Shown here piece by piece: positions 1-64,000 of a stretch of DNA of 64,000 nt. Source of the stretch: Geodermatophilus ruber (GTDB taxonomy: Bacteria > Actinomycetota > Actinomycetes > Mycobacteriales > Geodermatophilaceae). Within the stretch, counting starts at the first letter, position 1. Each line of letters begins with the position of its first letter. A model generated the notes under the pieces. It was not told the origin of the DNA. It saw nothing but the letters and a program-made list of their open reading frames with translations, and made no database searches. The stretch is taken from assembly GCF_900114385.1 (NCBI RefSeq), contig NZ_FOSW01000005.1, positions 234,116 through 298,115 of the forward strand, in the 5' to 3' direction. The translations under genes and the position numbers were made by a program.

Positions 1-31
1 GTCCGCGACGGCAGGGGACCCTACCGCTGAG

Positions 32-442
32 TCAGCGGGCGGTGGTGCAGGCCGCACAGGTCCCGAAGACCTCCAGCTGGTGCTGCACGTCGGCGAACCC
101 GTGCTCGGCGGCGACCCGGGCGGCCCAGCGCTCGACCGGCGGATCGGCGACCTCCACGGTGCGGCCGCAGGACCGGCACACCAGGTGGTGGTGGTGCACC
201 GGCGAGCAGCGCCGGTAGGCGGCCTCCCCGTCGCCGCGGAGGACGTCGACCAGCCCGTCGTCCACCAGTGCCTGCAGGGCCCGGTAGACCGTTGCCAGCC
301 CCACCGCCTCGCCCCGCTCGCGCAGCAGCGCGTGCAGGTCCTGGGCGGTGCGGAAGCCGTCGAGCTGCTCCAGCAGCGCCAGAACGGCGCTGCGCTGGCG
401 GGTCTGCCGGCGCGGCGCCTCGGTCGGCTCCGGGCGCGTCAT
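32..442 (-). CDS. zur: Fur-family zinc uptake regulator Zur
   Basis: A 136-aa Fur-family metal-dependent repressor. Residues ~10-75 form the winged helix, with the family recognition helix LATVYRAL at ~49-56. A run of four histidines at ~83-86 is followed by CRSC (~89-92) and a second pair CAAC near the C terminus, the usual structural zinc site. I chose the ATG at 442 because it overlaps the znuB stop as ATGA; a longer upstream reading adds only an Arg/Pro-rich tail typical of spurious high-GC extension. It is the last gene of a znuA-znuC-znuB-zur operon, which argues for zinc (Zur) rather than iron (Fur). The palindrome at the znuA start is its likely operator, so it should repress its own operon. 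Confidence 0.9.
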   Translation of the reverse strand: MTRPEPTEAPRRQTRQRSAVLALLEQLDGFRTAQDLHALLRERGEAVGLATVYRALQALVDDGLVDVLRGDGEAAYRRCSPVHHHHLVCRSCGRTVEVADPPVERWAARVAAEHGFADVQHQLEVFGTCAACTTAR

Positions 443-1461
443 GGCCGGCTGCCCTGGCGGGCCGGGGGAGCGACGTGCTCCCCGTGCTCGTCGTAGTGCA
501 CCCCCGCGCCGGTCCGGTGTGGTGCGTGCAGGTGCCCGTCGTGGTCGTAGTCGACGTGGTCGCCGTGCGGCACCGCCGGGTGCCCGCACCCCTCGCCGTG
601 CTCGTGCGGATGGGCGGCGTGCACCTCGGCGCGGCGCCGGTGGCGGCGCCGCGCGGTCGCCTCACGGAGCGCGACCCCGGCGGTGACCAGGAGGAACAGC
701 GCGATCGCCAGGAGCACGATCGTCCCGCCCGACGGGGTGCCCGCGTAGTAGGACGTGGTCGTGCCGGCCACGCTGACCACCAGCCCGATCGCGCAGGCCA
801 GGTAGAGCGTCTGCCGGAAGCTGCGGCCCACCTGCTGGGCGATCGCGCTGGGCACGATCATCAGGGCGCTGATCAGCAGCAGGCCGACCACGCGCATGGA
901 CAACACCACGGTCGAGGCGACCAGCGCGGCGAGCACCACGTTGAGCGCGAGCACCGGCAGGCCGACCGCGCGGGCGTACTCCTCGTCGTCGCTCACCGCG
1001 TACAGCCGCTGCCCCAGCAGCCAGACCACCCCGAGCACCAGGACGGTGATGACGGCGAAGACGGCGAGGTCCGCGGCGCTCGTGGTGGTGATGGCGCCGA
1101 ACAGGTAGGCCTCGAGGTTGGTCGCGCGGCCGCGGGGCGCGAGGCTGAGCAGCACCACGCCGCCGGCGATGCCCCCGTAGAAGAGGACGGCGAGCGCGAC
1201 GTCCCCGCTGGTCCGGCCGCGGGCCCGCACCAGCTCGATCAGCACGGCGCCGAGCACGGCGGCCACCAGCGCCGCGCCGACCGGCGCGGTGGAGGTGAGG
1301 ACGCCGACCGCCACGCCGGTGAGCGCCACGTGGCCGAGGCCGTCGCCGAGCAGGGAGAGCCGCCGCTGCACCAGGAACACGCCGACCGCCGGGGCGACCA
1401 GGCCGACCATGAGCGAGGCCAGCAGTGCCCGCTGCATGAAGCCGAACTCGAGCACCTCCAC
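439..1461 (-). CDS. znuB: Zinc ABC transporter permease ZnuB (ABC-3 family) with His-rich tail
   Basis: Integral membrane permease of 340 aa. The first ~265 residues hold about eight hydrophobic segments and match the ABC-3 metal permease family (ZnuB/MntB). The last ~65 residues are a cytoplasmic-looking tail crowded with His, Asp and Glu (for example HPHEHGEGCGHP and DHDGHLHAPH), absent from ordinary ZnuB proteins of ~270 aa; it could buffer or hand over zinc (inference). Start is GTG at 1461, one base after the znuC stop; an internal ATG (MQRALL) is an alternative. The stop overlaps the zur start by four bases, so translation is coupled. Confidence 0.9.
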   Translation of the reverse strand: MEVLEFGFMQRALLASLMVGLVAPAVGVFLVQRRLSLLGDGLGHVALTGVAVGVLTSTAPVGAALVAAVLGAVLIELVRARGRTSGDVALAVLFYGGIAGGVVLLSLAPRGRATNLEAYLFGAITTTSAADLAVFAVITVLVLGVVWLLGQRLYAVSDDEEYARAVGLPVLALNVVLAALVASTVVLSMRVVGLLLISALMIVPSAIAQQVGRSFRQTLYLACAIGLVVSVAGTTTSYYAGTPSGGTIVLLAIALFLLVTAGVALREATARRRHRRRAEVHAAHPHEHGEGCGHPAVPHGDHVDYDHDGHLHAPHRTGAGVHYDEHGEHVAPPARQGSRP

Positions 1462-1462
1462 G

Positions 1463-2254
1463 TCAGCGGCCCCCCTCGGGGGTCACCCGCGGCTGGTCCA
1501 GCCGGTAGCCGGGCGCCGGCGGCCGCCCCGGCTCGCCGGGGTGGTGGTGCCCGCCGCCCACCGGTAGCTCGCTGCCGGCCAGCGGCCCGTCGTAGCCGAT
1601 CCGGCCGTGGTCGACCACCACCGCCCGGGACAGGACGCCGGCCAGCGGGGCGGTCTCGTGGGTCACGACCACCAGTGTCGTCCCGCTGGCGGTCACGCCC
1701 GCGAGCACGGCGGCGAGCGCGTCCTGGTTGGCGGCGTCGACCCCGGCGGTGGGCTCGTCCATGATCAGCAGCTCCGGCTCGGCGGCCAGGGCGCGGGCGA
1801 CGAGCACCCGGCGCTGCTGGCCGCCGGACAGCGAGGCCACCGGGTCGTTCATCCGGTCGCCGAGCCCGACGGCGGCCACGGCGTCGGCGACCGCCGTGCG
1901 GTCGGCCGGGCGCAGCCGCCGGAACAGGCCCAGGCGGGCCAGCCGGCCGACACCCACCACCTCGCGGACGGTGGCCGGCACCGCGCCGCTCACCGTGTGC
2001 CGCTGCGGGACGTAGCCGATCCGGCCGCGCTCACGCAGCCGGCCCACCGGGGCGCCGAGCACCTCGACCTCGCCGTCGAGCACCGTGGCCAGCCCGAGCA
2101 GCCCGCGGGCCAGCGTCGTCTTGCCCGAGCCGTTGGAGCCGAGGACGGCGACGGTCTCGCCCCGGTGCACGGTGAGGTCGACCCCGCGGACGATCGCCAC
2201 GTCGCCGTAGCCGATGCTGGCGCCCCGGAGCCGGAGGGCCGGTCGGTCGCTCAT
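1463..2254 (-). CDS. znuC: Zinc ABC transporter ATP-binding protein ZnuC
   Basis: Cytoplasmic ATPase of 263 aa that powers zinc import through ZnuB. Visible motifs are Walker A GSNGSGKT (~38-45), Q-loop region YVPQRH, ABC signature LSGGQQRR (~142-149), Walker B LLIMDEP and the switch His in VVTHE. The C-terminal ~35 residues include HHHPGEPG and extend beyond the ABC core, echoing the His-rich tail of ZnuB. The ATG start (2254) overlaps the znuA stop as ATGA and the stop lies one base before znuB, so the three transporter genes are translationally coupled. Confidence 0.93.
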
Positions 2255-3177
2255 GGGCAGGACTGCCCCTCCTGCAGGGTCGCCAGGTTGGCGCGCATCA
2301 CCGCGAGGTAGTCGTCCCCGCCCGACTCGTCGGTCAGCCCCTCGAGCGGGTCCAGGACGGCGGTCCGCACGCCGGCCTCGTCGGCGACGGTATCGGCGAC
2401 GGCCGGGTCGACCAGGGTCTCGGTGTACACGGTCGTGACGCCGCGCTCGCGGACCAGCTCGGAGATCTCGGCCAGCTGCGCCGGGCTCGGCTCCTGCGAC
2501 GGGCTGAGCCCGCTGATGCCGACGACCTCGAGGCCGTACCGGTCGGCCAGGTACCCGAAGGAGTCGTGGCTGGTGACGAGGGTGCCGACGGCGCAGTCGG
2601 CCAGGCCGGTCTGCAGCTCCGCGTCGAGACCCTCCAGGTCGGCGCGCAGCGCGACGGCGTTCTCCTCGTAGGCGGCGGCACCGTCGGGATCGAGTTCGGC
2701 GAGCCGTTCGGCCAGGGCGTCGCCCACCGCGGCCAGGCGCAGCGGGTCCAGCCAGAAGTGCGGGTCCACCGGCTCCTCGCCCTCGTGCCCCTCCTCGCCC
2801 TCGTGCGCGTGCCCCTCCGTCGCCCGCGAGAGGTCCGCGGCCTGCCCGGCGTCCCACGCCGAGTCGCCCGCTTCCGAGTCCGCGGCCTCGTCCAGGGCGG
2901 GCTGGAAGCCGTCGAGGTAGACGAGCAGATCGGCCTCGCCGACGGCGGCCAGGTCCCGCGGGGTGAGCTCCAGGTCGTGCGCCTCGGCCCCGGGCGGGGT
3001 GAGGGAGGAGACGTCGACGCGGTCCCCGCCGACCCGCTCGGCGACCCACTGCAACGGGTAGAAGCCGGCGACCACGGTGCGCCCGTCCCCGCTTCCGTTC
3101 TCACCGGCCGAGGCCCCGCACCCGGCGAGCAGCAGGGCCGCGACGGTGACGACCACGCCCGTCCTCCTTGTGTTCAT
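2251..3177 (-). CDS. znuA: Zinc ABC transporter substrate-binding lipoprotein ZnuA
   Basis: Cluster A-I metal-binding lipoprotein of 308 aa, first gene of the znu operon. The N terminus is a lipoprotein signal with lipobox LLAGC (Cys at ~22), so the protein should be anchored outside the membrane. Metal-site features include [11 protein letters not shown], the acidic/His loop [13 protein letters not shown] (typical of zinc- rather than manganese-specific proteins), HFWLDP and [16 protein letters not shown] chose ATG 3177, directly next to the Zur-type palindrome; ATG 3186 (three residues longer) lies inside the palindrome and is possible. No clear Shine-Dalgarno is visible. Confidence 0.92.
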
Positions 3178-3190
3178 GAGAATCATTCTC
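3178..3190. promoter_or_regulatory. Zur-box-like palindrome at the znuA start
   Basis: GAGAAT-C-ATTCTC is a perfect 6+1+6 inverted repeat touching the znuA start codon. Read on the minus strand, CGAGAATGATTCTCA resembles the actinobacterial Zur consensus TGAAAATGATTTTCA. The operon ends in a zur gene, so zinc-loaded Zur probably binds here and shuts off znuACB-zur. It lies 63 bp from the divergent proA start, whose own -10 is at 3240. Confidence 0.75.
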
Positions 3191-3239
3191 GCATGACTGG
3201 GCGGTGCCGGAGCGACGAGGGCCCGGGCCCCCGCACGCG

Positions 3240-3245
3240 TAGTCT
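3240..3245 (+). promoter_or_regulatory. Leaderless -10 box (TAGTCT) of proA
   Basis: TAGTCT fits the actinobacterial TANNNT -10 and lies 7 nt before the GTG start of proA. This predicts transcription starting at or next to the start codon. The same arrangement recurs at eight other genes in the window. Confidence 0.55.
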
Positions 3246-3252
3246 CGCGGGC

Positions 3253-4509
3253 GTGTCCGACGTCTCCGGCCTGCCTCTGATCGGCGCCGCGGCGCAGCGT
3301 GCCCGCGCCGCCGCCCGGGTGCTGCGCACCCTGCCCACCGACACCAAGGACGCCGCGCTGGCCGCCATGGCCGATGCCCTCGTCGAGCGCGCCGACGAGG
3401 TGCTGGCCGCCAACGCCGCCGACGTCGAGGCGGCCGCGGCCGACGGGACGCCGGCGGCGATCCTCGACCGGCTGCGGCTGGACCCCGGGCGCGTGGCCGG
3501 GGTGGCCGACGCGCTGCGCCAGCTGGTCGCGCTGCCCGACCCGGTCGGCGACGTGGTCCGCGGCTCGACGCTGCCCAACGGGCTGCAGCTGCGGCAGGTG
3601 CGGGTCCCCCTCGGGGTGGTCGGCATCATCTACGAGGCCCGGCCCAACGTGACCGTCGACGCCGCCGGCCTCTGCCTGAAGAGCGGCAACGCGGCCCTGC
3701 TGCGCGGCTCGGCGTCGGCGTTCGGCACCAACACCGCGCTGGTCGCCGTCCTCACCGAGGCGGCGGCGAAGGCGGGGCTGCCCGCGGGGTCGATCGAGCT
3801 GCTGCCGGCCGACCGGGCCTCCGTCGGCGAGCTGCTCAATGCCCGCGGGCTCGTCGACGTGGTCATCCCGCGCGGCGGGGCCTCGCTCATCCAGCGGGTG
3901 GTGCGCGAGGCCCGCGTGCCGGTCATCGAGACCGGCGAGGGCAACTGCCACGTCTACATCGACGCCTCCGCCGACCCGGAGACGGCCGAGGCCATCGTCC
4001 TCAACGCCAAGACCCACCGGGTGAGCGTCTGCAACTCCGCCGAGACGCTGCTGGTGCACCGCGACGTGCCGTTCCTGCCGCGGCTGCTGTCCGCGCTGGT
4101 GGACGCCGGGGTGACGCTGCACGGCGACGAGCGGGCGCAGGCCGCCCACGACGCCGTCGTCCCGGCGACCGATGAGGACTGGGCGACCGAGTACCTGTCG
4201 ATGGACATGGCCGTGCGCGTGGTCGACGACCTGCCCGCCGCCCTGGACCACATCCAGCGGTGGGGGAGCGGGCACAGCGAGGCGATCGTCGCCGACTCCG
4301 CGCGCGCCATCGCCGCCTTCACCGCCGGGGTGGACGCCGCGGCGGTGCTGGTCAACGCCTCCACCCGGTTCACCGACGGTGGGGAGTTCGGTTTCGGCGC
4401 CGAGATCGGCATCTCGACGCAGAAGCTGCACGCCCGCGGTCCGCTGGGCCTGCCCGAGCTGACCTCCACCACCTATGTCGTCACCGGGAGCGGGCACACC
4501 CGCCGCTGA
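3253..4509 (+). CDS. proA: Gamma-glutamyl phosphate reductase ProA
   Basis: 418-aa NADPH-dependent reductase that turns gamma-glutamyl phosphate into glutamate semialdehyde, second step of proline synthesis. The aldehyde-dehydrogenase fold is evident from [21 protein letters not shown] (NADP-binding side) and from [10 protein letters not shown], which carries the catalytic Cys near residue 260. Length matches the family (~415-420 aa). GTG 3253 was chosen because the -10 box TAGTCT lies 7 nt upstream and the homologous region begins at once; upstream sequence in frame is non-coding in character. It is transcribed away from znuA. Confidence 0.95.
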
Positions 4510-4557
4510 CCCGCCGTCCTGAGCACCCGCCCACCCCCCGCCCCAGCGAGGAGTCGC

Positions 4558-5445
4558 ATGCCCCGCCCGCCGTCGCAGTCCTCGCAGTTCTCCTCGGTCG
4601 CGGACGTCGGCAAGCGGCTGTCCACCGCGGGATACCTGCCCGACGCGCAGATCGCCACGACCGTGTTCCTCGCCGACCGGCTGGGCAAGCCGCTGCTGGT
4701 GGAGGGGCCGGCCGGCACCGGCAAGACGGAGCTGGCCAAGGCGCTGGCGGCCGCGACCGGGTCGGAGCTGATCCGGCTGCAGTGCTACGAGGGCCTGGAC
4801 GAGGCGCGGGCGCTGTACGAGTGGAACTACAAGAAGCAGCTGCTGCGCATCCAGGCGTCGCAGGGCACCGACGGCGCGGACTGGGACACCGTCCACGACG
4901 ACATCTTCGGTGAGGAGTTCCTGCTCTCCCGGCCGCTGCTGACCGCCATCCGGCGCACCGAGCCGACCGTGCTGCTCATCGACGAGACCGACAAGGCCGA
5001 CGTCGAGGTCGAGGGCCTGCTGCTGGAGGTGCTCAGCGACTTCCAGGTGACCATCCCCGAGCTGGGCACGGTGACCGCGACCCGGCGGCCGATGGTCGTG
5101 CTGACGTCCAACGCCACCCGGGAGCTGTCCGAGGCGCTCAAGCGGCGCTGCCTGTACCTGGCGCTGGACTACCCCACGGCCGAGCGGGAGCGGGAGATCG
5201 TGCTCTCGCGGGTGCCCGACCTCGCGCCGGGGCTGGCCGAGCAGCTGGTGCGGACGGTGCGCGCGCTGCGGGCGCTGGAGCTGAAGAAGTCCCCGTCGAT
5301 CTCCGAGACCCTCGACTGGGCGCAGACGCTGCTCGAACTGGGCCTGGACACCCTCGATGAGTCCGCGGTCTCCTCGACGCTGGGTGTGGTGCTCAAGCAC
5401 GCCAGCGACCAGGTGCGGGCCGCGGCCGAGCTTCGGCTGAACTGA
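4558..5445 (+). CDS. MoxR-type AAA ATPase
   Basis: 295-aa AAA+ ATPase of the MoxR/CoxD group. Walker [10 protein letters not shown] lies near residue 51, Walker B VLLIDETDKAD near 141, and sensor 1 as LTSNATRELS. A good ribosome site (GAGGAG) precedes ATG 4558. MoxR ATPases usually work with a von Willebrand factor A protein to insert metal cofactors or remodel enzyme complexes. That partner follows here with TGATG coupling, so the two make one chaperone-like system. The client is not in view; no CO dehydrogenase or methanol dehydrogenase genes are nearby. Confidence 0.88.
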   Translation: MPRPPSQSSQFSSVADVGKRLSTAGYLPDAQIATTVFLADRLGKPLLVEGPAGTGKTELAKALAAATGSELIRLQCYEGLDEARALYEWNYKKQLLRIQASQGTDGADWDTVHDDIFGEEFLLSRPLLTAIRRTEPTVLLIDETDKADVEVEGLLLEVLSDFQVTIPELGTVTATRRPMVVLTSNATRELSEALKRRCLYLALDYPTAEREREIVLSRVPDLAPGLAEQLVRTVRALRALELKKSPSISETLDWAQTLLELGLDTLDESAVSSTLGVVLKHASDQVRAAAELRLN

Positions 5446-6869
5446 TGACCGCGCCGGTTCCCGCCGCGGGCGGGCTGGCCGGGCACCTGGACGGGTTCGT
5501 CCGGGCCGTGCGGGAGGCCGGCATCCCGGTCGGGATCAGCCAGGCCGTCGACGCGGCCGAGATCCTCACCGTGGTCGACCTGCTCGACCGGGAGCAGCTG
5601 CGGCACGGGCTGGCCGCGGTGCTGCTGCAGCGCGCGGCGCAGCGGCCGACCTACGACGTGCTGTTCGACCTGTGGTGGCCGCTGGGCGACCGGCCGGTGC
5701 CTTCCGACGGCGATCCCGGGGACGGGGACGCCGACGGGGAGCCGGGCGAGTCCACCCTCGACGTGCCCGACGGCGCCGACCTGGCCGCGCTGATGCGCGA
5801 GCAGCTGGCCCGGCTGCTGCTCGAGGGCGACGAGGAGGCGCTGCGCCGGTTCGCGCGGCAGGCGGTCGAGCGGCTGGGGCGGGCGACGCCGTCGCCGTCC
5901 GGGCAGTCGTTCTTCAGCTACCGGGTGATGCGCGCGCTGTCGCCGGACACCCTGGTCGCCCAGCTGCTGGCCGGCCTGCTCGGCGGCGCAGAGCGCGGCG
6001 GGTTGACCGAGCAGGTGGCCCGGCAGCTGGTGCGCGAGCGGCTGGCGGCGTTCCGGGCGGCCGTGGAGGCCGAGGTCCGGCGGCGGTCGGCGGCCGAGCG
6101 GGGGCGGGACAGGGTCGCCAAGGGCGCGGTGCGCCCCCTGGCCGACCAGATCGACTTCCTGCGGGCGCAGCAGGCCGACCTCGCCGAGCTGCGGCGCACG
6201 GTGGCCCCGCTGGCCCGGCGGCTGGCCGTGCGCCTGTCTGCCCGCCGCCGGCTGGGCCGGGAGGGCCGGCTGGACTTCCGCAAGACCGTCCGCTCCTCGC
6301 TGGGCACCGGCGGGGTGCCGGTGGTGACCCACCACCGGCCGCGGAAGGTGCACAAGCCGGAGCTGGTCGTGCTCTGCGACGTCAGCGGCTCGGTCGCCGG
6401 CTTCAGCCACTTCACGCTGATGCTCACCCAGGCGCTGCGGGAGCACTTCTCCGGCGTGCGGGCCTTCGCCTTCGTCGACTCGACCGACGAGGTCACCCGG
6501 TTCTTCCACCCGGGCGCTGACGTCGCCGACGCCGTGGCCCGGATCGGCCGGGAGGCCGACGTCGTCGGGTTCGACGGGCACAGCGACTACGGCAACGCTC
6601 TCGAGGTGTTCGCCGACCGCTGGCCGGCCGTGGTCGGGCCGAAGACGTCGCTGCTCGTCCTGGGTGACGGGCGCACCAACTACCGCCAGCCGGGGCTGCC
6701 CGTGCTGGCCGATCTCGTGCGCCGGGCGCGGTCGGCGCACTGGCTGAACCCGGAGCCGCGCCGGTTGTGGGGGAGTGGCGACTCGGCGGCCGACCGGTAC
6801 GGCGAGGTCATCGACATGGTCGAGTGCCGCACCGCCGCTCAGCTGGGGGACTTCGTCACGACCCTGTGA
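5445..6869 (+). CDS. CoxE-like von Willebrand factor A protein
   Basis: 474-aa cytoplasmic protein. The C-terminal half is a VWA domain with the MIDAS motif CDVSGSV (DxSxS) near residue 309 and the downstream YRQPG/LNPEP segment typical of CoxE-like proteins. The N-terminal half is helical, with an acidic linker (SDGDPGDGDADGEPGES, ~85-102). Its start overlaps the MoxR ATPase stop by one base (TGATG). The pair is expected to act together as an ATP-driven metal-cofactor or complex maturation factor; the substrate cannot be told from the sequence. Confidence 0.85.
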   Translation: MTAPVPAAGGLAGHLDGFVRAVREAGIPVGISQAVDAAEILTVVDLLDREQLRHGLAAVLLQRAAQRPTYDVLFDLWWPLGDRPVPSDGDPGDGDADGEPGESTLDVPDGADLAALMREQLARLLLEGDEEALRRFARQAVERLGRATPSPSGQSFFSYRVMRALSPDTLVAQLLAGLLGGAERGGLTEQVARQLVRERLAAFRAAVEAEVRRRSAAERGRDRVAKGAVRPLADQIDFLRAQQADLAELRRTVAPLARRLAVRLSARRRLGREGRLDFRKTVRSSLGTGGVPVVTHHRPRKVHKPELVVLCDVSGSVAGFSHFTLMLTQALREHFSGVRAFAFVDSTDEVTRFFHPGADVADAVARIGREADVVGFDGHSDYGNALEVFADRWPAVVGPKTSLLVLGDGRTNYRQPGLPVLADLVRRARSAHWLNPEPRRLWGSGDSAADRYGEVIDMVECRTAAQLGDFVTTL

Positions 6870-7120
6870 GCCCGTTCGCCCGCCGCGGGCGGCGGGTCCG
6901 CCGGCCGGGCGGCTGCGGTGCACCGCTGTCGTGGCGACAGGTCGACATGTCGCCGTAACCGGGCGCCGGCGCGCCCGTTGATCCGTGCGGGTGCCGGGGC
7001 TCGTTCCGGCGCTGCGGTGCCGGGTGCGCCGGGCCGGCCGTGACCGGCAGCACGGGGGAGCCGGTCGCCTCGACCCATCGGGTCCGGTGGTCCGGCGGAC
7101 CGGGAGCACCCCGTGCCCTC

Positions 7121-7154
7121 GTCCGGGGCCGGTCCTCGCGGGCCGGCCCCGGAC
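7121..7154. terminator. 12-bp perfect hairpin upstream of nadD
   Basis: GTCCGGGGCCGG (7121-7132) pairs perfectly with 7143-7154 across a 10-nt loop. No T-run follows. It sits just before the nadD -10 box, so it probably insulates nadD from upstream transcription. Confidence 0.45.
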
Positions 7155-7162
7155 GGCCCGGA

Positions 7163-7168
7163 TAGGCT
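7163..7168 (+). promoter_or_regulatory. Leaderless -10 box (TAGGCT) of nadD
   Basis: TAGGCT lies 6 nt before the GTG start of nadD. This fits the TANNNT leaderless promoter pattern repeated across the window. Confidence 0.55.
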
Positions 7169-7174
7169 CGATCG

Positions 7175-7918
7175 GTGGCGGGTCGGCGGGTCGGGATCAT
7201 GGGTGGGACGTTCGATCCCATCCACCACGGTCACCTCGTGGCGGCGAGCGAGGTCGCCGTGCTGTTCGGGCTGGACGAGGTCGTCTTCGTGCCCACGGGT
7301 CAGCCGTGGCAGAAGGGCCACCGCGAGGTCAGCCCGGCGGAGGACCGCTACCTCATGACCGTCATCGCCACGGCCTCCAACCCCCGGTTCACGGTGAGCC
7401 GGGTCGACATCGCCCGGGGTGGCCCCACGTACACCATCGACACGCTCACCGATCTGCGGCGGCAGCGTCCGGACGACGAGCTGTTCTTCATCACCGGCGC
7501 CGACGCGCTGTCCCAGATCCTCAGCTGGCGGGACAGCGAGCGCTTCCTCGAGCTGGCCCACTTCATCGGCGTGACCCGGCCCGGCTTCGACCTCGGGGCC
7601 GCCCACCTCCCGGAGGGGGCGGTCAGCCTGGTCGAGGTGCCGGCGCTGGCGATCAGCTCCAGCGACTGCCGGGAGCGGGTCAGCCGGGGCATGCCCGTCT
7701 GGTACCTCGTGCCCGACGGCGTCGTGCAGTACATCGAGAAGCGGGGCCTCTACCGCTCCCGCGGCGGCACCCGACCGACGGTGCGGGAGGGTGCCGGCGA
7801 CGGCGCTCACCCGCCCGCGGCGGACGGGGCCACCCATGACCGGCTGCCCCCCGGCGCGCCCGGCGGCCCCGCTCCCACCGACCCACCACCCGATCATCTC
7901 CAGGAGGTACCCCGATGA
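7175..7918 (+). CDS. nadD: Nicotinate-nucleotide adenylyltransferase NadD
   Basis: Adenylates nicotinic acid mononucleotide to deamido-NAD in NAD synthesis. The nucleotidyltransferase signature [12 protein letters not shown] is at ~10-21 and the second motif [10 protein letters not shown] near 155. The catalytic part ends near residue 195 ([10 protein letters not shown]). The remaining ~50 residues are a Pro/Gly/Arg-rich tail not seen in ordinary ~200-aa NadD. That tail runs into rsfS with an ATGA overlap, so it may exist mainly to couple translation. GTG 7175 is supported by the -10 box 6 nt upstream. Confidence 0.93.
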
Positions 7919-8496
7919 CCGCCTCGCCCGAGGCGCGGGAGACCGCACTGCTGGCGGCCCAGGCCGCCGCGGACAAGCTGGCGACGAATGTCTCGATCGT
8001 CGACGTCAGCGACCGGCTCGCGATCACTGATGCCTTCGTGCTCGCCGCGGCACCCAACGAGCGTCAGGTGCAGGCGATCGTCGACGAGGTCGAGGAGCGG
8101 CTGCGGCGGCACGGGGTGAAGCCGGTGCGCCGCGAGGGGGTCGCCGAGGCGCGGTGGGTGCTGCTCGACTTCATCGACGTCGTCGTCCACGTCCAGCACG
8201 CCGAGGAGCGCGCCTACTACGCCCTCGAGCGGCTGTGGAAGGACTGCCCGACGATCCCGTTCGTGGACCGGAGCGGGCCCGGGGCGGGGACCGGCGGGGA
8301 GGCCGCGGAGGGCGCGCCCCCCGGGAGCCGGACGACCCTGTCGGCCGACGACGTCGACCCGTCGAGCGCCGATCCGACCCCGCTGCCTCCCGAACCGGTC
8401 GAGGACGACGGGGTCGGGAACGGGGCCCGCGGCGACGCGGTGCCCCCGGCCGACGCCCAGGACGACGGATCCGCTCCGGGAACGACCGGCCGGTGA
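7915..8496 (+). CDS. rsfS: Ribosome silencing factor RsfS
   Basis: RsfS (DUF143) binds ribosomal protein L14 and blocks subunit joining in starvation. The conserved core is residues ~5-118 (for example [19 protein letters not shown] and [14 protein letters not shown]). It is followed by ~70 residues rich in Gly, Ala, Pro and acidic residues, well past the usual 110-130-aa length and probably disordered. The ATG overlaps the nadD stop (ATGA), and its own stop overlaps the next gene's GTG. The nadD-rsfS-phosphatase order is the standard actinobacterial one. Confidence 0.92.
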
Positions 8497-9233
8497 CCGG
8501 GGCAGTTCCGCCGCTGCCCATGTCCCGCCTGCTGATCTGGCGGCACGGGCGGACCGAGTGGAACGCCACCGGCCGCTTCCAGGGGCAGCTGGACCCCCCG
8601 CTGGACGAGGAGGGCCGCCGTCAGGCGGCGCGCAGCGCCCGGCATCTGGCGGCCGCGGTAGGGCCGGCCGAGGACCCGGTCGTGGTCTCCAGCGACCTGT
8701 GCCGTGCGGTGCAGACCGCCACGGAGCTGACCGACCTGCTGGGCGTGCCGCTGCGGGAGGATCCCCGGCTGCGCGAGGTCGGGATGGGCTCCTGGGAGGG
8801 GCTGACCCGTGCGGAGGTGGCCGAGCGCTACCCGGAGCAGTACACCGACTGGATCGCCGGCCGACCGATCCGGGGCCGGGGCGGGGAGGACCCCGCCACC
8901 GTGCCGGCACGGGCGCTGGCGGCCCTCGGCGACCTGCCCGACACCCCGGTGGCCGTCGTGGTGACCCACGGCGGCACGGCCGCCCGGCTGATGGAGCGGC
9001 TCCTCGGGCTGGGGCCCGAGCACCGCCGGGTGTTCGGGCCGCTGGCCAACTCCGCCTGGAGCGAGCTGGCCCTGCAGAGCGGCCGCTGGCGCCTGCTCCG
9101 GCACAACGTGGCCCCGCACCAGCCGGTCTGCCCGGGGGCCGAGGGCCCCGCGGCGGTACGGCCGCTGGAAGCGGGCGGGAGCCCGGAGGAAGGCGTCCCG
9201 CCCGGCAGCGAGGACGCCGACGCCGTTCTCTGA
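8493..9233 (+). CDS. Histidine phosphatase (phosphoglycerate mutase-like)
   Basis: 246-aa member of the histidine phosphatase superfamily. The phospho-acceptor motif WRHGRTEWN lies near residue 15 and the second catalytic His in VVTHGGTAARL. In actinobacteria this gene follows rsfS and has been assigned roles such as glucosyl-3-phosphoglycerate phosphatase, so the exact substrate is uncertain. GTG 8493 gives a GTGA overlap with rsfS; ATG 8520 (MSRLL), nearer to the conserved core, is an equally plausible start. The last ~40 residues are low complexity. Confidence 0.88.
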   Translation: MTGAVPPLPMSRLLIWRHGRTEWNATGRFQGQLDPPLDEEGRRQAARSARHLAAAVGPAEDPVVVSSDLCRAVQTATELTDLLGVPLREDPRLREVGMGSWEGLTRAEVAERYPEQYTDWIAGRPIRGRGGEDPATVPARALAALGDLPDTPVAVVVTHGGTAARLMERLLGLGPEHRRVFGPLANSAWSELALQSGRWRLLRHNVAPHQPVCPGAEGPAAVRPLEAGGSPEEGVPPGSEDADAVL

Positions 9234-9291
9234 ACTCACCCCTCCGGGGCCCGCGGCACCGCACCGCGTCCGGAAGCGATCGGACTCCGGC

Positions 9292-9297
9292 TAGCCT
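9292..9297 (+). promoter_or_regulatory. Leaderless -10 box (TAGCCT) of the DegV gene
   Basis: TAGCCT lies 6 nt before GTG 9304, matching the leaderless pattern seen at nadD and the HIT gene. Confidence 0.55.
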
Positions 9298-9303
9298 CGC
9301 CGG

Positions 9304-10233
9304 GTGTCCGTCGCCGTGGTCACCGACTCCACGGCCTACCTGCCTCCTCAGCTCGTGGAGCGGTACGCGGTCGAGGTGGTCCCCCTGTACGTCGTCCTGG
9401 CCGGCCACTCGGGGCGCGAGGGGCAGGAGATCGGGCCGGTCGACGTGGCCCGCGCGCTCGGCGTCCGTGGTCAGCGCGTCTCCACCTCGCGGCCGACACC
9501 CGGGGACTTCGTCAGCGCCTTCCGGCGGCGGCTCGCCGACGGCGCCGACCGCATCGTGTCGGTGCACCTGTCCGCCGAGCTCTCCGGCACGGTGGACGCC
9601 GCCCGGCTGGCCGCCGCGCAGGTGGGCGAGCACGTCGTGACCGTCATCGACTCCCGGTCGGCTGCCATGGGCAACGGCTTCGCCGTCCTCGCCGCCGCCC
9701 GCGCGGCTGCGGCCGGTGCCGATGCCGCGACCGTGGCGGCCGCGGCGAGGAAGACCGCCGCCGCCACCCGCACGCTGTTCGTCGTGGACACCCTCGAGCA
9801 CCTCCGGCGGGGAGGCCGGATCGGCTCGGCCGCCTCGGTGCTCGGCACCGCCCTCGCGGTCAAGCCGGTGCTGCACATGGCCGAGGGCCGGGTGGTCCCG
9901 CTGGAGAAGGTGCGGACCTCGGCCCGTGCGCTGACCAGGCTGGTGCAGCGAGGGATCGAGGCCGCCGACGGAGGGCCGGTGTCGGTGGCCGTCCACCACC
10001 TGGCCGCCCCCGAGCGGGCCGAGCGGCTGGCCACCGAGCTGCGCGAGCGGTTGCCCGGCCTGTGCGAGCTGTACGTCAGCGAGCTCGGCGCGGCCATCGG
10101 CGCCCACGTGGGACCGGGGGCGGTGGGCGTCGTCGTGGCCCCGACCCCGGGAGGGAAGCCGGCCGGCGAACCGGAGCCCGGCACCGACGCGCGGTCCGGC
10201 AGCGAGGGCACGCAGCAGCCATCGGCGGGGTGA
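9304..10233 (+). CDS. DegV family fatty-acid-binding protein
   Basis: 309-aa DegV-fold protein. The N-terminal VVTDSTAYLP motif and the central VSVHLSAELSGT segment are the family's lipid head-group contacts; the C-terminal lobe runs to ~290. DegV proteins bind fatty acids and some (FakB) present them to the FakA kinase. No fakA gene is in the window, so a kinase partner is unproven. The last ~25 residues are a low-complexity tail. GTG 9304 fits both homology and the -10 box. Confidence 0.88.
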   Translation: MSVAVVTDSTAYLPPQLVERYAVEVVPLYVVLAGHSGREGQEIGPVDVARALGVRGQRVSTSRPTPGDFVSAFRRRLADGADRIVSVHLSAELSGTVDAARLAAAQVGEHVVTVIDSRSAAMGNGFAVLAAARAAAAGADAATVAAAARKTAAATRTLFVVDTLEHLRRGGRIGSAASVLGTALAVKPVLHMAEGRVVPLEKVRTSARALTRLVQRGIEAADGGPVSVAVHHLAAPERAERLATELRERLPGLCELYVSELGAAIGAHVGPGAVGVVVAPTPGGKPAGEPEPGTDARSGSEGTQQPSAG

Positions 10234-10360
10234 CGGAACCGGGGCGACGGGCACGGGAGCACACTGCCCCGGAACCGTGACGATGCGTTCGGCCGCATCC
10301 ACAGGCCGGCCGCCTGTCCACAACCCTCCTCGACCAGCGGCCGGCCGCTGGATGGCTGCC

Positions 10361-10366
10361 TAGCGT
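10361..10366 (+). promoter_or_regulatory. Leaderless -10 box (TAGCGT) of comEA
   Basis: TAGCGT lies 7 nt before GTG 10374 and probably drives comEA-comEC. Confidence 0.5.
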
Positions 10367-10373
10367 CCGGTCG

Positions 10374-11213
10374 GTGCGCCTCTCCTCCCGCCGCGGTGAC
10401 GACGCGGACCTGATCCGGGCCCGCCTGCGCGCCCTGCTCGACGAGAACGGCCACGCGCCCGGGTGGGTACCCGAGGACGAGACGCCGGGCGACCTGGACA
10501 CCCCCGGGCTGGAGGGGCGCGACGGCGCAGACCCCGCGGACGCCCTACCCCGCGGCATCGGCCGGCACCGAGCCCCGGGCGCCGCCGTCCGCCTGGATCC
10601 CGGACGGCGCGGGGCCTGGTCGCTCTGGGCGGCCGGGTTGCTCGCCGCACTGCTGCTCGCCGCGTGGACCTGGTGGGACCGCCCCCGGGTGGAGCCGGCC
10701 CCCGCGGAACCGGTCGGCACGTCGCCGTCCGAGGCGCCCGAGCCCGCACCGGCCACGCCCCCCGTGGGGGTGGCCGCGGAGACCTCGCCGACCGTCGTGG
10801 TCTCGGTGGTGGGCCTGGTGACCCGGCCCGGCCTGGTGACCCTGCCCCAGGGGTCCCGGGTCGCCGACGCGATCACCGCCGTCGGTGGGCTGCTTCCCGA
10901 CGCCGATCCGGCCGCGGTGAACCTCGCCGCGGTCCTGGCCGACGGTCAGCAGGTCGCGGTGGGCGTGCCCGGGGCCGCCACAGCGGGTGCCTCCACCCCG
11001 GGCGCGGTTGCGGCCGGTGCGGCGCCGGTCGACCTCAACGCGGCCACCGTCGGCGACCTCGACGCACTGCCCGGGATCGGCCCCGTGCTGGCCCAGCGGA
11101 TCGTCGACCACCGCGAGCAGCACGGCCGCTTCGGCTCGGTCGAACAGCTCGACGACGTCCCCGGCATCGGCCCGGCCACCTTCGCCGAGCTCGTCGACCT
11201 GGTGACCGTGTGA
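10374..11213 (+). CDS. comEA: Competence protein ComEA (DNA-binding, membrane-anchored)
   Basis: 279-aa DNA receptor of the natural transformation machinery. Residues ~1-80 are cytoplasmic, one membrane helix (LWAAGLLAALLLAAW) lies at ~83-97, then a Pro/Ala linker, an SLBB-like domain (~140-205) and a C-terminal helix-hairpin-helix pair (LDALPGIGPVLAQRIVDHR and DDVPGIGPATFAELV). It presents DNA outside the membrane to ComEC, encoded next with a GTGA overlap. Confidence 0.9.
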   Translation: MRLSSRRGDDADLIRARLRALLDENGHAPGWVPEDETPGDLDTPGLEGRDGADPADALPRGIGRHRAPGAAVRLDPGRRGAWSLWAAGLLAALLLAAWTWWDRPRVEPAPAEPVGTSPSEAPEPAPATPPVGVAAETSPTVVVSVVGLVTRPGLVTLPQGSRVADAITAVGGLLPDADPAAVNLAAVLADGQQVAVGVPGAATAGASTPGAVAAGAAPVDLNAATVGDLDALPGIGPVLAQRIVDHREQHGRFGSVEQLDDVPGIGPATFAELVDLVTV

Positions 11214-13873
11214 GCGCCGCGCCCGAGCGATGGTCGTGGGTGGACCTGCGGCTGGTCCCGGCCGCGGCCACCGTGTGGGCCGGCACCCTCGCCGCGCCGG
11301 CGCTGCGCCCGGCGCTGCTCGGCGGGATCGCCCTGGCCGCCGCCGGTGCCGCCGCTGCCCTCGTCCGGTGGCGCCGCTCGACCGCGGCCGTCGTCTGCCT
11401 CGGCGTCCTCGCTGCGCTCGCGGTCACCGCCGCCACCGCCGCCGTCCGCGCCGGCGCCCGGGAGGCCTCCCCGCTGCACGCGCTGGCGGAGGACCGGCGC
11501 ACCGTCCTCGTCGAGCTCGAGCTGGACGGTGACCCACAGCGGATCGGTGGCGCCGGCCCGCCCCGGGTGGTCGTCGACGCGACCGCCACGGCCGTCGAGG
11601 ACGGCGGCACGCGCACCCGCCTGGACGACGCGGTGATCCTCTTCGCCCCGGCCGAGGAGTGGCTCGGGCTGCTCCCGGGGCAGCCCGTCCGGGTGCGGGT
11701 GGCCGCGGCGCCGGCCCCGGCCGCGGACGGGCTGGTGGCGCGGTTGTCGGCCCGCGCGCCGCCGACGCCGCTCGGCAGCCCGCCCTGGGTGCAGCGGGTC
11801 GCGGGCGACCTGCGTGACGGGCTCTCCGCGGCGGCCGCCCGCGTGCTGGATGCACGGGCCGGCGGCCTGCTGCCGGGGCTGGTGGTCGGGGACACCCGCG
11901 CCATGGACCCCGTGCTGGTCGAGGACTTCCGGCGCGCCGGGCTGGCGCACCTCACCGCCGTCTCGGGCGCCAACGTCGCGATCGTCCTGACCGGGGTGCT
12001 CGCGCCGCTGCGCCGGCGGGCCACCGACCGGCGTGTGCAGGCCCTGGTTGCGGCGGCCGCCCTCGTCGGGTTCGTGCTGCTGGCCCGCCCCACCGCGAGC
12101 GTCGTGCGGGCCGCCGCGATGGGCGCGGTGACCCTGCTGGCGCTGGCCACCGGCCGCTCGCGCGCGGCGCTGCCGGCCCTGGCCGCGTCCGTCGTGGTGC
12201 TCGTGCTGATCGACCCCGGCCTCGCCCGGGACGCCGGCTTCGCCCTCTCCGTCGCGGCGACGGCCGCCATCGTCCTGCTCGCACCCGGCTGGTCGCGGCG
12301 GCTGCGCGGCCGCGGCTGGGCTCCCGCCCTGGCCGACGCCGTCGCGGTCGCCGCGGCGGCCGGCGTCGCCACCGCCCCGCTGATCGCGGGGCTGTCCGGG
12401 CTGGTCAGCCTCGCCTCGCTGCCGGCCAACCTGCTGGCCGCGCCGGCCGTGCCACCGGCGACGATCCTCGGGCTGCTGGCCGCCCTGGTGGCGGTGGCCG
12501 TGCCGCCGCTGGCCGACGCGCTGGTGTGGCTGGCCGGCTGGCCGGTGCGCTGGCTGGTCCTCGTGGCCGAGCGCGCCGCGGCACTGCCGGACGGCGCGAC
12601 GGGCTGGCCGGCCGGTACGCGCGGCGCGCTGCTGCTCACCGTGCTCGTGCTCGTCCTGGCGTGGCTGCTCTGGCGGTTCGCGCGTCTGCGACCGCTGGCT
12701 CTCGCCGCTCTCGTCGGCCTGGTCGTCGTGGGCTGGCCGGTCCGGCAGCTCACCCGCGGCTGGCCGCCCGACCGCACGGTCGTCGTGGCCTGCGACGTCG
12801 GGCAGGGGGACGCCCTCGTGGTGCCGACCGGGCCGGGGCAGGGCGTGCTCGTCGACGCCGGCCCGGAGGTCGGACCGGTCGACCGGTGCCTGGACCGGCT
12901 GGGCATCGACACCCTGCCCCTGGTGCTGCTCAGCCATCTGGACGCCGACCACGCCGGCGGACTGGCGGGGGCGTTCTCCGGACGGACGGTGGGCGTGGTC
13001 GCCACGGGCACGTTGGCGCCGGACGATGACCGGGCCGAGCGGCTGGCCGAGGCCACTCGCCGGGCCGGCGGAACCCGGGCCGTCCTCGTCCCGGGGGACG
13101 ACCGCACGGTCGGCGGCGCCCGGGTCGAGGTGCTGGCGCCGCCGGCCGAGATCGCCACCGCCGCGGTGGAGCCCAACGACCTCTCCCTGGTGGTGCGGAT
13201 GACCGCGCAGGGTGTGCGGGTGCTGCTCCCCGGCGACCTCGGCGGTCAGGCGCAGGCGCGCCTCGTGACGCGGGGCGCGGACCTGCGGGCCGACGTCCTC
13301 AAGGTTCCGCACCACGGCAGCGCGGACGCCGACCGCGGGTTCCTCGCGGCCACCGGGGCACGGGTCGCGCTGCTCTCGGTCGGTGCGGACAACCCCTACG
13401 GCCACCCCACCGCCCGCGTGCTGTCCTGGCTGGCCCGGGAGGGCATGCGGGTGCACCGCACGGACGCGGAGGGGGACCTCGCGGTGGCCGGCTCCGCCGG
13501 GAACTGGGGCGTCGCCACCCGCGGCCGCGACGCGGGTGCGCAGGCGGCGACGTCCGCACCCGACGGGACACCACCGCCGGCACCGGTCGGGGGGCCGCGC
13601 GTGCAGCGGCGGCGTCACCCCCGCGTGACACCATGCCGGTGTGGCCGCAGCACCCCCCGCACCGACGTCACGCCTGCGCGCCGTGGTCGGCGAGGAGGAG
13701 CTCCTGCGCTCCCGCGCGGTGGCCGCGGTGCGCGCCGCGGTGCGCGAGCGCCACCCCGGGGCGGAGCTGCACGAGCTCCCCGCGCTGGGGCTCCCGGTGG
13801 GGCAGCTGGCCGACGTCCTGGCGCCGTCGCTGTTCGGCGAGCACCGCCTGGTGGTCGTCACCGGCGTGCATGA
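11210..13873 (+). CDS. comEC: Competence DNA channel ComEC/Rec2
   Basis: Polytopic membrane protein taken to carry transforming DNA into the cell. The competence domain is seen in the central part (GLVVGDTRAMDP, LTAVSGANVAIV). A metallo-beta-lactamase-like domain starts near residue 529 (CDVGQGDAL) with SHLDADHAGG and VPHHGSADAD. GTG 11210 overlaps the comEA stop. The recognisable protein ends by ~13530. The open frame runs on for ~110 Arg/Gly/Pro-rich residues and overlaps the downstream holA by 233 nt, which is unusual and may reflect a frameshift or sequence error near the 3' end. Confidence 0.88.
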   Translation: MSAAPERWSWVDLRLVPAAATVWAGTLAAPALRPALLGGIALAAAGAAAALVRWRRSTAAVVCLGVLAALAVTAATAAVRAGAREASPLHALAEDRRTVLVELELDGDPQRIGGAGPPRVVVDATATAVEDGGTRTRLDDAVILFAPAEEWLGLLPGQPVRVRVAAAPAPAADGLVARLSARAPPTPLGSPPWVQRVAGDLRDGLSAAAARVLDARAGGLLPGLVVGDTRAMDPVLVEDFRRAGLAHLTAVSGANVAIVLTGVLAPLRRRATDRRVQALVAAAALVGFVLLARPTASVVRAAAMGAVTLLALATGRSRAALPALAASVVVLVLIDPGLARDAGFALSVAATAAIVLLAPGWSRRLRGRGWAPALADAVAVAAAAGVATAPLIAGLSGLVSLASLPANLLAAPAVPPATILGLLAALVAVAVPPLADALVWLAGWPVRWLVLVAERAAALPDGATGWPAGTRGALLLTVLVLVLAWLLWRFARLRPLALAALVGLVVVGWPVRQLTRGWPPDRTVVVACDVGQGDALVVPTGPGQGVLVDAGPEVGPVDRCLDRLGIDTLPLVLLSHLDADHAGGLAGAFSGRTVGVVATGTLAPDDDRAERLAEATRRAGGTRAVLVPGDDRTVGGARVEVLAPPAEIATAAVEPNDLSLVVRMTAQGVRVLLPGDLGGQAQARLVTRGADLRADVLKVPHHGSADADRGFLAATGARVALLSVGADNPYGHPTARVLSWLAREGMRVHRTDAEGDLAVAGSAGNWGVATRGRDAGAQAATSAPDGTPPPAPVGGPRVQRRRHPRVTPCRCGRSTPRTDVTPARRGRRGGAPALPRGGRGARRGARAPPRGGAARAPRAGAPGGAAGRRPGAVAVRRAPPGGRHRRA

Positions 13874-14630
13874 GGCGGCCGGAGCGCTCGCCGACGCGCT
13901 CACCGGCTACGCGAAGGAACCCGACCCGGACCTCACGCTCGTGGTGGTGCACAACGGCGGCAAGCGGAACGAGGCACTCCTCAAGGCCTTCACGGCCGCC
14001 GGAGCCGCCGTCGACGAGTGCCCGAAGATCAGCTCGACGGGTGACCGGATCGCCTTCGTGCGCAGCGAGGTGCGCGCGGCCGGGGGACGCATCACCCCCG
14101 ACGCGGCCGCCGCGCTGGTGGAGGCGATCGGGGCGGACCTGCGGCAGCTGTCGTCGGCGGCCAGCCAGCTGACCTCGGACTTCGGCGGCACGATCGACGC
14201 CGACGCGGTCGCCCGGTTCCACCGCGGGCAGGCCGAGGTCACCGGTTTCACCGTGGCCGAGCGGGTCCTGGTCGGTGACCGCCGGGGAGCGCTCGAGATG
14301 CTGCGCTGGGCGTCGCAGCGCGGGGTGGCCCACGTGCTGATCGCCGACGCCATCGCCGACGGGGTCCGCACCGCGGCCCGGGTGACCTCGGTGCGCAGCA
14401 GCAACCCCGGCGAGCTGGCCCGCACGCTGAAGATGCCGCCGTGGAAGGTCAAGAAGGCCCAGTCCCAGGCGCGCGGGTGGAGCATCGAGGGGCTGCAGCT
14501 GGCGATCGGGGTGGCCGCGGACCTCAACGCCGACGTCAAGGGCGCCGCGGCCAGCGCGGAGTACGCGCTGGAGCGCGCGGTGCGCCGGATCGTGGCGATC
14601 CGGGCCTCCACCGGCAGGGGCCGCGGCTGA
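13641..14630 (+). CDS. holA: DNA polymerase III delta subunit HolA
   Basis: 329-aa clamp-loader subunit that opens the beta clamp. The N-terminal AAA-like fold (VVGEEELLRSRAV), the central TGYAKEPDPDLTLVVVHNGGK and the C-terminal helical collar (LKMPPWKVKKAQSQARGW) are characteristic of actinobacterial HolA. It starts with GTG. The upstream comEC frame overlaps its first 233 nt in another frame. It is convergent with rpsT, separated by the hairpin at 14694-14734. Confidence 0.92.
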   Translation: MAAAPPAPTSRLRAVVGEEELLRSRAVAAVRAAVRERHPGAELHELPALGLPVGQLADVLAPSLFGEHRLVVVTGVHEAAGALADALTGYAKEPDPDLTLVVVHNGGKRNEALLKAFTAAGAAVDECPKISSTGDRIAFVRSEVRAAGGRITPDAAAALVEAIGADLRQLSSAASQLTSDFGGTIDADAVARFHRGQAEVTGFTVAERVLVGDRRGALEMLRWASQRGVAHVLIADAIADGVRTAARVTSVRSSNPGELARTLKMPPWKVKKAQSQARGWSIEGLQLAIGVAADLNADVKGAAASAEYALERAVRRIVAIRASTGRGRG

Positions 14631-14693
14631 CACCCTCGCCGCGGTCACCGCACGGCGGCCGAGGAGCCCCGGGCGACGTGGGGGCCCTGGAAA

Positions 14694-14734
14694 CGCACAG
14701 AGCCCCCTCCCTGTCAGGGAGGGGGCTCTGTGCG
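14694..14734. terminator. Bidirectional terminator between holA and rpsT
   Basis: A perfect 19-bp stem (14694-14712 with 14716-14734) closes on a 3-nt GTC loop. On the minus strand it is followed by TTT, on the plus strand by GC-rich sequence. It should end rpsT transcription efficiently and holA from the other side. Confidence 0.85.
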
Positions 14735-14757
14735 GACCGCGGATATCGCGGTTGACG

Positions 14758-15024
14758 TCAGCTGGAGAGGCTGGCGACCCGCTTGGCCATGCCCGACTTG
14801 CGGTTGGCGGCCTGGTTCTTGTGGATGACGCCCTTGCTGGCGGCCTTGTCGAGCGCCTTGCTGGCGATCTGCAGGGCAGTCTGAGCGGCCGCGGCGTCCC
14901 CGGCGTCGGCGGCGGTGCGGAAGCGCCGGACAGCCGTCTTCAGGGCGGACTTGACGGCAACGTTGCGCTGACGCGCCTTCTCGTTCGTCTTGATCCGCTT
15001 GATCTGGGACTTGATGTTCGCCAC
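14758..15024 (-). CDS. rpsT: 30S ribosomal protein S20
   Basis: 88-aa primary 16S rRNA-binding protein. The sequence begins [25 protein letters not shown] and contains [20 protein letters not shown], both diagnostic. The start is GTG at 15024, which gives the usual S20 length; longer upstream readings are untranslated leader. The gene is monocistronic, between its -10 (15105-15110) and the strong hairpin at 14694-14734. Confidence 0.95.
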
Positions 15025-15104
15025 GCGTGAGCCTCGGGTGTCTCTCGGGAGGGAGTACTTCTGACAGTGCGTCCGGACGGCAAGCGTCAGCGGACCGGTC
15101 TGCC

Positions 15105-15110
15105 AGGGTA
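15105..15110 (-). promoter_or_regulatory. Candidate -10 box (TACCCT) of rpsT
   Basis: On the minus strand TACCCT lies ~80 nt before the rpsT GTG. This would give rpsT a leader, unlike most genes here. A leader fits a ribosomal protein gene that may be translationally regulated (inference). Confidence 0.4.
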
Positions 15111-15206
15111 CCAGCGACTGTCGCGCCGCCCCAACCCGCGGTTCGGACGCCGCCGGTCCAGCCAATCGCTGGACGCCGCGCGCAGCCGTGGGACGATGGA
15201 AGCACT

Positions 15207-17051
15207 GTGACGACTCCCGCCTACACCGACCCGGCCCGCATCCGGAACTTCTGCATCATCGCCCACATCGACCATGGCAAGTCGACGCTGGCCGACCGGA
15301 TGCTCGAGGTCACCGGGATCATCGAGGCGCGGCAGATGCGTGCGCAGTACCTCGATCGCATGGACATCGAGCGCGAGCGCGGCATCACCATCAAGGCGCA
15401 GAACGTCCGCCTGCCGTGGACGCCGACGACCGGAGAGCACGCCGGCACCGATCACGTCCTGCACATGATCGACACCCCGGGGCACGTCGACTTCACCTAC
15501 GAGGTGTCGAGGTCCCTGGCCGCGTGCGAGGGCGCCGTCCTCCTCGTCGATGCCGCCCAGGGCATCGAGGCCCAGACCCTGGCCAACCTGTACCTGGCCA
15601 TGGAGAACGACCTCACGATCATCCCGGTGCTCAACAAGATCGACCTGCCGGCCGCCCAGCCGGACAAGTACGCCGCGGAGATCGCGCACATCATCGGCTG
15701 CGACCCTGACGACGTGCTGCGGGTCAGCGGCAAGACCGGCGAGGGGGTGCCCGAGCTGCTCGACGCCATCGTCGAGCAGATCCCGGCCCCGACCGGCGAG
15801 GCCGACGGCCCCGCCCGGGCGATGATCTTCGACTCGGTCTACGACATCTACCGCGGCGTCATCACCTATGTCCGCGTCGTCGACGGGCGGATCGCCGCCC
15901 GCGACCGGATCAAGATGATGTCGACCGGCGCCACCCACGAGCTCCTCGAGATCGGCGTCATCTCGCCCGAGCCCAAGCCGGTCGAGAGCCTGGGCGTCGG
16001 CGAGGTCGGCTACTTCATCACCGGGGTGAAGGACGTCCGCCAGTCCCGCGTCGGCGACACCGTGACCCTCCAGCACAAGCCGGCCAGCGAGTCGATCGGC
16101 GGCTACCGCGACCCGAAGCCGATGGTCTACTCCGGCCTCTACCCGATCGACGGCAGCGAGTACCCGCTGCTGCGTGAGGCGCTGGACAAACTACTGCTCA
16201 ACGACGCCGCGCTGACGTACGAGCCGGAGACCTCCGCGGCGCTCGGCTTCGGCTTCCGCGTCGGCTTCCTCGGCCTGCTGCACCTGGAGATCGTCCGCGA
16301 GCGGCTGGAGCGCGAGGCCGGCATCAGCCTCATCTCCACGGCGCCGAACGTCGTCTACCGGGTGGTGATGGAGGACGGCTCCGAGATCACGGTGACGAAC
16401 CCCAGCGACTGGCCGATGGGGAAGATCGACACGGTCTACGAGCCGGTCGTGAACGCGACGATCATCGCGCCCAGCGACTACACCGGCGCCATCATGGAGC
16501 TGTGCCAGGGCCGCCGTGGCCAGCTGGGCGGCATGGACTACCTCTCGGAATCCCGCGTGGAGCTGCGCTACGTGCTCCCGCTCGGTGAGATCATCTTCGA
16601 CTTCTTCGACGCCCTGAAGTCACGCACCCGCGGCTACGCCTCCCTCGACTACTCCGAGGCCGGGGAGCAGGAGTCCTCGCTGGTCAAGGTCGACATCCTG
16701 CTGCAGGGTGAGGCCGTCGACGCCTTCAGCGCGATCGTGCACAAGGACAAGGCCTACAGCTACGGCGTGATGATGGCCGGCAAGCTGCGCGAGCTCATCC
16801 CGCGCCAGCAGTTCGAGGTGCCGATCCAGGCCGCCGTCGGCTCGCGGGTCATCGCCCGCGAGACGGTCCGCGCCATCCGCAAGGACGTCCTGGCCAAGTG
16901 CTACGGCGGTGACATCACCCGCAAGCGGAAGCTGCTGGAGAAGCAGAAGGAGGGCAAGAAGCGGATGAAGATGGTCGGCCGCGTCGAGGTTCCTCAAGAG
17001 GCGTTCGTCGCCGCGCTCTCCACGAACGAGTCGACCGCCTCCAAGAAGTGA
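15207..17051 (+). CDS. lepA: Elongation factor 4 (LepA)
   Basis: 614-aa ribosome-associated GTPase (back-translocase/EF4). G1 [10 protein letters not shown]3 DTPGHVDF and G4 NKIDLP are in order in the first 150 residues. LepA-specific C-terminal elements are also present (the [16 protein letters not shown] region and the Lys-rich [18 protein letters not shown] tail). GTG 15207 gives the normal length. It is divergent from rpsT and overlaps the MOSC gene by four bases (GTGA). Confidence 0.96.
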
Positions 17052-17704
17052 GCGGCCGGCTCGAGGCCGTCTGCGTCGCGGGCGCGGATCTGCTGCCGCT
17101 TCCGGGCCGGAAGCCGAACCGCAGCGGGATCGACAAGAAGCCGGTCGCCGGCCGGGTCGCCGTCGGCGAGCTCGGCCTCGACGGTGACGTCCAGGTCAAC
17201 CGCAAGTACCACGGCGGCGAGGGCCAGGCGCTCTACGCCTACGCCCGGGAGGACGCCGACCGGTGGTCGGCGGAGCTGGGCCGCGACCTCCCGCCCGGCC
17301 GGTTCGGCGAGAACCTCCGGACGACCGGCCTGGACCTGACCGGCGCGCTGCTCGGCGAGCGGTGGCAGGTGGGGACGGCGCTGCTGGAGGTCACCGCGCC
17401 GCGGATCCCGTGCGCGAACTTCGAGCGGTTCTGGGGCGTGCCGCAGCTGGTCAAGCGGTTCACCGCGTACGGCGCCTGCGGTGCCTACCTGCGCGTGCTC
17501 GAGCCCGGCGACGTCGGGGCCGGCGACGCCATCGAGGTCGTCGTCCGCCCGGACCACGAGGTCACCGTCGGCCTGGCCTTCCGGGCCTTCACCACTCAGA
17601 AGCACCGCCTCCCGCAACTGGCTCCCGCCCTGCAGCACCTGCCGGTCAGGGACCAGCCCAAGATCGCCGCGAAGATCGCCACGCGGACCGGCGCCTCGGT
17701 CTGA
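17048..17704 (+). CDS. MOSC domain protein (YiiM-like)
   Basis: 218-aa MOSC-domain protein, related to molybdenum-cofactor sulfurase C-terminal domains and E. coli YiiM. Typical motifs are [34 protein letters not shown] and PRIPCANF with the conserved Cys near residue 121. YiiM relatives take part in reduction of N-hydroxylated compounds with a molybdenum cofactor; the substrate here is unknown. Its GTG overlaps the lepA stop. Confidence 0.85.
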
Positions 17705-17718
17705 TCGCGGCGGCGCGC

Positions 17719-17724
17719 TACTGT
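17719..17724 (+). promoter_or_regulatory. Candidate -10 box (TACTGT) of the LprG-like lipoprotein gene
   Basis: TACTGT lies ~48 nt before the ATG of the lipoprotein gene, which has a clear GGGAGGT ribosome site. This unit would therefore have a normal leader. Confidence 0.4.
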
Positions 17725-17771
17725 CCGCCGCGGTACGCCGGGAGCAGCCCCGGCCGACGGGGAGGTCCGCC

Positions 17772-18467
17772 ATGCTCCTGCGCCGTACCGGCGTCGCACT
17801 CGCGCTCGCCGGACTCCTCCTGACCGGTTGCGGCGGCGAGAGCGAGCCCGAGGAGTCGGCGTCCGGGCTGCTCGAGCGCGCCAGGACCACCCTCGACGAG
17901 GCGCAGAGCGCGCACTTCGTGCTCGACAGCCACAACGCGCCCGGCAGCGGCACCGCCCTGGTCGGTGGCGAGGGGGACATCGCCCGGCCGTCCTCCTTCG
18001 AGGGCACGCTGAAGGTGGTCGCGCTGGGGTCCACGCTGGACCTCGAGGTCATCTCGGTCGACGGCACCGTCTACGCCCAGCTGCCGTTCACCTCCGGGTT
18101 CAGCGTCGTCGACCCGGCCCAGTTCGGCTTCGGGGACCCCGGCGCGCTGCTCACCCCGGGGACGGGCATCTCGCAGCTGCTCGCCGAGGCGGAGTCCGCC
18201 GAACTGGGGGAGGAGCGCCGGGTCGACGGCGAGGTGGTCCGTGAGGTCACCACCGAGCTGCCCGGCGACCTGGTGGGGCGGGTGCTCACCAGCGCCGACC
18301 CGAGCCGGCCGGTGCAGGCGCTCTTCTCGATCGCGGCGAGCAGCGGTCACCTGCGCCGGGCGGAGCTGACCGGACCGTTCTTCAGCGCGGAGAGCGACGC
18401 GACGTTCATCCTCGAGCTGAGCGACTTCGGGGCCGATGTCGAGATCACCGCGCCTGCCGTCGGTTGA
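17772..18467 (+). CDS. LppX/LprG-family lipoprotein
   Basis: 231-aa secreted lipoprotein with signal MLLRRTGVALALAGLLLTGC (lipobox LLTGC) and an LppX_LprAFG-type beta-sheet domain (for example SAHFVLDSHN, GTVYAQLPFTSGF). M. tuberculosis LprG carries triacylated lipids in a hydrophobic pocket and works with the MFS exporter P55. The same pair is seen here, since the next gene is a P55-like MFS protein overlapping by 32 nt. The ribosome site GGGAGGT is well placed. Confidence 0.85.
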   Translation: MLLRRTGVALALAGLLLTGCGGESEPEESASGLLERARTTLDEAQSAHFVLDSHNAPGSGTALVGGEGDIARPSSFEGTLKVVALGSTLDLEVISVDGTVYAQLPFTSGFSVVDPAQFGFGDPGALLTPGTGISQLLAEAESAELGEERRVDGEVVREVTTELPGDLVGRVLTSADPSRPVQALFSIAASSGHLRRAELTGPFFSAESDATFILELSDFGADVEITAPAVG

Positions 18468-20202
18468 CGCGCCCGCCGGCGCCGCCCCGCGGCCGGTCCC
18501 GGGCCTGGCCGTCGTCGTCCTCGCGGCGCTGGCCGTCCTGGTCACCGCGGCCGACACCTACGTCGTCGTCCTGGCGCTGCCCGACATCCTCACCGGCGTC
18601 GGGGTCGGGCTCGGCGAGCTGCAGCGGGCGACGCCGATCGTCGGCGGCTTCCTCCTCGGCTACACGGCCACGCTGCCCCTGCTCGGCCGGCTGGCCGACC
18701 TGCGGGGGCGGGTCCCCGTGCTCGTCGGCTGCCTGCTCCTCTTCGCGTTCGGCTCCCTGCTGACCGCCACCGCCGAGGCGCTCGGCCCCGCGGTGGCCGG
18801 CCGCGGGCTGCAGGGCATCGGTGCCGGCGGGCTGGTCCCCGCCACGCTCGCCCTCGTGGCCGACCGCTGGCCGCCCGAGCGCCGCGCGCTCCCGCTGGGG
18901 GTCGTGGGCGCGGTCCAGGAGGCCGGCGCGGTGCTGGGCCCGCTCGCCGGCGCCGCGGTGCTCGCGGTGGCCGACTGGCGGGCGATCTTCTGGTTGAACC
19001 TGCTGCTCGGGCTGGGGCTCGGCGCCGGGGTCCTGATCCCGGCACGGGGACGGCGGCCGGACCCGCTGGGGCTGGCGCTGGCGGTCCTGGCGGCGCTGGC
19101 GCTGGGCCTGCAGCTCGCGGCCCCGGCGGCGCTGGCCGAGGACGTGACGATCGGGCTGCTCTACGTGCCGGTGGTCGAGTCGCTCGCCTGGTCCACCCCG
19201 CTGGTCCTCGCCGCCGCGCTGGCCGGCGTCGGCCTCGTCCTGCGCAGCCTGGCGGCGCCGGACGGCGCGGTGCTGCCGCTGCGCGGGGCGCGCCGGCTGG
19301 CCGGGGAGGTCGACGGGCTCGGTTCGGCGCTGGCCGTCGTCGCGCTGGGCAGCCTGGTGTGGGCCTTCGCGGCCGCCGACCCGGCCACCCAGATCGTGGC
19401 GTACGGACCGGTGCTGCTGCCGCTCGCCGCCGCGGCCGGGATCGCGTTCGTGCTCCACGAGCGGCGGGCGGCGGATCCGGTCCTGCCGGTGCGGGCACTG
19501 CGCCCGGTGGGCGCGTGGGGCGCCCTGCTGGTGAACCTGCTGGTCGGCGTCGCCCTGGTCGCGGCGCTCGTCGACGTCCCGTTGTTCGCGCGCAGCACCA
19601 CGACGCCGGGCGACCAGCTCGGCGCCGCGCTCGTGCTGCTGCGGCTGCTGATCGCGGTGCCGGTGGGCGCGGTGGCCGGCGGCTGGCTCTGCCGCGTGGT
19701 CGCCCCGCGGTTGGTCGCGGCCGCCGGGATGGCGCTCACCGCGGGAGCGTTCGTGTTCATGACCGGCTGGGACGAGCGGTCCCTGGACGGCGCGTGGTCG
19801 ACGGTGGTGCTGCTCGCCGCGGGCCTCGGCTTCGGGCTGGCGATCGCCCCGGTGAACACCGTGCTGCTCGGGGTGACCGGTGCCGACGTGCACGGCAGCG
19901 CCGGTGCGCTGGCCGTCGTCGCCCGGAGCGTCGGGATGCTCGCGGGCCTCTCGCTGCTCACCGCCGTCGCGCTGCGCCGGTTCACCGCCGAGGTCGACGC
20001 CATCGGCACACCGTTCGAGCTGTGCCCGCAGACACCGGCCGACTGCCCGGCCTACGACACCGCGACCGGGGCGGCGGTCCTGACCCAGCTGCACACCGTG
20101 TTCGCCGGGGCGGCGATCGCCGCCGGCCTGGCCGCGATCGCCGCCGTGGTCCTGCTCCGCGTCGACCGTCCGGCCACGGTCAGGGGTTCAGGGCGAGCCT
20201 GA
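18436..20202 (+). CDS. MFS exporter of the P55 (Rv1410-like) type
   Basis: 588-aa major facilitator with ~14 membrane helices and motif A GRLADLRGRVPV near residue 75. A long extracytoplasmic loop with two cysteines near the end (ELCPQTPADCPAYD) is typical of the Rv1410/P55 branch. It follows an LprG-like lipoprotein, so a role in exporting lipids or drugs across the envelope is inferred by analogy. ATG 18436 lies inside the lipoprotein gene (32-nt overlap). Its 3' end overlaps the convergent Clp-N gene by 23 nt. Confidence 0.87.
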   Translation: MSRSPRLPSVDAPAGAAPRPVPGLAVVVLAALAVLVTAADTYVVVLALPDILTGVGVGLGELQRATPIVGGFLLGYTATLPLLGRLADLRGRVPVLVGCLLLFAFGSLLTATAEALGPAVAGRGLQGIGAGGLVPATLALVADRWPPERRALPLGVVGAVQEAGAVLGPLAGAAVLAVADWRAIFWLNLLLGLGLGAGVLIPARGRRPDPLGLALAVLAALALGLQLAAPAALAEDVTIGLLYVPVVESLAWSTPLVLAAALAGVGLVLRSLAAPDGAVLPLRGARRLAGEVDGLGSALAVVALGSLVWAFAAADPATQIVAYGPVLLPLAAAAGIAFVLHERRAADPVLPVRALRPVGAWGALLVNLLVGVALVAALVDVPLFARSTTTPGDQLGAALVLLRLLIAVPVGAVAGGWLCRVVAPRLVAAAGMALTAGAFVFMTGWDERSLDGAWSTVVLLAAGLGFGLAIAPVNTVLLGVTGADVHGSAGALAVVARSVGMLAGLSLLTAVALRRFTAEVDAIGTPFELCPQTPADCPAYDTATGAAVLTQLHTVFAGAAIAAGLAAIAAVVLLRVDRPATVRGSGRA

Positions 20203-20728
20203 TCTCCTGACGCAGCCCGTCGATGTCGATGCCGCGGTCGTGCAGCACCTTCATGGCCAGGCCCTCACCCTCGCGGATCAGCCCGAGGGCGATGTGCCCG
20301 TCGCTGATCGTCTTCTGCTTGAGCGCGATGGCTTCGCGCAAGGAGAGCTCGAGGACCTTCTTCGCCCGGGGGCTGAACGGGATGTGGCCACCGGGACCGG
20401 ATCCACGGCGTCGAGGACCGTCGACGTCGAGCGCGCCCGGACCGAAGCTCGCCTCGACCGAGGAGCGGACGGCGTCGAGATCGATGCCCAGCGACGTGAG
20501 CGCGTCGCCGTCGAGGTCGCCGCTGCCGAGGTAGCCCACGACGGCCTCCGCGACCGCGTCGTGGGTCAGCCCGTGCCGGGCGAGGACGGCGGCTGTCGGC
20601 GTGCCCAGCCGCTCGAGCAGTCCGAGGAGCAGGTGCTCGGTGCCGATGTGCCCGTGGTGCAGCCGGGCCGCCTCTTCCTGGGCACCGACGACGACCTGAC
20701 GCGCGTCCTGGGTGAACCGTTCGAACAT
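20180..20728 (-). CDS. Clp N-domain-only protein (ClpC2/ClpC3-like)
   Basis: 182-aa protein made only of a ClpA/ClpC-type N domain: two repeats, FTQDARQVVVGAQEEAARLHHGHIG-like at ~4-30 and RAKKVLELSLREAIALKQ at ~115-135, without any AAA+ module. Such proteins in mycobacteria (ClpC2, ClpC3) have been reported to bind ClpC1 ligands and shield ClpC1 from misfolded proteins or the antibiotic cyclomarin. ATG 20728 was chosen at the start of the domain. It lies two bases after the HTH gene stop, so the pair is one operon under the operator-rich promoter at 20972-21013. Confidence 0.85.
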   Translation of the reverse strand: MFERFTQDARQVVVGAQEEAARLHHGHIGTEHLLLGLLERLGTPTAAVLARHGLTHDAVAEAVVGYLGSGDLDGDALTSLGIDLDAVRSSVEASFGPGALDVDGPRRRGSGPGGHIPFSPRAKKVLELSLREAIALKQKTISDGHIALGLIREGEGLAMKVLHDRGIDIDGLRQEIRLALNP

Positions 20729-20730
20729 GC

Positions 20731-20964
20731 TCAGTCCTTCCGCCGGAGCGGCCCGCGGCCGCCCGCGTACTTCTTGTGGACCGCCTGCCGCGTGACGCCG
20801 AGGAGCTGGGCGATCTGCTCCCACGTCCAGCCCTGGTCGCGGGCGCTACGGACCTGGAGGGCCTCCAGTCGCTCGACGAGCGTCCGCAGGGACCGGACGG
20901 CGCGCAGCCCGACCGCGGGGTCCTGACTGCTGGCCGCGGAGGCCACCTGTGCCGTGTCCGCCAT
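20731..20964 (-). CDS. Small helix-turn-helix regulator paired with the Clp-N protein
   Basis: 77-aa protein. The C-terminal half holds a helix-turn-helix, WTWEQIAQLLGVTRQAVHKKY (~43-63), ending with a basic tail. ATG 20964 was chosen because a full leaderless promoter ends 7 nt before it; a start at 20985 would overlap the -10. Both promoter elements sit inside inverted repeats, so this protein probably represses its own operon. It is translated just ahead of the Clp-N gene (2-nt gap), suggesting that Clp-N ligand binding or ClpC-dependent proteolysis might feed back on repression (inference). Confidence 0.82.
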   Translation of the reverse strand: MADTAQVASAASSQDPAVGLRAVRSLRTLVERLEALQVRSARDQGWTWEQIAQLLGVTRQAVHKKYAGGRGPLRRKD

Positions 20965-20971
20965 GGTTGTC

Positions 20972-21013
20972 AACCTAGGTTGCATAGCTCGGCGCTGTCA
21001 ACACTGATTGACA
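20972..21013 (-). promoter_or_regulatory. Operator-promoter of the HTH/Clp-N operon: two inverted repeats over -35 and -10
   Basis: On the minus strand TTGACA (21001-20996) and TAGGTT (20977-20972) are 18 bp apart and the ATG follows 7 nt later. The -35 is one arm of TGTCAA-N6-TTGACA (20996-21013, perfect). The -10 is inside the 12-bp palindrome CAACCTAGGTTG (20971-20982). This is the architecture of an autorepressed leaderless promoter. Confidence 0.72.
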
Positions 21014-21062
21014 TGCTGGGCGTGAGGTTTCGTTCCCTCCGCGCAGGTCGTGGTCCGAGAGG

Positions 21063-21374
21063 TCACCCCGCGTCGGCGACGACCTCGTAGTGGGTCACCG
21101 TCGTCTCCCGGTCGACGAGGTACCGGTCGTCGTCGGGGTAGAACACCGCCCGCTCGATGTCGTCGCCGGCGAACCCGCGGATCGCGTCCCGCGACGCCCA
21201 GAAGCTCAGCGTGACGATCTCGGTCCGTCCGTCCTCGAGGTCGCGGGCGAGCATCCACGCCCCGTGGTTGCCCGGGGTGCGGCGGTACTCGGCCATCCCG
21301 GTTCGTTCGATGTAGTCGACGTAGGCGGCCCGGTCGGTGGTGCGTACCCACCCGCGCCAGAGCCGGGCGATCAC
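21063..21374 (-). CDS. Small ABM/EthD-like ferredoxin-fold protein
   Basis: 103-aa protein beginning VIARLWRGWVR with the pattern of antibiotic-biosynthesis-monooxygenase-like dimeric alpha-beta barrels (IVTLSFWASRDAIRGFAG, VFYPDDDRYLV). Members range from heme-degrading enzymes to proteins of unknown function, and no heme ligand can be assigned here. GTG 21374 follows a purine-rich site (GAAGGGGG) and gives the usual ~100 aa; an upstream ATG reading adds Pro-rich residues only. Confidence 0.7.
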   Translation of the reverse strand: MIARLWRGWVRTTDRAAYVDYIERTGMAEYRRTPGNHGAWMLARDLEDGRTEIVTLSFWASRDAIRGFAGDDIERAVFYPDDDRYLVDRETTVTHYEVVADAG

Positions 21375-21443
21375 GGCGGCCCCCTTCGGTTCAGGCGACG
21401 GCGGCGACCTCACCGCTCGGGGGCGGCCCGGCGTCGAAGCCGG

Positions 21444-22409
21444 TCACGGCGTGAAGACGATCTTCCCCGCGGTGCGGCCCTCCAGCATCCGCTCGAAGCC
21501 CTCCCGGGCCTGCTTCAGCGGCAGCTCCACGTCGATCACCGGCCGGACGCCGGTGGTGGAGCACATCTGCAGCAGCGACTCCAGCTCCTCGCGGGTGCCC
21601 ATCGTCGAGCCGATCACCGACAGCTGGGTGAAGAACACCCGGTTGAGCTCCGCGCCCGGGTTGAAGCCGGTGGTCGCGCCGGAGGTGACCAGCACGCCGC
21701 CGGGCTTGAGCGACTTGACGCTGTGGCTCCAGGTCGCCTCGCCCACGGTCTCCATGACGCCGTCGACCCGCTCGGGGAGCCGGGCGCCGGTCTCGAAGGC
21801 CTGCTCGGCACCGAGCGCCAGGGCCGCGGCCCGCTTCTCCTCGCTGCGCCCGGTCACCCACACCCGCAGGCCCGCCGCCCGGCCCAGCACGATCAGCGCG
21901 GTGGCGACCCCGCCGCTGGCGCCCTGCACGAGCACCGTCTGCCCCGGCCGCAGCCCGGACTTCACGAACAGCATCCGGTAGGCGGTGAGCCAGGCCGTGG
22001 GCAGGCAGGCCGCCTCGGCGAAGGACAGCCCGGCCGGCTTGGGCAGCACGTTGCGCCGCGGGACGGCGACCCGCTCGGCCATCGTGCCCTGGTGGAGCTC
22101 GGAGAACAGGGTCCGCTTCGGGTCCAGCGTCTCGTCGCCGGTCCAGCCCGGGCTCGCGACCACCCCGTGGACGACGACCTCGTTGCCGTCCTCGTCCAGG
22201 CCGGCCGCGTCGGTGCCCAGGATCATCGGCATCCGCTCCTGCGGCAGCCCGACCCCGCGCAGGCTGAACAGGTCGTGGTGGTTGAGGGAGACGGCCTTGA
22301 CCTGCACCGTCGTCCAGCCGTCGGGCACCTCGGGCTCGGGACGCTCGGCGACCTCCAGCACGGAGAGCGGGTCCTTCGGGGCGGGCGTGGAGACGAAGGC
22401 AGCGAGCAT
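21444..22409 (-). CDS. Zinc-independent alcohol dehydrogenase/quinone oxidoreductase family protein
   Basis: 321-aa medium-chain dehydrogenase/reductase. The GroES-like N-terminal domain has SLNHHDLFSLRGVGLPQERMP but lacks the classic catalytic zinc Cys and the structural zinc cysteines. The NAD(P)-binding motif QGASGGVATALIVLGRAAG lies near residue 160. This puts it with quinone oxidoreductase-like reductases rather than zinc alcohol dehydrogenases. ATG 22409 opens the homologous region; upstream codons are low complexity. Substrate unknown. Confidence 0.82.
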   Translation of the reverse strand: MLAAFVSTPAPKDPLSVLEVAERPEPEVPDGWTTVQVKAVSLNHHDLFSLRGVGLPQERMPMILGTDAAGLDEDGNEVVVHGVVASPGWTGDETLDPKRTLFSELHQGTMAERVAVPRRNVLPKPAGLSFAEAACLPTAWLTAYRMLFVKSGLRPGQTVLVQGASGGVATALIVLGRAAGLRVWVTGRSEEKRAAALALGAEQAFETGARLPERVDGVMETVGEATWSHSVKSLKPGGVLVTSGATTGFNPGAELNRVFFTQLSVIGSTMGTREELESLLQMCSTTGVRPVIDVELPLKQAREGFERMLEGRTAGKIVFTP

Positions 22410-22493
22410 GACGGGAAGGTAACGGAGCCGAGGCCGCCCTGCGACGCCGGTCACCGCCCGGGACGGTGATCGCGACAACCGTCCCGGGGGCGG

Positions 22494-23501
22494 TCAGCGG
22501 ATGACGACGACGTGCTCGCCGCGGGGCACGAACTCGCCGATCACCGGGGCACCGGGGACCTCCCCGCCGAGCAGCAGCCCGCCGGAGGTCTGCGCGTCGG
22601 CCAGCAGCAGCGCCTCGTCCTCCGGCACCGCGGACAGGTCGGTGTGCGGGCGCACCCAGTCCAGGTTGCGCCGGGTGCCACCGGAGACGAACCCGCCGGC
22701 CAGCGCCTCCCGGGCGCCGGCGAGGTAGGGGACGGCGGCCGCGTCGACCACCGCGGTCACCCCGCTGGCCCGGGCCATCTTGTAGAGGTGGCCGAGCAGC
22801 CCGAAGCCGGTCACGTCGGTGCCCGCGCGGATGCCCGCGGAGACCGCGGCCCGGCCGGCGTCCCGGTTCAGCGCGGTCATCGAGGCGACCGCCTCCTCCG
22901 ACACCTCGCCGGTCGCCTTCATCCGGCTGTTGAGCACCCCGACACCCAGCGGCTTGGTCAGCGACAGCGGGGTGCCGGCGACGGCGGCGGAGTTGGTGAT
23001 CACCCGGTCGACGTCGACCACGCCGGTGACCGCCATGCCGTACTTCGGCTCGGGGTCGTCGATGGAGTGCCCGCCGCCGACGTGACAGCCGGCCTGCTGC
23101 GCGGTCTCCAGCCCGCCGCGCAGGACCTCGGCGGCGAGCTCGGCCGGCAGCACGTCCCGCGGCCAGCCGAGCAGGTTGACGGCGACGACCGGGGTGCCGC
23201 CCATCGCGTAGACGTCGGACAGCGCGTTGGCCGCGGCGATCCGGCCGAAGGTGTAGGCGTCGTCGACGACCGGGGTGAAGAAGTCGGTGGTCAGCACCAG
23301 CCCCTGCCCCCCGGCGATGCGGACCACGGCCGCGTCGTCGCCGTCGTCGAGCCCGACGATCAGTTCGGCGGCCGGATCGGCCGGCCCGGTCGCGGTCAGC
23401 CCGGCGACGACCGCCTCCAGCTCGCCGGGAGGGATCTTGCAGGCGCAGCCGCCGCCGTGCGCGTACTGGGTCAGCCGGATCCGGGGAGGCGCGGTGGTCA
23501 C
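22494..23501 (-). CDS. selD: Selenophosphate synthase SelD
   Basis: 335-aa enzyme that makes selenophosphate from selenide and ATP, the selenium donor for Sec-tRNA. The N-terminal active-site motif GGGCACK has Cys where some SelD proteins carry Sec. The ATP-binding signatures LIVGLDDGDDAAVVRI and GGGHSIDDPEPKYGMAVTG are clear. The start is GTG 23501, with a TACGGT -10 6 nt upstream (23508-23513). It is divergent from the Sec tRNA only 23 bp away, completing the set SelD, SelC, SelA, SelB. Confidence 0.95.
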   Translation of the reverse strand: MTTAPPRIRLTQYAHGGGCACKIPPGELEAVVAGLTATGPADPAAELIVGLDDGDDAAVVRIAGGQGLVLTTDFFTPVVDDAYTFGRIAAANALSDVYAMGGTPVVAVNLLGWPRDVLPAELAAEVLRGGLETAQQAGCHVGGGHSIDDPEPKYGMAVTGVVDVDRVITNSAAVAGTPLSLTKPLGVGVLNSRMKATGEVSEEAVASMTALNRDAGRAAVSAGIRAGTDVTGFGLLGHLYKMARASGVTAVVDAAAVPYLAGAREALAGGFVSGGTRRNLDWVRPHTDLSAVPEDEALLLADAQTSGGLLLGGEVPGAPVIGEFVPRGEHVVVIR

Positions 23502-23507
23502 GGCCTC

Positions 23508-23517
23508 ACCGTAAGCT
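23508..23517. promoter_or_regulatory. Overlapping divergent -10 boxes of selD and the Sec tRNA
   Basis: Ten bases, ACCGTAAGCT, carry two face-to-face -10 elements. Minus strand TACGGT (23513-23508) lies 6 nt before the selD GTG. Plus strand TAAGCT (23512-23517) lies 7 nt before the first tRNA base. The two promoters cannot easily be occupied at once. Confidence 0.6.
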
Positions 23518-23524
23518 GCCCGGT

Positions 23525-23620
23525 GGAGGCGTCAGGGTGCCTGGTGGCCCCCGCGGCCTCTAAAGCCGACGTGGCCGAGCAGCTCGGTCAGGCGGGTTCG
23601 ATTCCCGTCCGCCTCCGCCA
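23525..23620 (+). tRNA. selC: Selenocysteine tRNA with anticodon CUA (reads UAG)
   Basis: 96-nt tRNA with encoded CCA. It has a GGAGGCG acceptor arm closing on CGCCTCC, a long D arm with a four-base loop (TGGT), an 8-bp variable arm (TGGCCGAG/CTCGGTCA, loop CAG) and a T arm GCGGG-TTCGATT-CCCGT with the same G-U closing pair as E. coli tRNA-Sec. These are Sec-tRNA marks. The anticodon loop (23558-23564) is C-T-CTA-A-A, so the anticodon at 23560-23562 is CUA, where the canonical tRNA has UCA. It should therefore insert selenocysteine at UAG. Minor flaws: one T-C mismatch in the D stem, a G-A at the outer anticodon-stem pair and an unpaired eighth acceptor position. Confidence 0.93.
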
Positions 23621-23671
23621 TGCCTCGCGCGGGGCCGGCCCCCGGGCCGGCCCCGCGGAGGGCGCCCTCGC

Positions 23672-24391
23672 TCAGGCCGGCTGGGCCGCCCGCGCCTGGA
23701 GCAGGCCGACCACCCGCTCTGCCGCCTCCCGGCTGGAGGCCGGGTTCTGCCCGGTGACGAGGTCACCGTCGACCACCACGAACGGCGCCCAGGCGGGCCC
23801 GCTGCGGAACCGGGCGCCGGCCGCGCGCAGCCGGTCCTCGAGCAGCCACGGTGCCTTGTCGGCGAGGCCGGCCTGAGCCTCCTCCTCGTTGGTGAAGGCC
23901 GTCAGCTCGCGGCCTACGAAGGCCCACGTGCCGTCGGGCCGGACCGCCGGCAGCAGCCCGGCGGGGCCGTGGCAGACCGACGAGACGATCCTGGCGGCGT
24001 CGAGGAAGCCGAGGAGCAGCCGGCCGAGGTCGGTGGAGACGGCGAGATCCTCCATCGGACCGTGGCCGCCGGGGATGAAGATCGCGTCGTACTCGCCCGG
24101 GGACTGGTCCTCGAGCCGCGCCGGGGCGGCCAGAGCCCCGGACAGCGCGTCGAGCTCCGCGCGCAACTGGGCGGCGCGCTCCTCACCACCGGCCATCTCC
24201 GGGTCGAGGCTGCGCTGGTCCACGGTCGGCGGGGTCCCACCCGGGGTCGCGATGACGACGTCGATGCCGGCCTCGCGGAAGATCCCGTGCGGTACGAGGA
24301 ACTCCTCGGCCCAGAAGCCGGTGGGATGGCGGGTGCCGTCCTTGAGAGTCCAGTGGTCGGCTGCGCTCAGGACGATCAGGACTGCGGGCAT
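23672..24391 (-). CDS. DJ-1/PfpI family protein (HchA-like)
   Basis: 239-aa class I glutamine-amidotransferase-like protein. The nucleophile elbow VSSVCHGPAGLL carries the conserved Cys near residue 142, and GHGPMEDL and the N-terminal LIVLSAADHW match the HchA/Hsp31-like branch, whose members act as glyoxalase III or deglycases or chaperones. ATG 24391 is preceded by GAGGAGAG. It lies between the Sec tRNA and selA on the opposite strand and has no evident link to selenium; the active-site residue is Cys, with no in-frame UAG. Confidence 0.85.
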   Translation of the reverse strand: MPAVLIVLSAADHWTLKDGTRHPTGFWAEEFLVPHGIFREAGIDVVIATPGGTPPTVDQRSLDPEMAGGEERAAQLRAELDALSGALAAPARLEDQSPGEYDAIFIPGGHGPMEDLAVSTDLGRLLLGFLDAARIVSSVCHGPAGLLPAVRPDGTWAFVGRELTAFTNEEEAQAGLADKAPWLLEDRLRAAGARFRSGPAWAPFVVVDGDLVTGQNPASSREAAERVVGLLQARAAQPA

Positions 24392-24558
24392 GGTGCTCTC
24401 CTCGGTGGGTGCGGCGCGCCGGGCGCGGGGGATGGTGGGGCAGCCCCGATGGAGCCGCCGGGCAACCGGGTGGGTTCCGGTGTCCCTCGGCGTACCCCGC
24501 GCCGGCCGGAGCTCACACGGTCGGGGACGCCGGTGCGGGAACCGGAGCGCGCAGGACC

Positions 24559-24564
24559 TAGCGT
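24559..24564 (+). promoter_or_regulatory. Leaderless -10 box (TAGCGT) of selA
   Basis: TAGCGT lies 7 nt before ATG 24572, so selA-selB is probably transcribed from here as a leaderless operon. Confidence 0.55.
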
Positions 24565-24571
24565 CGTGCCC

Positions 24572-25894
24572 ATGGTGGAGAACGTGCGGGCCGACCGGCG
24601 GCGACAGGTGCCCCGCACCGACACGCTGCTCGCCGACCCGCAGCTCGCCGAGGCCGCCGAGCGGCTGGGGCGGGAGCTGGTCAAGGCCACCGTGCAGCGG
24701 GTGCAGCAGCGGATCCGGGAGGGCGCCGTCCTGCCCGCCGCCGCGGTGGACGCCGTCCTGGCGGTGCTGCCGGCGACGGCGAGCAGCCTGCGCCCGGTCC
24801 TCAACGCCACCGGGGTGCTGGTGCACACCAACCTCGGCCGGGCGCCGCTGTCGGCGGCCGCGGTCGCGGCGGTCGCCGCCGCGAGCGGCACCACCGACGT
24901 GGAGCTCGACCTGGCCACCGGGCGCCGCGGGCCCCGGGGGGAGGCGGCGCTCGCGGCGCTGCTGGCCGCGGTCCCGGCCGCCGAGGCCGCGCTCGTGGTG
25001 AACAACTGCGCGGCCGCCCTCGCCCTGGTGGCCACCACCCTCGGCGGGGAGCTGGTCATCGCCCGCGGAGAGCTGGTCGAGATCGGCGACGGATTCCGCA
25101 TCCCCGAGCTGCTCGGCGCCACCGGCGCCCGGCTGCGCGAGGTCGGGACGACGAACCGGGTGACCCTCGGCGACTACCGCGACGCCCTGCACGCGGAGAC
25201 CGGCGCGGTGCTCAAGGTGCACCCGTCGAACTTCGTCGTCCGCGGCTTCACCCGGGCCGTGCCGATCGCCGAGCTCGCCGCCGGGCTGGCCGGCCGCGGG
25301 GTGCCGCTGGTGGCCGACGTGGGCTCGGGTCTGCTCCGCCCGCATCCCGCGCTGCCCGACGAGCCGGACCTGCAGACCACCCTCGCCGACGGCGCCGACC
25401 TGGTCCTCGCCAGCGGTGACAAGCTGCTCGGCGGCCCGCAGGCCGGGATCGTGCTGGGCCGCGCCGACCTGGTGCAGCGGCTGCGCCGGCATCCGCTGTA
25501 CCGGGCGCTGCGGGTCGACAAGACGACACTGGCCGCCCTGGAGGCGACGCTGCGCGGGCCGGTGCCGCCGGTGCCGCAGATGCTCGCCGCGGACGTCGCC
25601 GGGCTGCGCCGCCGGGCCGAGGCGCTGGCGGCCCGGCTGGCCGCGGCGGGGCTCGACGCGGTCGCCGTCGACTCGGAGGCGCGGGTCGGCGGGGGAGGGG
25701 CGCCGGAGCACCCGCTGCCCAGCGCGGCGGTGTCGCTGCCCGAGGCGTTCGCCGACCCCCTGCGCGCCGGCACCCGCCCGGTGGTCGGCTACCGGGCCGG
25801 CGACCGGACGCTGCTGGACCTGCGCAGCGTGCCGCCCGCGGCCGACGGGGAGCTGGCCGCCGCGGTCCTGGAGGTGGCGGCGCGATGGACGTGA
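24572..25894 (+). CDS. selA: L-seryl-tRNA(Sec) selenium transferase SelA
   Basis: 440-aa PLP enzyme that converts Ser-tRNA(Sec) to Sec-tRNA(Sec) using selenophosphate. The N-terminal tRNA-binding helix region (RRRQVPRTDTLLADPQL), the core NATGVLVHTNLGRAPLS and the PLP Lys in ASGDKLLGGPQAG (~284) are clear. Length fits the decameric bacterial form. ATG 24572 follows the -10 box by 7 nt; GTG 24566 or 24575 are nearby alternatives. It overlaps selB by 10 nt. Confidence 0.95.
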   Translation: MVENVRADRRRQVPRTDTLLADPQLAEAAERLGRELVKATVQRVQQRIREGAVLPAAAVDAVLAVLPATASSLRPVLNATGVLVHTNLGRAPLSAAAVAAVAAASGTTDVELDLATGRRGPRGEAALAALLAAVPAAEAALVVNNCAAALALVATTLGGELVIARGELVEIGDGFRIPELLGATGARLREVGTTNRVTLGDYRDALHAETGAVLKVHPSNFVVRGFTRAVPIAELAAGLAGRGVPLVADVGSGLLRPHPALPDEPDLQTTLADGADLVLASGDKLLGGPQAGIVLGRADLVQRLRRHPLYRALRVDKTTLAALEATLRGPVPPVPQMLAADVAGLRRRAEALAARLAAAGLDAVAVDSEARVGGGGAPEHPLPSAAVSLPEAFADPLRAGTRPVVGYRAGDRTLLDLRSVPPAADGELAAAVLEVAARWT

Positions 25895-27627
25895 TCGCGA
25901 CAGCGGGCCACGTCGACCACGGCAAGTCCCGCCTCGTCCGCGCCCTCACCGGCATGGAGCCCGACCGGTGGGAGGAGGAGCGCCGCCGCGGCCTGACCAT
26001 CGACCTCGGCTTCGCCTGGACCACGCTGCCCTCGGGCCGCCGGCTCGCGGTCGTCGACGTCCCCGGGCACGAGCGGTTCATCGGCAACATGCTCGCCGGC
26101 GTCGGCTCGGCGCCCGCGGCCCTCGTCGTGGTCGCGGCCGACGACGGCTGGTCGGCGCAGACCGCCGAGCACGTGGCCGTCCTCGACGCCCTGGGGGTGC
26201 GGCACGCGCTGCTCGCCGTCACCAAGGCCGACCTCGCCGACCCCGGGCCCGTGCTCGCCGACGTGCGGGAGCGGCTGGCCCGGACGTCGATGGGGGAGGT
26301 GCCCGGCATCGCGGTCAGCGCGGTGACCGGTGCCGGCGTCCCGGAGGTCGTGGCGGGCCTGGAGGTCCTGCTCGCCGGCCTGCCCGCGCCGGACCGGGCC
26401 GCGCCGGTGCGGCTGTGGATCGACCGCGCTTTTCCGATCCGGGGCGCGGGCACGGTGGTCACCGGCACCCTGGCCGCGGGCAGCGTGGCGCCCGGCGACC
26501 GGTTGCAGCTGGGTGACCGGGAGGTCGGTGTCCGCGCGGTGCAGTCGCTCGGCGAGCCGGTCGAGCGGGCCGGGGCCACTGCCCGCGTGGCGCTCAACCT
26601 GCGCGGCATCGGCGTGGAGGAGCTGGCCCGCGGCGACGCGCTGCTGACGCCGGGCGCGTTCCGGTTCACCGGCGAGGTCGACGTCACCCTCGGGGCCGAG
26701 CCCGAGCGGCTGCCGGCCGAGGCGATCGTGCACGTCGGTTCGGCGGCCGTGGCGGCGCGGCTCCGCCCCCTGGAGGGGGCGGCGGTGCGGCTGCGGCTGG
26801 CCACCCCGCTGCCGCTGCGGGTCGGCGACCGGCTGCTGCTGCGGGACCCCGGTGCGCGGCGGGTGCTGGGCGCCGACGTCCGGGACGTCGACCCGCCCGA
26901 GCTGCGCCGCCGGGGTGCCGCCCGGGCGCGGGCGGCCGAGCTCGCGGCGCAGGCACCCGGGGCCGCCGGCGCCGCCGCCGACCTGGCCCGCCGCCGCGTC
27001 GTCCGGGCCGCGGACTTCGCCGCGATGGGCTGGCCGGTGCCCGAGGGGGCGACGCAGGCGGGGCCGTGGCTGCTCGCCCCCGGGCTGGCCGACGAGCTCG
27101 CCGCGGGGCTTCCCGCGCTGGTCGGGCGGTACCGGCAGCAGCACCCGCTGGAGGCCGGGCCGCCGGTGGCCGTCGTCCGCCGGGAGCTGGGCCTGCCCGA
27201 CGACGAGCTGCTGCGGGCCGTGGTGCGGCCGCCGCTCGCGCTGCGGGAGGGCCGGGTGGCGGTTGCCACCGCCGGCCTGCCGCCCCGGGTGCAGCAGGCC
27301 GTCGACGGCATCCGTGCGCGACTGGCCACCGAGCCGTTCGCCGCCCCCGAGGCCGGGGAGCTGACCGGGGCCGGGCTGGGCCCGCGGGAGCTGGCCGCCG
27401 CGGTCCGCGACGGGCAGCTGGTGAAGATCGCCGAGGGGGTCTACCTGGCGCCGGGCGTGGAGGGGGAGGCCGCTGTCCGCCTGGCCGGCGTGGCGGCACC
27501 GTTCTCGCTCAGCCAGGCGCGGTCGGCCTGGGGGACCACCCGGCGGGTCGCCGTCCCGCTGATGGAGTGGCTCGACGCCCGCGGTGTCACCGAGCGGCTG
27601 CCCGACAACACCCGCCGGCTGCGGTAG
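25885..27627 (+). CDS. selB: Selenocysteine-specific elongation factor SelB
   Basis: 580-aa GTPase that delivers Sec-tRNA to SECIS-marked codons. G1 GHVDHGKS (8-15), G3 DVPGHE (~56-61) and G4 TKAD (~113) are followed by EF-Tu-like domains II and III. The C-terminal winged-helix array (from ~370 to the end, closing with MEWLDARGVTERLPDN) would bind the SECIS hairpin. In this genome it must work with a CUA tRNA and UAG codons. ATG 25885 overlaps selA by 10 nt; GTG 25891 would give a 4-nt overlap instead. The gene itself ends in TAG, followed 11 nt later by a perfect hairpin. Confidence 0.95.
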   Translation: MDVIATAGHVDHGKSRLVRALTGMEPDRWEEERRRGLTIDLGFAWTTLPSGRRLAVVDVPGHERFIGNMLAGVGSAPAALVVVAADDGWSAQTAEHVAVLDALGVRHALLAVTKADLADPGPVLADVRERLARTSMGEVPGIAVSAVTGAGVPEVVAGLEVLLAGLPAPDRAAPVRLWIDRAFPIRGAGTVVTGTLAAGSVAPGDRLQLGDREVGVRAVQSLGEPVERAGATARVALNLRGIGVEELARGDALLTPGAFRFTGEVDVTLGAEPERLPAEAIVHVGSAAVAARLRPLEGAAVRLRLATPLPLRVGDRLLLRDPGARRVLGADVRDVDPPELRRRGAARARAAELAAQAPGAAGAAADLARRRVVRAADFAAMGWPVPEGATQAGPWLLAPGLADELAAGLPALVGRYRQQHPLEAGPPVAVVRRELGLPDDELLRAVVRPPLALREGRVAVATAGLPPRVQQAVDGIRARLATEPFAAPEAGELTGAGLGPRELAAAVRDGQLVKIAEGVYLAPGVEGEAAVRLAGVAAPFSLSQARSAWGTTRRVAVPLMEWLDARGVTERLPDNTRRLR

Positions 27628-27638
27628 TCCTGCGCATC

Positions 27639-27674
27639 CTCGTGCTCTGCCCACGGTGGTGGGCAGAGCACGAG
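27639..27674. terminator. 15-bp hairpin after the selB UAG stop
   Basis: CTCGTGCTCTGCCCA (27639-27653) pairs perfectly with 27660-27674 across a 6-nt loop CGGTGG. It lies between the convergent selB and crotonase genes and is most simply a two-way terminator, although no T-run follows. Its spacing from the UAG also resembles a SECIS hairpin (see findings). Confidence 0.7.
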
Positions 27675-27748
27675 CATCCGCGGAAATCCGGTCAGCCGCC
27701 GGGAGCGCTCGCCCTCATCGGGCCTGTCATGCCGGCAACTCCTCCGGG

Positions 27749-28528
27749 TCAGTCAGCGGCCGGCACCCAGCGGGCGGGGCGCTTCTCCCGGAAGGCGGCG
27801 ATCCCCTCCTGCCCCTCCTCGCTGGCGAAGAAGCGGGCGGAGAGCTCCAGCAGCTCGTCGAAGGACCCGCGCAGCCCGCCGGCACGCAGCAGCCGCTTGG
27901 TCTCGGCCAGCGCGGCGGGCGCCCCCGCGGCCAGCGCGGTGACCTGCGCCGCGACGGCGGCGTCGACCGCGTCGTCGGGCACGCAGACGTCGACGAGCCC
28001 GCCGGCCGCCGCGGCGGCCGCGTCGAACACCTCGCCGGTCAGCAGCAGCCGGTGCGCGACGTGCGGCAGCATCCGCGGCAGGACGACGGCGGAGATCACC
28101 GCGGGCACGATGCCCAGGCGCACCTCGGAGAAGGCGAAGGTGGCCGAGCCGCCGGCGACGACCACGTCACAGGCGGCCAGCAGGCCGACCCCGCCGGCCC
28201 GTGCCGGGCCCCGCACGACCCCGAGCACCGGCTTGGGCGAGCGCCAGACGGTCTCCAGGATCTCCGGGAACTCGTGCACCCCCTGGTCCTCCGCCGCCCC
28301 GCCGGTGGCCTCGGAGAGGTCCATCCCCGAGCAGAAGACCCGCCCGGTGTGGTCCAGCACGATCACCCGCACGTCCTCGTCGTCCAGCGCGTCGGCCAGC
28401 GCGGAGCGCAGCTGCGCCCGCATGGCACGGGAGAGGGCGTTGCGGTTCGAGGGGGAGTCCAGCGTCAGCGTCGCGACCCCGCGCGACACCGAGACCTGCA
28501 GTACCCGGTCAGAAGTCACGCCGGGCAT
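27749..28528 (-). CDS. Enoyl-CoA hydratase/isomerase (crotonase) family protein
   Basis: 259-aa crotonase-fold protein. The oxyanion-hole segments are HTGRVFCSGMDLSEA near residue 60 and RGPARAGGVGLLAACDVVVA near 110. It is a probable 2-enoyl-CoA hydratase in fatty-acid or branched-chain breakdown, but crotonases are too diverse to name a substrate. ATG 28528 was chosen; GTG 28519 (VTSDRVL) is equally good. It is divergent from hemW with a 40-nt gap. Confidence 0.82.
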   Translation of the reverse strand: MPGVTSDRVLQVSVSRGVATLTLDSPSNRNALSRAMRAQLRSALADALDDEDVRVIVLDHTGRVFCSGMDLSEATGGAAEDQGVHEFPEILETVWRSPKPVLGVVRGPARAGGVGLLAACDVVVAGGSATFAFSEVRLGIVPAVISAVVLPRMLPHVAHRLLLTGEVFDAAAAAAGGLVDVCVPDDAVDAAVAAQVTALAAGAPAALAETKRLLRAGGLRGSFDELLELSARFFASEEGQEGIAAFREKRPARWVPAAD

Positions 28529-28568
28529 CCTGCCGGGCGGTGGCGGGCGCGCGGCACACTGGGAGCAG

Positions 28569-29807
28569 ATGAACACCGTCCTGCCCCTGCTGCCGGCCGG
28601 CCCGGCCCGGGATCCGGCCCCGGCGCCCTTCGAGCTCCCCGGCAGCGCCCGCGAGGGCCTGCGCGCCACCCCGTTCGGGCTCTACGTGCACGTGCCCTTC
28701 TGCGCGACCCGCTGCGGCTACTGCGACTTCAACACCTACACCTCCGACGAGCTCGGGCCGGGGGCCAGCCGGGCCCAGTACGCCGGCACCGCGATCGCCG
28801 AGCTGCACCGCGCCGCGCGGACCCTCGGCCCCGACCTCCCGACCGTCTCCACGGTGTTCGTCGGCGGCGGCACGCCCACGCTGCTGCCCGCCGAGGACCT
28901 CGCCGCCGTCCTCGCCGCGGTCCGCGAGCTGTTCCCGGTGGCCGACGACGTGGAGGTCACCACCGAGGCCAACCCGGAGACGGTGACCCCGGCGTCGCTC
29001 GAACGGCTGCGGGCGGCCGGGTTCACCCGGGTGAGCCTGGGCATGCAGTCCGCCGCCGAGCACGTGCTCGCCGTCCTGGACCGCCGGCACACCCCCGGTC
29101 GGGCCGTCGAGGCGGCGCGCGAGGCGCGGGCCGCCGGCTTCGCGCACGTCAACCTCGACCTCATCTACGGGACGCCGGGGGAGACGCAGGCCGACTGGGC
29201 CGCATCGCTGGATGCCGTCCTCGCCGCGCCGGTCGACCACGTCAGCGCCTACGCGCTCATCGTCGAGGAGGGCACCCGGCTGGCCCGCCGGATCGCCCGG
29301 GGCGAGCTCCCGATGCCCGACGACGACGTCCTGGCCGACCGCTACGAGCAGGCCGACGCGACCCTCCGCGGTGCCGGCTTCGACTGGTACGAGGTCTCCA
29401 ACTGGGCCACCGGCGACGCGGCCCGCTGCCGGCACAACGAGCTGTACTGGGCCAACGCCAACTGGTGGGGCGTCGGCCCGGGCGCGCACAGCCACGTCGG
29501 CGGGCTGCGCTGGTGGAACGTCAAGCACCCGGCGGCCTACGCCGACCGGCTGCTGCGCGGGGAGAGCCCGGCGCAGGACTCCGAGCTGCTGGGCGCCGCC
29601 GACCGCGCGCTGGAGACGATCATGCTCGGCATCCGGCTGCGGGAGGGGCTGCCGCTCACCGCGCTCTCGCCGACCGGCCGCGCCCGCGCCGCCGACGCCG
29701 CTGCCCGCGGCCTGCTGGACCCGGCCGCCCACGCGGCCGGCCGGGCCGTCCTCACCGACGGCGGACGGCTGCTCGCCGATGCCGTGGTCCGCGACCTCAC
29801 GGACTAG
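28569..29807 (+). CDS. hemW: Radical SAM heme chaperone HemW
   Basis: 412-aa radical SAM protein. HVPFCATRCGYCDF supplies the CxxxCxxC iron-sulfur ligands near residue 46, followed by FVGGGTPTLL, TTEANPETVTP and the HemW C-terminal domain (RCRHNELYW, GPGAHSHV). HemW, formerly called oxygen-independent coproporphyrinogen oxidase, inserts heme into target proteins. ATG 28569 follows GGGAGCAG. The stop is TAG, one of several ordinary UAG terminators in the window. Confidence 0.93.
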   Translation: MNTVLPLLPAGPARDPAPAPFELPGSAREGLRATPFGLYVHVPFCATRCGYCDFNTYTSDELGPGASRAQYAGTAIAELHRAARTLGPDLPTVSTVFVGGGTPTLLPAEDLAAVLAAVRELFPVADDVEVTTEANPETVTPASLERLRAAGFTRVSLGMQSAAEHVLAVLDRRHTPGRAVEAAREARAAGFAHVNLDLIYGTPGETQADWAASLDAVLAAPVDHVSAYALIVEEGTRLARRIARGELPMPDDDVLADRYEQADATLRGAGFDWYEVSNWATGDAARCRHNELYWANANWWGVGPGAHSHVGGLRWWNVKHPAAYADRLLRGESPAQDSELLGAADRALETIMLGIRLREGLPLTALSPTGRARAADAAARGLLDPAAHAAGRAVLTDGGRLLADAVVRDLTD

Positions 29808-29829
29808 TCCGCAGCCGCCCGCAGCAGGT

Positions 29830-29835
29830 TATGGT
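29830..29835 (+). promoter_or_regulatory. Candidate -10 box (TATGGT) before the DksA/TraR unit
   Basis: TATGGT is the only TANNNT-type element close to a purine-rich upstream stretch in the 299-nt gap after hemW. It would give a ~265-nt leader to the DksA/TraR gene, covering the small frame at 29882. Confidence 0.35.
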
Positions 29836-29881
29836 GCCCGTTCCGGCAACGGCGCCGGACCGGTCCAGGGGGTGGTCAGCG

Positions 29882-30016
29882 ATGGACATGCCCGTGCCCC
29901 GCCAGGCTGTTGGGCGCCTGCCCGGTCCACACCCGCCGCCGGGCCGGCGCCGCGATCCGGCCGCCTGCTGCGCCCTCGCCATGAACCGGCGGGCCCGCGG
30001 CCGGCAGTTCTCCTGA
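29882..30016 (+). CDS. Possible 44-aa small protein or leader peptide
   Basis: An ATG-started frame of 44 codons ending in TGA. The product is Arg/Pro-rich with a central CC pair (PAACCALAMNRRARGRQFS). AGGGGGTGG lies ~8 nt before the ATG and a -10-like element 47 nt upstream. It is located in the leader of the DksA/TraR gene, so it could be an upstream regulatory peptide. I do not recognise the family, and such short frames arise by chance in GC-rich DNA. Confidence 0.3.
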   Translation: MDMPVPRQAVGRLPGPHPPPGRRRDPAACCALAMNRRARGRQFS

Positions 30017-30106
30017 CTCCGTTCCCCGGAGTTGCGCACCTTCCCACGCCGACGCGCCACCGCTCTCGTGACCGCGTTCCCTGCGTTGCACGCACGAGGA
30101 GAACAA

Positions 30107-30436
30107 ATGACCACCAGCAGCATCGACGCCCATGCCCCGCTGTCCGGCGGGGGCCGGTGGGAGCACTTCCGAGCGCGGCTGGAGAGCCAGCGCGCCGAGT
30201 GCGTCCGGGACCGCGAGCTCGCGCTGGCCGACACGGTGCAGTCGCTGCCCGACGACGTCGCGGTCAGCCGCGCCGCCAGCCTGCAGCGGACCATCCAGGA
30301 CATCGACGCCGCGCTGGCCCGGATCACCGCGGGTACCTACGGGTACTGCATGGACTGCGGCACCGAGATCCCCGAGGAGCGGCTGGAGCTGCGGCCTTTC
30401 GTCACCTGTTGCGTGCGCTGCCAACCCCGGCACTGA
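30107..30436 (+). CDS. DksA/TraR-type C4 zinc finger protein
   Basis: 109-aa protein with a helical hairpin (residues ~15-75) and a C4 zinc finger, YCMDCGTEI ... CCVRC, near the C terminus. DksA/TraR proteins insert into the RNA polymerase secondary channel and alter initiation in stress. Small actinobacterial members are less studied, and a polymerase role here is by family only. The ribosome site GAGGAG is well placed before ATG 30107. Confidence 0.85.
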
Positions 30437-30464
30437 CCTCGCCGCGCCGAGCCGCCCCCCGAGG

Positions 30465-30878
30465 TCAGTCCCGCCGCGGGTGGGGCACCGGCGGCTGGGC
30501 CGGGATCGCCGCGGTGGAGGGGCTGGGTGTCTCCACCGGCATGAGCGCGTCGAGATCGAGCACCCGCACGTGGATGACGTTGCGCTGCTGCAGCGCCGCG
30601 CGCAGGGCCCGGTGCAGGCCGTCCTCCAGGTAGAGCTCGCCGTGCCACTGCACCGCATGCGGGAACAGGTCCCCGTAGAAGGTGGAGTCGTCGGCGAGCA
30701 GCGCGTCCAGCGCCAGCTCGCGCTTGGTGGTGGTCAGCGTGTCGAGCCGGATCTGCCGGGGCGGGATCATCGCCCAGTCCCGCGTGGACAGACCGTGGTC
30801 GGGGTAGGGGCGCCCGTCGCGTACCGCTTTGAAGATCAGGGGATCGACCTCCGCTCTCCTGCCCCACGGGGCACCCAC
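30465..30878 (-). CDS. Conserved actinobacterial protein next to hrcA (Rv2375-like, ParB/Srx-like)
   Basis: 137-aa protein conserved in this position beside hrcA in actinobacteria (Rv2375 in M. tuberculosis). The central part [16 protein letters not shown] ... [16 protein letters not shown] ... [24 protein letters not shown] has the layout of ParB/sulfiredoxin-like folds (DGLHRALRA resembling the ParB DGxxR turn); this is my reading, not a proven assignment. The start is GTG 30878 because a TAGGGT -10 lies 8 nt upstream (30887-30892, minus strand). The last ~20 residues are Pro-rich. Function unknown. Confidence 0.72.
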
Positions 30879-30886
30879 CGTCGCCC

Positions 30887-30892
30887 ACCCTA
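30887..30892 (-). promoter_or_regulatory. Leaderless -10 box (TAGGGT) of the Rv2375-like gene
   Basis: On the minus strand TAGGGT lies 8 nt before GTG 30878. It decides the start of that gene, which lacks a ribosome site. Confidence 0.5.
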
Positions 30893-30980
30893 TCGGCCGT
30901 GTCCTGCCGGCGTCGCCGCCCGCGGTCGATGTGGGTGGTTCCACGGCCGCGAGCCGCGCCACGGTCGCGGCACTCGGACG

Positions 30981-30986
30981 TATGCT
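30981..30986 (+). promoter_or_regulatory. -10 box (TATGCT) of hrcA
   Basis: TATGCT lies 6 nt before the CIRCE element, so the transcription start would fall at the CIRCE left arm. Repressor bound there would block initiation. Confidence 0.55.
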
Positions 30987-30992
30987 TCTCAA

Positions 30993-31019
30993 TTGGCACT
31001 CTGTCCGTGCGAGTGCCAG
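30993..31019. promoter_or_regulatory. CIRCE operator (HrcA binding site)
   Basis: TTGGCACTC-N9-GAGTGCCAG is a 9+9+9 inverted repeat matching the CIRCE consensus TTAGCACTC-N9-GAGTGCTAA. It lies ~95 nt before hrcA and just after its -10. HrcA should therefore repress its own hrcA-dnaJ operon and release it on heat shock. Confidence 0.92.
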
Positions 31020-31112
31020 GCGTCGTGCGCGGTGCCGGGGGGAGCGCCGGCCGCGGCCGCGCACCCGCGGGGGTGCCGCACGACGTGTCGACCGGTACGG
31101 GGAGGTGTCACC

Positions 31113-32135
31113 GTGGCGCACGACGAACGCCGCCTGCAGGTCCTGCGCGCGATCGTCCAGGACTTCGTCTCGACCAACGATCCGGTGGGCAGCAAGGCCC
31201 TGGCCGAGCGCCACGACCTCGGTGTCTCACCGGCGACCATCCGCAATGACATGGCGGTGCTCGAGGAGCAGGGGTACATCACCCAGCCGCACACCAGTGC
31301 CGGCCGGGTGCCCACCGACAAGGGGTACCGGCTCTTCGTCGACCGGCTGTCGGCGGTCAAGCCGCTCTCGGCCGCCGAGCGGCGGGCCATCGAGCGGTTC
31401 CTCGACGGCGCCCTGGACCTGCACGACGTCCTCAACCGGACGGTGCGGCTGCTGGCCCAGCTGACCCACCAGGTCGCCGTCGTGCAGTACCCGACGCTGT
31501 CGCGCAGCGCGGTCCGCCACCTCGAGGTGGTGCAGGTGTCCAGCTCCCGGCTGCTGCTGATCCTGATCACCGACACCGGGCGGGTCGAGCAACGGCTGGT
31601 CGACTGCCCGCTCGACATCGACCTCGACGACGTGGCCGACCTGCGAGCGCTGCTGAACTCCGCGTTCGCCGGGGCCAAGCTCGCCGACGCCGGCGGCAAG
31701 GTGCCCGAGCTGCTGGAGACCGCCGCGCCGTCCCTGCGGCCGCTGGTCGCGGCGATGAGCGCCGCCCTCGTCGAGACCCTGGTGGAGCCGGGCGAGGACC
31801 GGCTGGTCGTCGGCGGCACCGCCAATCTGGCCCGCGAGGCGATGGGCTCGCCCGGCGGCCTGCGCGCGCTGCTGGAGGCCTTGGAAGAACAGGTCGTGGT
31901 GCTGCGGTTGATCGGAGAGGTCGACGCCGGCGGTGCGGTGCTGGTCCGCATCGGCGAGGAGAACGCGCACGAGGCGCTCACCGGGGCGTCCGTGGTCTCC
32001 GTCGGCTACGGCTCGGCCGACCGTGCCCTCGGGGGGCTGGGCATCGTAGGACCGACTCGCATGGACTACCCAACGAACATGGCCGCGGTCCGCGCCGTGG
32101 CCCGCTACGTCGGCCAGATCCTGGCCGAGAGCTGA
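31113..32135 (+). CDS. hrcA: Heat-inducible repressor HrcA
   Basis: 340-aa repressor of class I heat-shock genes. The N-terminal winged helix has [25 protein letters not shown] and the recognition segment [11 protein letters not shown] (~39-49). The middle and C-terminal dimerisation/GAF-like domain closes with [21 protein letters not shown] 31113 follows GGGGAGG with good spacing. It is autoregulated by the CIRCE element and followed by dnaJ after 15 nt. Confidence 0.95.
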
Positions 32136-32150
32136 GGCTGAGAATTCTCG

Positions 32151-33281
32151 ATGGCAACCGACTACTACGGCGTGCTGGGGCTCTCCCGCGGGGCCACCGA
32201 CGCCGAGATCAAGAAGGCCTACCGGCGGTTGGCCCGGGACCTGCATCCCGACGTCAACCCCGACCCGGGGGCCAAGGAGCGCTTCCAGGAGGTCAACCGC
32301 GCCTACCAGGCGCTGACCGACCCGGAGAAGCGGCGGATCGTCGATCTCGGCGGTGACCCGTTCGACAACGGCGCCGGCGCCGGCCCGGGCCCGTTCTCCG
32401 GCGCCGGCTTCGGCGGTCTCGGCGACATCATGGACGCCTTCTTCGGCGGCGGGGGCACCTCGCGCGGCCCGCGCAGCCGCGTCCGCGCCGGCGGGGATGC
32501 GCTGATCCGCATCGAGCTCGGCCTCGACGAGACGGTGTTCGGCACCACCAAGGACATCACCGTCGACACCGCGGTGCTCTGTGACGCCTGCACCGGGGCC
32601 GGGACCGCGCCGGGCACCCACCCGACCACCTGCACCACCTGCGCCGGCCGCGGCGAGGTGCAGAGCGTGCAGCGCTCCTTCCTCGGCCAGGTCGTCTCCA
32701 GCCGCACCTGCCCGACCTGCGCCGGCGTCGGCCAGGTCATCCCTCAGCCGTGCCCGAAGTGCGGGGGCGACGGGCGGGTGCGCGCCCGGCGCACCATCCA
32801 GGTCAAGGTGCCGGCCGGTGTCGAGGACGGCATGCGGATCCGGCTGACCGGCCACGGCGAGGTGGGCCCCGGCGGCGGTCCGGCCGGCGATCTGTACGTG
32901 GAGATCGTCGAGCACCCGCACCCGGTGTTCACCCGGGACGGCGAGGACCTGCACTGCCGGGTCACCCTGCCGATGACCGCCGCGGCCCTGGGCACCAGCC
33001 TCACCCTGGAGACGCTGGACGGCCAGGAGGAGCTCGACGTCCGGCCGGGCACCCAGTCCGGCAGCGTGCTCACCCTCCGCGCCAAGGGGGCGCCGCGGCT
33101 GCGGGCCACCGGCCGGGGCAACCTGGTGGTGCACGTCGAGGTGGAGACGCCGACCCGGCTGGACGCCGAGCAGGAGAAGCTGCTGCGCGAGCTGGCGGTG
33201 CTGCGCGGCGAGGACCGCCCGGCCGCCTCCTCCGACGGGCAGGGCGGGCTGTTCTCCCGGGTCCGGGACGTGTTCAAGTGA
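32151..33281 (+). CDS. dnaJ: Chaperone DnaJ (class A, DnaJ2 type)
   Basis: 376-aa Hsp40 co-chaperone of DnaK. J domain with HPD at ~33-35, Gly/Phe-rich linker (~70-105), then four CxxCxGxG-type zinc motifs ([32 protein letters not shown]) and two substrate-binding barrels. It is in the hrcA operon, so induced by heat through CIRCE. The spacer before its ATG contains the 10-bp palindrome GAGAATTCTC. Its stop overlaps the rsmE GTG. Confidence 0.95.
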
Positions 33282-34042
33282 GCGTGGCGTCCGACGACCG
33301 GATGCCCGAGCTCGACGGCGCGCCGCTGTTCCTGCTCGACGAGCTGCCCGAGGCCGGCGAGCTGCTCGTCGACGGCGCCGAGGGGCGGCACGCGGTCGAC
33401 GTCCTGCGGCTGACGCAGGGCGAGCGGGTGCGCGTGGGCGACGGGCGCGGCGTCGTCGTCGAGGGGGAGGTGCTCGCCGCCGGTCCCGAGGGACTGCGCG
33501 TGCGGGCCCGGGCCCGGCACGAGGTGCCGCCGCCGGCGCTCGAGCTGGTCCTCGTGCAGGCGCTGCCGAAGGGCGAGCGCGGCCCGCTGGCGGTCGAGCT
33601 GGCCACCGAGCTCGGCGTCGATCGGATCGTGCCGTGGGCGGCGTCGCGCTGCGTCACCCGCTGGCGCGAGGACCGCGCGGCCAAGGGCGTCGCCAAGTGG
33701 CGGGCCGCGGCCCGGACGGCCAGCAAGCAGTCCCGCCGTCCGCGCGTTCCCGAGGTCACCGAGCCGATGACCACCCGCCAGGTGTGCGGAGCGCTGGCCG
33801 AGGTCGACCTGGCCCTGGTCCTGCACGAGCAGGCGCGCCACCCGCTGGCGCGCGTCGACCTGCCGGCGGAGGGCGCCGTCGCGGTCATCGTGGGCCCCGA
33901 GGGCGGGCTGAGTGACGGCGAGGTCGTCGCCCTCAGCGCCGCCGGCGCCCGGGCGGTGCGGCTGGGACCGGAGGTGCTGCGCACCTCCACCGCCGGGGCG
34001 GCCGCCCTGGCCGCCCTGTCGGTCCGCACCCGCTGGGCGTAG
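33278..34042 (+). CDS. rsmE: 16S rRNA (uracil-1498-N3)-methyltransferase RsmE
   Basis: 254-aa SPOUT methyltransferase that modifies U1498 of 16S rRNA. An N-terminal PUA-like region ([17 protein letters not shown]) precedes the SPOUT knot with [12 protein letters not shown] and [19 protein letters not shown] 33278 overlaps the dnaJ stop (GTGA). The gene ends in TAG. The hrcA-dnaJ-rsmE order is conserved in actinobacteria. Confidence 0.92.
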
Positions 34043-34074
34043 CGGGCCGGTCCGCGCCCCGGCGCGCCGCCCCC

Positions 34075-34080
34075 TAGGGT
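34075..34080 (+). promoter_or_regulatory. Leaderless -10 box (TAGGGT) of the HIT gene
   Basis: TAGGGT lies 6 nt before GTG 34087, so the HIT gene is probably transcribed separately from rsmE. Confidence 0.55.
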
Positions 34081-34086
34081 CGCGGC

Positions 34087-34443
34087 GTGGACGACTGCCT
34101 GTTCTGCCGCATCGTCGCCGGTGAGATCCCCGCCGACGCCGTGCGCGAGACCGACCGGACGCTGGCCTTCCGGGACATCGACCCGCAGGCCCCGACGCAC
34201 GTCCTGGTGATCCCCAGGGAGCACCACCGCAACGTCGCCGCACTGGCCGCGGCGGACCCCGGCCTGCTCGCGGAGCTCGTGGACGCCGCGCACGCGGTCG
34301 CGCAGCAGGAGGGCCTGGTCACCGACGGCTCCGACCCCGGGTACCGGCTGGTCACCAACACCGGCCCGCAGGCGGGGCAGTCGGTCGACCACGTGCACCT
34401 GCACGTCCTCGGCGGCCGGCGGATGACCTGGCCGCCGGGCTGA
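34087..34443 (+). CDS. HIT family nucleotide hydrolase (HinT-like)
   Basis: 118-aa histidine-triad protein that hydrolyses purine nucleoside phosphoramidates and similar adducts. The N-terminal CLFCRIVAGEIPA and the catalytic triad HVHLHVLGG near residue 100 are diagnostic. GTG 34087 is fixed by the -10 box 6 nt upstream and by the normal HinT length. Confidence 0.92.
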   Translation: MDDCLFCRIVAGEIPADAVRETDRTLAFRDIDPQAPTHVLVIPREHHRNVAALAAADPGLLAELVDAAHAVAQQEGLVTDGSDPGYRLVTNTGPQAGQSVDHVHLHVLGGRRMTWPPG

Positions 34444-34472
34444 GCCACCCCCCGGGGGGAACTCGACCGCCG

Positions 34473-34504
34473 CGAGCGGCCTTCGTGGCCACGAAGGCCG
34501 CTCG
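34473..34504. terminator. 32-bp perfect palindrome after the HIT gene
   Basis: A 16+16-bp inverted repeat without spacer, centred on GTGGCCAC. It lies between the HIT gene stop and the next start. As RNA it folds into a strong hairpin with a small loop and probably terminates HIT transcription. As DNA it could also be a dyad binding site. Confidence 0.6.
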
Positions 34505-34550
34505 AGGGGACGGTGATGGCCATTTCCGCCCCGCTCGGAGAGGGTGAGGC

Positions 34551-35369
34551 ATGACCGACACCGCGCCCGTCCGCGTCGAGCGGGACGGCGACGTCGCCGT
34601 CGTCGTCCTCGACAACCCGCCGCTGAACCTCTTCGACGCGCCGATGTTCGACGCGCTCGAGGCGGCGGTCGTCGAGCTGGTCGGGCTCACCGACCCGGCC
34701 GATCCCGGCCGCGCCCGGGCGGTCCTGGTGGAGGCGCGCGGCAGGGTCGTCTCCGGCGGGGTCGACGTGACCGTCTTCCGCGACATCGCCGAGGGCCCGG
34801 AGCCGGTCGAGCGCGGCGCCGCGCTGTGGCGGCGCCTGCTGCGGGTGACGCGGATGGTCGAGGACCTGCCGGTGCCGACCGTCTTCGCCGCGCACGGGCT
34901 CACCCTCACCGCCGCCTTCGAGCTGGCGCTGGCCTGCGACGTCCTGCTGGCCGCCGAGCGCGCGTCGTTCGGGCTGGTCGAGATCGTCGTGGGGCTCACC
35001 CCCTCGATGGGCGGGCCGCAGCGGCTGGCCGAACGGGCCGGCCCGGCGCGGGCCAAGGAGCTGATCTTCACCGGCGAGCGCTACCCCGCCGCGGTGCTGG
35101 AGCGGTGGGACGTGGTCAACCGGGTGCTCCCCGACGACGGCTTCGCCGGGGCCGCCCGTGCCTACGCCCACCGGGTCGCCGCCGGGCCGACGGTGGCCCA
35201 CGCCGCCACCAAGCGGCTGGTCGACGTCGCCGTCCGGCAGGGGGCGCGGGCCGCCGACGACCTGGTGCCCGAGGTGTCCGGCGCGCTGTTCGGCACCGAC
35301 GACCTGCGGGGGGCGGTGCGGTCCTTCCTCGCCGACGGGCCGGGGAAGGCCACCTACTCGGGACGGTGA
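34551..35369 (+). CDS. Enoyl-CoA hydratase/isomerase family protein
   Basis: 272-aa crotonase-like protein. The N-terminal VVLDNPPLNLFD is classic; oxyanion-hole segments are VSGGVDVTVF (~68-77) and AHGLTLTAAFELALACD (~110-126). The glutamate of true hydratases is not obvious, so it could be an isomerase or another crotonase. It is inserted between the HIT gene and phoH. ATG 34551 follows GAGAGGGTGAGGC. Confidence 0.82.
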   Translation: MTDTAPVRVERDGDVAVVVLDNPPLNLFDAPMFDALEAAVVELVGLTDPADPGRARAVLVEARGRVVSGGVDVTVFRDIAEGPEPVERGAALWRRLLRVTRMVEDLPVPTVFAAHGLTLTAAFELALACDVLLAAERASFGLVEIVVGLTPSMGGPQRLAERAGPARAKELIFTGERYPAAVLERWDVVNRVLPDDGFAGAARAYAHRVAAGPTVAHAATKRLVDVAVRQGARAADDLVPEVSGALFGTDDLRGAVRSFLADGPGKATYSGR

Positions 35370-35409
35370 GCTGCCCGCTCGAACCGGGGTTCCCCGTGGC
35401 CGACGCGGG

Positions 35410-35446
35410 TATCCTCGACCCGTCCGCTGTGCATCCGGAGCACAGC
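35410..35446 (+). promoter_or_regulatory. phoH promoter -10 (TATCCT) and leader hairpin
   Basis: TATCCT (35410-35415) is followed by a leader containing GCTGTGC (35426-35432) paired with GCACAGC (35440-35446) over a 7-nt loop. The TTG start of phoH lies ~30 nt further on, after AGGGTCGAGGG. Confidence 0.4.
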
Positions 35447-35474
35447 CACAGCAGGAAGGCAGGGTCGAGGGTTC

Positions 35475-36614
35475 TTGCCCGACACCTCCCCGAACGTCCC
35501 CATGGTGGCCACCCCTACGGCCCGTGAGGCGTCTGCCCAGGCGGCCGCCACCTCCGCATCGTCCGCCGACCTGCGGGACGTGGCCCCCGCACCGGTCCGG
35601 ACCACCATCACCGTCCCCGACTCCGTCTCGATGGTCGCCCTGCTCGGCTCCGGCGACGAGCTGCTCCGGCTGGTCGAGAACGAGGTCGACACCGACGTCC
35701 ACGTCCGGGGCAACGAGATCGCCGTCACCGGCCAGCCCGCCGACAACGCCTTCGCCGTCGCGGTCTTCGACGAGCTCATCGCGCTGCTGGGCACCGGCCA
35801 GGCGCTGCGGCCGGACTCGGTCCGCCGGGTCATCGGCATGCTGCGCGCCGGCGGTGCCGAGCGGCCGGCCGACGTCCTCAGCCTGGACATCCTCAGCCGC
35901 CGCGGGCGCACCATCCGGCCCAAGACGCTGAACCAGAAGCGCTACGTCGACGCCATCGACGCGCACACGATCGTCTTCGGCATCGGGCCGGCCGGGACCG
36001 GGAAGACCTACCTGGCCATGGCCAAGGCCGTGCAGGCGCTGCAGACCAAGCAGGTCAACCGGATCATCCTCACCCGCCCGGCGGTCGAGGCCGGCGAGCG
36101 TCTCGGTTTCCTGCCCGGCACGCTGTCGGAGAAGATCGACCCGTACCTGCGGCCGCTGTACGACGCGCTGCACGACATGGTCGACCCGGAGTCGATCCCG
36201 CGGCTGATGGCCGCCGGCACGATCGAGGTGGCCCCGCTGGCCTACATGCGCGGCCGCACGCTCAACGACGCGTTCGTCATCCTCGATGAGGCGCAGAACA
36301 CCACCGCCGAGCAGATGAAGATGTTCCTCACCCGGCTCGGCTTCGGCTCCAAGATCGTGGTCACCGGCGACGTCACCCAGGTCGACCTGCCCGGCGGCGC
36401 GCAGAGCGGGTTGCGGATCGTCCGCGACATCCTCGACGGCATCGACGACGTCCACTTCTCGAACCTGACCAGCGCTGACGTCGTCCGTCACCGCCTCGTC
36501 GGCGACATCGTCGACGCCTACGAGCGTTGGGACGCCTCCCGGGCGAAGGCCGGGCCGGCCTCCGCGGCGCAGGCCCCGGTGCGCGGGTCGCGGCCGCGCC
36601 GGCAGGGGAGCTGA
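35475..36614 (+). CDS. phoH: PhoH family ATPase
   Basis: 379-aa cytoplasmic ATPase. A KH-like region (~45-125) precedes the PhoH core with Walker [13 protein letters not shown] (~176-187), [15 protein letters not shown] and Walker [12 protein letters not shown] (~270). In bacteria it is usually next to ybeY and thought to act in RNA metabolism. The start TTG 35475 follows a fair ribosome site; ATG 35502 (MVATPTA) is the main alternative. ybeY starts two bases after its stop. Confidence 0.92.
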
Positions 36615-36616
36615 GC

Positions 36617-37117
36617 ATGCCCGTCGATGTCGCCAACGAGTCCGAGATCGCCGTGGACGAGTCCTCGCTCGCCGCGATCTGCACCTACGTGCTGGCCGAG
36701 ATGGGCGTGAACCCGATGGCCGAGCTGTCGGTGCTGTGCGTCGACCCGGACTACATGAGCACGCTGCACGAACGCTGGATGGGGGAGAAGGGGCCGACCG
36801 ACGTCCTGGCCTTCCCCATGGACGAGCTGGACACCGGCCGCCCCGACGAGCCCGACCCCGGGCCGGCGCTGCTCGGGGACGTCGTGCTGTGCCCCTCGGT
36901 CGCCGTCAAGCAGGCCCGCGCGGCGGGTCACTCGATGGACGACGAGCTGCTCCTGCTCGCCACGCACGGCGTGCTCCACCTGCTGGGCTACGACCACATG
37001 GAGCCCGAGGAGGAGAAGGAGATGTTCGGCCTGCAGTCCTCGCTGCTCGAGGGCTGGCGCTCGGCGCCGCGCGCCCCGATGACCGGCGCGGCCGTCGACC
37101 GGGGGCCTGAAGCCTGA
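36617..37117 (+). CDS. ybeY: Endoribonuclease YbeY
   Basis: 166-aa metal-dependent RNase for 16S rRNA 3'-end maturation and ribosome quality control. The zinc motif [11 protein letters not shown] (H3xH5xH pattern) lies near residue 117, and the N-terminal MPVDVANES is family-typical. It sits between phoH and the CorC-type gene with TGATG coupling downstream. Confidence 0.94.
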
Positions 37118-38460
37118 TGACCTCCGGTGCGATCACGCTGCTGGTGATCGCCGTCTGCCTGATCCCGCTGGCCGGGCTCTTCGCCGCCATGGACGCCGCG
37201 CTGCAGCGGGTGTCCAAGGCGCGGGTCGACGAGCTGCGCCGCGACGGGGTCAAGCGGGCCGGCGTGCTGGCCGACGTCATCGCCGACCGGGCCCGGCACG
37301 TGGCCCTCCTGCTCCTGCTGCGGATCCTGCTCGAGATGCTGGCCGCGGTGCTGGTCACCCTCTTCTTCTTCGACCTGTGGGACAGCACCGTGCAGGCCGT
37401 GCTGGCCTCGGCCGGCGTGATGACCGTGGTCAGCTACGTGATCATCGGCGTCGGGCCGCGCACCCTCGGCCGCCAGCACGCCTACGGGGTGGCGCTGGCG
37501 ACCGCCGGGCTGATGCGGCTGCTGGGCAGGGTGCTCGGGCCGGTGGCCACGCTGCTGATCCTCGTCGGCAACGCGCTCACCCCCGGCCGGGGCTTCCGCG
37601 ACGGCCCCTTCTCCTCGGAGGTGGAGCTGCGCGAGCTGGTCGACATGGCCGAGGAGCGCGGCGTCGTCGAGTCCGGCGAGCGGAACATGATCCACTCGGT
37701 GTTCGAGCTCGGCGACACGATCGCCCGCGAGGTCATGGTGCCGCGCACCGACGTCGTCTGGATCGAGCGCAGCAAGACCGTCCCGCAGGCCCTCGCCCTG
37801 GCCATGCGCAGCGGCTTCAGCCGCGTCCCGGTCATCGGGGAGAACGTCGACGACGTCGTCGGGGTGGTCTACCTCAAGGACCTCATCCGCCGGGCGCAGG
37901 GTGTCCACGACCCCAAGAACGGGCCGCGGGTCGAGGAGGTCATGCGGCCGCCGACGTTCGTGCCGGAGTCCAAGCCGGTCGACGAGCTGCTGCGCGACAT
38001 GCAGGCCCAGCGGATCCACATCGCGATCGTGGTCGACGAGTACGGCGGTTTCGCCGGGCTGGTGACGATCGAGGACATCCTCGAGGAGATCGTCGGGGAG
38101 ATCGCCGACGAGCACGACGGCTTCCAGCGGCCGCCGGTCGAGCAGCTGCCGGACGGGGCGGTGCGGATCACCGCCCGGCTGCCGGTGGAGGACCTGGCCT
38201 CGCTGTTCGACGTCGAGCTGCCCCTCGACGACGACGTCGAGACCGTCGGCGGCCTCCTCGCCCGCGAGCTGGGGCGGGTACCGATCGAGGGGTCCGCGGC
38301 GGAGGTGGCCGGGCTGAAGCTCGTCGCCGAGAGCACCGGGGGCCGGCGCAACCGGATCGACACCATCCTGGTCTGCCGGGTGGCCGCGCCGGAGCCCGTG
38401 GACGAGCCTGCCGAGTCCGGGGCCACCCGGTCGGACGAGCACGCCACCGTCGAGGGCTGA
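37117..38460 (+). CDS. HlyC/CorC family membrane protein with CBS pair
   Basis: 447-aa protein. The N-terminal CNNM/DUF21 domain has ~4 membrane helices (first 150 residues), followed by a CBS pair (MVPRTDVVWIERSKTV and MRPPTFVPESKPVDEL) and a CorC/HlyC C-terminal domain (~340-425). CNNM/CorC proteins are implicated in magnesium or cobalt efflux. This gene is conserved between ybeY and era (Rv2366c). It overlaps ybeY by one base. Confidence 0.9.
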   Translation: MTSGAITLLVIAVCLIPLAGLFAAMDAALQRVSKARVDELRRDGVKRAGVLADVIADRARHVALLLLLRILLEMLAAVLVTLFFFDLWDSTVQAVLASAGVMTVVSYVIIGVGPRTLGRQHAYGVALATAGLMRLLGRVLGPVATLLILVGNALTPGRGFRDGPFSSEVELRELVDMAEERGVVESGERNMIHSVFELGDTIAREVMVPRTDVVWIERSKTVPQALALAMRSGFSRVPVIGENVDDVVGVVYLKDLIRRAQGVHDPKNGPRVEEVMRPPTFVPESKPVDELLRDMQAQRIHIAIVVDEYGGFAGLVTIEDILEEIVGEIADEHDGFQRPPVEQLPDGAVRITARLPVEDLASLFDVELPLDDDVETVGGLLARELGRVPIEGSAAEVAGLKLVAESTGGRRNRIDTILVCRVAAPEPVDEPAESGATRSDEHATVEG

Positions 38461-38467
38461 AGAAGGA

Positions 38468-38518
38468 CCCTCCTGCCCCCCACCGCTCGCACGCTCGCGG
38501 CGGGCCCCTGCAGGAGGG
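38468..38518. terminator. Long hairpin after the CorC-type gene
   Basis: CCCTCCTGC (38468-38476) pairs with GCAGGAGGG (38510-38518). The GC-rich interior can form a second, imperfect stem, and CCCTTT follows. It is probably a terminator or an intergenic repeat, just before the next start at 38547. Confidence 0.55.
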
Positions 38519-38546
38519 CCGCCCTTTGATCGGCAAAGATGACTCT

Positions 38547-38879
38547 GTGCCTGATCTCGCCGCCGAGGACGCCAAGCTCGTGACCCTCGCCCGTTCCGCC
38601 CGCGGCCGCACCGGTGCGCCCGAGGGAGCCGCCGTGCGCGACACCGACGGCCGCACCTACCTGGCCGCGTCGGTCGACCTGCCCTCGTTGCAGCTGTCCG
38701 CGCTGCAGGCGGCCGTGGCGGCCGCCGCCTCCAGCGGCGTGGTGGGCCTGGAGGCCGCCGCGATCGTCTCGGCCGCCGACACCGTCGAGGCGGCCGGGCT
38801 GGCCGCGGTGCACGACCTCACGCCGTCCGCGCCGGTGTTCCTCGCCGGTCCCGACGGGACGGTGCACGTCACCGCCTGA
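38547..38879 (+). CDS. Small cytidine-deaminase-like protein (Rv2365c position)
   Basis: 110-aa protein located between the CorC gene and era, where M. tuberculosis has Rv2365c. It shows the cytidine-deaminase-like sheet (GRTYLAASVDLPSLQLSALQAAVAAA) but no HAE or PCxxC zinc motif, so catalysis is unlikely. Databases often call these cytidine deaminase by fold alone. GTG 38547 was chosen by coding pattern; ribosome-site support is weak. Confidence 0.7.
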   Translation: MPDLAAEDAKLVTLARSARGRTGAPEGAAVRDTDGRTYLAASVDLPSLQLSALQAAVAAAASSGVVGLEAAAIVSAADTVEAAGLAAVHDLTPSAPVFLAGPDGTVHVTA

Positions 38880-38912
38880 GCGCGACCGGGTGCCGGGAGG
38901 TTCCGGCGAGGA

Positions 38913-39512
38913 TCACCGCGCCAGGTCGTGGCCCAGGGCCCCGGCGAAGGCCGCCGGCTCGCGCACCCAGACGGTGAACGCGCGCTCCTCGCCGCCGTCG
39001 GCGGCCAGGTGCCGGACGGCGACCTTCGTCCGCCCCGGCCACCAGCCGCCGCGGCGCCGGGTCTTCGGCCAGCCGGCAGGCGGGGCGCCGCGGCGCACCT
39101 CGCGCACCAGGCTCCCGGCGACGACGTGCAGGGACGAGGTGCGCCGCAGGCCGGCGATGTCGAAGGACAGCCCCGAGTCGGACACGGTGAGCCGGCCGGT
39201 CGACAGGACCAGCACGGCGACGCCGAGCGTGACCGCGAGCGGCACCTCGTCGACGACCGCGGTGGACCCGCCGGCCCAGGCGAACAGGGCCAGCCAGCCG
39301 GCGACGAAGAGCACCGCGGCGACGACCAGCCACGTCCGCGCCGGGTTGTACTGCCAGTAGTGCAGCGGCGCCGGCGTGACGGTGGCCGACCGGCGCGGGC
39401 CCCGGGCGGGGAAGAACCCGTACGCGGTCACCTGGGCCACGTGCCGTTCCCGCTCCCTGGCCGCCCGCACCGCCAGGGACTCGCTCTGCTCCCGCCGCTT
39501 CCGCCCAGCCAC
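38913..39512 (-). CDS. Membrane protein with two helices (PH-like domain)
   Basis: 199-aa protein on the opposite strand to its neighbours. A basic N-terminal ~55 residues are followed by two adjacent membrane helices (TWLVVAAVLFVAGWLALFAWA and VPLAVTLGVAVLVLS). A C-terminal beta-rich domain (RLTVSDSGLSFDIAGLRR ... AFTVWVREPAAFAGAL) resembles bacterial PH/DUF3093-like domains. No enzymatic motif is seen; function unknown. The start is GTG 39512. Confidence 0.72.
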   Translation of the reverse strand: MAGRKRREQSESLAVRAARERERHVAQVTAYGFFPARGPRRSATVTPAPLHYWQYNPARTWLVVAAVLFVAGWLALFAWAGGSTAVVDEVPLAVTLGVAVLVLSTGRLTVSDSGLSFDIAGLRRTSSLHVVAGSLVREVRRGAPPAGWPKTRRRGGWWPGRTKVAVRHLAADGGEERAFTVWVREPAAFAGALGHDLAR

Positions 39513-39602
39513 ACCGGCATCCTCTCAACCCCCGGCGGACGGTTTTCGCGATGACCGTCCGTACGTGACGGAGGTGTCGGAGCGCGGTGGGAGACTGGAG
39601 GC

Positions 39603-40517
39603 GTGACCTCGCCGGACCAGCCCTACCGCAGCGGCTTCGCCTGCCTGGTGGGCCGCCCCAACGCCGGCAAGACCACGCTCACCAACGCGTTGGTCGGCGA
39701 GAAGGTCGGCATCGTCAGCAACCGCCCGCAGACGACCCGGCACGCCATCCGCGGCGTCGTCTCGCGGCCCGGCGGGCAGCTGGTGCTCGTCGACACCCCG
39801 GGCCTGCACAAGCCCAAGAGCCTGCTGGGGCAGCGGCTCAACGACGTCGTCCGCGACACCCTCGCCGACGTCGACGTGATCGTCTTCTGCGTGCCGGCCG
39901 ACCAGCCGGTCGGCACCGGCGACAAGTTCATCGCCCGCCAGCTGCGCGAGGTGAAGGCGCCGGTGGTCGTCGTCGTCACCAAGACCGACGCGGCGAGCAA
40001 GAAGCAGATCGCCGAGCAGCTCGTGGCCGCCAGCCAGCTGGTCGAGGCCGCCGAGGTGGTGCCGGTGAGCGCGGTCGCCGGCGACCAGGTGGAGCTGCTC
40101 GAGGACCTGCTCATCGGACTGCTCCCCGAGGGGCCGCGGATGTACCCGGAGGAGCAGACCACCGACGAGGACACCGAGAGGCAGATCGCCGAGCTGATCC
40201 GCGAGGCGGCGCTGGAGAAGGTCCGCCAGGAGGTGCCGCACTCCCTCGCCGTCACGGTGGAGGAGATGATCCGCCGGCCCGATCCGAAGAACTCGGACGG
40301 CGAGCTCGTCACGGTGCACGCCAGCCTGCACGTCGAGCGGCCCAGCCAGAAGCCGATGCTGCTGGGGAAGGGCGGCTCGATCATCAAGCAGATCGGCTCC
40401 GAGGCGCGGGTCGGCATGGAGGAGCTGCTCGGCGCCCGGGTGCACCTGGACCTGCACGTGACCGTGCTCGGGGAGTGGCAGGACGACCCGAAGAAGCTGA
40501 ACAGGCTGGGCTATTGA
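39603..40517 (+). CDS. era: GTPase Era
   Basis: 304-aa essential GTPase for 16S rRNA processing and 30S assembly. G1 [10 protein letters not shown]2 region [12 protein letters not shown]3 DTPGLHKP and G4 TKTD precede the C-terminal KH domain ([11 protein letters not shown] near 260). GTG 39603 gives the usual length. Its stop overlaps the recO TTG (TTGA). Confidence 0.96.
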
Positions 40518-41305
40518 GTACCACCCCCAAGTCCCTCTACCGCGACGAGGGGGTCGTCCTGCGGACCCAGAAGCTCGGCGAGGCCGACCGGATCGTCAGC
40601 GTCCTCACCCGCCGGCACGGCAAGGTGCGCGCGGTCGCCAAGGGCGTGCGCCGCACCAAGAGCAAGTTCGGCGCCCGGCTGGAGCCGTTCAGCCACGTCG
40701 ACCTGCAGTTCTACACAGGCCGCAACCTCGACATCGTCAACCAGGCGGAGTCCATCCGCTCCTACGGTCAGCCGATCGCCGGCGACTACCCGGCCTACAC
40801 CGCCGGCACCGCGGTGCTGGAGACCGCCGACCGGCTCACCGCCGAGGACAAGGAACCCTCGCTGCGGCTGTTCCTGCTCGTCATCGGGGCGCTGCGCGCC
40901 CTCGCGGAGCGGACCCACCCGGCGGGGCTGGTGCTGGACGCCTTCCTGCTGCGGGCCATGTCGGTGGCCGGGTGGGAGCCGGCGCTGTCCGGCTGCGCAC
41001 GCTGCGGCGAGCAGGGCCCGCACCGGCACTTCTCGGTGCCGGCCGGCGGGATGGTCTGCCCGCCCTGCCGGCCCACCGGTTCGGCCATGCCGAACCCGGC
41101 CACCATCGAGCTGCTCGACGCCCTGCTCACCGGCGACTGGGACCGGGCCGAGGTCAGCCAGGGCAGCAACCGGCGGGAGGGCAGCGGGCTGGTGGCCGCG
41201 CTGCTGCAGTGGCACCTCGAGCGCGGGCTGCGTTCGCTGCCGCTGGTGGACCGCTCCGATCCTGCGACACCCCGACCGGAAGTGAGCCTGCTGCGTGAGG
41301 CGTGA
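40514..41305 (+). CDS. recO: DNA repair protein RecO
   Basis: 263-aa recombination mediator that loads RecA with RecR. The N-terminal OB fold ([26 protein letters not shown]) is followed by a helical domain with a zinc site CARCG ... CPPC (~160-180). The start is TTG 40514, overlapping the era stop as TTGA. It overlaps uppS by 11 nt. Confidence 0.93.
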
Positions 41306-42059
41306 GGTCAAGGCCCCGAACCCGCACCCCTCGGGCGCCCGGCCGCCGGAGCTCCCGGCCGACAAGATCCCCGGCCACGTGGCGATCGTGATGGACGGCA
41401 ACGGCCGCTGGGCGAAGCAGCGGGGGCTACCCCGCACGGCCGGGCACGAGGCGGGGGAGGCATCGCTGTTCGACTGCGTCGAGGGCGCCATCGAGCTCGG
41501 CATCACGGGCATCAGCGCGTACGCGTTCTCGACCGAGAACTGGCGGCGCAGCCCCGAGGAGGTCCGCTTCCTCATGGGCTTCAACCGCGACGTGATCCGC
41601 CGCCGGCGCGACGAGATGCACCAGCTCGGGGTGCGGGTGCGCTGGGCGGGCCGCCGGCCGCGGCTGTGGCGCAGCGTGATCAAGGAGCTCGAGATCGCCG
41701 AGGAGCTCACCAAGGACAACGACGTCCTCACGCTGACCATGTGCGTCAACTACGGCGGGCGCGCCGAGATCGCCGACGCCGCCGCCGCGATCGCCCGCGA
41801 GGCCGCCGCCGGCCGGCTGAACCCGGACAAGATCGACGAAGCGACCGTCGCCCGCTTCCTGGACGAGCCGGACATGCCCGACGTCGACCTGTTCGTGCGC
41901 AGCTCGGGGGAGAACCGGACCAGCAACTTCCTGCTGTGGCAGTCGGCCTACGCCGAGTTCGTCTTCCTCGACACCCTCTGGCCGGACTTCGACCGCCGGC
42001 ACCTGTGGGCGGCCTGCGAGGAGTACGCCTCGCGGCAGCGCCGCTTCGGCAGCGCCTGA
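41295..42059 (+). CDS. uppS: Polyprenyl diphosphate synthase (UppS family)
   Basis: 254-aa cis-prenyltransferase that makes the lipid carrier for cell-wall synthesis. [14 protein letters not shown] near residue 33 and [17 protein letters not shown] near 210 are the catalytic and substrate-binding motifs. By position (Rv2361c) it may make decaprenyl rather than undecaprenyl diphosphate; chain length cannot be read from sequence. GTG 41295 lies inside the recO end. Confidence 0.94.
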
Positions 42060-42061
42060 TC

Positions 42062-42331
42062 GTGTTCGCGGTGACCCGCCTGCGGGCCGACGACGCGGCC
42101 GCGCTGGCCGCCGGCGTGGAGGCGCTGCTGGCCGCCCTCGCCGTGCGGCCCGGGTTCCGGGACGGCGAGTTCGGCCGGTCGGCCGACGACCCGACGCTCT
42201 GGGCGCTGGTCACCCGCTGGGAGGGCGTCGGCGCCTACCGCCGGGCGCTGTCGGCCGCCGAGGTGAAGATCGCCGGCGCGCCGGTGTGGGTGCACGCCCT
42301 CGACGAGCCCGGCGTCTACCTGCCGGGGTAG
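42062..42331 (+). CDS. Small ABM-like protein after uppS
   Basis: 89-aa protein, GTG start two bases after the uppS stop and TAG stop. The sequence (VFAVTRLRADDAAALAAGVEALLAAL ... LWALVTRWEGVGAYRRAL) has the short ferredoxin-like pattern of antibiotic biosynthesis monooxygenase-type proteins. No catalytic residue is assignable and its role is unknown. It is co-transcribed with uppS. Confidence 0.65.
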   Translation: MFAVTRLRADDAAALAAGVEALLAALAVRPGFRDGEFGRSADDPTLWALVTRWEGVGAYRRALSAAEVKIAGAPVWVHALDEPGVYLPG

Positions 42332-42428
42332 CGGTCCCGCGGCCGGAAACTCCCACCTGGTGAGCACCGGCAGGACCAGGCCGCCGCCTCGACCGACCGG
42401 CTCCCGTCGGTCGTCGCACACGGCCAAC

Positions 42429-42434
42429 TACCGT
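42429..42434 (+). promoter_or_regulatory. -10 box (TACCGT) of glyS
   Basis: TACCGT lies ~40 nt before GTG 42475, with GGATGGAG between as ribosome site. This placement favours GTG 42475 over GTG 42433, which would overlap the -10. Confidence 0.5.
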
Positions 42435-42474
42435 GGACAGGTCAACCGCCGACCGCCAGCCGGATGGAGCCTCC

Positions 42475-43890
<1,416 letters not shown>

Positions 43891-43894
43891 CCGC

Positions 43895-43945
43895 ACTCTC
43901 CGCGCGGAAGGTCCCGGGGTCCTCCCGCCCTTCCGCGCGGAGAGT
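43895..43945. terminator. 17-bp hairpin after glyS
   Basis: ACTCTCCGCGCGGAAGG (43895-43911) pairs perfectly with 43929-43945 over a 17-nt loop. It lies between the glyS stop and the dus -10, so it probably terminates glyS. Confidence 0.75.
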
Positions 43946-43963
43946 CCGTCGTGGGCGAGCGCC

Positions 43964-43969
43964 TACCCT
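43964..43969 (+). promoter_or_regulatory. Leaderless -10 box (TACCCT) of dus
   Basis: TACCCT lies 7 nt before GTG 43977, again predicting a leaderless transcript. Confidence 0.55.
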
Positions 43970-43976
43970 GGATCCC

Positions 43977-45137
43977 GTGACCCGCACGCCCGAGCCGACG
44001 ACGACGGCGCTGCCGCCGTTGAAGCTCGGCGCGCTCGCCGTCGACCCCGCGGTGGTCCTCGCGCCGATGGCCGGCATCACCAACCCGGCGTTCCGCACGC
44101 TGTGCCGGGAGTTCGGCGCCGGCCTCTACGTCTGCGAGATGATCACCACGCGGGCGCTGGTGGAGCGCAACCAGAAGACGCTGCAGATGGTGCGGGCAAC
44201 GACCGACGAGAAGGACGCGTTCTCCGTCCAGCTCTACGGCGTCGACCCGGCCACGGTCGGCCGGGCCGTGGAGATGCTGGTCGACGAGGGCGTCGCCGGC
44301 ACCCGCCCGGCGCACATCGACCTGAACTTCGGCTGCCCGGTGCCCAAGGTGACCCGCAAGGGCGGGGGCTCGGCGCTGCCCTGGCGGCGGGTGCTGTTCC
44401 GCGACATCGTGCGGGCCGCCGTCCGCGCGGCGGGGGACGTGCCGGTCACCGTCAAGACCCGGGTGGGGATCGACGCCGAGCACGTCACCTACCTCGACGC
44501 CGGCCGGATCGCCCAGGACGAGGGCGCCGCCGCGATCACCCTGCACGGGCGCACCGCCGACCAGCTCTACAGCGGCACCGCCGACTGGTCGCACATCGCC
44601 CGGCTCGTCGAGGCCGTCGACATCCCGGTGCTCGGCAACGGCGACATCTGGGAGGCCGACGACGCGCTGCGCATGGTCGCCGAGACCGGCTGCGCGGGCG
44701 TCGTCATCGGGCGCGGCTGCCTGGGCCGGCCGTGGCTGTTCGGCGACCTGGCCGCGGCCTTCGCGGGGGAGTCGCGCCGCGCGCTGCCGACCCTGCGCGA
44801 GGTGGCCGCGGTGATGTACCGGCACGCGCAGCTGCTGAGCGAGGAGCACGGCGAGCTGCACGGGTGCACCGACTTCCGAAAGCACGTCGCCTGGTACCTC
44901 AAGGGCTTCTCGGTCGGTTCCGACGTCCGGCGGGCACTGGCGATGGTGAGCGGTCTCGACGAGCTGGCCGGGTTGCTGGCCGGCATCCCCGACCAGCCGT
45001 ACCCGACCGCGGTGCTGGGCGGGCCGCGCGGGCGCACCAGCCCCCCGCGCCCGGTGGCGCTGCCCGAGGGCTGGCTGGCCGACCGCGACGACCCCCGGCC
45101 GCCGGCCGGGGCAGAGCTGATGGTGAGCGGCGGATGA
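43977..45137 (+). CDS. dus: tRNA-dihydrouridine synthase
   Basis: 386-aa FMN enzyme of the DusB/NifR3 family that reduces uridines in tRNA D loops. APMAGITNPAFRTLCREFGAGL opens the TIM barrel, NFGCPVPKVTRKGGGSAL carries the catalytic Cys (~123) and GNGDIWEADDAL binds the flavin phosphate. GTG 43977 is supported by the -10 box 7 nt upstream. Its stop overlaps the next ATG (ATGA). Confidence 0.93.
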   Translation: MTRTPEPTTTALPPLKLGALAVDPAVVLAPMAGITNPAFRTLCREFGAGLYVCEMITTRALVERNQKTLQMVRATTDEKDAFSVQLYGVDPATVGRAVEMLVDEGVAGTRPAHIDLNFGCPVPKVTRKGGGSALPWRRVLFRDIVRAAVRAAGDVPVTVKTRVGIDAEHVTYLDAGRIAQDEGAAAITLHGRTADQLYSGTADWSHIARLVEAVDIPVLGNGDIWEADDALRMVAETGCAGVVIGRGCLGRPWLFGDLAAAFAGESRRALPTLREVAAVMYRHAQLLSEEHGELHGCTDFRKHVAWYLKGFSVGSDVRRALAMVSGLDELAGLLAGIPDQPYPTAVLGGPRGRTSPPRPVALPEGWLADRDDPRPPAGAELMVSGG

Positions 45138-45592
45138 GTACCGGTCCCTACCTCTACGACGAGGGCCCCACGTCGCTGCACACCGGCACCCCCCGCCGCC
45201 GGAACGGGCTGCTGCTGGCGCTCCTCGGCGGCACCGTGGCCGTCGGGGTCGGCATGGTGGTGACCCTGCCGCTGGTCAAGGGCAGCCCCGACGAGCAGGC
45301 GCGGGAGGTCACCGGCGTCTTCCTCGAGGCGATGGCGCAGGGGGACCGGGAGACCGCGCACCAGCTCCTCTGCCAGGAGGAGCGTGCCCGGCTGGCCGCC
45401 GACGCCATCGCCGCGGAGTACACCCGGCCGGGCACCGCCGAGATCGCCGGGATCGAGGCCGGTGAGCGCGGTGACTCACCCGCCCGGCTGGTCGAGGTGC
45501 GCTGGACCGACGGCGGCACGACGGCGACCGCGACGTTCACGGTGGTCAACCAGGACGGGCCGCGCGTCTGCGGCGTCTCCCCGGCCGGCTGA
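45134..45592 (+). CDS. Single-helix membrane protein with NTF2-like extracytoplasmic domain
   Basis: 152-aa protein. A short cytoplasmic N terminus (to ~23), one membrane helix LLLALLGGTVAVGVGMVVTLPLV, then a ~100-residue domain (AREVTGVFLEAMAQGDRETAHQLLC ... TATATFTVVNQDGPRVCGV) with two cysteines. The layout resembles NTF2-like/DUF4878 envelope proteins. It is translationally coupled to dus; function unknown. Confidence 0.68.
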   Translation: MSTGPYLYDEGPTSLHTGTPRRRNGLLLALLGGTVAVGVGMVVTLPLVKGSPDEQAREVTGVFLEAMAQGDRETAHQLLCQEERARLAADAIAAEYTRPGTAEIAGIEAGERGDSPARLVEVRWTDGGTTATATFTVVNQDGPRVCGVSPAG

Positions 45593-45766
45593 ACCGGGGC
45601 GCCTCCGGCTCGCGGCCCCGCGCCTCCTGCGTCAAGATCGACTCGCAGCCCCGCGTCGTCGTCCTTCCCGATCCAGGAGGCGTGCCGCGGGGTACCAACC
45701 GGCGGTGCCCGGTGCGGCACCATGCCTGCACGCGAAGGGCACCGGCGAGGACGCGGAGGTGCACAC

Positions 45767-48478
45767 GTGACCAGCGGTACCGGGCGGACGACCTGGGTCT
45801 ACGAGTTCAGCCAGGGCAGCAAGGACCAGAAGGACCTGCTGGGCGGCAAGGGCGCGAACCTGGCCGAGATGACCAACCTCGGGCTGCCCGTGCCGCCCGG
45901 GTTCACCATCACCACCGACGCCTGCCGCTACTACCTCGAGCAGGGCAGCACCCCGCCGGACCTCGCCGACCAGGTCACCGAGCACCTGAGCGCGCTGGAG
46001 AAGGCGATGGGCAAGACCCTCGGGGACCCCGCCGACCCGCTGCTGGTCTCGGTGCGCTCGGGCGCGGCGGCCTCCATGCCCGGGATGATGGAGACCGTCC
46101 TCAACGTCGGGCTCAACGACGAGTCGGTGCGCGGCCTGGCCGCGCAGTCGGGCAGCGAACGCTTCGCCTGGGACTCCTACCGCCGGCTGATCCAGATGTT
46201 CGGCAAGACCGTGCTGGACATCGACGGGGAGCTGTTCGCGCACGCCCTCGACGAGGTGAAGCGGGAGCAGGGCACCGACTCAGACCTCGACCTGGACGCC
46301 GCGCACCTCGAGGACGTCGTCGGCCGGTTCAAGGCGATCGTGGCCGAGCAGTGCGGCCGGGACTTCCCGCAGGACCCCCGCGAGCAGCTGGATCTCGCCA
46401 TCAACGCCGTCTTCGACTCGTGGAACTCCGAGCGGGCGATCCTCTACCGCCGCCGCGAGCGCATCCCCGGCGACGCGGGCACCGCGGTCAACGTCGTCGC
46501 CATGGTCTTCGGCAATCTCGGGCCCGACTCGGGTACCGGCGTGGCCTTCACCCGCGATCCCGGCAGCGGCGCGCAGGGGGTGTACGGCGACTACCTGCAG
46601 AACGCGCAGGGGGAGGACGTCGTCGCCGGCATCCGCAACACCGTGCCGCTGCCCGAGCTCGAGCGGATCGACAAGGGCGCCTACGACGAGCTGCTGCGGA
46701 CCATGGAGCGGCTGGAGTCGCACTACCGCGACCTGTGCGACATCGAGTTCACCGTCGAGCGCAACAAACTGTGGATGCTGCAGACGCGGGTGGGCAAGCG
46801 CACCGCGGCCGCTGCGTTCGTCATCGCCACCCAGCTGGTCGACGAGGGCCTCATCGACATGGACGAGGCCGTCCGCCGGGTGACCGGCGACCAGCTGGGG
46901 CAGCTGATGTTCCCGCGGTTCGTCTCCGGCGGTGACGCCCAGGAGCTCACCCAGGGGATGAACGCCTCGCCCGGCGCCGCCGTCGGCAAGGCGGTGTTCT
47001 CCTCGGAGACCGCGGTGGAGTGGGCCGGCCGCGGGGAGAAGGTGGTCCTCGTCCGGCGGGAGACCAACCCCGACGACCTCGCCGGGATGATCGCCGCCGA
47101 GGGCGTGCTGACCAGCCGCGGTGGCAAGACCTCGCACGCGGCCGTCGTCGCGCGCGGGATGGGCAAGACCTGCGTCTGCGGCGCCGAGGAGCTGACCGTC
47201 GACACGGCGGGGAAGAAGTTCACCGCGCCCGGCGGCACGGAGGTCACCGAGGGCGACGTGATCTCCATCGACGGGTCGACCGGCAAGGTGTGGCTCGGCG
47301 AGGTGCCGGTCGAGCCGTCGTCGGTCGTCCGCTACTTCGAGGGCGAGATCGACCCCGAGTCCGACGAGGCCGACGACCTGGTGCGCAGCGTGCACCGGAT
47401 CCTCACCCACGCCGACTCCCGCCGGCGGCTGGGCGTGCGCACCAACGCCGACACCCCGGAGGACTCCGCCCGAGCCCGGCGCTTCGGCGCCCAGGGCATC
47501 GGGCTGTGCCGGACCGAGCACATGTTCCTCGGCGAGCGCCGGCAGCTGGTGGAGAAGCTGATCCTCGCCGAGGGGGACGACGAGCGGCAGGCCGCCCTCG
47601 ACGCCCTGGAGCCGCTGCAGCGGCAGGACTTCCTGGAGATCTTCGAGGAGATGGACGGGCTGCCGGTGACGGTGCGGCTGCTGGACCCGCCGCTGCACGA
47701 GTTCCTGCCCGACCTCACCGACCTCTCGGTCCGGGTGGCGGTGGCCGAGGCGCAGGGCCACCCCGACGAGGCCAACCTGCGGCTGCTGGCCGCCGTCCGC
47801 CGGCTGCACGAGCAGAACCCGATGCTCGGGCTGCGCGGGGTGCGGCTCGGCCTGGTCGTGCCCGGGTTGTTCGCGATGCAGGTGCGGGCCATCGCCGAGG
47901 CCGCGGCGGAGCGGAGGAAGGCCGGCGGCGACCCGCGGCCGGAGATCATGATCCCGCTGGTCGGCGCGGTGCAGGAGCTCGAGGCGATCCGGGAGGAGTC
48001 CGAGCGGGTGCTCGCCGAGGTGGCGGAGGCCCGCGGGGTCGACGTCCCGGCGCTGATCGGGACGATGATCGAGGTGCCCCGGGCCGCGCTGACCGCGGAG
48101 GAGATCGCGCAGTCGGCGGAGTTCTTCTCCTTCGGCACCAACGACCTCACCCAGATGACCTGGGGCTTCTCCCGGGACGACGTCGAGGCGGCGTTCTTCC
48201 ACGCCTACCTGGACAAGGGCATCTTCGGGATCTCCCCGTTCGAGTCGCTGGACCTCGACGGCGTCGGTCGGCTGGTGCAGATCGGCGTCGAGGGCGGCCG
48301 TCGGGCCCGGCCCGACCTCAAGCTCGGGATCTGCGGCGAGCACGGCGGCGACCCCGACTCGGTGCACTTCTTCCACGAGGTGGGCCTGGACTACGTGTCC
48401 TGTTCGCCGTTCCGGGTGCCGGTGGCCCGGCTGGAGGCCGGCCGGGCGGCGCTGGGGGCCGAGCGCGCCGGCTCCTGA
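45767..48478 (+). CDS. ppdK: Pyruvate phosphate dikinase
   Basis: 903-aa enzyme interconverting pyruvate, ATP and phosphate with PEP, AMP and diphosphate. ATP-grasp domain (residues ~1-350, GGKGANLAEMTNLGLPVPPGF), phosphohistidine swivel with RGGKTSHAAVVARGMGK near 450, and PEP-utilising TIM barrel (LCRTEHMF, GTNDLTQMTWGFSRDD, CGEHGGDP). GTG 45767 follows GCGGAGG. It may serve gluconeogenic PEP supply or diphosphate-linked glycolysis. Single gene, no PPDK regulatory kinase nearby. Confidence 0.95.
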   Translation: MTSGTGRTTWVYEFSQGSKDQKDLLGGKGANLAEMTNLGLPVPPGFTITTDACRYYLEQGSTPPDLADQVTEHLSALEKAMGKTLGDPADPLLVSVRSGAAASMPGMMETVLNVGLNDESVRGLAAQSGSERFAWDSYRRLIQMFGKTVLDIDGELFAHALDEVKREQGTDSDLDLDAAHLEDVVGRFKAIVAEQCGRDFPQDPREQLDLAINAVFDSWNSERAILYRRRERIPGDAGTAVNVVAMVFGNLGPDSGTGVAFTRDPGSGAQGVYGDYLQNAQGEDVVAGIRNTVPLPELERIDKGAYDELLRTMERLESHYRDLCDIEFTVERNKLWMLQTRVGKRTAAAAFVIATQLVDEGLIDMDEAVRRVTGDQLGQLMFPRFVSGGDAQELTQGMNASPGAAVGKAVFSSETAVEWAGRGEKVVLVRRETNPDDLAGMIAAEGVLTSRGGKTSHAAVVARGMGKTCVCGAEELTVDTAGKKFTAPGGTEVTEGDVISIDGSTGKVWLGEVPVEPSSVVRYFEGEIDPESDEADDLVRSVHRILTHADSRRRLGVRTNADTPEDSARARRFGAQGIGLCRTEHMFLGERRQLVEKLILAEGDDERQAALDALEPLQRQDFLEIFEEMDGLPVTVRLLDPPLHEFLPDLTDLSVRVAVAEAQGHPDEANLRLLAAVRRLHEQNPMLGLRGVRLGLVVPGLFAMQVRAIAEAAAERRKAGGDPRPEIMIPLVGAVQELEAIREESERVLAEVAEARGVDVPALIGTMIEVPRAALTAEEIAQSAEFFSFGTNDLTQMTWGFSRDDVEAAFFHAYLDKGIFGISPFESLDLDGVGRLVQIGVEGGRRARPDLKLGICGEHGGDPDSVHFFHEVGLDYVSCSPFRVPVARLEAGRAALGAERAGS

Positions 48479-48606
48479 TCGGGCTGCCCTCCCGCCGGGA
48501 TCAGCGGTGGCCGTCGGTCGCGTGTCGCGGAGCCGGTTGCCGGAGGTCACGGTGGGGTGGCGGGACGCACCGTCCCCGCGCGCCTCGAACCGACAGCACC
48601 GCGTGG

Positions 48607-48612
48607 TACCCA
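48607..48612 (+). promoter_or_regulatory. Leaderless -10 box (TACCCA) of the YdcF-like gene
   Basis: TACCCA(T) lies 6 nt before GTG 48619. It is a weaker TANNNT match than the others, since its last base is A rather than T. Confidence 0.4.
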
Positions 48613-48618
48613 TGACGC

Positions 48619-49248
48619 GTGGGGTCACGTGTCGGGAGCCTGGTGGGCAGGGCCGTCGGCGCCCTGGTGCTCGCGTTCGTGCTGATGGTCAGCTCCACCG
48701 CCGCGGCGATCTGGTGGACGGCGCGGCAGGACTCCCGCCCGTCGTCCGATGCGATCGTCGTGCTGGGGTCGGCGCAGTACAACGGCGTGCCGTCGTCGGT
48801 CTTCGAGGCGCGGCTCGAGCACGCCCTGTCGCTCTACGAGGACGGCGTCGCGCCGGTGGTGGTGACCGTGGGCGGCAAGGCGGCCGGTGACCAGTTCACC
48901 GAGGCCGAGGCCGGCCGGGACTACCTCGCGGGCGCGGGGATGCCCGCCGAGGCGCTGCTGGCGGTGCAGGAGGGCGTCGACACGCTGGAGAGCATGCGGG
49001 CCGTCGCGGCGGCCTTCGCCGAGCAGGGCTGGTCCCGCGCCGTGCTGGTGACCGACCCGTGGCACGCCATGCGCGCGGAGCGGATGGCCGAGGACGCCGG
49101 GATCGAGGCGGAGAGCTCACCGACCCGGCAGGGCCCGGCGGTGCAGACCCGCACCACGCAGTTCCGCTACATCCTCCGCGAGACTGCTGCCTACCTGGTG
49201 TACCGCGTGACCGGCGAGAGCGTCGCCGGCGCACCGGGGATCGGCTGA
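48619..49248 (+). CDS. YdcF/ElyC-like DUF218 membrane protein
   Basis: 209-aa protein with one N-terminal membrane helix (VGALVLAFVLMVSSTAAAIWW) and a DUF218 domain: DAIVVLGSAQYNG, then VTVGGKAAGDQFTEAEAGRDYL and VLVTDPWHAMRAERM. Relatives (ElyC, SanA, YdcF) act in cell-envelope polysaccharide metabolism. Chromosomal order usually has dgt before dnaG in actinobacteria; this gene stands there instead. GTG start. Confidence 0.82.
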   Translation: MGSRVGSLVGRAVGALVLAFVLMVSSTAAAIWWTARQDSRPSSDAIVVLGSAQYNGVPSSVFEARLEHALSLYEDGVAPVVVTVGGKAAGDQFTEAEAGRDYLAGAGMPAEALLAVQEGVDTLESMRAVAAAFAEQGWSRAVLVTDPWHAMRAERMAEDAGIEAESSPTRQGPAVQTRTTQFRYILRETAAYLVYRVTGESVAGAPGIG

Positions 49249-49261
49249 GCGAGGAGGAGCC

Positions 49262-49774
49262 GTGCTCGAGGTGGGCAAGGCCGGCTCGGCCGGCGTCGAG
49301 AAGGGCGTGCTGCCCGTGCTGCGCGGCGGCGCGGTGGTCGCGACCGTCCGCGCGTCGAACTGGAAGGAGGCGGCCACGGCCGTCGTCGGGGACCGCGAGT
49401 GGCTCTTCGCCAACCGGAAGCGGGAGCTGACCGCCCGCTGGGCGGTCGACCCGGAGGAGTCGGTCCGCCTGCGGGCGCGGCAGACCTCCTTCTGGAAGGG
49501 CACCTGGGAGGTCGACCTCGGGGGGGCGCCCCTGCGGCGCGAGACCGTCTCCTTCTGGAAGGGGACGCACCGGTACTCGACCGAGGGGCGGGTCGTTGCC
49601 GAGGTGGGCTCCACCGGCGGCTGGTCGCCGCGGCCGACCCTGAGCGCCGAGGACTCGCTGCCGCTGGAGGCCCGGGTCTTCCTGCTCTGGCTGGAGGTCG
49701 TCATCAACCGCCGGAACGCCGCGACGATCTCTGCGGGCGCCGGCGCCGCGGTCATCGTGGGTGGGAGCAGCTGA
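49262..49774 (+). CDS. Conserved protein of unknown function upstream of dnaG
   Basis: 170-aa protein with a strong ribosome site (GAGGAGGAG) before GTG 49262. It is rich in Trp and short beta segments with two near-repeats (TSFWKGTWEVDL and VSFWKGTHRYST). The pattern recalls tubby/LURP-one-like barrels, but this is a guess. The C terminus ends in a hydrophobic Ala/Gly stretch. It is coupled to dnaG by TGATG, so it is co-expressed with the primase. Confidence 0.7.
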   Translation: MLEVGKAGSAGVEKGVLPVLRGGAVVATVRASNWKEAATAVVGDREWLFANRKRELTARWAVDPEESVRLRARQTSFWKGTWEVDLGGAPLRRETVSFWKGTHRYSTEGRVVAEVGSTGGWSPRPTLSAEDSLPLEARVFLLWLEVVINRRNAATISAGAGAAVIVGGSS

Positions 49775-51657
49775 TGGCCGGCCGGGGACGGATCCGGGCC
49801 GCCGACATCGCGCTGGTCCGCGAGCGGAGCAAGATCGACGAGATCGTCGGCGAGCACCTGCAGCTCAAGCGCGCCGGTGGCGGCAGCCTCAAGGGGCTGT
49901 GTCCTTTTCACGACGAGAAGTCACCTTCTTTCCACGTCACCCCATCGAGAAATCTCTTTCATTGTTTTGGCTGCGGGGTGGGCGGTGACGTCATCTCCTT
50001 CATCCAGCAGATCGACCACCTGTCCTTCTCCGAGGCGGTCGAGCTGCTGGCCGGGCGGGCGAACGTCGAGCTGCACTACGAGGACGACGGCGGCCGGCCC
50101 ACCGGTGCCCCCGACCGCGCGCAGCCCGGGCAGCGGGCCCGCCTGGTGGCGGCCAACACCGCCGCGGCCGCGTTCTACGCCGAGCAGCTGGGCTCGCCCG
50201 AGGCCGCGCCGGCCCGCCAGTTCCTCGCCGACCGCGGGTTCGACCGGCAGGTGGCCCTCGACTTCAGCTGCGGTTTCGCCCCCGGCGGCTGGGACGTGCT
50301 GACCCGGCACCTGCGCGCCAAGGGCTACACCCAGGCCGAGCTGGTCACCGCCGGGCTGGCCAAGGAGTCCTCCCGCGGGACGCTGATCGACCGGTTCCAC
50401 CGCCGGCTGGTCTGGCCGATCCGGGACATCACCGGCGACGTCATCGGCTTCGGTGCGCGCAAGCTCATGGACGACGACCCGGGGCCCAAGTACCTCAACA
50501 CCCCGGAGACGCCGCTCTACAAGAAGAGCACCGTCCTCTACGGCATCGAGCGGGCCAAGCGGGACATCGCCCGCCGGCACCAGGCGGTGGTGGTCGAGGG
50601 CTACACCGACGTCATGGCCTGCCACCTGGCCGGGGTGACCACCGCGGTGGCCTCCTGCGGGACGGCGTTCGGCCCCGAGCACATCAGCGTGCTGCGCCGG
50701 TTGCTCATGGACCAGGACGAGTTCCGCGGCGAGGTGATCTACACCTTCGACGGGGACGCCGCCGGCCAGGCCGCCGCGATGAAGACCTTCGCCGAGGACC
50801 AGCGCTTCGTCGGCCAGACGTTCGTCGCCGTCGAGCCCGACGGCCGGGACCCGTGCGAGCTGCGCCAGGCGCACGGCGACGCCGCCGTCCGCGACCTGGT
50901 CGCCCGGCGGACCCCGCTGATCGCCTTCGTGCTGAAGACGACGCTGGCCGGCTACGACCTCGACACCGTCGAGGGCCGGGTGGCGGCGCTGGAGAAGACC
51001 GCGCCGCTGGTCGCGCAGATCAAGGACCACGCGCTGCGCCCGGCCTACGCCCGCCAGCTGGCCGGGATGATCGGCAACACCGACGAGGCCGAGGTGCTCC
51101 AGCGGGTCCGCCGGATGACGGGGGAGGGGGCGACGCCGCAGCGGGGCCGCGTCCGGACGCCGAAGCGGTCGCCGGACGACATCGCGGTCGCCGTGGAGCG
51201 CGAGGCGATCAAGGCCGCGCTGCAGGTGCCCGAGCTGGCCGGGCCCTCGTTCGACGCCATCCCCGTGGCGGCCTACACCGATCCGGACTACGCGGCGGTG
51301 GCGGCCGCGGTCGCCACCGCCGGGGGAGCGGCCGCCACCCGGGTCACCGGCCCGGCCTGGCTGGACGAGGTGGCCGCCGGCTGCACCCGGGACAGCGCCC
51401 GCGCGCTGCTGACCGCGCTGGCGGTGGAGCCCATGCAGTCGGTGGGGGAGGCCGACGGCGGGTACGTGAACGCCGTGCTGGCCCGGCTGGAGGAGATGCA
51501 CACCGTCCGCCAGGTGGCCGCGCTCAAGGGCCGGCTGCAGCGGATGAACCCGGTCGAGGCCGGGGACGCCTACATGAAGGCGTTCAGCGACCTCATGGCC
51601 CTCGAGCAGCAGGCGATCTCGCTGCGCAAGCGGGCGATGGGCGGGCTGGGCGAGTGA
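49774..51657 (+). CDS. dnaG: DNA primase DnaG
   Basis: 627-aa primase. CHC2 zinc finger CPFHDEKSPSFHV ... HCFGCG (~40-70), catalytic core with Toprim motifs VVEGYTDVMA and FDGDAAGQAA, and a C-terminal DnaB-binding helical domain. The codons of the zinc-finger region (49904-49978) are strikingly AT-rich next to the rest of the gene. The start overlaps the previous stop (TGATG), and the stop overlaps the next GTG. Confidence 0.96.
   Translation: MAGRGRIRAADIALVRERSKIDEIVGEHLQLKRAGGGSLKGLCPFHDEKSPSFHVTPSRNLFHCFGCGVGGDVISFIQQIDHLSFSEAVELLAGRANVELHYEDDGGRPTGAPDRAQPGQRARLVAANTAAAAFYAEQLGSPEAAPARQFLADRGFDRQVALDFSCGFAPGGWDVLTRHLRAKGYTQAELVTAGLAKESSRGTLIDRFHRRLVWPIRDITGDVIGFGARKLMDDDPGPKYLNTPETPLYKKSTVLYGIERAKRDIARRHQAVVVEGYTDVMACHLAGVTTAVASCGTAFGPEHISVLRRLLMDQDEFRGEVIYTFDGDAAGQAAAMKTFAEDQRFVGQTFVAVEPDGRDPCELRQAHGDAAVRDLVARRTPLIAFVLKTTLAGYDLDTVEGRVAALEKTAPLVAQIKDHALRPAYARQLAGMIGNTDEAEVLQRVRRMTGEGATPQRGRVRTPKRSPDDIAVAVEREAIKAALQVPELAGPSFDAIPVAAYTDPDYAAVAAAVATAGGAAATRVTGPAWLDEVAAGCTRDSARALLTALAVEPMQSVGEADGGYVNAVLARLEEMHTVRQVAALKGRLQRMNPVEAGDAYMKAFSDLMALEQQAISLRKRAMGGLGE
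49904..49978 (+). other. Low-GC patch in the dnaG zinc-finger code
   Basis: About 75 nt with ~47% GC (35 of 75 counted) inside a gene and window well above 70% GC. It uses otherwise avoided codons (CTT, TTT, TCT, AGA, AAT, TGT). The protein stays a normal CHC2 zinc finger, so this is a nucleotide-level anomaly. Confidence 0.85.
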
Positions 51658-52235
51658 GTCTCGCCGAGCGGCTGCGCCGGCGGTTCACCCGCCCCCCGGA
51701 GGCGGTGCGCGCGGTCGTTGCGGCCTCGACGGACCCCGACGAGCGGGTGCTCGCCTGGGGCGTGCTGGTGCGGGACGAGGGCTGGCTGGTCGCCACCTCC
51801 CGCGGGCTCCGGCGGGTGCCGACAGGCCTACCGCTCGACCGCGCCGGGACGGTCGAGGTGCTCCACTGGCACGAGGTGGGCTCGGCCCGCTGGACGGCGA
51901 CCGGCGAGGGCGGCGGCCGGTTCGAGGTGACGGCGCTGACCGAGGTGGAGCCCGGCGTCCAGGCGCGCCTGCCCGTGGAGCGCCACGCGCTCGCCGAGGC
52001 GGGGGACCTGCCGGCCGTCGTCCGCCGGCGGGTGAACCAGACGGTGGTCGCCAGCCACCGCGCCCCCCTCCCCGGCAGGGGCGGGGTGGTGCTGGTCGCG
52101 CGGCGAGTGCCCGGTCAGGCCGAGCGGGAGTGGGCGGTCGTGTTCGACGACGACGCCGACCGCAGCGACCCGGTCGCCCGGGAGGCCGCCCGGCAGAAGC
52201 TGGCCGACGCCGTCGCCGCCGAGCGGCCGAGCTGA
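51654..52235 (+). CDS. Conserved protein of unknown function after dnaG
   Basis: 193-aa soluble protein. It begins VSLAERLRRRFTRPPEAVRAVVAAS, followed by alternating beta segments (GWLVATSRGLRRVP, VLHWHEVGSARWTATG) and a C-terminal helix. The pattern is that of small actinobacterial proteins found after dnaG; no catalytic motif is recognised. GTG overlaps the dnaG stop (GTGA), so it belongs to the dnaG operon. Convergent with the YtxH-like gene, one base apart. Confidence 0.72.
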   Translation: MSLAERLRRRFTRPPEAVRAVVAASTDPDERVLAWGVLVRDEGWLVATSRGLRRVPTGLPLDRAGTVEVLHWHEVGSARWTATGEGGGRFEVTALTEVEPGVQARLPVERHALAEAGDLPAVVRRRVNQTVVASHRAPLPGRGGVVLVARRVPGQAEREWAVVFDDDADRSDPVAREAARQKLADAVAAERPS

Positions 52236-52236
52236 G

Positions 52237-52446
52237 TCAGCGGGGCGTCTCGTTGCCCATGCGGGTCTTCACCGAGTGCACCACGGCGTCGGCGCGGGCC
52301 TGGGCCATCCCGGCCAGCCCCTGCAGCTGCGGGTTCTCCTTGGCCTGGCCCCACGCGCGGCGGATCTGCTCGTAGCGCTCGCGGCCGGCCTTGGACCCGA
52401 GCACGTATCCGGCACCGAAGCCGGCGAGGAAGGACAGCTTCGCCAC
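52237..52446 (-). CDS. YtxH-like small membrane-associated protein
   Basis: 69-aa protein starting VAKLSFLAGFGAGYVLGSKAGRERYEQIR. The glycine-rich N-terminal hydrophobic segment followed by GSKAGRERY is the YtxH-like signature of actinobacteria, sometimes linked to stress, function unknown. GTG 52446 is preceded by GGAGGTTCCCC, a strong ribosome site. The C-terminal half is amphipathic helix. Confidence 0.8.
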   Translation of the reverse strand: MAKLSFLAGFGAGYVLGSKAGRERYEQIRRAWGQAKENPQLQGLAGMAQARADAVVHSVKTRMGNETPR

Positions 52447-52584
52447 GGGGAACCTCCAGCGCGATCCGGGGAACGGACGATCACGGTAACCGTGGCGGTG
52501 TGTGACGCGCGACGCCAGGCACCCTCCGCGGTGCCGCGGACGGCGTGGGGTACCCTCGTCCAGGCGAGCGGGTCACCCCGCCGG

Positions 52585-52657
52585 TCCCCCGTAGCTCAAT
52601 TGGCAGAGCATGCGACTGTTAATCGCAGGGTTATTGGTTCGAGTCCAATCGGGGGAG
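52585..52657 (+). tRNA. tRNA-Asn (anticodon GUU)
   Basis: A 73-nt cloverleaf: acceptor TCCCCCG/CGGGGGA, D arm with AGCTCAATTGGCAGAGC, anticodon stem TGCGA/TCGCA with anticodon GTT at 52618-52620, and T arm TTGG-TTCGAGT-CCAA. No CCA is encoded (CAA follows). It marks the left border of the accessory segment. Confidence 0.95.
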
Positions 52658-53249
52658 CAACACCGCAGGTCGGCGGCCTGCCTTGGCGTTAGCGCGGCTA
52701 ACTGGCCCCATTTTGTCCCCACTTCTCGTTATCTGGTCGGCCCTTGATCCCCGGGGCTGAAGGCCGAGAGCTACGAGGACGTTCCGCTGCTCGACCTCGT
52801 CGCGGCCTGCGACGCCCAGGACAAGCGGGCAGAGGCCGACGCCTATGTCGCCCGCATCCTGGCCAACCACGACGCCGAGGTGGAAGAAGATCTGCCGCCC
52901 CGGACAGCGGAGATCTTGTTCAGACGGCACTGGACCGATCGACCCGGATGACCTCGATCGCCGTGCGACCACCGCTCTGTGGCGGACATGCCGCTTCAGC
53001 AGCGCCCCTGCCTCGGTGAACTGCACCGCCGCGCATTGAGAGCGCTGCGCCCGGCCCACAGGGCCGTCACGACGCACAACCGCTCCCGACTCCGATCGGG
53101 GTCGTCCTCACCATGACCGACCGCAGCAGGCGGTCGAAGGCACTACGAGGAGGCTTCACGACCAGGGCCGCCACGACCTCGCGGACGTCCCTCTCCGTCT
53201 GGCTGCGTGCCGGGACGAACCGACGGTCGGGCGCGACCGCCGACCGCGT
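52658..53249. other. Degraded junction segment downstream of tRNA-Asn
   Basis: About 590 nt without an intact gene. It holds a gene remnant (52747-52951) and, near 52690-52725, an AT-richer stretch (TGGCCCCATTTTGTCCCCA) of the kind found just after tRNA-integrated elements. The rest has no consistent coding pattern. Confidence 0.55.
52747..52951 (+). pseudogene. Remnant of a protein-coding gene (C-terminal part)
   Basis: A frame open from 52747 to TGA 52949-52951 encodes ~67 residues of well-behaved, acidic, coding-like sequence (ESYEDVPLLDLVAACDAQDKRAEADAY ... PPRTAEILFRRHWTDRPG) with no start codon and an in-frame stop immediately upstream. It looks like the 3' end of a truncated gene, probably left from an integrative element. 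I do not recognise the family. Confidence 0.5.
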
Positions 53250-56051
53250 TCACGATGCCCCGCGGGGGTGTGGGATGGCGGGTGGCGACTCACCCCGCCG
53301 GGGAGCTGTCGTTTCGGTCCCGGCCGGTGGCCGCCGACGGGCATGGGCCTGCCGGATGACGGCCTTGCCCGCCTCCCAGAGCAGCAGCAGCGCCACGGCC
53401 GGCACCAGCGCCCAGCCGAACTGGGCCAGGGTGATCGGAGTCGTGTCCAGCAGCCTGTTGAAGACGTCCATCTGGGTGACGAGGACCGCGAGCACGAACT
53501 CGCCGAGCAGCGTCCAGTTCATCTGCTTGCTGTCGAACGTGGCCGTGGTCAGCACGGACTGGGTCTCGCTGCGGCACTCGAGGGCGGCCACGATGAGCAT
53601 CAGCGAGAAGGATGTGAACGCCACGGACCGGGCCACCTCGAGGCTGCCGAACCTCTCGGTGCCGACCGAGAGCAGCAGGAGCAGGCCGACGGTGATCAGC
53701 AGGCCGATGAGGCCGACGGTGACGATGAGCCGCGGCGTCAGCAGGGACTGCCCGCGGGGTCGCGGGCGGGTGCGCATGAGCCCGGGGGTCTCCTGGTCGA
53801 AGCCGAGCGCCAGGCCGAAGGCCGCGTTGACGAAGAAGTGGATCCACAGGACCTGGGCGGGTGTGAACGGCTCCCCGGCCGCGATGTTGAACAGACTGGC
53901 GCCGAGGAACGTGAGCACGAAGGCGACGAGCAGGATCAGCACGAAGCGGATGTACTTGGTCAGGTTGTCGTAGATCTTCCGGCCCTGTTCGACGGCGAAG
54001 ACGATCGTCGCGAAGTCGTCGTCCGAGAGGACCATCCGGCCGGCGTTCTTCGCGACGTCGGTCCCGCTGCCCATGGCGATCCCGATGTCCGCCGCGTGGA
54101 TGGCCGGTGCGTCGTTGACCCCGTCGCCGGTCATCGCGACGACGTCGCCCTTCTTCTTCAGGGTGTCGACGAGCAGCACCTTGTGCTCGGGCGCCACGCG
54201 GCCCACCACGCCGATGCGGTCGATGCGGGCCAGTCGCTCGTCCTCCGGCAGCGCGGCGAACTCCTCGCCCAGGATGGACTCGCCGGGGATGCCGAGCTGG
54301 TCGGCGATCGCGGCGCCGGTGACGACGTCGTCGCCGGTCACCATGCGGACCCGGATGTGGGCGGCCTGGGCGCTGGCGACGGCGGCCTTGGACTCCGCCC
54401 GCGGCGGGTCCACCATCCCGACCAGGCTGGTCATCTGCAGGTCGGTGACGTACTGCAGCAGGTCGCCCTGAGGATCGAACCCGGCCGCGTCCAGGTCGCG
54501 CACGGCCGAGGCCATGACACGTCGTCCGGCGCGTCCCATCCGCTCCACGTGCGCCTGCGCCCGCTCCTGCAGGCCGGTGTCCCAGGGGACGGAGCCGCCG
54601 CCGCCGGCGAGGGCGGTGGCCGCCCGGGACATCACGGCCGGCGCGGCGCCCTTCACGAAACACCGGACGACCGGCCGACCGTCGGCGCCGGTGACCGCGT
54701 GGAACGTCGCCATGAGCTTGTACGTCGGGTCGAACGGCAGGGTGGCCAGCCGGGGGAGCCGGTCGCGCGTGGCGTCGATGTCGAGGCCGGCCTTGTGCGC
54801 CAGCACGAGCAGGGCACCCTCGGTGGGGTCACCGACGACCCGTCCGTCCACGAGTTGCGCGTCACTGGCGGCGACGTAGGGCAGGATCGCGTCCTCGATG
54901 GAGGGCGACGTCCCTGCGGCGTGGTGGACCCGACCGTCCAGGGAGTAGCCGGTGCCGGAGACGGTGTACCGGTCACCCGGGTCGATGACCTCGACGACCG
55001 TCATCTGGTTCATCGTCAGCGTGCCGGTCTTGTCCGAGTTGATCGCGGACGTGAACCCCAGCGTCTCGACGGACGGCAGTTCCTTGACGATCGCGTTGCG
55101 CTTGGCCAGGTCCACACCGCCGAGGGACAGGATCATCTGGGTCACCGTCGGCAGCGCCTCGGGGACCGCGGCGATCGCCAGGGTCACCGCACTGACGAAC
55201 AAGACGTCCCAGGCCTCGCCCCGGGAGCGGCCGAGCACGATCATCACGATCATCGTGAGACCGGCGGCGGCCCCGATCCAGAGCGTCAGCCGGTCGAGTT
55301 CGGCGGTGAGCGGCGTCTTCTCCCGGCCCTTGGCCGTCAGCATCGCCGCGATCTTCCCGAGCTCGGTGTCCGCGCCGGTGCCGGTGACGATCATGGTCCC
55401 GCTGCCGTGCGTCACGGGCGTGTTCATGAAGGCCATGTCGGTCTGGTCGCCCGGGCCGAGCCCACGGCCCTCGAGGCTCGGGGCGCCCTTGAGCGCGGGG
55501 ACGCTCTCCCCGGTCAGCGCCGACTCGTCGATCTGCAGGGAGCTCGCCTCGATGATCCGGCCGTCGGCCGGGACCTGGTCGCCGGCGGCGAGCAGGACGA
55601 CGTCGCCCACGACCAGTTGCTCGGCGGGGATCTCGGCGTCCTGGCCGTCGCGGCGGACCCGGGCCGTCGGCTTCATCATCGACTTCAGCGCGTTCATCGC
55701 GCTCTCGGCCTTGCCCTCCTGGCGCAGCCCGATCACCGCGTTGAGCACGGTCAGCACCACGAGGAGGACGGCGGTGCCCCATTCGGCGATCAGGAGCGAG
55801 ACCACGGCGGCCGCCACCAGGATGATCTGCATGTAGCTGCGGTACTGCTCGAGGAAGCGGAGCCAGCCCGGCCTCGGCTTCTCCTCGCTGAGCGCGTTCG
55901 GGCCGTCGGCGCGCAGCCGTTCCGCCGCTGTCGCTGCCGGCAGGCCGGCGGCCGGGGTCACCCCCAGGGCGTCCGCGACCGCGGCAGGTGACCGCGAGTA
56001 CCACTCGACGTCGCTCGTCGTCGAGCCCACGAGGGAGTGCCCGGTGCTCAC
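53250..56051 (-). CDS. P2-type cation-transporting ATPase
   Basis: 933-aa P-type ATPase pump. N-terminal cation-ATPase domain, actuator motif TGESVP, phosphorylation motif SDKTGTLTMN (with Asn where Cys is commoner before it), hinge TGDGVNDAPAIHAADIG and ~10 membrane helices including AAVPEALPT in helix 4. This places it with Ca2+/Na+/Mg2+-type P2 ATPases; the ion is uncertain. GTG 56051 follows GGAGGCGACG. It is 23 nt after ppk2, likely one operon. The C-terminal ~35 residues are basic and Pro-rich. Confidence 0.88.
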   Translation of the reverse strand: MSTGHSLVGSTTSDVEWYSRSPAAVADALGVTPAAGLPAATAAERLRADGPNALSEEKPRPGWLRFLEQYRSYMQIILVAAAVVSLLIAEWGTAVLLVVLTVLNAVIGLRQEGKAESAMNALKSMMKPTARVRRDGQDAEIPAEQLVVGDVVLLAAGDQVPADGRIIEASSLQIDESALTGESVPALKGAPSLEGRGLGPGDQTDMAFMNTPVTHGSGTMIVTGTGADTELGKIAAMLTAKGREKTPLTAELDRLTLWIGAAAGLTMIVMIVLGRSRGEAWDVLFVSAVTLAIAAVPEALPTVTQMILSLGGVDLAKRNAIVKELPSVETLGFTSAINSDKTGTLTMNQMTVVEVIDPGDRYTVSGTGYSLDGRVHHAAGTSPSIEDAILPYVAASDAQLVDGRVVGDPTEGALLVLAHKAGLDIDATRDRLPRLATLPFDPTYKLMATFHAVTGADGRPVVRCFVKGAAPAVMSRAATALAGGGGSVPWDTGLQERAQAHVERMGRAGRRVMASAVRDLDAAGFDPQGDLLQYVTDLQMTSLVGMVDPPRAESKAAVASAQAAHIRVRMVTGDDVVTGAAIADQLGIPGESILGEEFAALPEDERLARIDRIGVVGRVAPEHKVLLVDTLKKKGDVVAMTGDGVNDAPAIHAADIGIAMGSGTDVAKNAGRMVLSDDDFATIVFAVEQGRKIYDNLTKYIRFVLILLVAFVLTFLGASLFNIAAGEPFTPAQVLWIHFFVNAAFGLALGFDQETPGLMRTRPRPRGQSLLTPRLIVTVGLIGLLITVGLLLLLSVGTERFGSLEVARSVAFTSFSLMLIVAALECRSETQSVLTTATFDSKQMNWTLLGEFVLAVLVTQMDVFNRLLDTTPITLAQFGWALVPAVALLLLWEAGKAVIRQAHARRRPPAGTETTAPRRGESPPAIPHPRGAS

Positions 56052-56074
56052 CGTCGCCTCCGATCCCACACCCC

Positions 56075-57145
56075 TCAGCGGGGCTTCGCCCTGGTGCCGG
56101 TTCCCGCGTCGCTCCTCGAGCGGTTGCCCTTGCTGCTGCCCTTGCCCTTGCCCTTGGTCTTGCCGTGGCCGTTCGTCCGGTGGTGCCCGTGCCCGTCGTG
56201 CGAGGGGGCGAAGGGATCCGGCGCGGCACCGCCGGGGGCCTGGGCCTCGAGCTCCCGCTTCGCGTCGGCGAGGTCGCGCAGCGCGTCCGCGTCGACCGTC
56301 GGGTACTGCGGGTCGATGTCGATCAGCGCCTGGGCCAGGACGGCGCCGGCGCAGATGCGGGCGAACCACTTGCGATCGGCGGGGATGACGTACCACGGGG
56401 CCTTCTCGGTGCTGGTCGCCGACAGCATCTGGGAGAAGGCGTGCTGGTAATCGTCCCACCGCCGCCGTTCGCGGGCGTCGGCGGCGGAGAACTTCCAGTT
56501 GCGCTCGGGCACGTCGATGCGCTTGAGGAAGCGGACCCGCTGCTCCTCCTTGGACAGGTTGAGGAAGAGCTTCACCACCGTGATCCCGTTGTCGACCAGG
56601 TAGCGCTCCCAGTCGTTGATCTCCCGGTAGCGGCGGTCCCAGATGCCGTCGCCGATCGCGTCCAGTCGTTGGCGGGCCAGTGCTTCGGGGTGCACCCGGA
56701 CCACGAGGACCTCCTCGTAGTGCGACCGGTTGAAGATGCCGATCTCCCCACGGGCGGGCAGGCGGGCGGCGTAGCGCCACAGGTAGTCGTGGGCGAGTTC
56801 CGCGGCGGAGGGGACCTTGAAGCTGCTGACGCGCACCCCTTGCGGGTTCACCCCGCTCATGACGTGGCGGATGGTCCCGTCCTTGCCACCCGCGTCGAGG
56901 GACTGCAGGCACATGAGCACCCCGTGGCTGTTCTCGGCGGCGAGCCGTCTCTGGTAGTCGGCCAGCAGGGCGATGCCCGCGTTCAGCAGTTCGACGCCGT
57001 CCTTCTTCTTGCGCAACTGGTCGGACCGGTAGCCGGGATCGAAGTCCCGGCTCAGGTCGACCGCGCTCCCGGGCCGCACCCGCAGCGGCTCGATGAAGTC
57101 CGCGATGCGCTGCCTGCGCTCGTCGGTCACCTCCACCACAGCCAT
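56075..57145 (-). CDS. ppk2: Polyphosphate kinase 2 (PPK2) family phosphotransferase
   Basis: 356-aa enzyme transferring phosphate between polyphosphate and nucleotides. Walker A-like DAGGKDG (~96-102), then FNRSHYEEVLVVRVHPE and the lid KRIDVPERNWKFSAADARERRRWDDY. The core ends near residue 290; the remaining ~65 residues are His/Lys/Gly-rich (HDGHGHHRTNGHGKTKGKGKG) and may bind polyphosphate (inference). ATG 57145 is only one base after GGAGG; GTG 57139 has better spacing and may be the true start. Confidence 0.9.
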   Translation of the reverse strand: MAVVEVTDERRQRIADFIEPLRVRPGSAVDLSRDFDPGYRSDQLRKKKDGVELLNAGIALLADYQRRLAAENSHGVLMCLQSLDAGGKDGTIRHVMSGVNPQGVRVSSFKVPSAAELAHDYLWRYAARLPARGEIGIFNRSHYEEVLVVRVHPEALARQRLDAIGDGIWDRRYREINDWERYLVDNGITVVKLFLNLSKEEQRVRFLKRIDVPERNWKFSAADARERRRWDDYQHAFSQMLSATSTEKAPWYVIPADRKWFARICAGAVLAQALIDIDPQYPTVDADALRDLADAKRELEAQAPGGAAPDPFAPSHDGHGHHRTNGHGKTKGKGKGSSKGNRSRSDAGTGTRAKPR

Positions 57146-57405
57146 TCCTCCGAACTGATGCCGTGCGATCCGCGCAGTTCCCGAAGGGCCGCCACCTGCG
57201 CACTCGCGGCCGCCCCGGGCCAGGTTGTCGCTGACCCGCCGGGTCGACATCCCCCCCTCAGGGTGAGTCGGGAGGGCTCGTGCCCGGCCCTCACGCAGCC
57301 GGTGCGCGTGCTGGGTCACGTGAGATCAGCCGGGCGAGGCCCTATAGGTGGCTCAGACACGGACTGGAAAGGCATGCCCGGTCGTGGCCTTCTGGCCGTA
57401 CGTCA

Positions 57406-58707
57406 CTAGGTCGCTGGTGCGACCGGCCGCGCCCGGCCGGCTCCGGTTCGCTTCCAGCCGACGTCCAGCGCGACGCTGAGCACGAGGATCCCGAGCAGCG
57501 TGATGACCGACGCCGGCTCGTGGATCAGCGTGGTGAGCACGAACGTCACGAGCACCACCGCGGACGAGGCGATGGCGGCGGACAGGACGAGGGCATTCGC
57601 GCCGGTCTCCGTGCGGACGCGGAAGTGCGCCGCGGTGATGAAGGTGAAGATCAGCAACGCGACCGCGCTGCCGATCGAGGCGATGGCGTCCAGGTTGAAG
57701 AAGACGGCCAGCAGCACGCACGCCGCCGCTTCGACCAGCAGGCCCACGGACGCCCGGCCGCCGAGCCGTCGCGCCATGAGGCCGGGGAACTGCCCCGTCT
57801 CCGCCAGCCGCTCGGACAGCCCCGCCGCCGGGTACAGCCCGGCGTTGGTGGCCCCGGCGGTGGCGAACAAGGCCGTGATCGCCATCAGCGTGTAGCCGGC
57901 GTCGCCGAGCGAGGGCTGCGCGGCGACGGCCAGCGCGGTGCCGCCCGAGTCGATCACCTTCTCGACGGTCAGCGTGCCGAAGACACCCAGCGCGATGGCG
58001 ACGTAGATGACGGTCGCGATGGTGAGCGCCAGGAACATCGCCCTGGGCAGTTGACGCGACGGGTTCGACAGGTCCTTCGCCGTGAAGGTGATGATGCCGA
58101 AGCCGAGGAAGGCGAAGAACGTCAGCGCGACGCTGGAGACGATGTCCTGCAGCGGTGGGTAGCCCGAGAAGGCCAGCAACGACGGGTCCATGTTGACGAG
58201 CGTCACCACGGCGAAGACGACGAGGATCCCGATGACCACGTAGACGACCACGGTCTGTGCCCTGGCGACCAGATTCGATCCGACGATGTTCACGGCGGTC
58301 ATCGCGACGATGACCAGCACGGCGAAGAACTTGACCCAGGCCGCGCTCTCGTCGGTGAAGACGGCGCTGGCGTAGCTGCCGAACGACACGGCGACCATGG
58401 CGGTCACGATGGCGTTGGCCGAGTAGGTCAGCCACGCGGTGACGCCGGTGACGTGTCCGTCGCCGAAGCCCTTGGCCACGTACTCGATGAGTCCGCCTGC
58501 CGACGGGAACCGCGCGCCGAGCTTGGCGAACGAGTAGCCCTGCAACGCGGCGATCACGCCCGCGATCAGGAAGGACAACCAGACTGCCGCGCCGGCCACC
58601 TCTCCGGCCGCGCCGAGCAGGGCGAAGATCCCGGCGCCCACCATCGCCCCCACGCCGATGAACGCGGCCTGCCGCACCGTGAGGTACTTCGTCTCAGGCG
58701 ATGTCAT
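57406..58707 (-). CDS. APC superfamily amino acid permease
   Basis: 433-aa polytopic transporter with ~12 membrane helices. The N-terminal GVGAMVGAGIFALLG and FSAKLGARFPSAGG-like (here FAKLGARFPSAGGLIEYVAKGFG) segments are APC family hallmarks, and FLGFGIITFTAKDLSNPSRQLPRA is the typical central loop. It lies 37 nt after the arcD-like gene and probably belongs to the same operon. Substrate may be an amino acid or amine such as agmatine, putrescine or arginine; unproven. Confidence 0.85.
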   Translation of the reverse strand: MTSPETKYLTVRQAAFIGVGAMVGAGIFALLGAAGEVAGAAVWLSFLIAGVIAALQGYSFAKLGARFPSAGGLIEYVAKGFGDGHVTGVTAWLTYSANAIVTAMVAVSFGSYASAVFTDESAAWVKFFAVLVIVAMTAVNIVGSNLVARAQTVVVYVVIGILVVFAVVTLVNMDPSLLAFSGYPPLQDIVSSVALTFFAFLGFGIITFTAKDLSNPSRQLPRAMFLALTIATVIYVAIALGVFGTLTVEKVIDSGGTALAVAAQPSLGDAGYTLMAITALFATAGATNAGLYPAAGLSERLAETGQFPGLMARRLGGRASVGLLVEAAACVLLAVFFNLDAIASIGSAVALLIFTFITAAHFRVRTETGANALVLSAAIASSAVVLVTFVLTTLIHEPASVITLLGILVLSVALDVGWKRTGAGRARPVAPAT

Positions 58708-58744
58708 GACCTCCGCCCTCCCGCTCGACGCGCTGCCGCGCCGT

Positions 58745-60163
58745 TCACCGGTACGCCGGCACCGGTGGTGGCGGCGTCAGGTGCTTGCGCTGTGACAGGT
58801 AGACCGGGCCCCCGAGCAGCAGCGCGCCTGCGGCCAGCAGGAAGGGGGCCCAGTAGATCAACGGGTCGTTGCCGGTGTTGCGCGAGTACCAGATGAACAG
58901 GATCGAGAAGACCAAGGAGAGCCCGGCGACGACCGTGTCGCGCACGAACCGAGGCGTGTCCAGCGTCCGGTGATCGGCCAGGCGCCACTTCAGCTGCGCC
59001 AGCGCCGAGAACCCGTACGGGATGGCTGCGGTGATGCCGGTCATCAGGACGAGCGTCGTGAATACCGTGGCGCCGCCGGAGCCGAGGTAGTTGACGGCCA
59101 TGGCGACCGACGCGAGCAGCGTGGACGCGATGATGCCGAACGCCGGCACACCGTTCCTCGAGAGGCGCTTGAACGCAGGCGGGAAGAGCCCGTCCTTCGC
59201 CGCGGCCAGCGGCATCTCCGCGCAGATCATGGTCCAGCCGTTGAGCGCCCCGAGGCCGGAGATGATGACGGCGATGGCGAGGACGTTGCCGGCCCAGGTG
59301 CCGCCGAACATGGCGTTGGCGACGTCCGAGAACGGCGCGCTCGCCTCGGCCAGCTGCGAGCTCGGCAGGACGCCGAACACGACCGTGAGCGACAGCATGT
59401 AGACCACCGCGGTGGCGATCGTGCCCAGGATCGTCGCCCGCGGGACGTTGCGGTCGGGGTCGCGCACCTTCGCCGCGGCCACGGCGGCGCACTCGACCCC
59501 GAGATAGCTGAACAGGGCGATCGCCATGCCCCCGCCGATCGCCGCGATCGTGCTCTGGCCGCTGACGTTCCACGGCGTGAAGTTGGCGGACTGGATGAAG
59601 AACAGTCCGACGATCGAGACGAAGGCGAGCACCGCGAACTTGATGATCGTGGTGATCACCTGGACAGAGCCCATGTTCTTGACGCCGGAGAGGTTGACGG
59701 CGGCCGGTATCCACAGGCCGACCAGCACCAGGAGCACGGAGATGAGCCGGTCGTGGTCCTTGTTGATGAAGTGCTCGACGTAGAGCACCCAGCCGACCGC
59801 GATGGCCGCGTTGCCGGCCCAGGCCGTGATCCAGTACGACCAGGCGTTCGCGAACCCGAGCGGGTTGCCGAACGCGACCCGCGCGTACGCGTAGGGACCG
59901 CCGTCCGACGGCAGCCGGCGCGACAGGGCCGCGAACAGCAACGCCAGCGCGAGCGCCCCGACGGTTGTCAGCGCCATCGAGACCAGCGTGATGGGCCCGT
60001 ACGCGGCCAGGGACGTCGGCAGGTTGAAGACCCCGACCCCGATGATGCTCCCGACGATGAGCGCCATGGCGGCCGGGAGGCCGAACTGCTGGACGCTCTC
60101 CCGGGCAGGGGCTTCCGCTGCGGAACCGGCGTCTTCCCGCGGGGTGTCGACTCGATCGGTCAT
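58745..60163 (-). CDS. arcD: APC-type arginine/ornithine antiporter (ArcD-like)
   Basis: 472-aa transporter with ~12-13 membrane helices. ALIVGSIIGVGVFNLPTSLA near residue 35 is the APC substrate-binding helix 1, and LPSDGGPYAYARVAFG and FSYLGVECAAVAAAKVRDPDRNVPRA are family-conserved. It sits in the arcA-arcB operon, so exchange of arginine for ornithine is likely. Homology alone would also allow a more general basic amino acid antiporter. A hairpin (60183-60218) separates it from arcB. Confidence 0.83.
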   Translation of the reverse strand: MTDRVDTPREDAGSAAEAPARESVQQFGLPAAMALIVGSIIGVGVFNLPTSLAAYGPITLVSMALTTVGALALALLFAALSRRLPSDGGPYAYARVAFGNPLGFANAWSYWITAWAGNAAIAVGWVLYVEHFINKDHDRLISVLLVLVGLWIPAAVNLSGVKNMGSVQVITTIIKFAVLAFVSIVGLFFIQSANFTPWNVSGQSTIAAIGGGMAIALFSYLGVECAAVAAAKVRDPDRNVPRATILGTIATAVVYMLSLTVVFGVLPSSQLAEASAPFSDVANAMFGGTWAGNVLAIAVIISGLGALNGWTMICAEMPLAAAKDGLFPPAFKRLSRNGVPAFGIIASTLLASVAMAVNYLGSGGATVFTTLVLMTGITAAIPYGFSALAQLKWRLADHRTLDTPRFVRDTVVAGLSLVFSILFIWYSRNTGNDPLIYWAPFLLAAGALLLGGPVYLSQRKHLTPPPPVPAYR

Positions 60164-60182
60164 GGCCGACCCCTTCGTGGTA

Positions 60183-60218
60183 GCGGTGCCGGGCAGTCCC
60201 GTGACTGGCCGGCACCGC
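60183..60218. terminator. Hairpin between arcB and arcD
   Basis: GCGGTGCCGG (60183-60192) pairs with CCGGCACCGC (60209-60218); an inner CAGTC/GACTG stem closes on CCGT with one G-G mismatch. No T-run follows. It probably attenuates or stabilises the arcAB message relative to arcD. Confidence 0.55.
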
Positions 60219-60225
60219 GAGGTCG

Positions 60226-61227
60226 TCAGGCGAGGGTGGCGACGAGGACCGCCTTGATGGTGTGCAGTCGGTTCTCTGCCTGGTCGAAGACGATGCTGGC
60301 TGCCGACTCGAAGACCTCGTTCGTGACCTCGAGACCAGAGCTCATGCCGGTGTGGCCCATGATCTCGGCGCCGACGACCGTGTTGGAGTCGTGGAAGGCG
60401 GGCAGGCAGTGCATGAACTTGACCGCCGGGTTCCCCGTCTTCTCCAGCAGGTCGGCGTTCACCTGATAGGGAGCCAGCAGCCCGACCCGGTCGGTCCAGA
60501 CGTCCTTGGCCTCGCCCATGGAGACCCAGACGTCGGTGTGCACGAAGTCGACGCCCGCGACGGCGTCCGCGGGGTCGTCGGTCAGCGTGACGCGGGCACC
60601 GGTCCGGCCGGCGATCTCCTCGGCGAGCTGGACGACGTCCTTGGGCGGGTACAGCGCGGTCGGCCCGGTGAGCCGGACGTCGCTGCCCATCAGCGCGCCC
60701 ATCACCAGCAGCGACCGGCCCATGTTGAAACGGCAGTCCCCGACGTAGGCGTACGCGAGCCGGTCGTAGGGCTTGTTGCTGGCCTCGTGCATGGTGAGGA
60801 AGTCGGCCAGCATCTGGGTGGGATGCCACTCGTTGGTCAGCCCGTTGTACACCGGCACGCCGGCGTGCGCCGCGAGGGCCTCGACGTCGTCCTGCTCGTT
60901 GCCACGGAACTCGATCGCGTCGTACATGCGGCCGAGGACGGCGGCGGTGTCGGCGATCGACTCCTTGTGTCCCAGCTGGGAGCCGGACGGGTCGAGGTAG
61001 GTCACGTGCGCGCCTTGGTCGTAGGCGGCGACCTCGAACGCGGAGCGGGTCCGGGTCGACGTCTTCTCGAAGATCAGCGCGATCTCCTTGCCGTCGAGAC
61101 GCTTGACCTCGGTGCCGGCGTACTTGGCCAGCTTCAGCGCCTCGGCGAGGCGCAGCAGGTAGCGCAGCTCCCCGGGCTCGAAGTCGATCTCTTTGAGGAA
61201 GCTGCGGTTCTTCAGGTTGAACGCCAT
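60226..61227 (-). CDS. arcB: Ornithine carbamoyltransferase (catabolic, ArcB)
   Basis: 333-aa enzyme that splits citrulline to ornithine and carbamoyl phosphate in the deiminase pathway. Carbamoyl-phosphate motif EKTSTRTR (~54-61), [12 protein letters not shown] and HCLPAFHD (Cys-His active site, ~275) are present. Position between arginine deiminase and an antiporter marks it as the catabolic form rather than biosynthetic ArgF. GGGAG precedes ATG 61227; 18 nt after arcA. Confidence 0.93.
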
Positions 61228-61245
61228 GCGGAGCTCCCGGTCGGC

Positions 61246-62466
61246 TCAGACAGCGGGGTCGCGCTGCACGGGACAGGTCATGCAGTGGCCGCCACCGCGA
61301 CCACGCCCCAGCTCGAAGCCCTCGATCGTGAGAACCTCGATGCCGGCCTCGCGCAGGGCGGCATTGGTGCTGGTGTTGCGCTCGTAGGCGACGACGACGC
61401 CGGGCTCGAGGGCGACGACGTTGTTGCCGTCGTCCCACTGCTCGCGCTCGGCCCCGAACGCGTCCCCGCCGGTCTCGATGACCCGCATCTCTCCGATCCC
61501 GAGGGCGGTCGCCATGAGCTGGGGCAGCGACCCGTGCGCCTCCTCGACCACGAGGTCGTCGGGGGCGTCACCGGGCCGGATCGTCCAGATGCGGGCCCCG
61601 GAGACCACGGGTGGGTAGGCGGTGACCAGGTCCCGGTCGCACATCGTGATGACCGTGTCGAGGTGCATGTAGCTGCGGGACTTCGGCAGGAGCACCGCCA
61701 GCACCACGCCGGCCGACCCCGACCGGAACAGCGAGCGGGCGATCCACAACACCGCCTGCGGGGTGGTCCGCTCCCCCATGCCGATCATGACCGCGCCGTT
61801 GCCGATGGGCTGCACGTCGCCGCCCTCGACGTGACTGCGTCCCCAGTCCTCGTCCGCACCACCGAGCCAGATCGGGAACTTCTCGCTGCTGAACATGGGG
61901 TGGAAGCGGTAGATCGTCTCCACGATCATCGTCTCCGGCTTGCGAGCCGGCTTGGTCATCGGGTTGAGCGTGACGCCGTCGTAGATCCAGCACGAGGGGT
62001 CGCGCTGGAAGATGAAGTTGGGCAAGGGCGGTAGGAGCATGGTGGTGGACGTGCTCGACTGCCACACCAGCCCGAGGTCCCGGGCCACGTCGGCCTTGGT
62101 GATCCCCCCGATGAGGAAGTCCGCCACCAGTGCCGGCTCGGCCTCGTCGACCCACTCACGAGCCCGGGCCGAGGCGCCGACACCGACCTCGCGCTCGTTC
62201 AGGATGTGGCGGCAGACCCAGTCCTTGGCGTCGGGCTCCGCTAGCGCCTCAGCGAGCAGCCGCTCGGCCTCGTACACCTCGACCCCGCGCTCCCGCATGA
62301 CCGCGCAGAAGGCGTCGTGTTCCGACTTCGCCCGATCCACCCACAGCACGTCGTCGAAGAGCAGCTCCTCGGCGTTCGACGGGGTCAACCGGGTGTGCTC
62401 CAGACCGGGGCGATGGACCATCACCTTCCGCAGCCTGCCGACCTCAGAGTGCACGCCGAACGCCAT
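61246..62466 (-). CDS. arcA: Arginine deiminase
   Basis: 406-aa enzyme converting arginine to citrulline and ammonia. Catalytic Cys in [10 protein letters not shown] (~396), plus [27 protein letters not shown] and [12 protein letters not shown]. First gene of arcA-arcB-arcD-permease. ATG 62466 follows GAGGTGAT. Together with arcC the pathway yields one ATP per arginine and raises pH with ammonia, useful under anoxia, starvation or acid. Confidence 0.95.
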
Positions 62467-62637
62467 TGCCGATCACCTCGCACTGCGGCCTTCGTCCCGG
62501 CACAACACCGGTCGCGTCGAAGAGTTTCGCCGGGTCACCGCGGAGGTTGCTCATCTCCTTCGGATGAACCGCACTGCTGCCGAATGTCCCTACCGTCTGC
62601 CAATCGAGCCTTGAAAGCGGCGATGCAGGGGGCAGCT
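62467..62637. promoter_or_regulatory. Divergent arcA/arcC control region
   Basis: 171 nt between the two divergent starts. TACCGT (62591-62596) is a fair -10 for arcC. On the minus strand GGGACGAAGGCC (62498-62487) near arcA is loosely like a DosR half-palindrome (GGGAC then G-CC). No strong inverted repeat and no obvious ArgR/ARG box was found. Confidence 0.4.
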
Positions 62638-63606
62638 GTGCGAATCGTCATCGCACTGGGCGGCAACGCGCTGCTGCGCCGCTCCGACCCTATGACCACC
62701 GAGGTGCAGCGCCGCAACGTGCGGATCGCAGCAGAGGCGATCGCCCCGCTCGCCGGCGAGCACAGCATCGTCGTCGTCCACGGCAACGGGCCGCAGGTGG
62801 GCTTGCTGTCACTACAGGCCGAGGCCTACCGGGGCGTCGAGCCCTACCCGCTGGACGTCCTCGACGCCGGCACCGAGGGCATGATCGGGTATCTGATCCA
62901 GCAGGAGCTCAGGACCCGGCTGCCCCCGGAGCGTCAGGTGGTCACTCTGCTCACGATGATCGTCGTGGATCCGGCCGACCCCGCATTCGCGGCTCCCACC
63001 AAGTTCGTCGGTCCTACGTATCTCCAGGATGCGGCCGAAGCGCTGGCGTCGGAGAAGGGCTGGACGGTCCGGCAGGACGGCCGGGCCTGGCGTCGGGTCG
63101 TGCCCTCGCCGGAACCCAATCGGGTCCTGGAGATCGAGCCGATCACCTGGCTCCTGGACCGAGGGACCGTGGTCATCTGTGCCGGCGGAGGGGGCATCCC
63201 CACGACCTACTCCACGTCCGAACCGGGTGATTTGATCGGTGTGGAGGCGGTGATCGACAAGGACCTCGCCAGCGAGCTGGTGGCCCGTGACGTGGGTGCC
63301 GACCTGTTCGTCATGGCGACCGACGTCGACGGTGTTTACGTCGACTGGGGCACACCGGGGCAGCGGCGCCTGGACACGGTGACGATTGAGGAGCTGTCCC
63401 GCTACGAGTTCGCAGCGGGGTCCATGGGTCCGAAGGTCGGTGCCGCAACCCGATTCGTGACGAAGACCGGTCGGCGCGCCGCGATCGGTGCACTCTCCGA
63501 CATCACGCGGATCGTCGCGGGTGACGCCGGCACCAACGTCGTGGCGGACGGCCCGTCTGCTCAGCACTTGGTCGCAGGTTCGGTCCATGCCGGGCGCGAT
63601 CGGTGA
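62638..63606 (+). CDS. arcC: Carbamate kinase
   Basis: 322-aa kinase that makes ATP from carbamoyl phosphate, last step of the arginine deiminase pathway. VIALGGNALLRR at the N terminus, VVVHGNGPQVGLL, CAGGGGIPTTY and GSMGPKVGAATRFV are conserved. GTG 62638 follows AGGGGG with good spacing; ATG 62623 (MQGAAV) would overlap that ribosome site and is less likely. Divergent from arcA. Confidence 0.93.
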   Translation: MRIVIALGGNALLRRSDPMTTEVQRRNVRIAAEAIAPLAGEHSIVVVHGNGPQVGLLSLQAEAYRGVEPYPLDVLDAGTEGMIGYLIQQELRTRLPPERQVVTLLTMIVVDPADPAFAAPTKFVGPTYLQDAAEALASEKGWTVRQDGRAWRRVVPSPEPNRVLEIEPITWLLDRGTVVICAGGGGIPTTYSTSEPGDLIGVEAVIDKDLASELVARDVGADLFVMATDVDGVYVDWGTPGQRRLDTVTIEELSRYEFAAGSMGPKVGAATRFVTKTGRRAAIGALSDITRIVAGDAGTNVVADGPSAQHLVAGSVHAGRDR

Positions 63607-63668
63607 CCCGACCAGGGGATAAGCGACCACTCGCGGCACAGGGACTAGACGAGTAAGTCCGAACTCGA

Positions 63669-64000
63669 TCAGTGGTCGTAGGCGATCAGGGATCGGGTGA
63701 TCGGCTGGCCGGTGGCGCGGTTGTGCCAGATCGCGGCGGTCAAGGCCAGGATCCGTTGAGCGACGCGGGTAGCCACGCCGGTGAGCGTGCGTGCGCCGTG
63801 CAGTTCCAGGTCCAGCTGGCCTTTGAGGGTGTCGTAGACGGACTCGATGAGCTGCCGGATCGGCGCCAGCAGGCCCTGGCCGGGCCGGGGTGCGCGGTGG
63901 CGCAGGGACGGGCGCAGCAGATCGGCGCCGCGCCGGTGCAGGTAGTCGTCGAGTTCGGCGGAGATGTAGCCCTTGTCGGCGATGAGCAGCAGCCCCGGCC
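63669..64000 (-). mobile_element. IS982-family transposase, C-terminal part (runs off the window)
   Basis: The minus-strand frame from the right edge to TGA at 63669 encodes ~110 residues typical of IS982 transposase ends: LLLIADKGYISAELDDYL, then APIRQLIESVYDTLKGQLDLELHGARTLTGVATRVAQR and AIWHNRATGQPITRSLIAYDH. The catalytic Asp/Glu residues upstream would be outside the window, so intactness is unknown. The right end of the IS should lie at ~63610-63668, but I could not identify its inverted repeat. Confidence 0.85.

Follow-up and report, generated by a model that had tools for sequence, protein, structure and literature searches.

The canonical route to selenocysteine (Sec), of the Escherichia coli fdhF type, combines a tRNASec (SelC) bearing a UCA anticodon, the proteins SelA, SelB and SelD, and a hairpin directly after an in-frame UGA codon. 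On plasmids of Tsukamurella (NZ_LR134459.1) and Arthrobacter (NZ_CP110115.1), selB, selA, a UCA tRNASec and selD likewise lie together and adjoin genes for formate dehydrogenase (FDH); one of the two plasmids (L306, L307) is typed as conjugative. In Geodermatophilus and Blastococcus, Sec was reportedly confirmed by labelling in 2016 by Mukai and colleagues. UAG serves for Sec in some bacteria, as stated in the accessible parts of PMC8124441 and PMC10778597. The closest described system is that of the Geodermatophilaceae. According to the available text of PMC5330540, Mukai and colleagues described CUA tRNASec in this family with FDH and UGSC-motif selenoproteins, and Santesmasses et al. (2017) added an AhpC with TAG for Blastococcus saxobsidens DD2. 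In the available portion of a 2026 review of the prokaryotic selenoproteome (PMC13188914), there is no match for 'Geodermatophil'.

The window analysed here, a stretch of 64,000 nucleotides from the soil actinobacterium Geodermatophilus ruber, contains a CUA tRNASec beside selA, selB and selD. Judged from sequence, it almost certainly belongs to a system that is predicted to place Sec at selected UAG codons within the frames of three or more genes, among them two FDH alpha subunits and one AhpC-like peroxiredoxin. It shares with the published Geodermatophilaceae system, as far as the available text of PMC5330540 describes it, the CUA tRNASec, a Sec-site TAG in FDH and in an AhpC, and the family itself, and differs in coming from another species. 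The kind of system is already published and G. ruber is a further example; the original prediction had credited UAG-coded Sec to Mukai and colleagues (2016), in agreement with the account in that text. Relative to the same text, the counts over 112 genomes, the UCA/TGA relatives within the family and the covariation of the hairpin are new. The tRNASec structure, SelA, SelB, SelD and the hairpin directly after the codon are also those of the canonical system, but the anticodon is CUA instead of UCA and the Sec codon UAG instead of UGA; the Tsukamurella and Arthrobacter cassettes differ in being UCA-type and plasmid-borne.

The tRNASec gene and its neighbourhood

The gene selC, with encoded CCA, occupies positions 23525-23620 of the window on the forward strand. 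Rfam tRNA-Sec (RF01852) matches at 23525-23616 (+) and scores 66.6 bits, where the gathering threshold is 47 (E 2.3e-11), which bears out its first identification as a Sec tRNA; 3′ of this match, a discriminator G and the encoded CCA run to 23620. ARAGORN reports the span 23525-23620. Some positions of the RF01852 model stems are unpaired in this tRNA, including two at the base of the acceptor arm. The anticodon CTA (CUA), which pairs with UAG, lies at 23560-23562 (+) according to ARAGORN (tRNA position 36), the Rfam alignment and the sequence. On direct reading the loop is C-T-CTA-A-A, just as originally given, and CTA stays as the anticodon when the covariance model of Rfam tRNA-Sec and ARAGORN are applied. 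It is not a chance variant, because the same anticodon arm recurs in 101 of the 112 family genomes. A search with RF01852 over the source genome (4.99 Mb, 32 contigs, 99.66% complete) found no second tRNASec and no UCA tRNASec. The remaining four matches are three tRNA-Ser and one tRNA-Leu and were rejected as tRNASec, among them a tRNA-Ser on contig C30 that scores above the cut-off (49.7 bits).

Three sel genes surround the tRNA, and the view that they are intact is borne out by scores above the NCBIfam equivalog cut-offs for all three. The gene for selenide water dikinase, selD, lies at 22494-23501 on the reverse strand (TIGR00476, 384.2 bits, cut-off 125) and encodes a Cys form with the motif GGGCACKIPP. 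On the forward strand, selA, for L-seryl-tRNA(Sec) selenium transferase, spans 24572-25894 from an ATG start (TIGR00474, 415.8 bits, cut-off 267.9), and selB, for the Sec-specific elongation factor, spans 25885-27627 and ends in an ordinary TAG stop (TIGR00475, 280.5 bits, cut-off 242.25).

Pyrrolysine systems have an amber-reading tRNA, and ARAGORN labels the window tRNA as tRNA-Pyl with anticodon CTA. The probability that it is a pyrrolysine tRNA, with UAG coding for pyrrolysine, is nevertheless negligible: the Rfam match to tRNA-Sec exceeds the gathering score and no other family matches at that place, the gene sits among selD, selA and selB, and the UAGs occupy catalytic positions for Sec/Cys in FDH and AhpC-like proteins. 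In addition, ARAGORN gives the same Pyl label to a CUA tRNASec of Coriobacteriia that stands beside selA and selB (see below). Due to the Pyl label and to selenoprotein genes that look broken, standard annotation will miss the system.

Two smaller features complete the neighbourhood. Between tRNASec and selA, a DJ-1/PfpI-like gene, named by eye, lies at 23672-24391 (-); in Geodermatophilus sp. LHW52908, selA follows the tRNA directly (L139). ARAGORN also calls a tRNA-Ala (CGC) at 24922-24994 (+), inside selA, which is probably false because it is absent from the Rfam matches.

In-frame UAG codons, hairpins and ordinary stops

A search of the source genome for in-frame TAG at Sec positions, the check on which the original prediction had turned, yields two FDH genes and one AhpC-like gene. 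Among seven PF00384 matches, two FDH-type frames each contain exactly one TAG, both at ENQARI*HSATVPGLG, and save for this codon they are open over 1327 and 1089 codons. Among seven AhpC-TSA matches, one contains a single TAG, at FYVFDFGGY*GTELSQ, the peroxidatic site. TAG seems to have both meanings in this last gene, because a second TAG (L152, 1414-1416) apparently terminates the frame; a convergent open frame ends at 1402, 11 bases from this TAG.

An RNA hairpin lies 3′ of both FDH TAGs, with the loop GGUCU at +22 to +26, a register that we take to be that of E. coli fdhF. Its conservation was analysed in 31 loci, comprising both source genes plus 29 relatives, which are the top loci of the family FDH search. 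The TAG occupies the same codon and alignment columns 19-29 are invariant in all 31. At pair 18-30, where both members are third codon positions, the 19 distinct rows show G-U (12), C-G (6) and U-A (1). Compared with 500 shuffles, the paired cells, the two-sided changed cells and the covariation score were matched by none, while two of the five measures did not rise above the shuffles (pairs with two-sided changes, 483/500; further pair types, 154/500); the lower helix is paired in only 91.7% of cells. A SECIS-like hairpin directly 3′ of UAG is present for FDH, and the AhpC-like TAG is followed by a smaller hairpin with GU in its loop, which is less clear.

From these elements we infer Sec insertion in G. 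ruber along the following lines. The CUA tRNA would be charged with serine by SerRS, and SelA, using selenophosphate from SelD, would convert Ser-tRNA to Sec-tRNA. SelB would then bring the latter to a UAG that has a SECIS hairpin immediately 3′, where insertion would compete with release factor 1, and UAGs without such a hairpin would remain stops.

TAG is indeed still used as a stop in the window. It terminates selB (27627) and three genes ending at 29807, 34042 and 42331, the four that the original prediction had listed and from which the names hemW and rsmE are taken. In a crude call of 40 window genes, which overlooked hemW and rsmE, the stops are 35 TGA, five TAG and no TAA. UGA is therefore the main stop, and a move of Sec to the rarer stop may lessen conflict. 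It is very unlikely that UAG has been reassigned throughout the genome rather than recoded at chosen sites. The CUA tRNA fits such a reassignment, but TAG ends selB, the three other window genes and 5 of the 40 crudely called genes, the AhpC-like frame itself seems to end in a second TAG, and SelB exists together with a hairpin after the FDH UAGs. Since TAG stays an ordinary stop, recoding of UAG must be local, as had been argued from the window; the hairpin at the FDH sites agrees with this.

Predicted Sec codons across the Geodermatophilaceae

RF01852 was searched in 112 Geodermatophilaceae genomes, and the anticodon arm was read with a strict pattern in 110 fetched loci. These comprise 101 CUA loci in 100 genomes (G037 has two), seven UCA loci, one extra UCA locus in LHW52908 and one tRNA-Ser. 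With the source genome included, a CUA tRNASec is found in 101/112 genomes and UCA only in seven, which belong to genera g5, g6 and g7. The search found no tRNASec in four genomes (G067, G071, G097 and G098), all 72-82% complete.

The family was also searched for FDH with a 250-residue query across the Sec site (E 1e-40), giving 124 rows in 100 genomes. Six rows stop short of the Sec site (four in G079, one each in G034 and G098); the 118 that span it, from 98 genomes, all contain one TAG and no other internal stop. At this threshold no match was found in 12 genomes: the nine of g5-g7, plus three that are incomplete. In G079, a CUA-type genome, the FDH genes (C4 and C12) are in pieces with stops or frame breaks, reflecting either decay or sequence error.

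Frames interrupted by a stop, and the fragmented FDH of G079, could be taken to mean that the FDH genes are pseudogenes or products of sequencing error and the tRNA a relic. Such a reading is exceedingly improbable in view of the single TAG, with no other stop, in 118/118 site-spanning matches, its position at the same codon in 31/31 aligned loci, the otherwise open frames of 1327 and 1089 codons, and the retention of CUA tRNASec over most of the family.

Genera g5-g7 have another FDH type, in which TGA occurs at NRT*HAPSVVGL (G070, G071, G072 and G074; the match in G072 runs across five TGA and possibly contains a frame error). As no tRNASec was found in G071, UCA and TGA occur together in three genomes. 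The anticodon and the FDH codon thus match on both sides of a switch within the family, CUA with TAG and UCA with TGA. Because the two FDH types are different genes, the switch shows at the level of the system; it is not seen as a codon change within a single orthologous gene.

For SelA, a tree with 32 rows was built, in which the full-length named CUA loci were sampled at every third one and joined by the window, LHW52908, four UCA members of the family, the two plasmids and Coriobacteriia. The tree places 25 CUA rows on one branch (99/99) and the four family UCA rows on another (99/99), with the window SelA among Geodermatophilus rows; on sequence grounds, this is the pattern that one switch inside the family would give. 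A natural codon swap can in this way be placed on the family tree, with UCA/TGA on one side, CUA/TAG on the other and the same enzymes retained. This retention suggests that SelB and SECIS are indifferent to which stop codon is recoded, a property that designers of UAG-Sec systems need.

Two records deserve separate mention. Blastococcus endophyticus CPCC 205247 (NZ_JABGCI010000003.1; L093, L107) has two different CUA tRNASec about 57 kb apart on one contig. SPQJ01000003.1 (L027), titled 'Bacillus sp. AZ43' (UNVERIFIED_ORG), is probably mislabelled because it contains a Geodermatophilaceae tRNASec and a SelA that falls among Blastococcus rows.

CUA tRNASec in Coriobacteriia and a UCA tRNASec in Geodermatophilus sp. 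LHW52908

A pattern for CUA tRNASec was run over a contig collection that by its description covers 84,980 species. It gave 92 stretches, of which 89 have the anticodon arm of the Geodermatophilaceae, two (L076, L083) were rejected as not being tRNASec, and one is from Coriobacteriia. The latter, in a metagenome-assembled genome (MAG) of about 1.5 Mb (JAUNNF010000009.1; L098, L188), is a CUA tRNASec of 64.2 bits that follows selA and selB in the vicinity of genes for glycine reductase. When TAG is translated as Sec, grdB (TST*GTCTRCGA) scores 672 bits with TIGR01917 (selenoprotein B, cut-off 602.2) and grdA (CFV*TSAGAMDLENQ) scores 274.6 bits with NF040748 (selenoprotein A, cut-off 130); the folds after these TAGs are weak. 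Its family was sampled with 79 genomes, in which 47 matches reach at least 62 bits. Forty-six are UCA (45 read by the strict pattern and L203 by eye), and only JAUNNF010000009.1 is CUA. Its tRNA has a median identity of 73.3% to 45 kin and of 72.3% to 30 Geodermatophilaceae tRNAs, and its SelA shares about 33-35% identity with the best-matching Geodermatophilaceae SelAs and forms a very long branch of unsure placement in the SelA tree. No relative of the grd protein was found among viral contigs. This case, resting on one MAG, suggests that the swap from UGA to UAG has occurred more than once.

LHW52908 has a resident UAG set, consisting of a CUA tRNASec, selD, selA and selB 91, 84 and 83% identical to those of the window, and an FDH with TAG. 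At the end of its chromosomal contig C17, there is a second tRNASec, with anticodon UCA (L138:1173-1263, reverse strand; RF01852, 81.8 bits). Divergent from it and 315 bases away lies an AhpD-like gene (L138:1579-2157, forward strand; PF02627, CMD/AhpD type, 28.2 bits, cut-off 23). Its frame has one TGA, at residue 98 (NRCFY*MESHAEF) in the second position of a CxxC motif, with a SECIS-like hairpin (GCAGA-GUU-UCUGC) after it at approximately +14 to +30. Scanning C17 for stop-split coding frames yielded nothing convincing and overlooked this gene, which was seen by reading the sequence. The other PF00384 and AhpC-TSA matches of the genome contain no TGA.

In the stretch 850-2900 the GC content is 62%, against 74-78% in pieces of contig C17, and IS-type transposases are nearby. 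In the 112 family genomes the AhpD-like protein has one close match, that of LHW52908 itself, the next best by E-value being 40% identical. In tblastn searches of C17 with the two plasmid SelA/SelB/SelD sets, nothing better than E 0.05 was found for selA, selB or selD, and the module would therefore borrow SelA and SelB from the host. C17 was considered as a contaminant contig and this was rejected, since its region 45400-49400 has matches in 26/26 Geodermatophilus genomes, LHW52908 included (the others show 77-91% identity in their strong rows), which makes C17 Geodermatophilus chromosome. A false assembly join may lie between this region and the UCA module.

Because a UCA tRNASec stands beside a TGA-containing AhpD-like gene in a genome with a resident CUA set, LHW52908 likely uses two Sec codons. 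We consider it somewhat more probable than otherwise that the UCA module runs on the host SelA and SelB, with a single SelB then acting at UAG as well as UGA, and, as a separate matter, that a Coriobacteriia lineage made its own switch from UGA to UAG. If LHW52908 does use two Sec codons, it offers a natural setting in which to see whether the same SelB can handle both, and what happens when a variant code encounters imported genes that still follow the old one. Both the two-codon case and the Coriobacteriia CUA tRNASec with TAG in grdA and grdB look new: no report of two Sec codons in one organism, or of UAG-Sec in Coriobacteriia, was recognised in titles and abstracts, a scope outside which most subscription literature lies.

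AhpD-like selenoproteins as such are already in the literature, including the available text of the 2026 review (PMC13188914). In the best 120 of 233 homologs of the LHW52908 protein, the Sec column is occupied by Cys 60 times, by Trp 59 times and by Leu once. The Trp probably arises where metagenome gene calling translated TGA with code 4, and its occurrence in 59 of the 120 best-matching database proteins suggests that public gene calls read Sec-UGA in this way.
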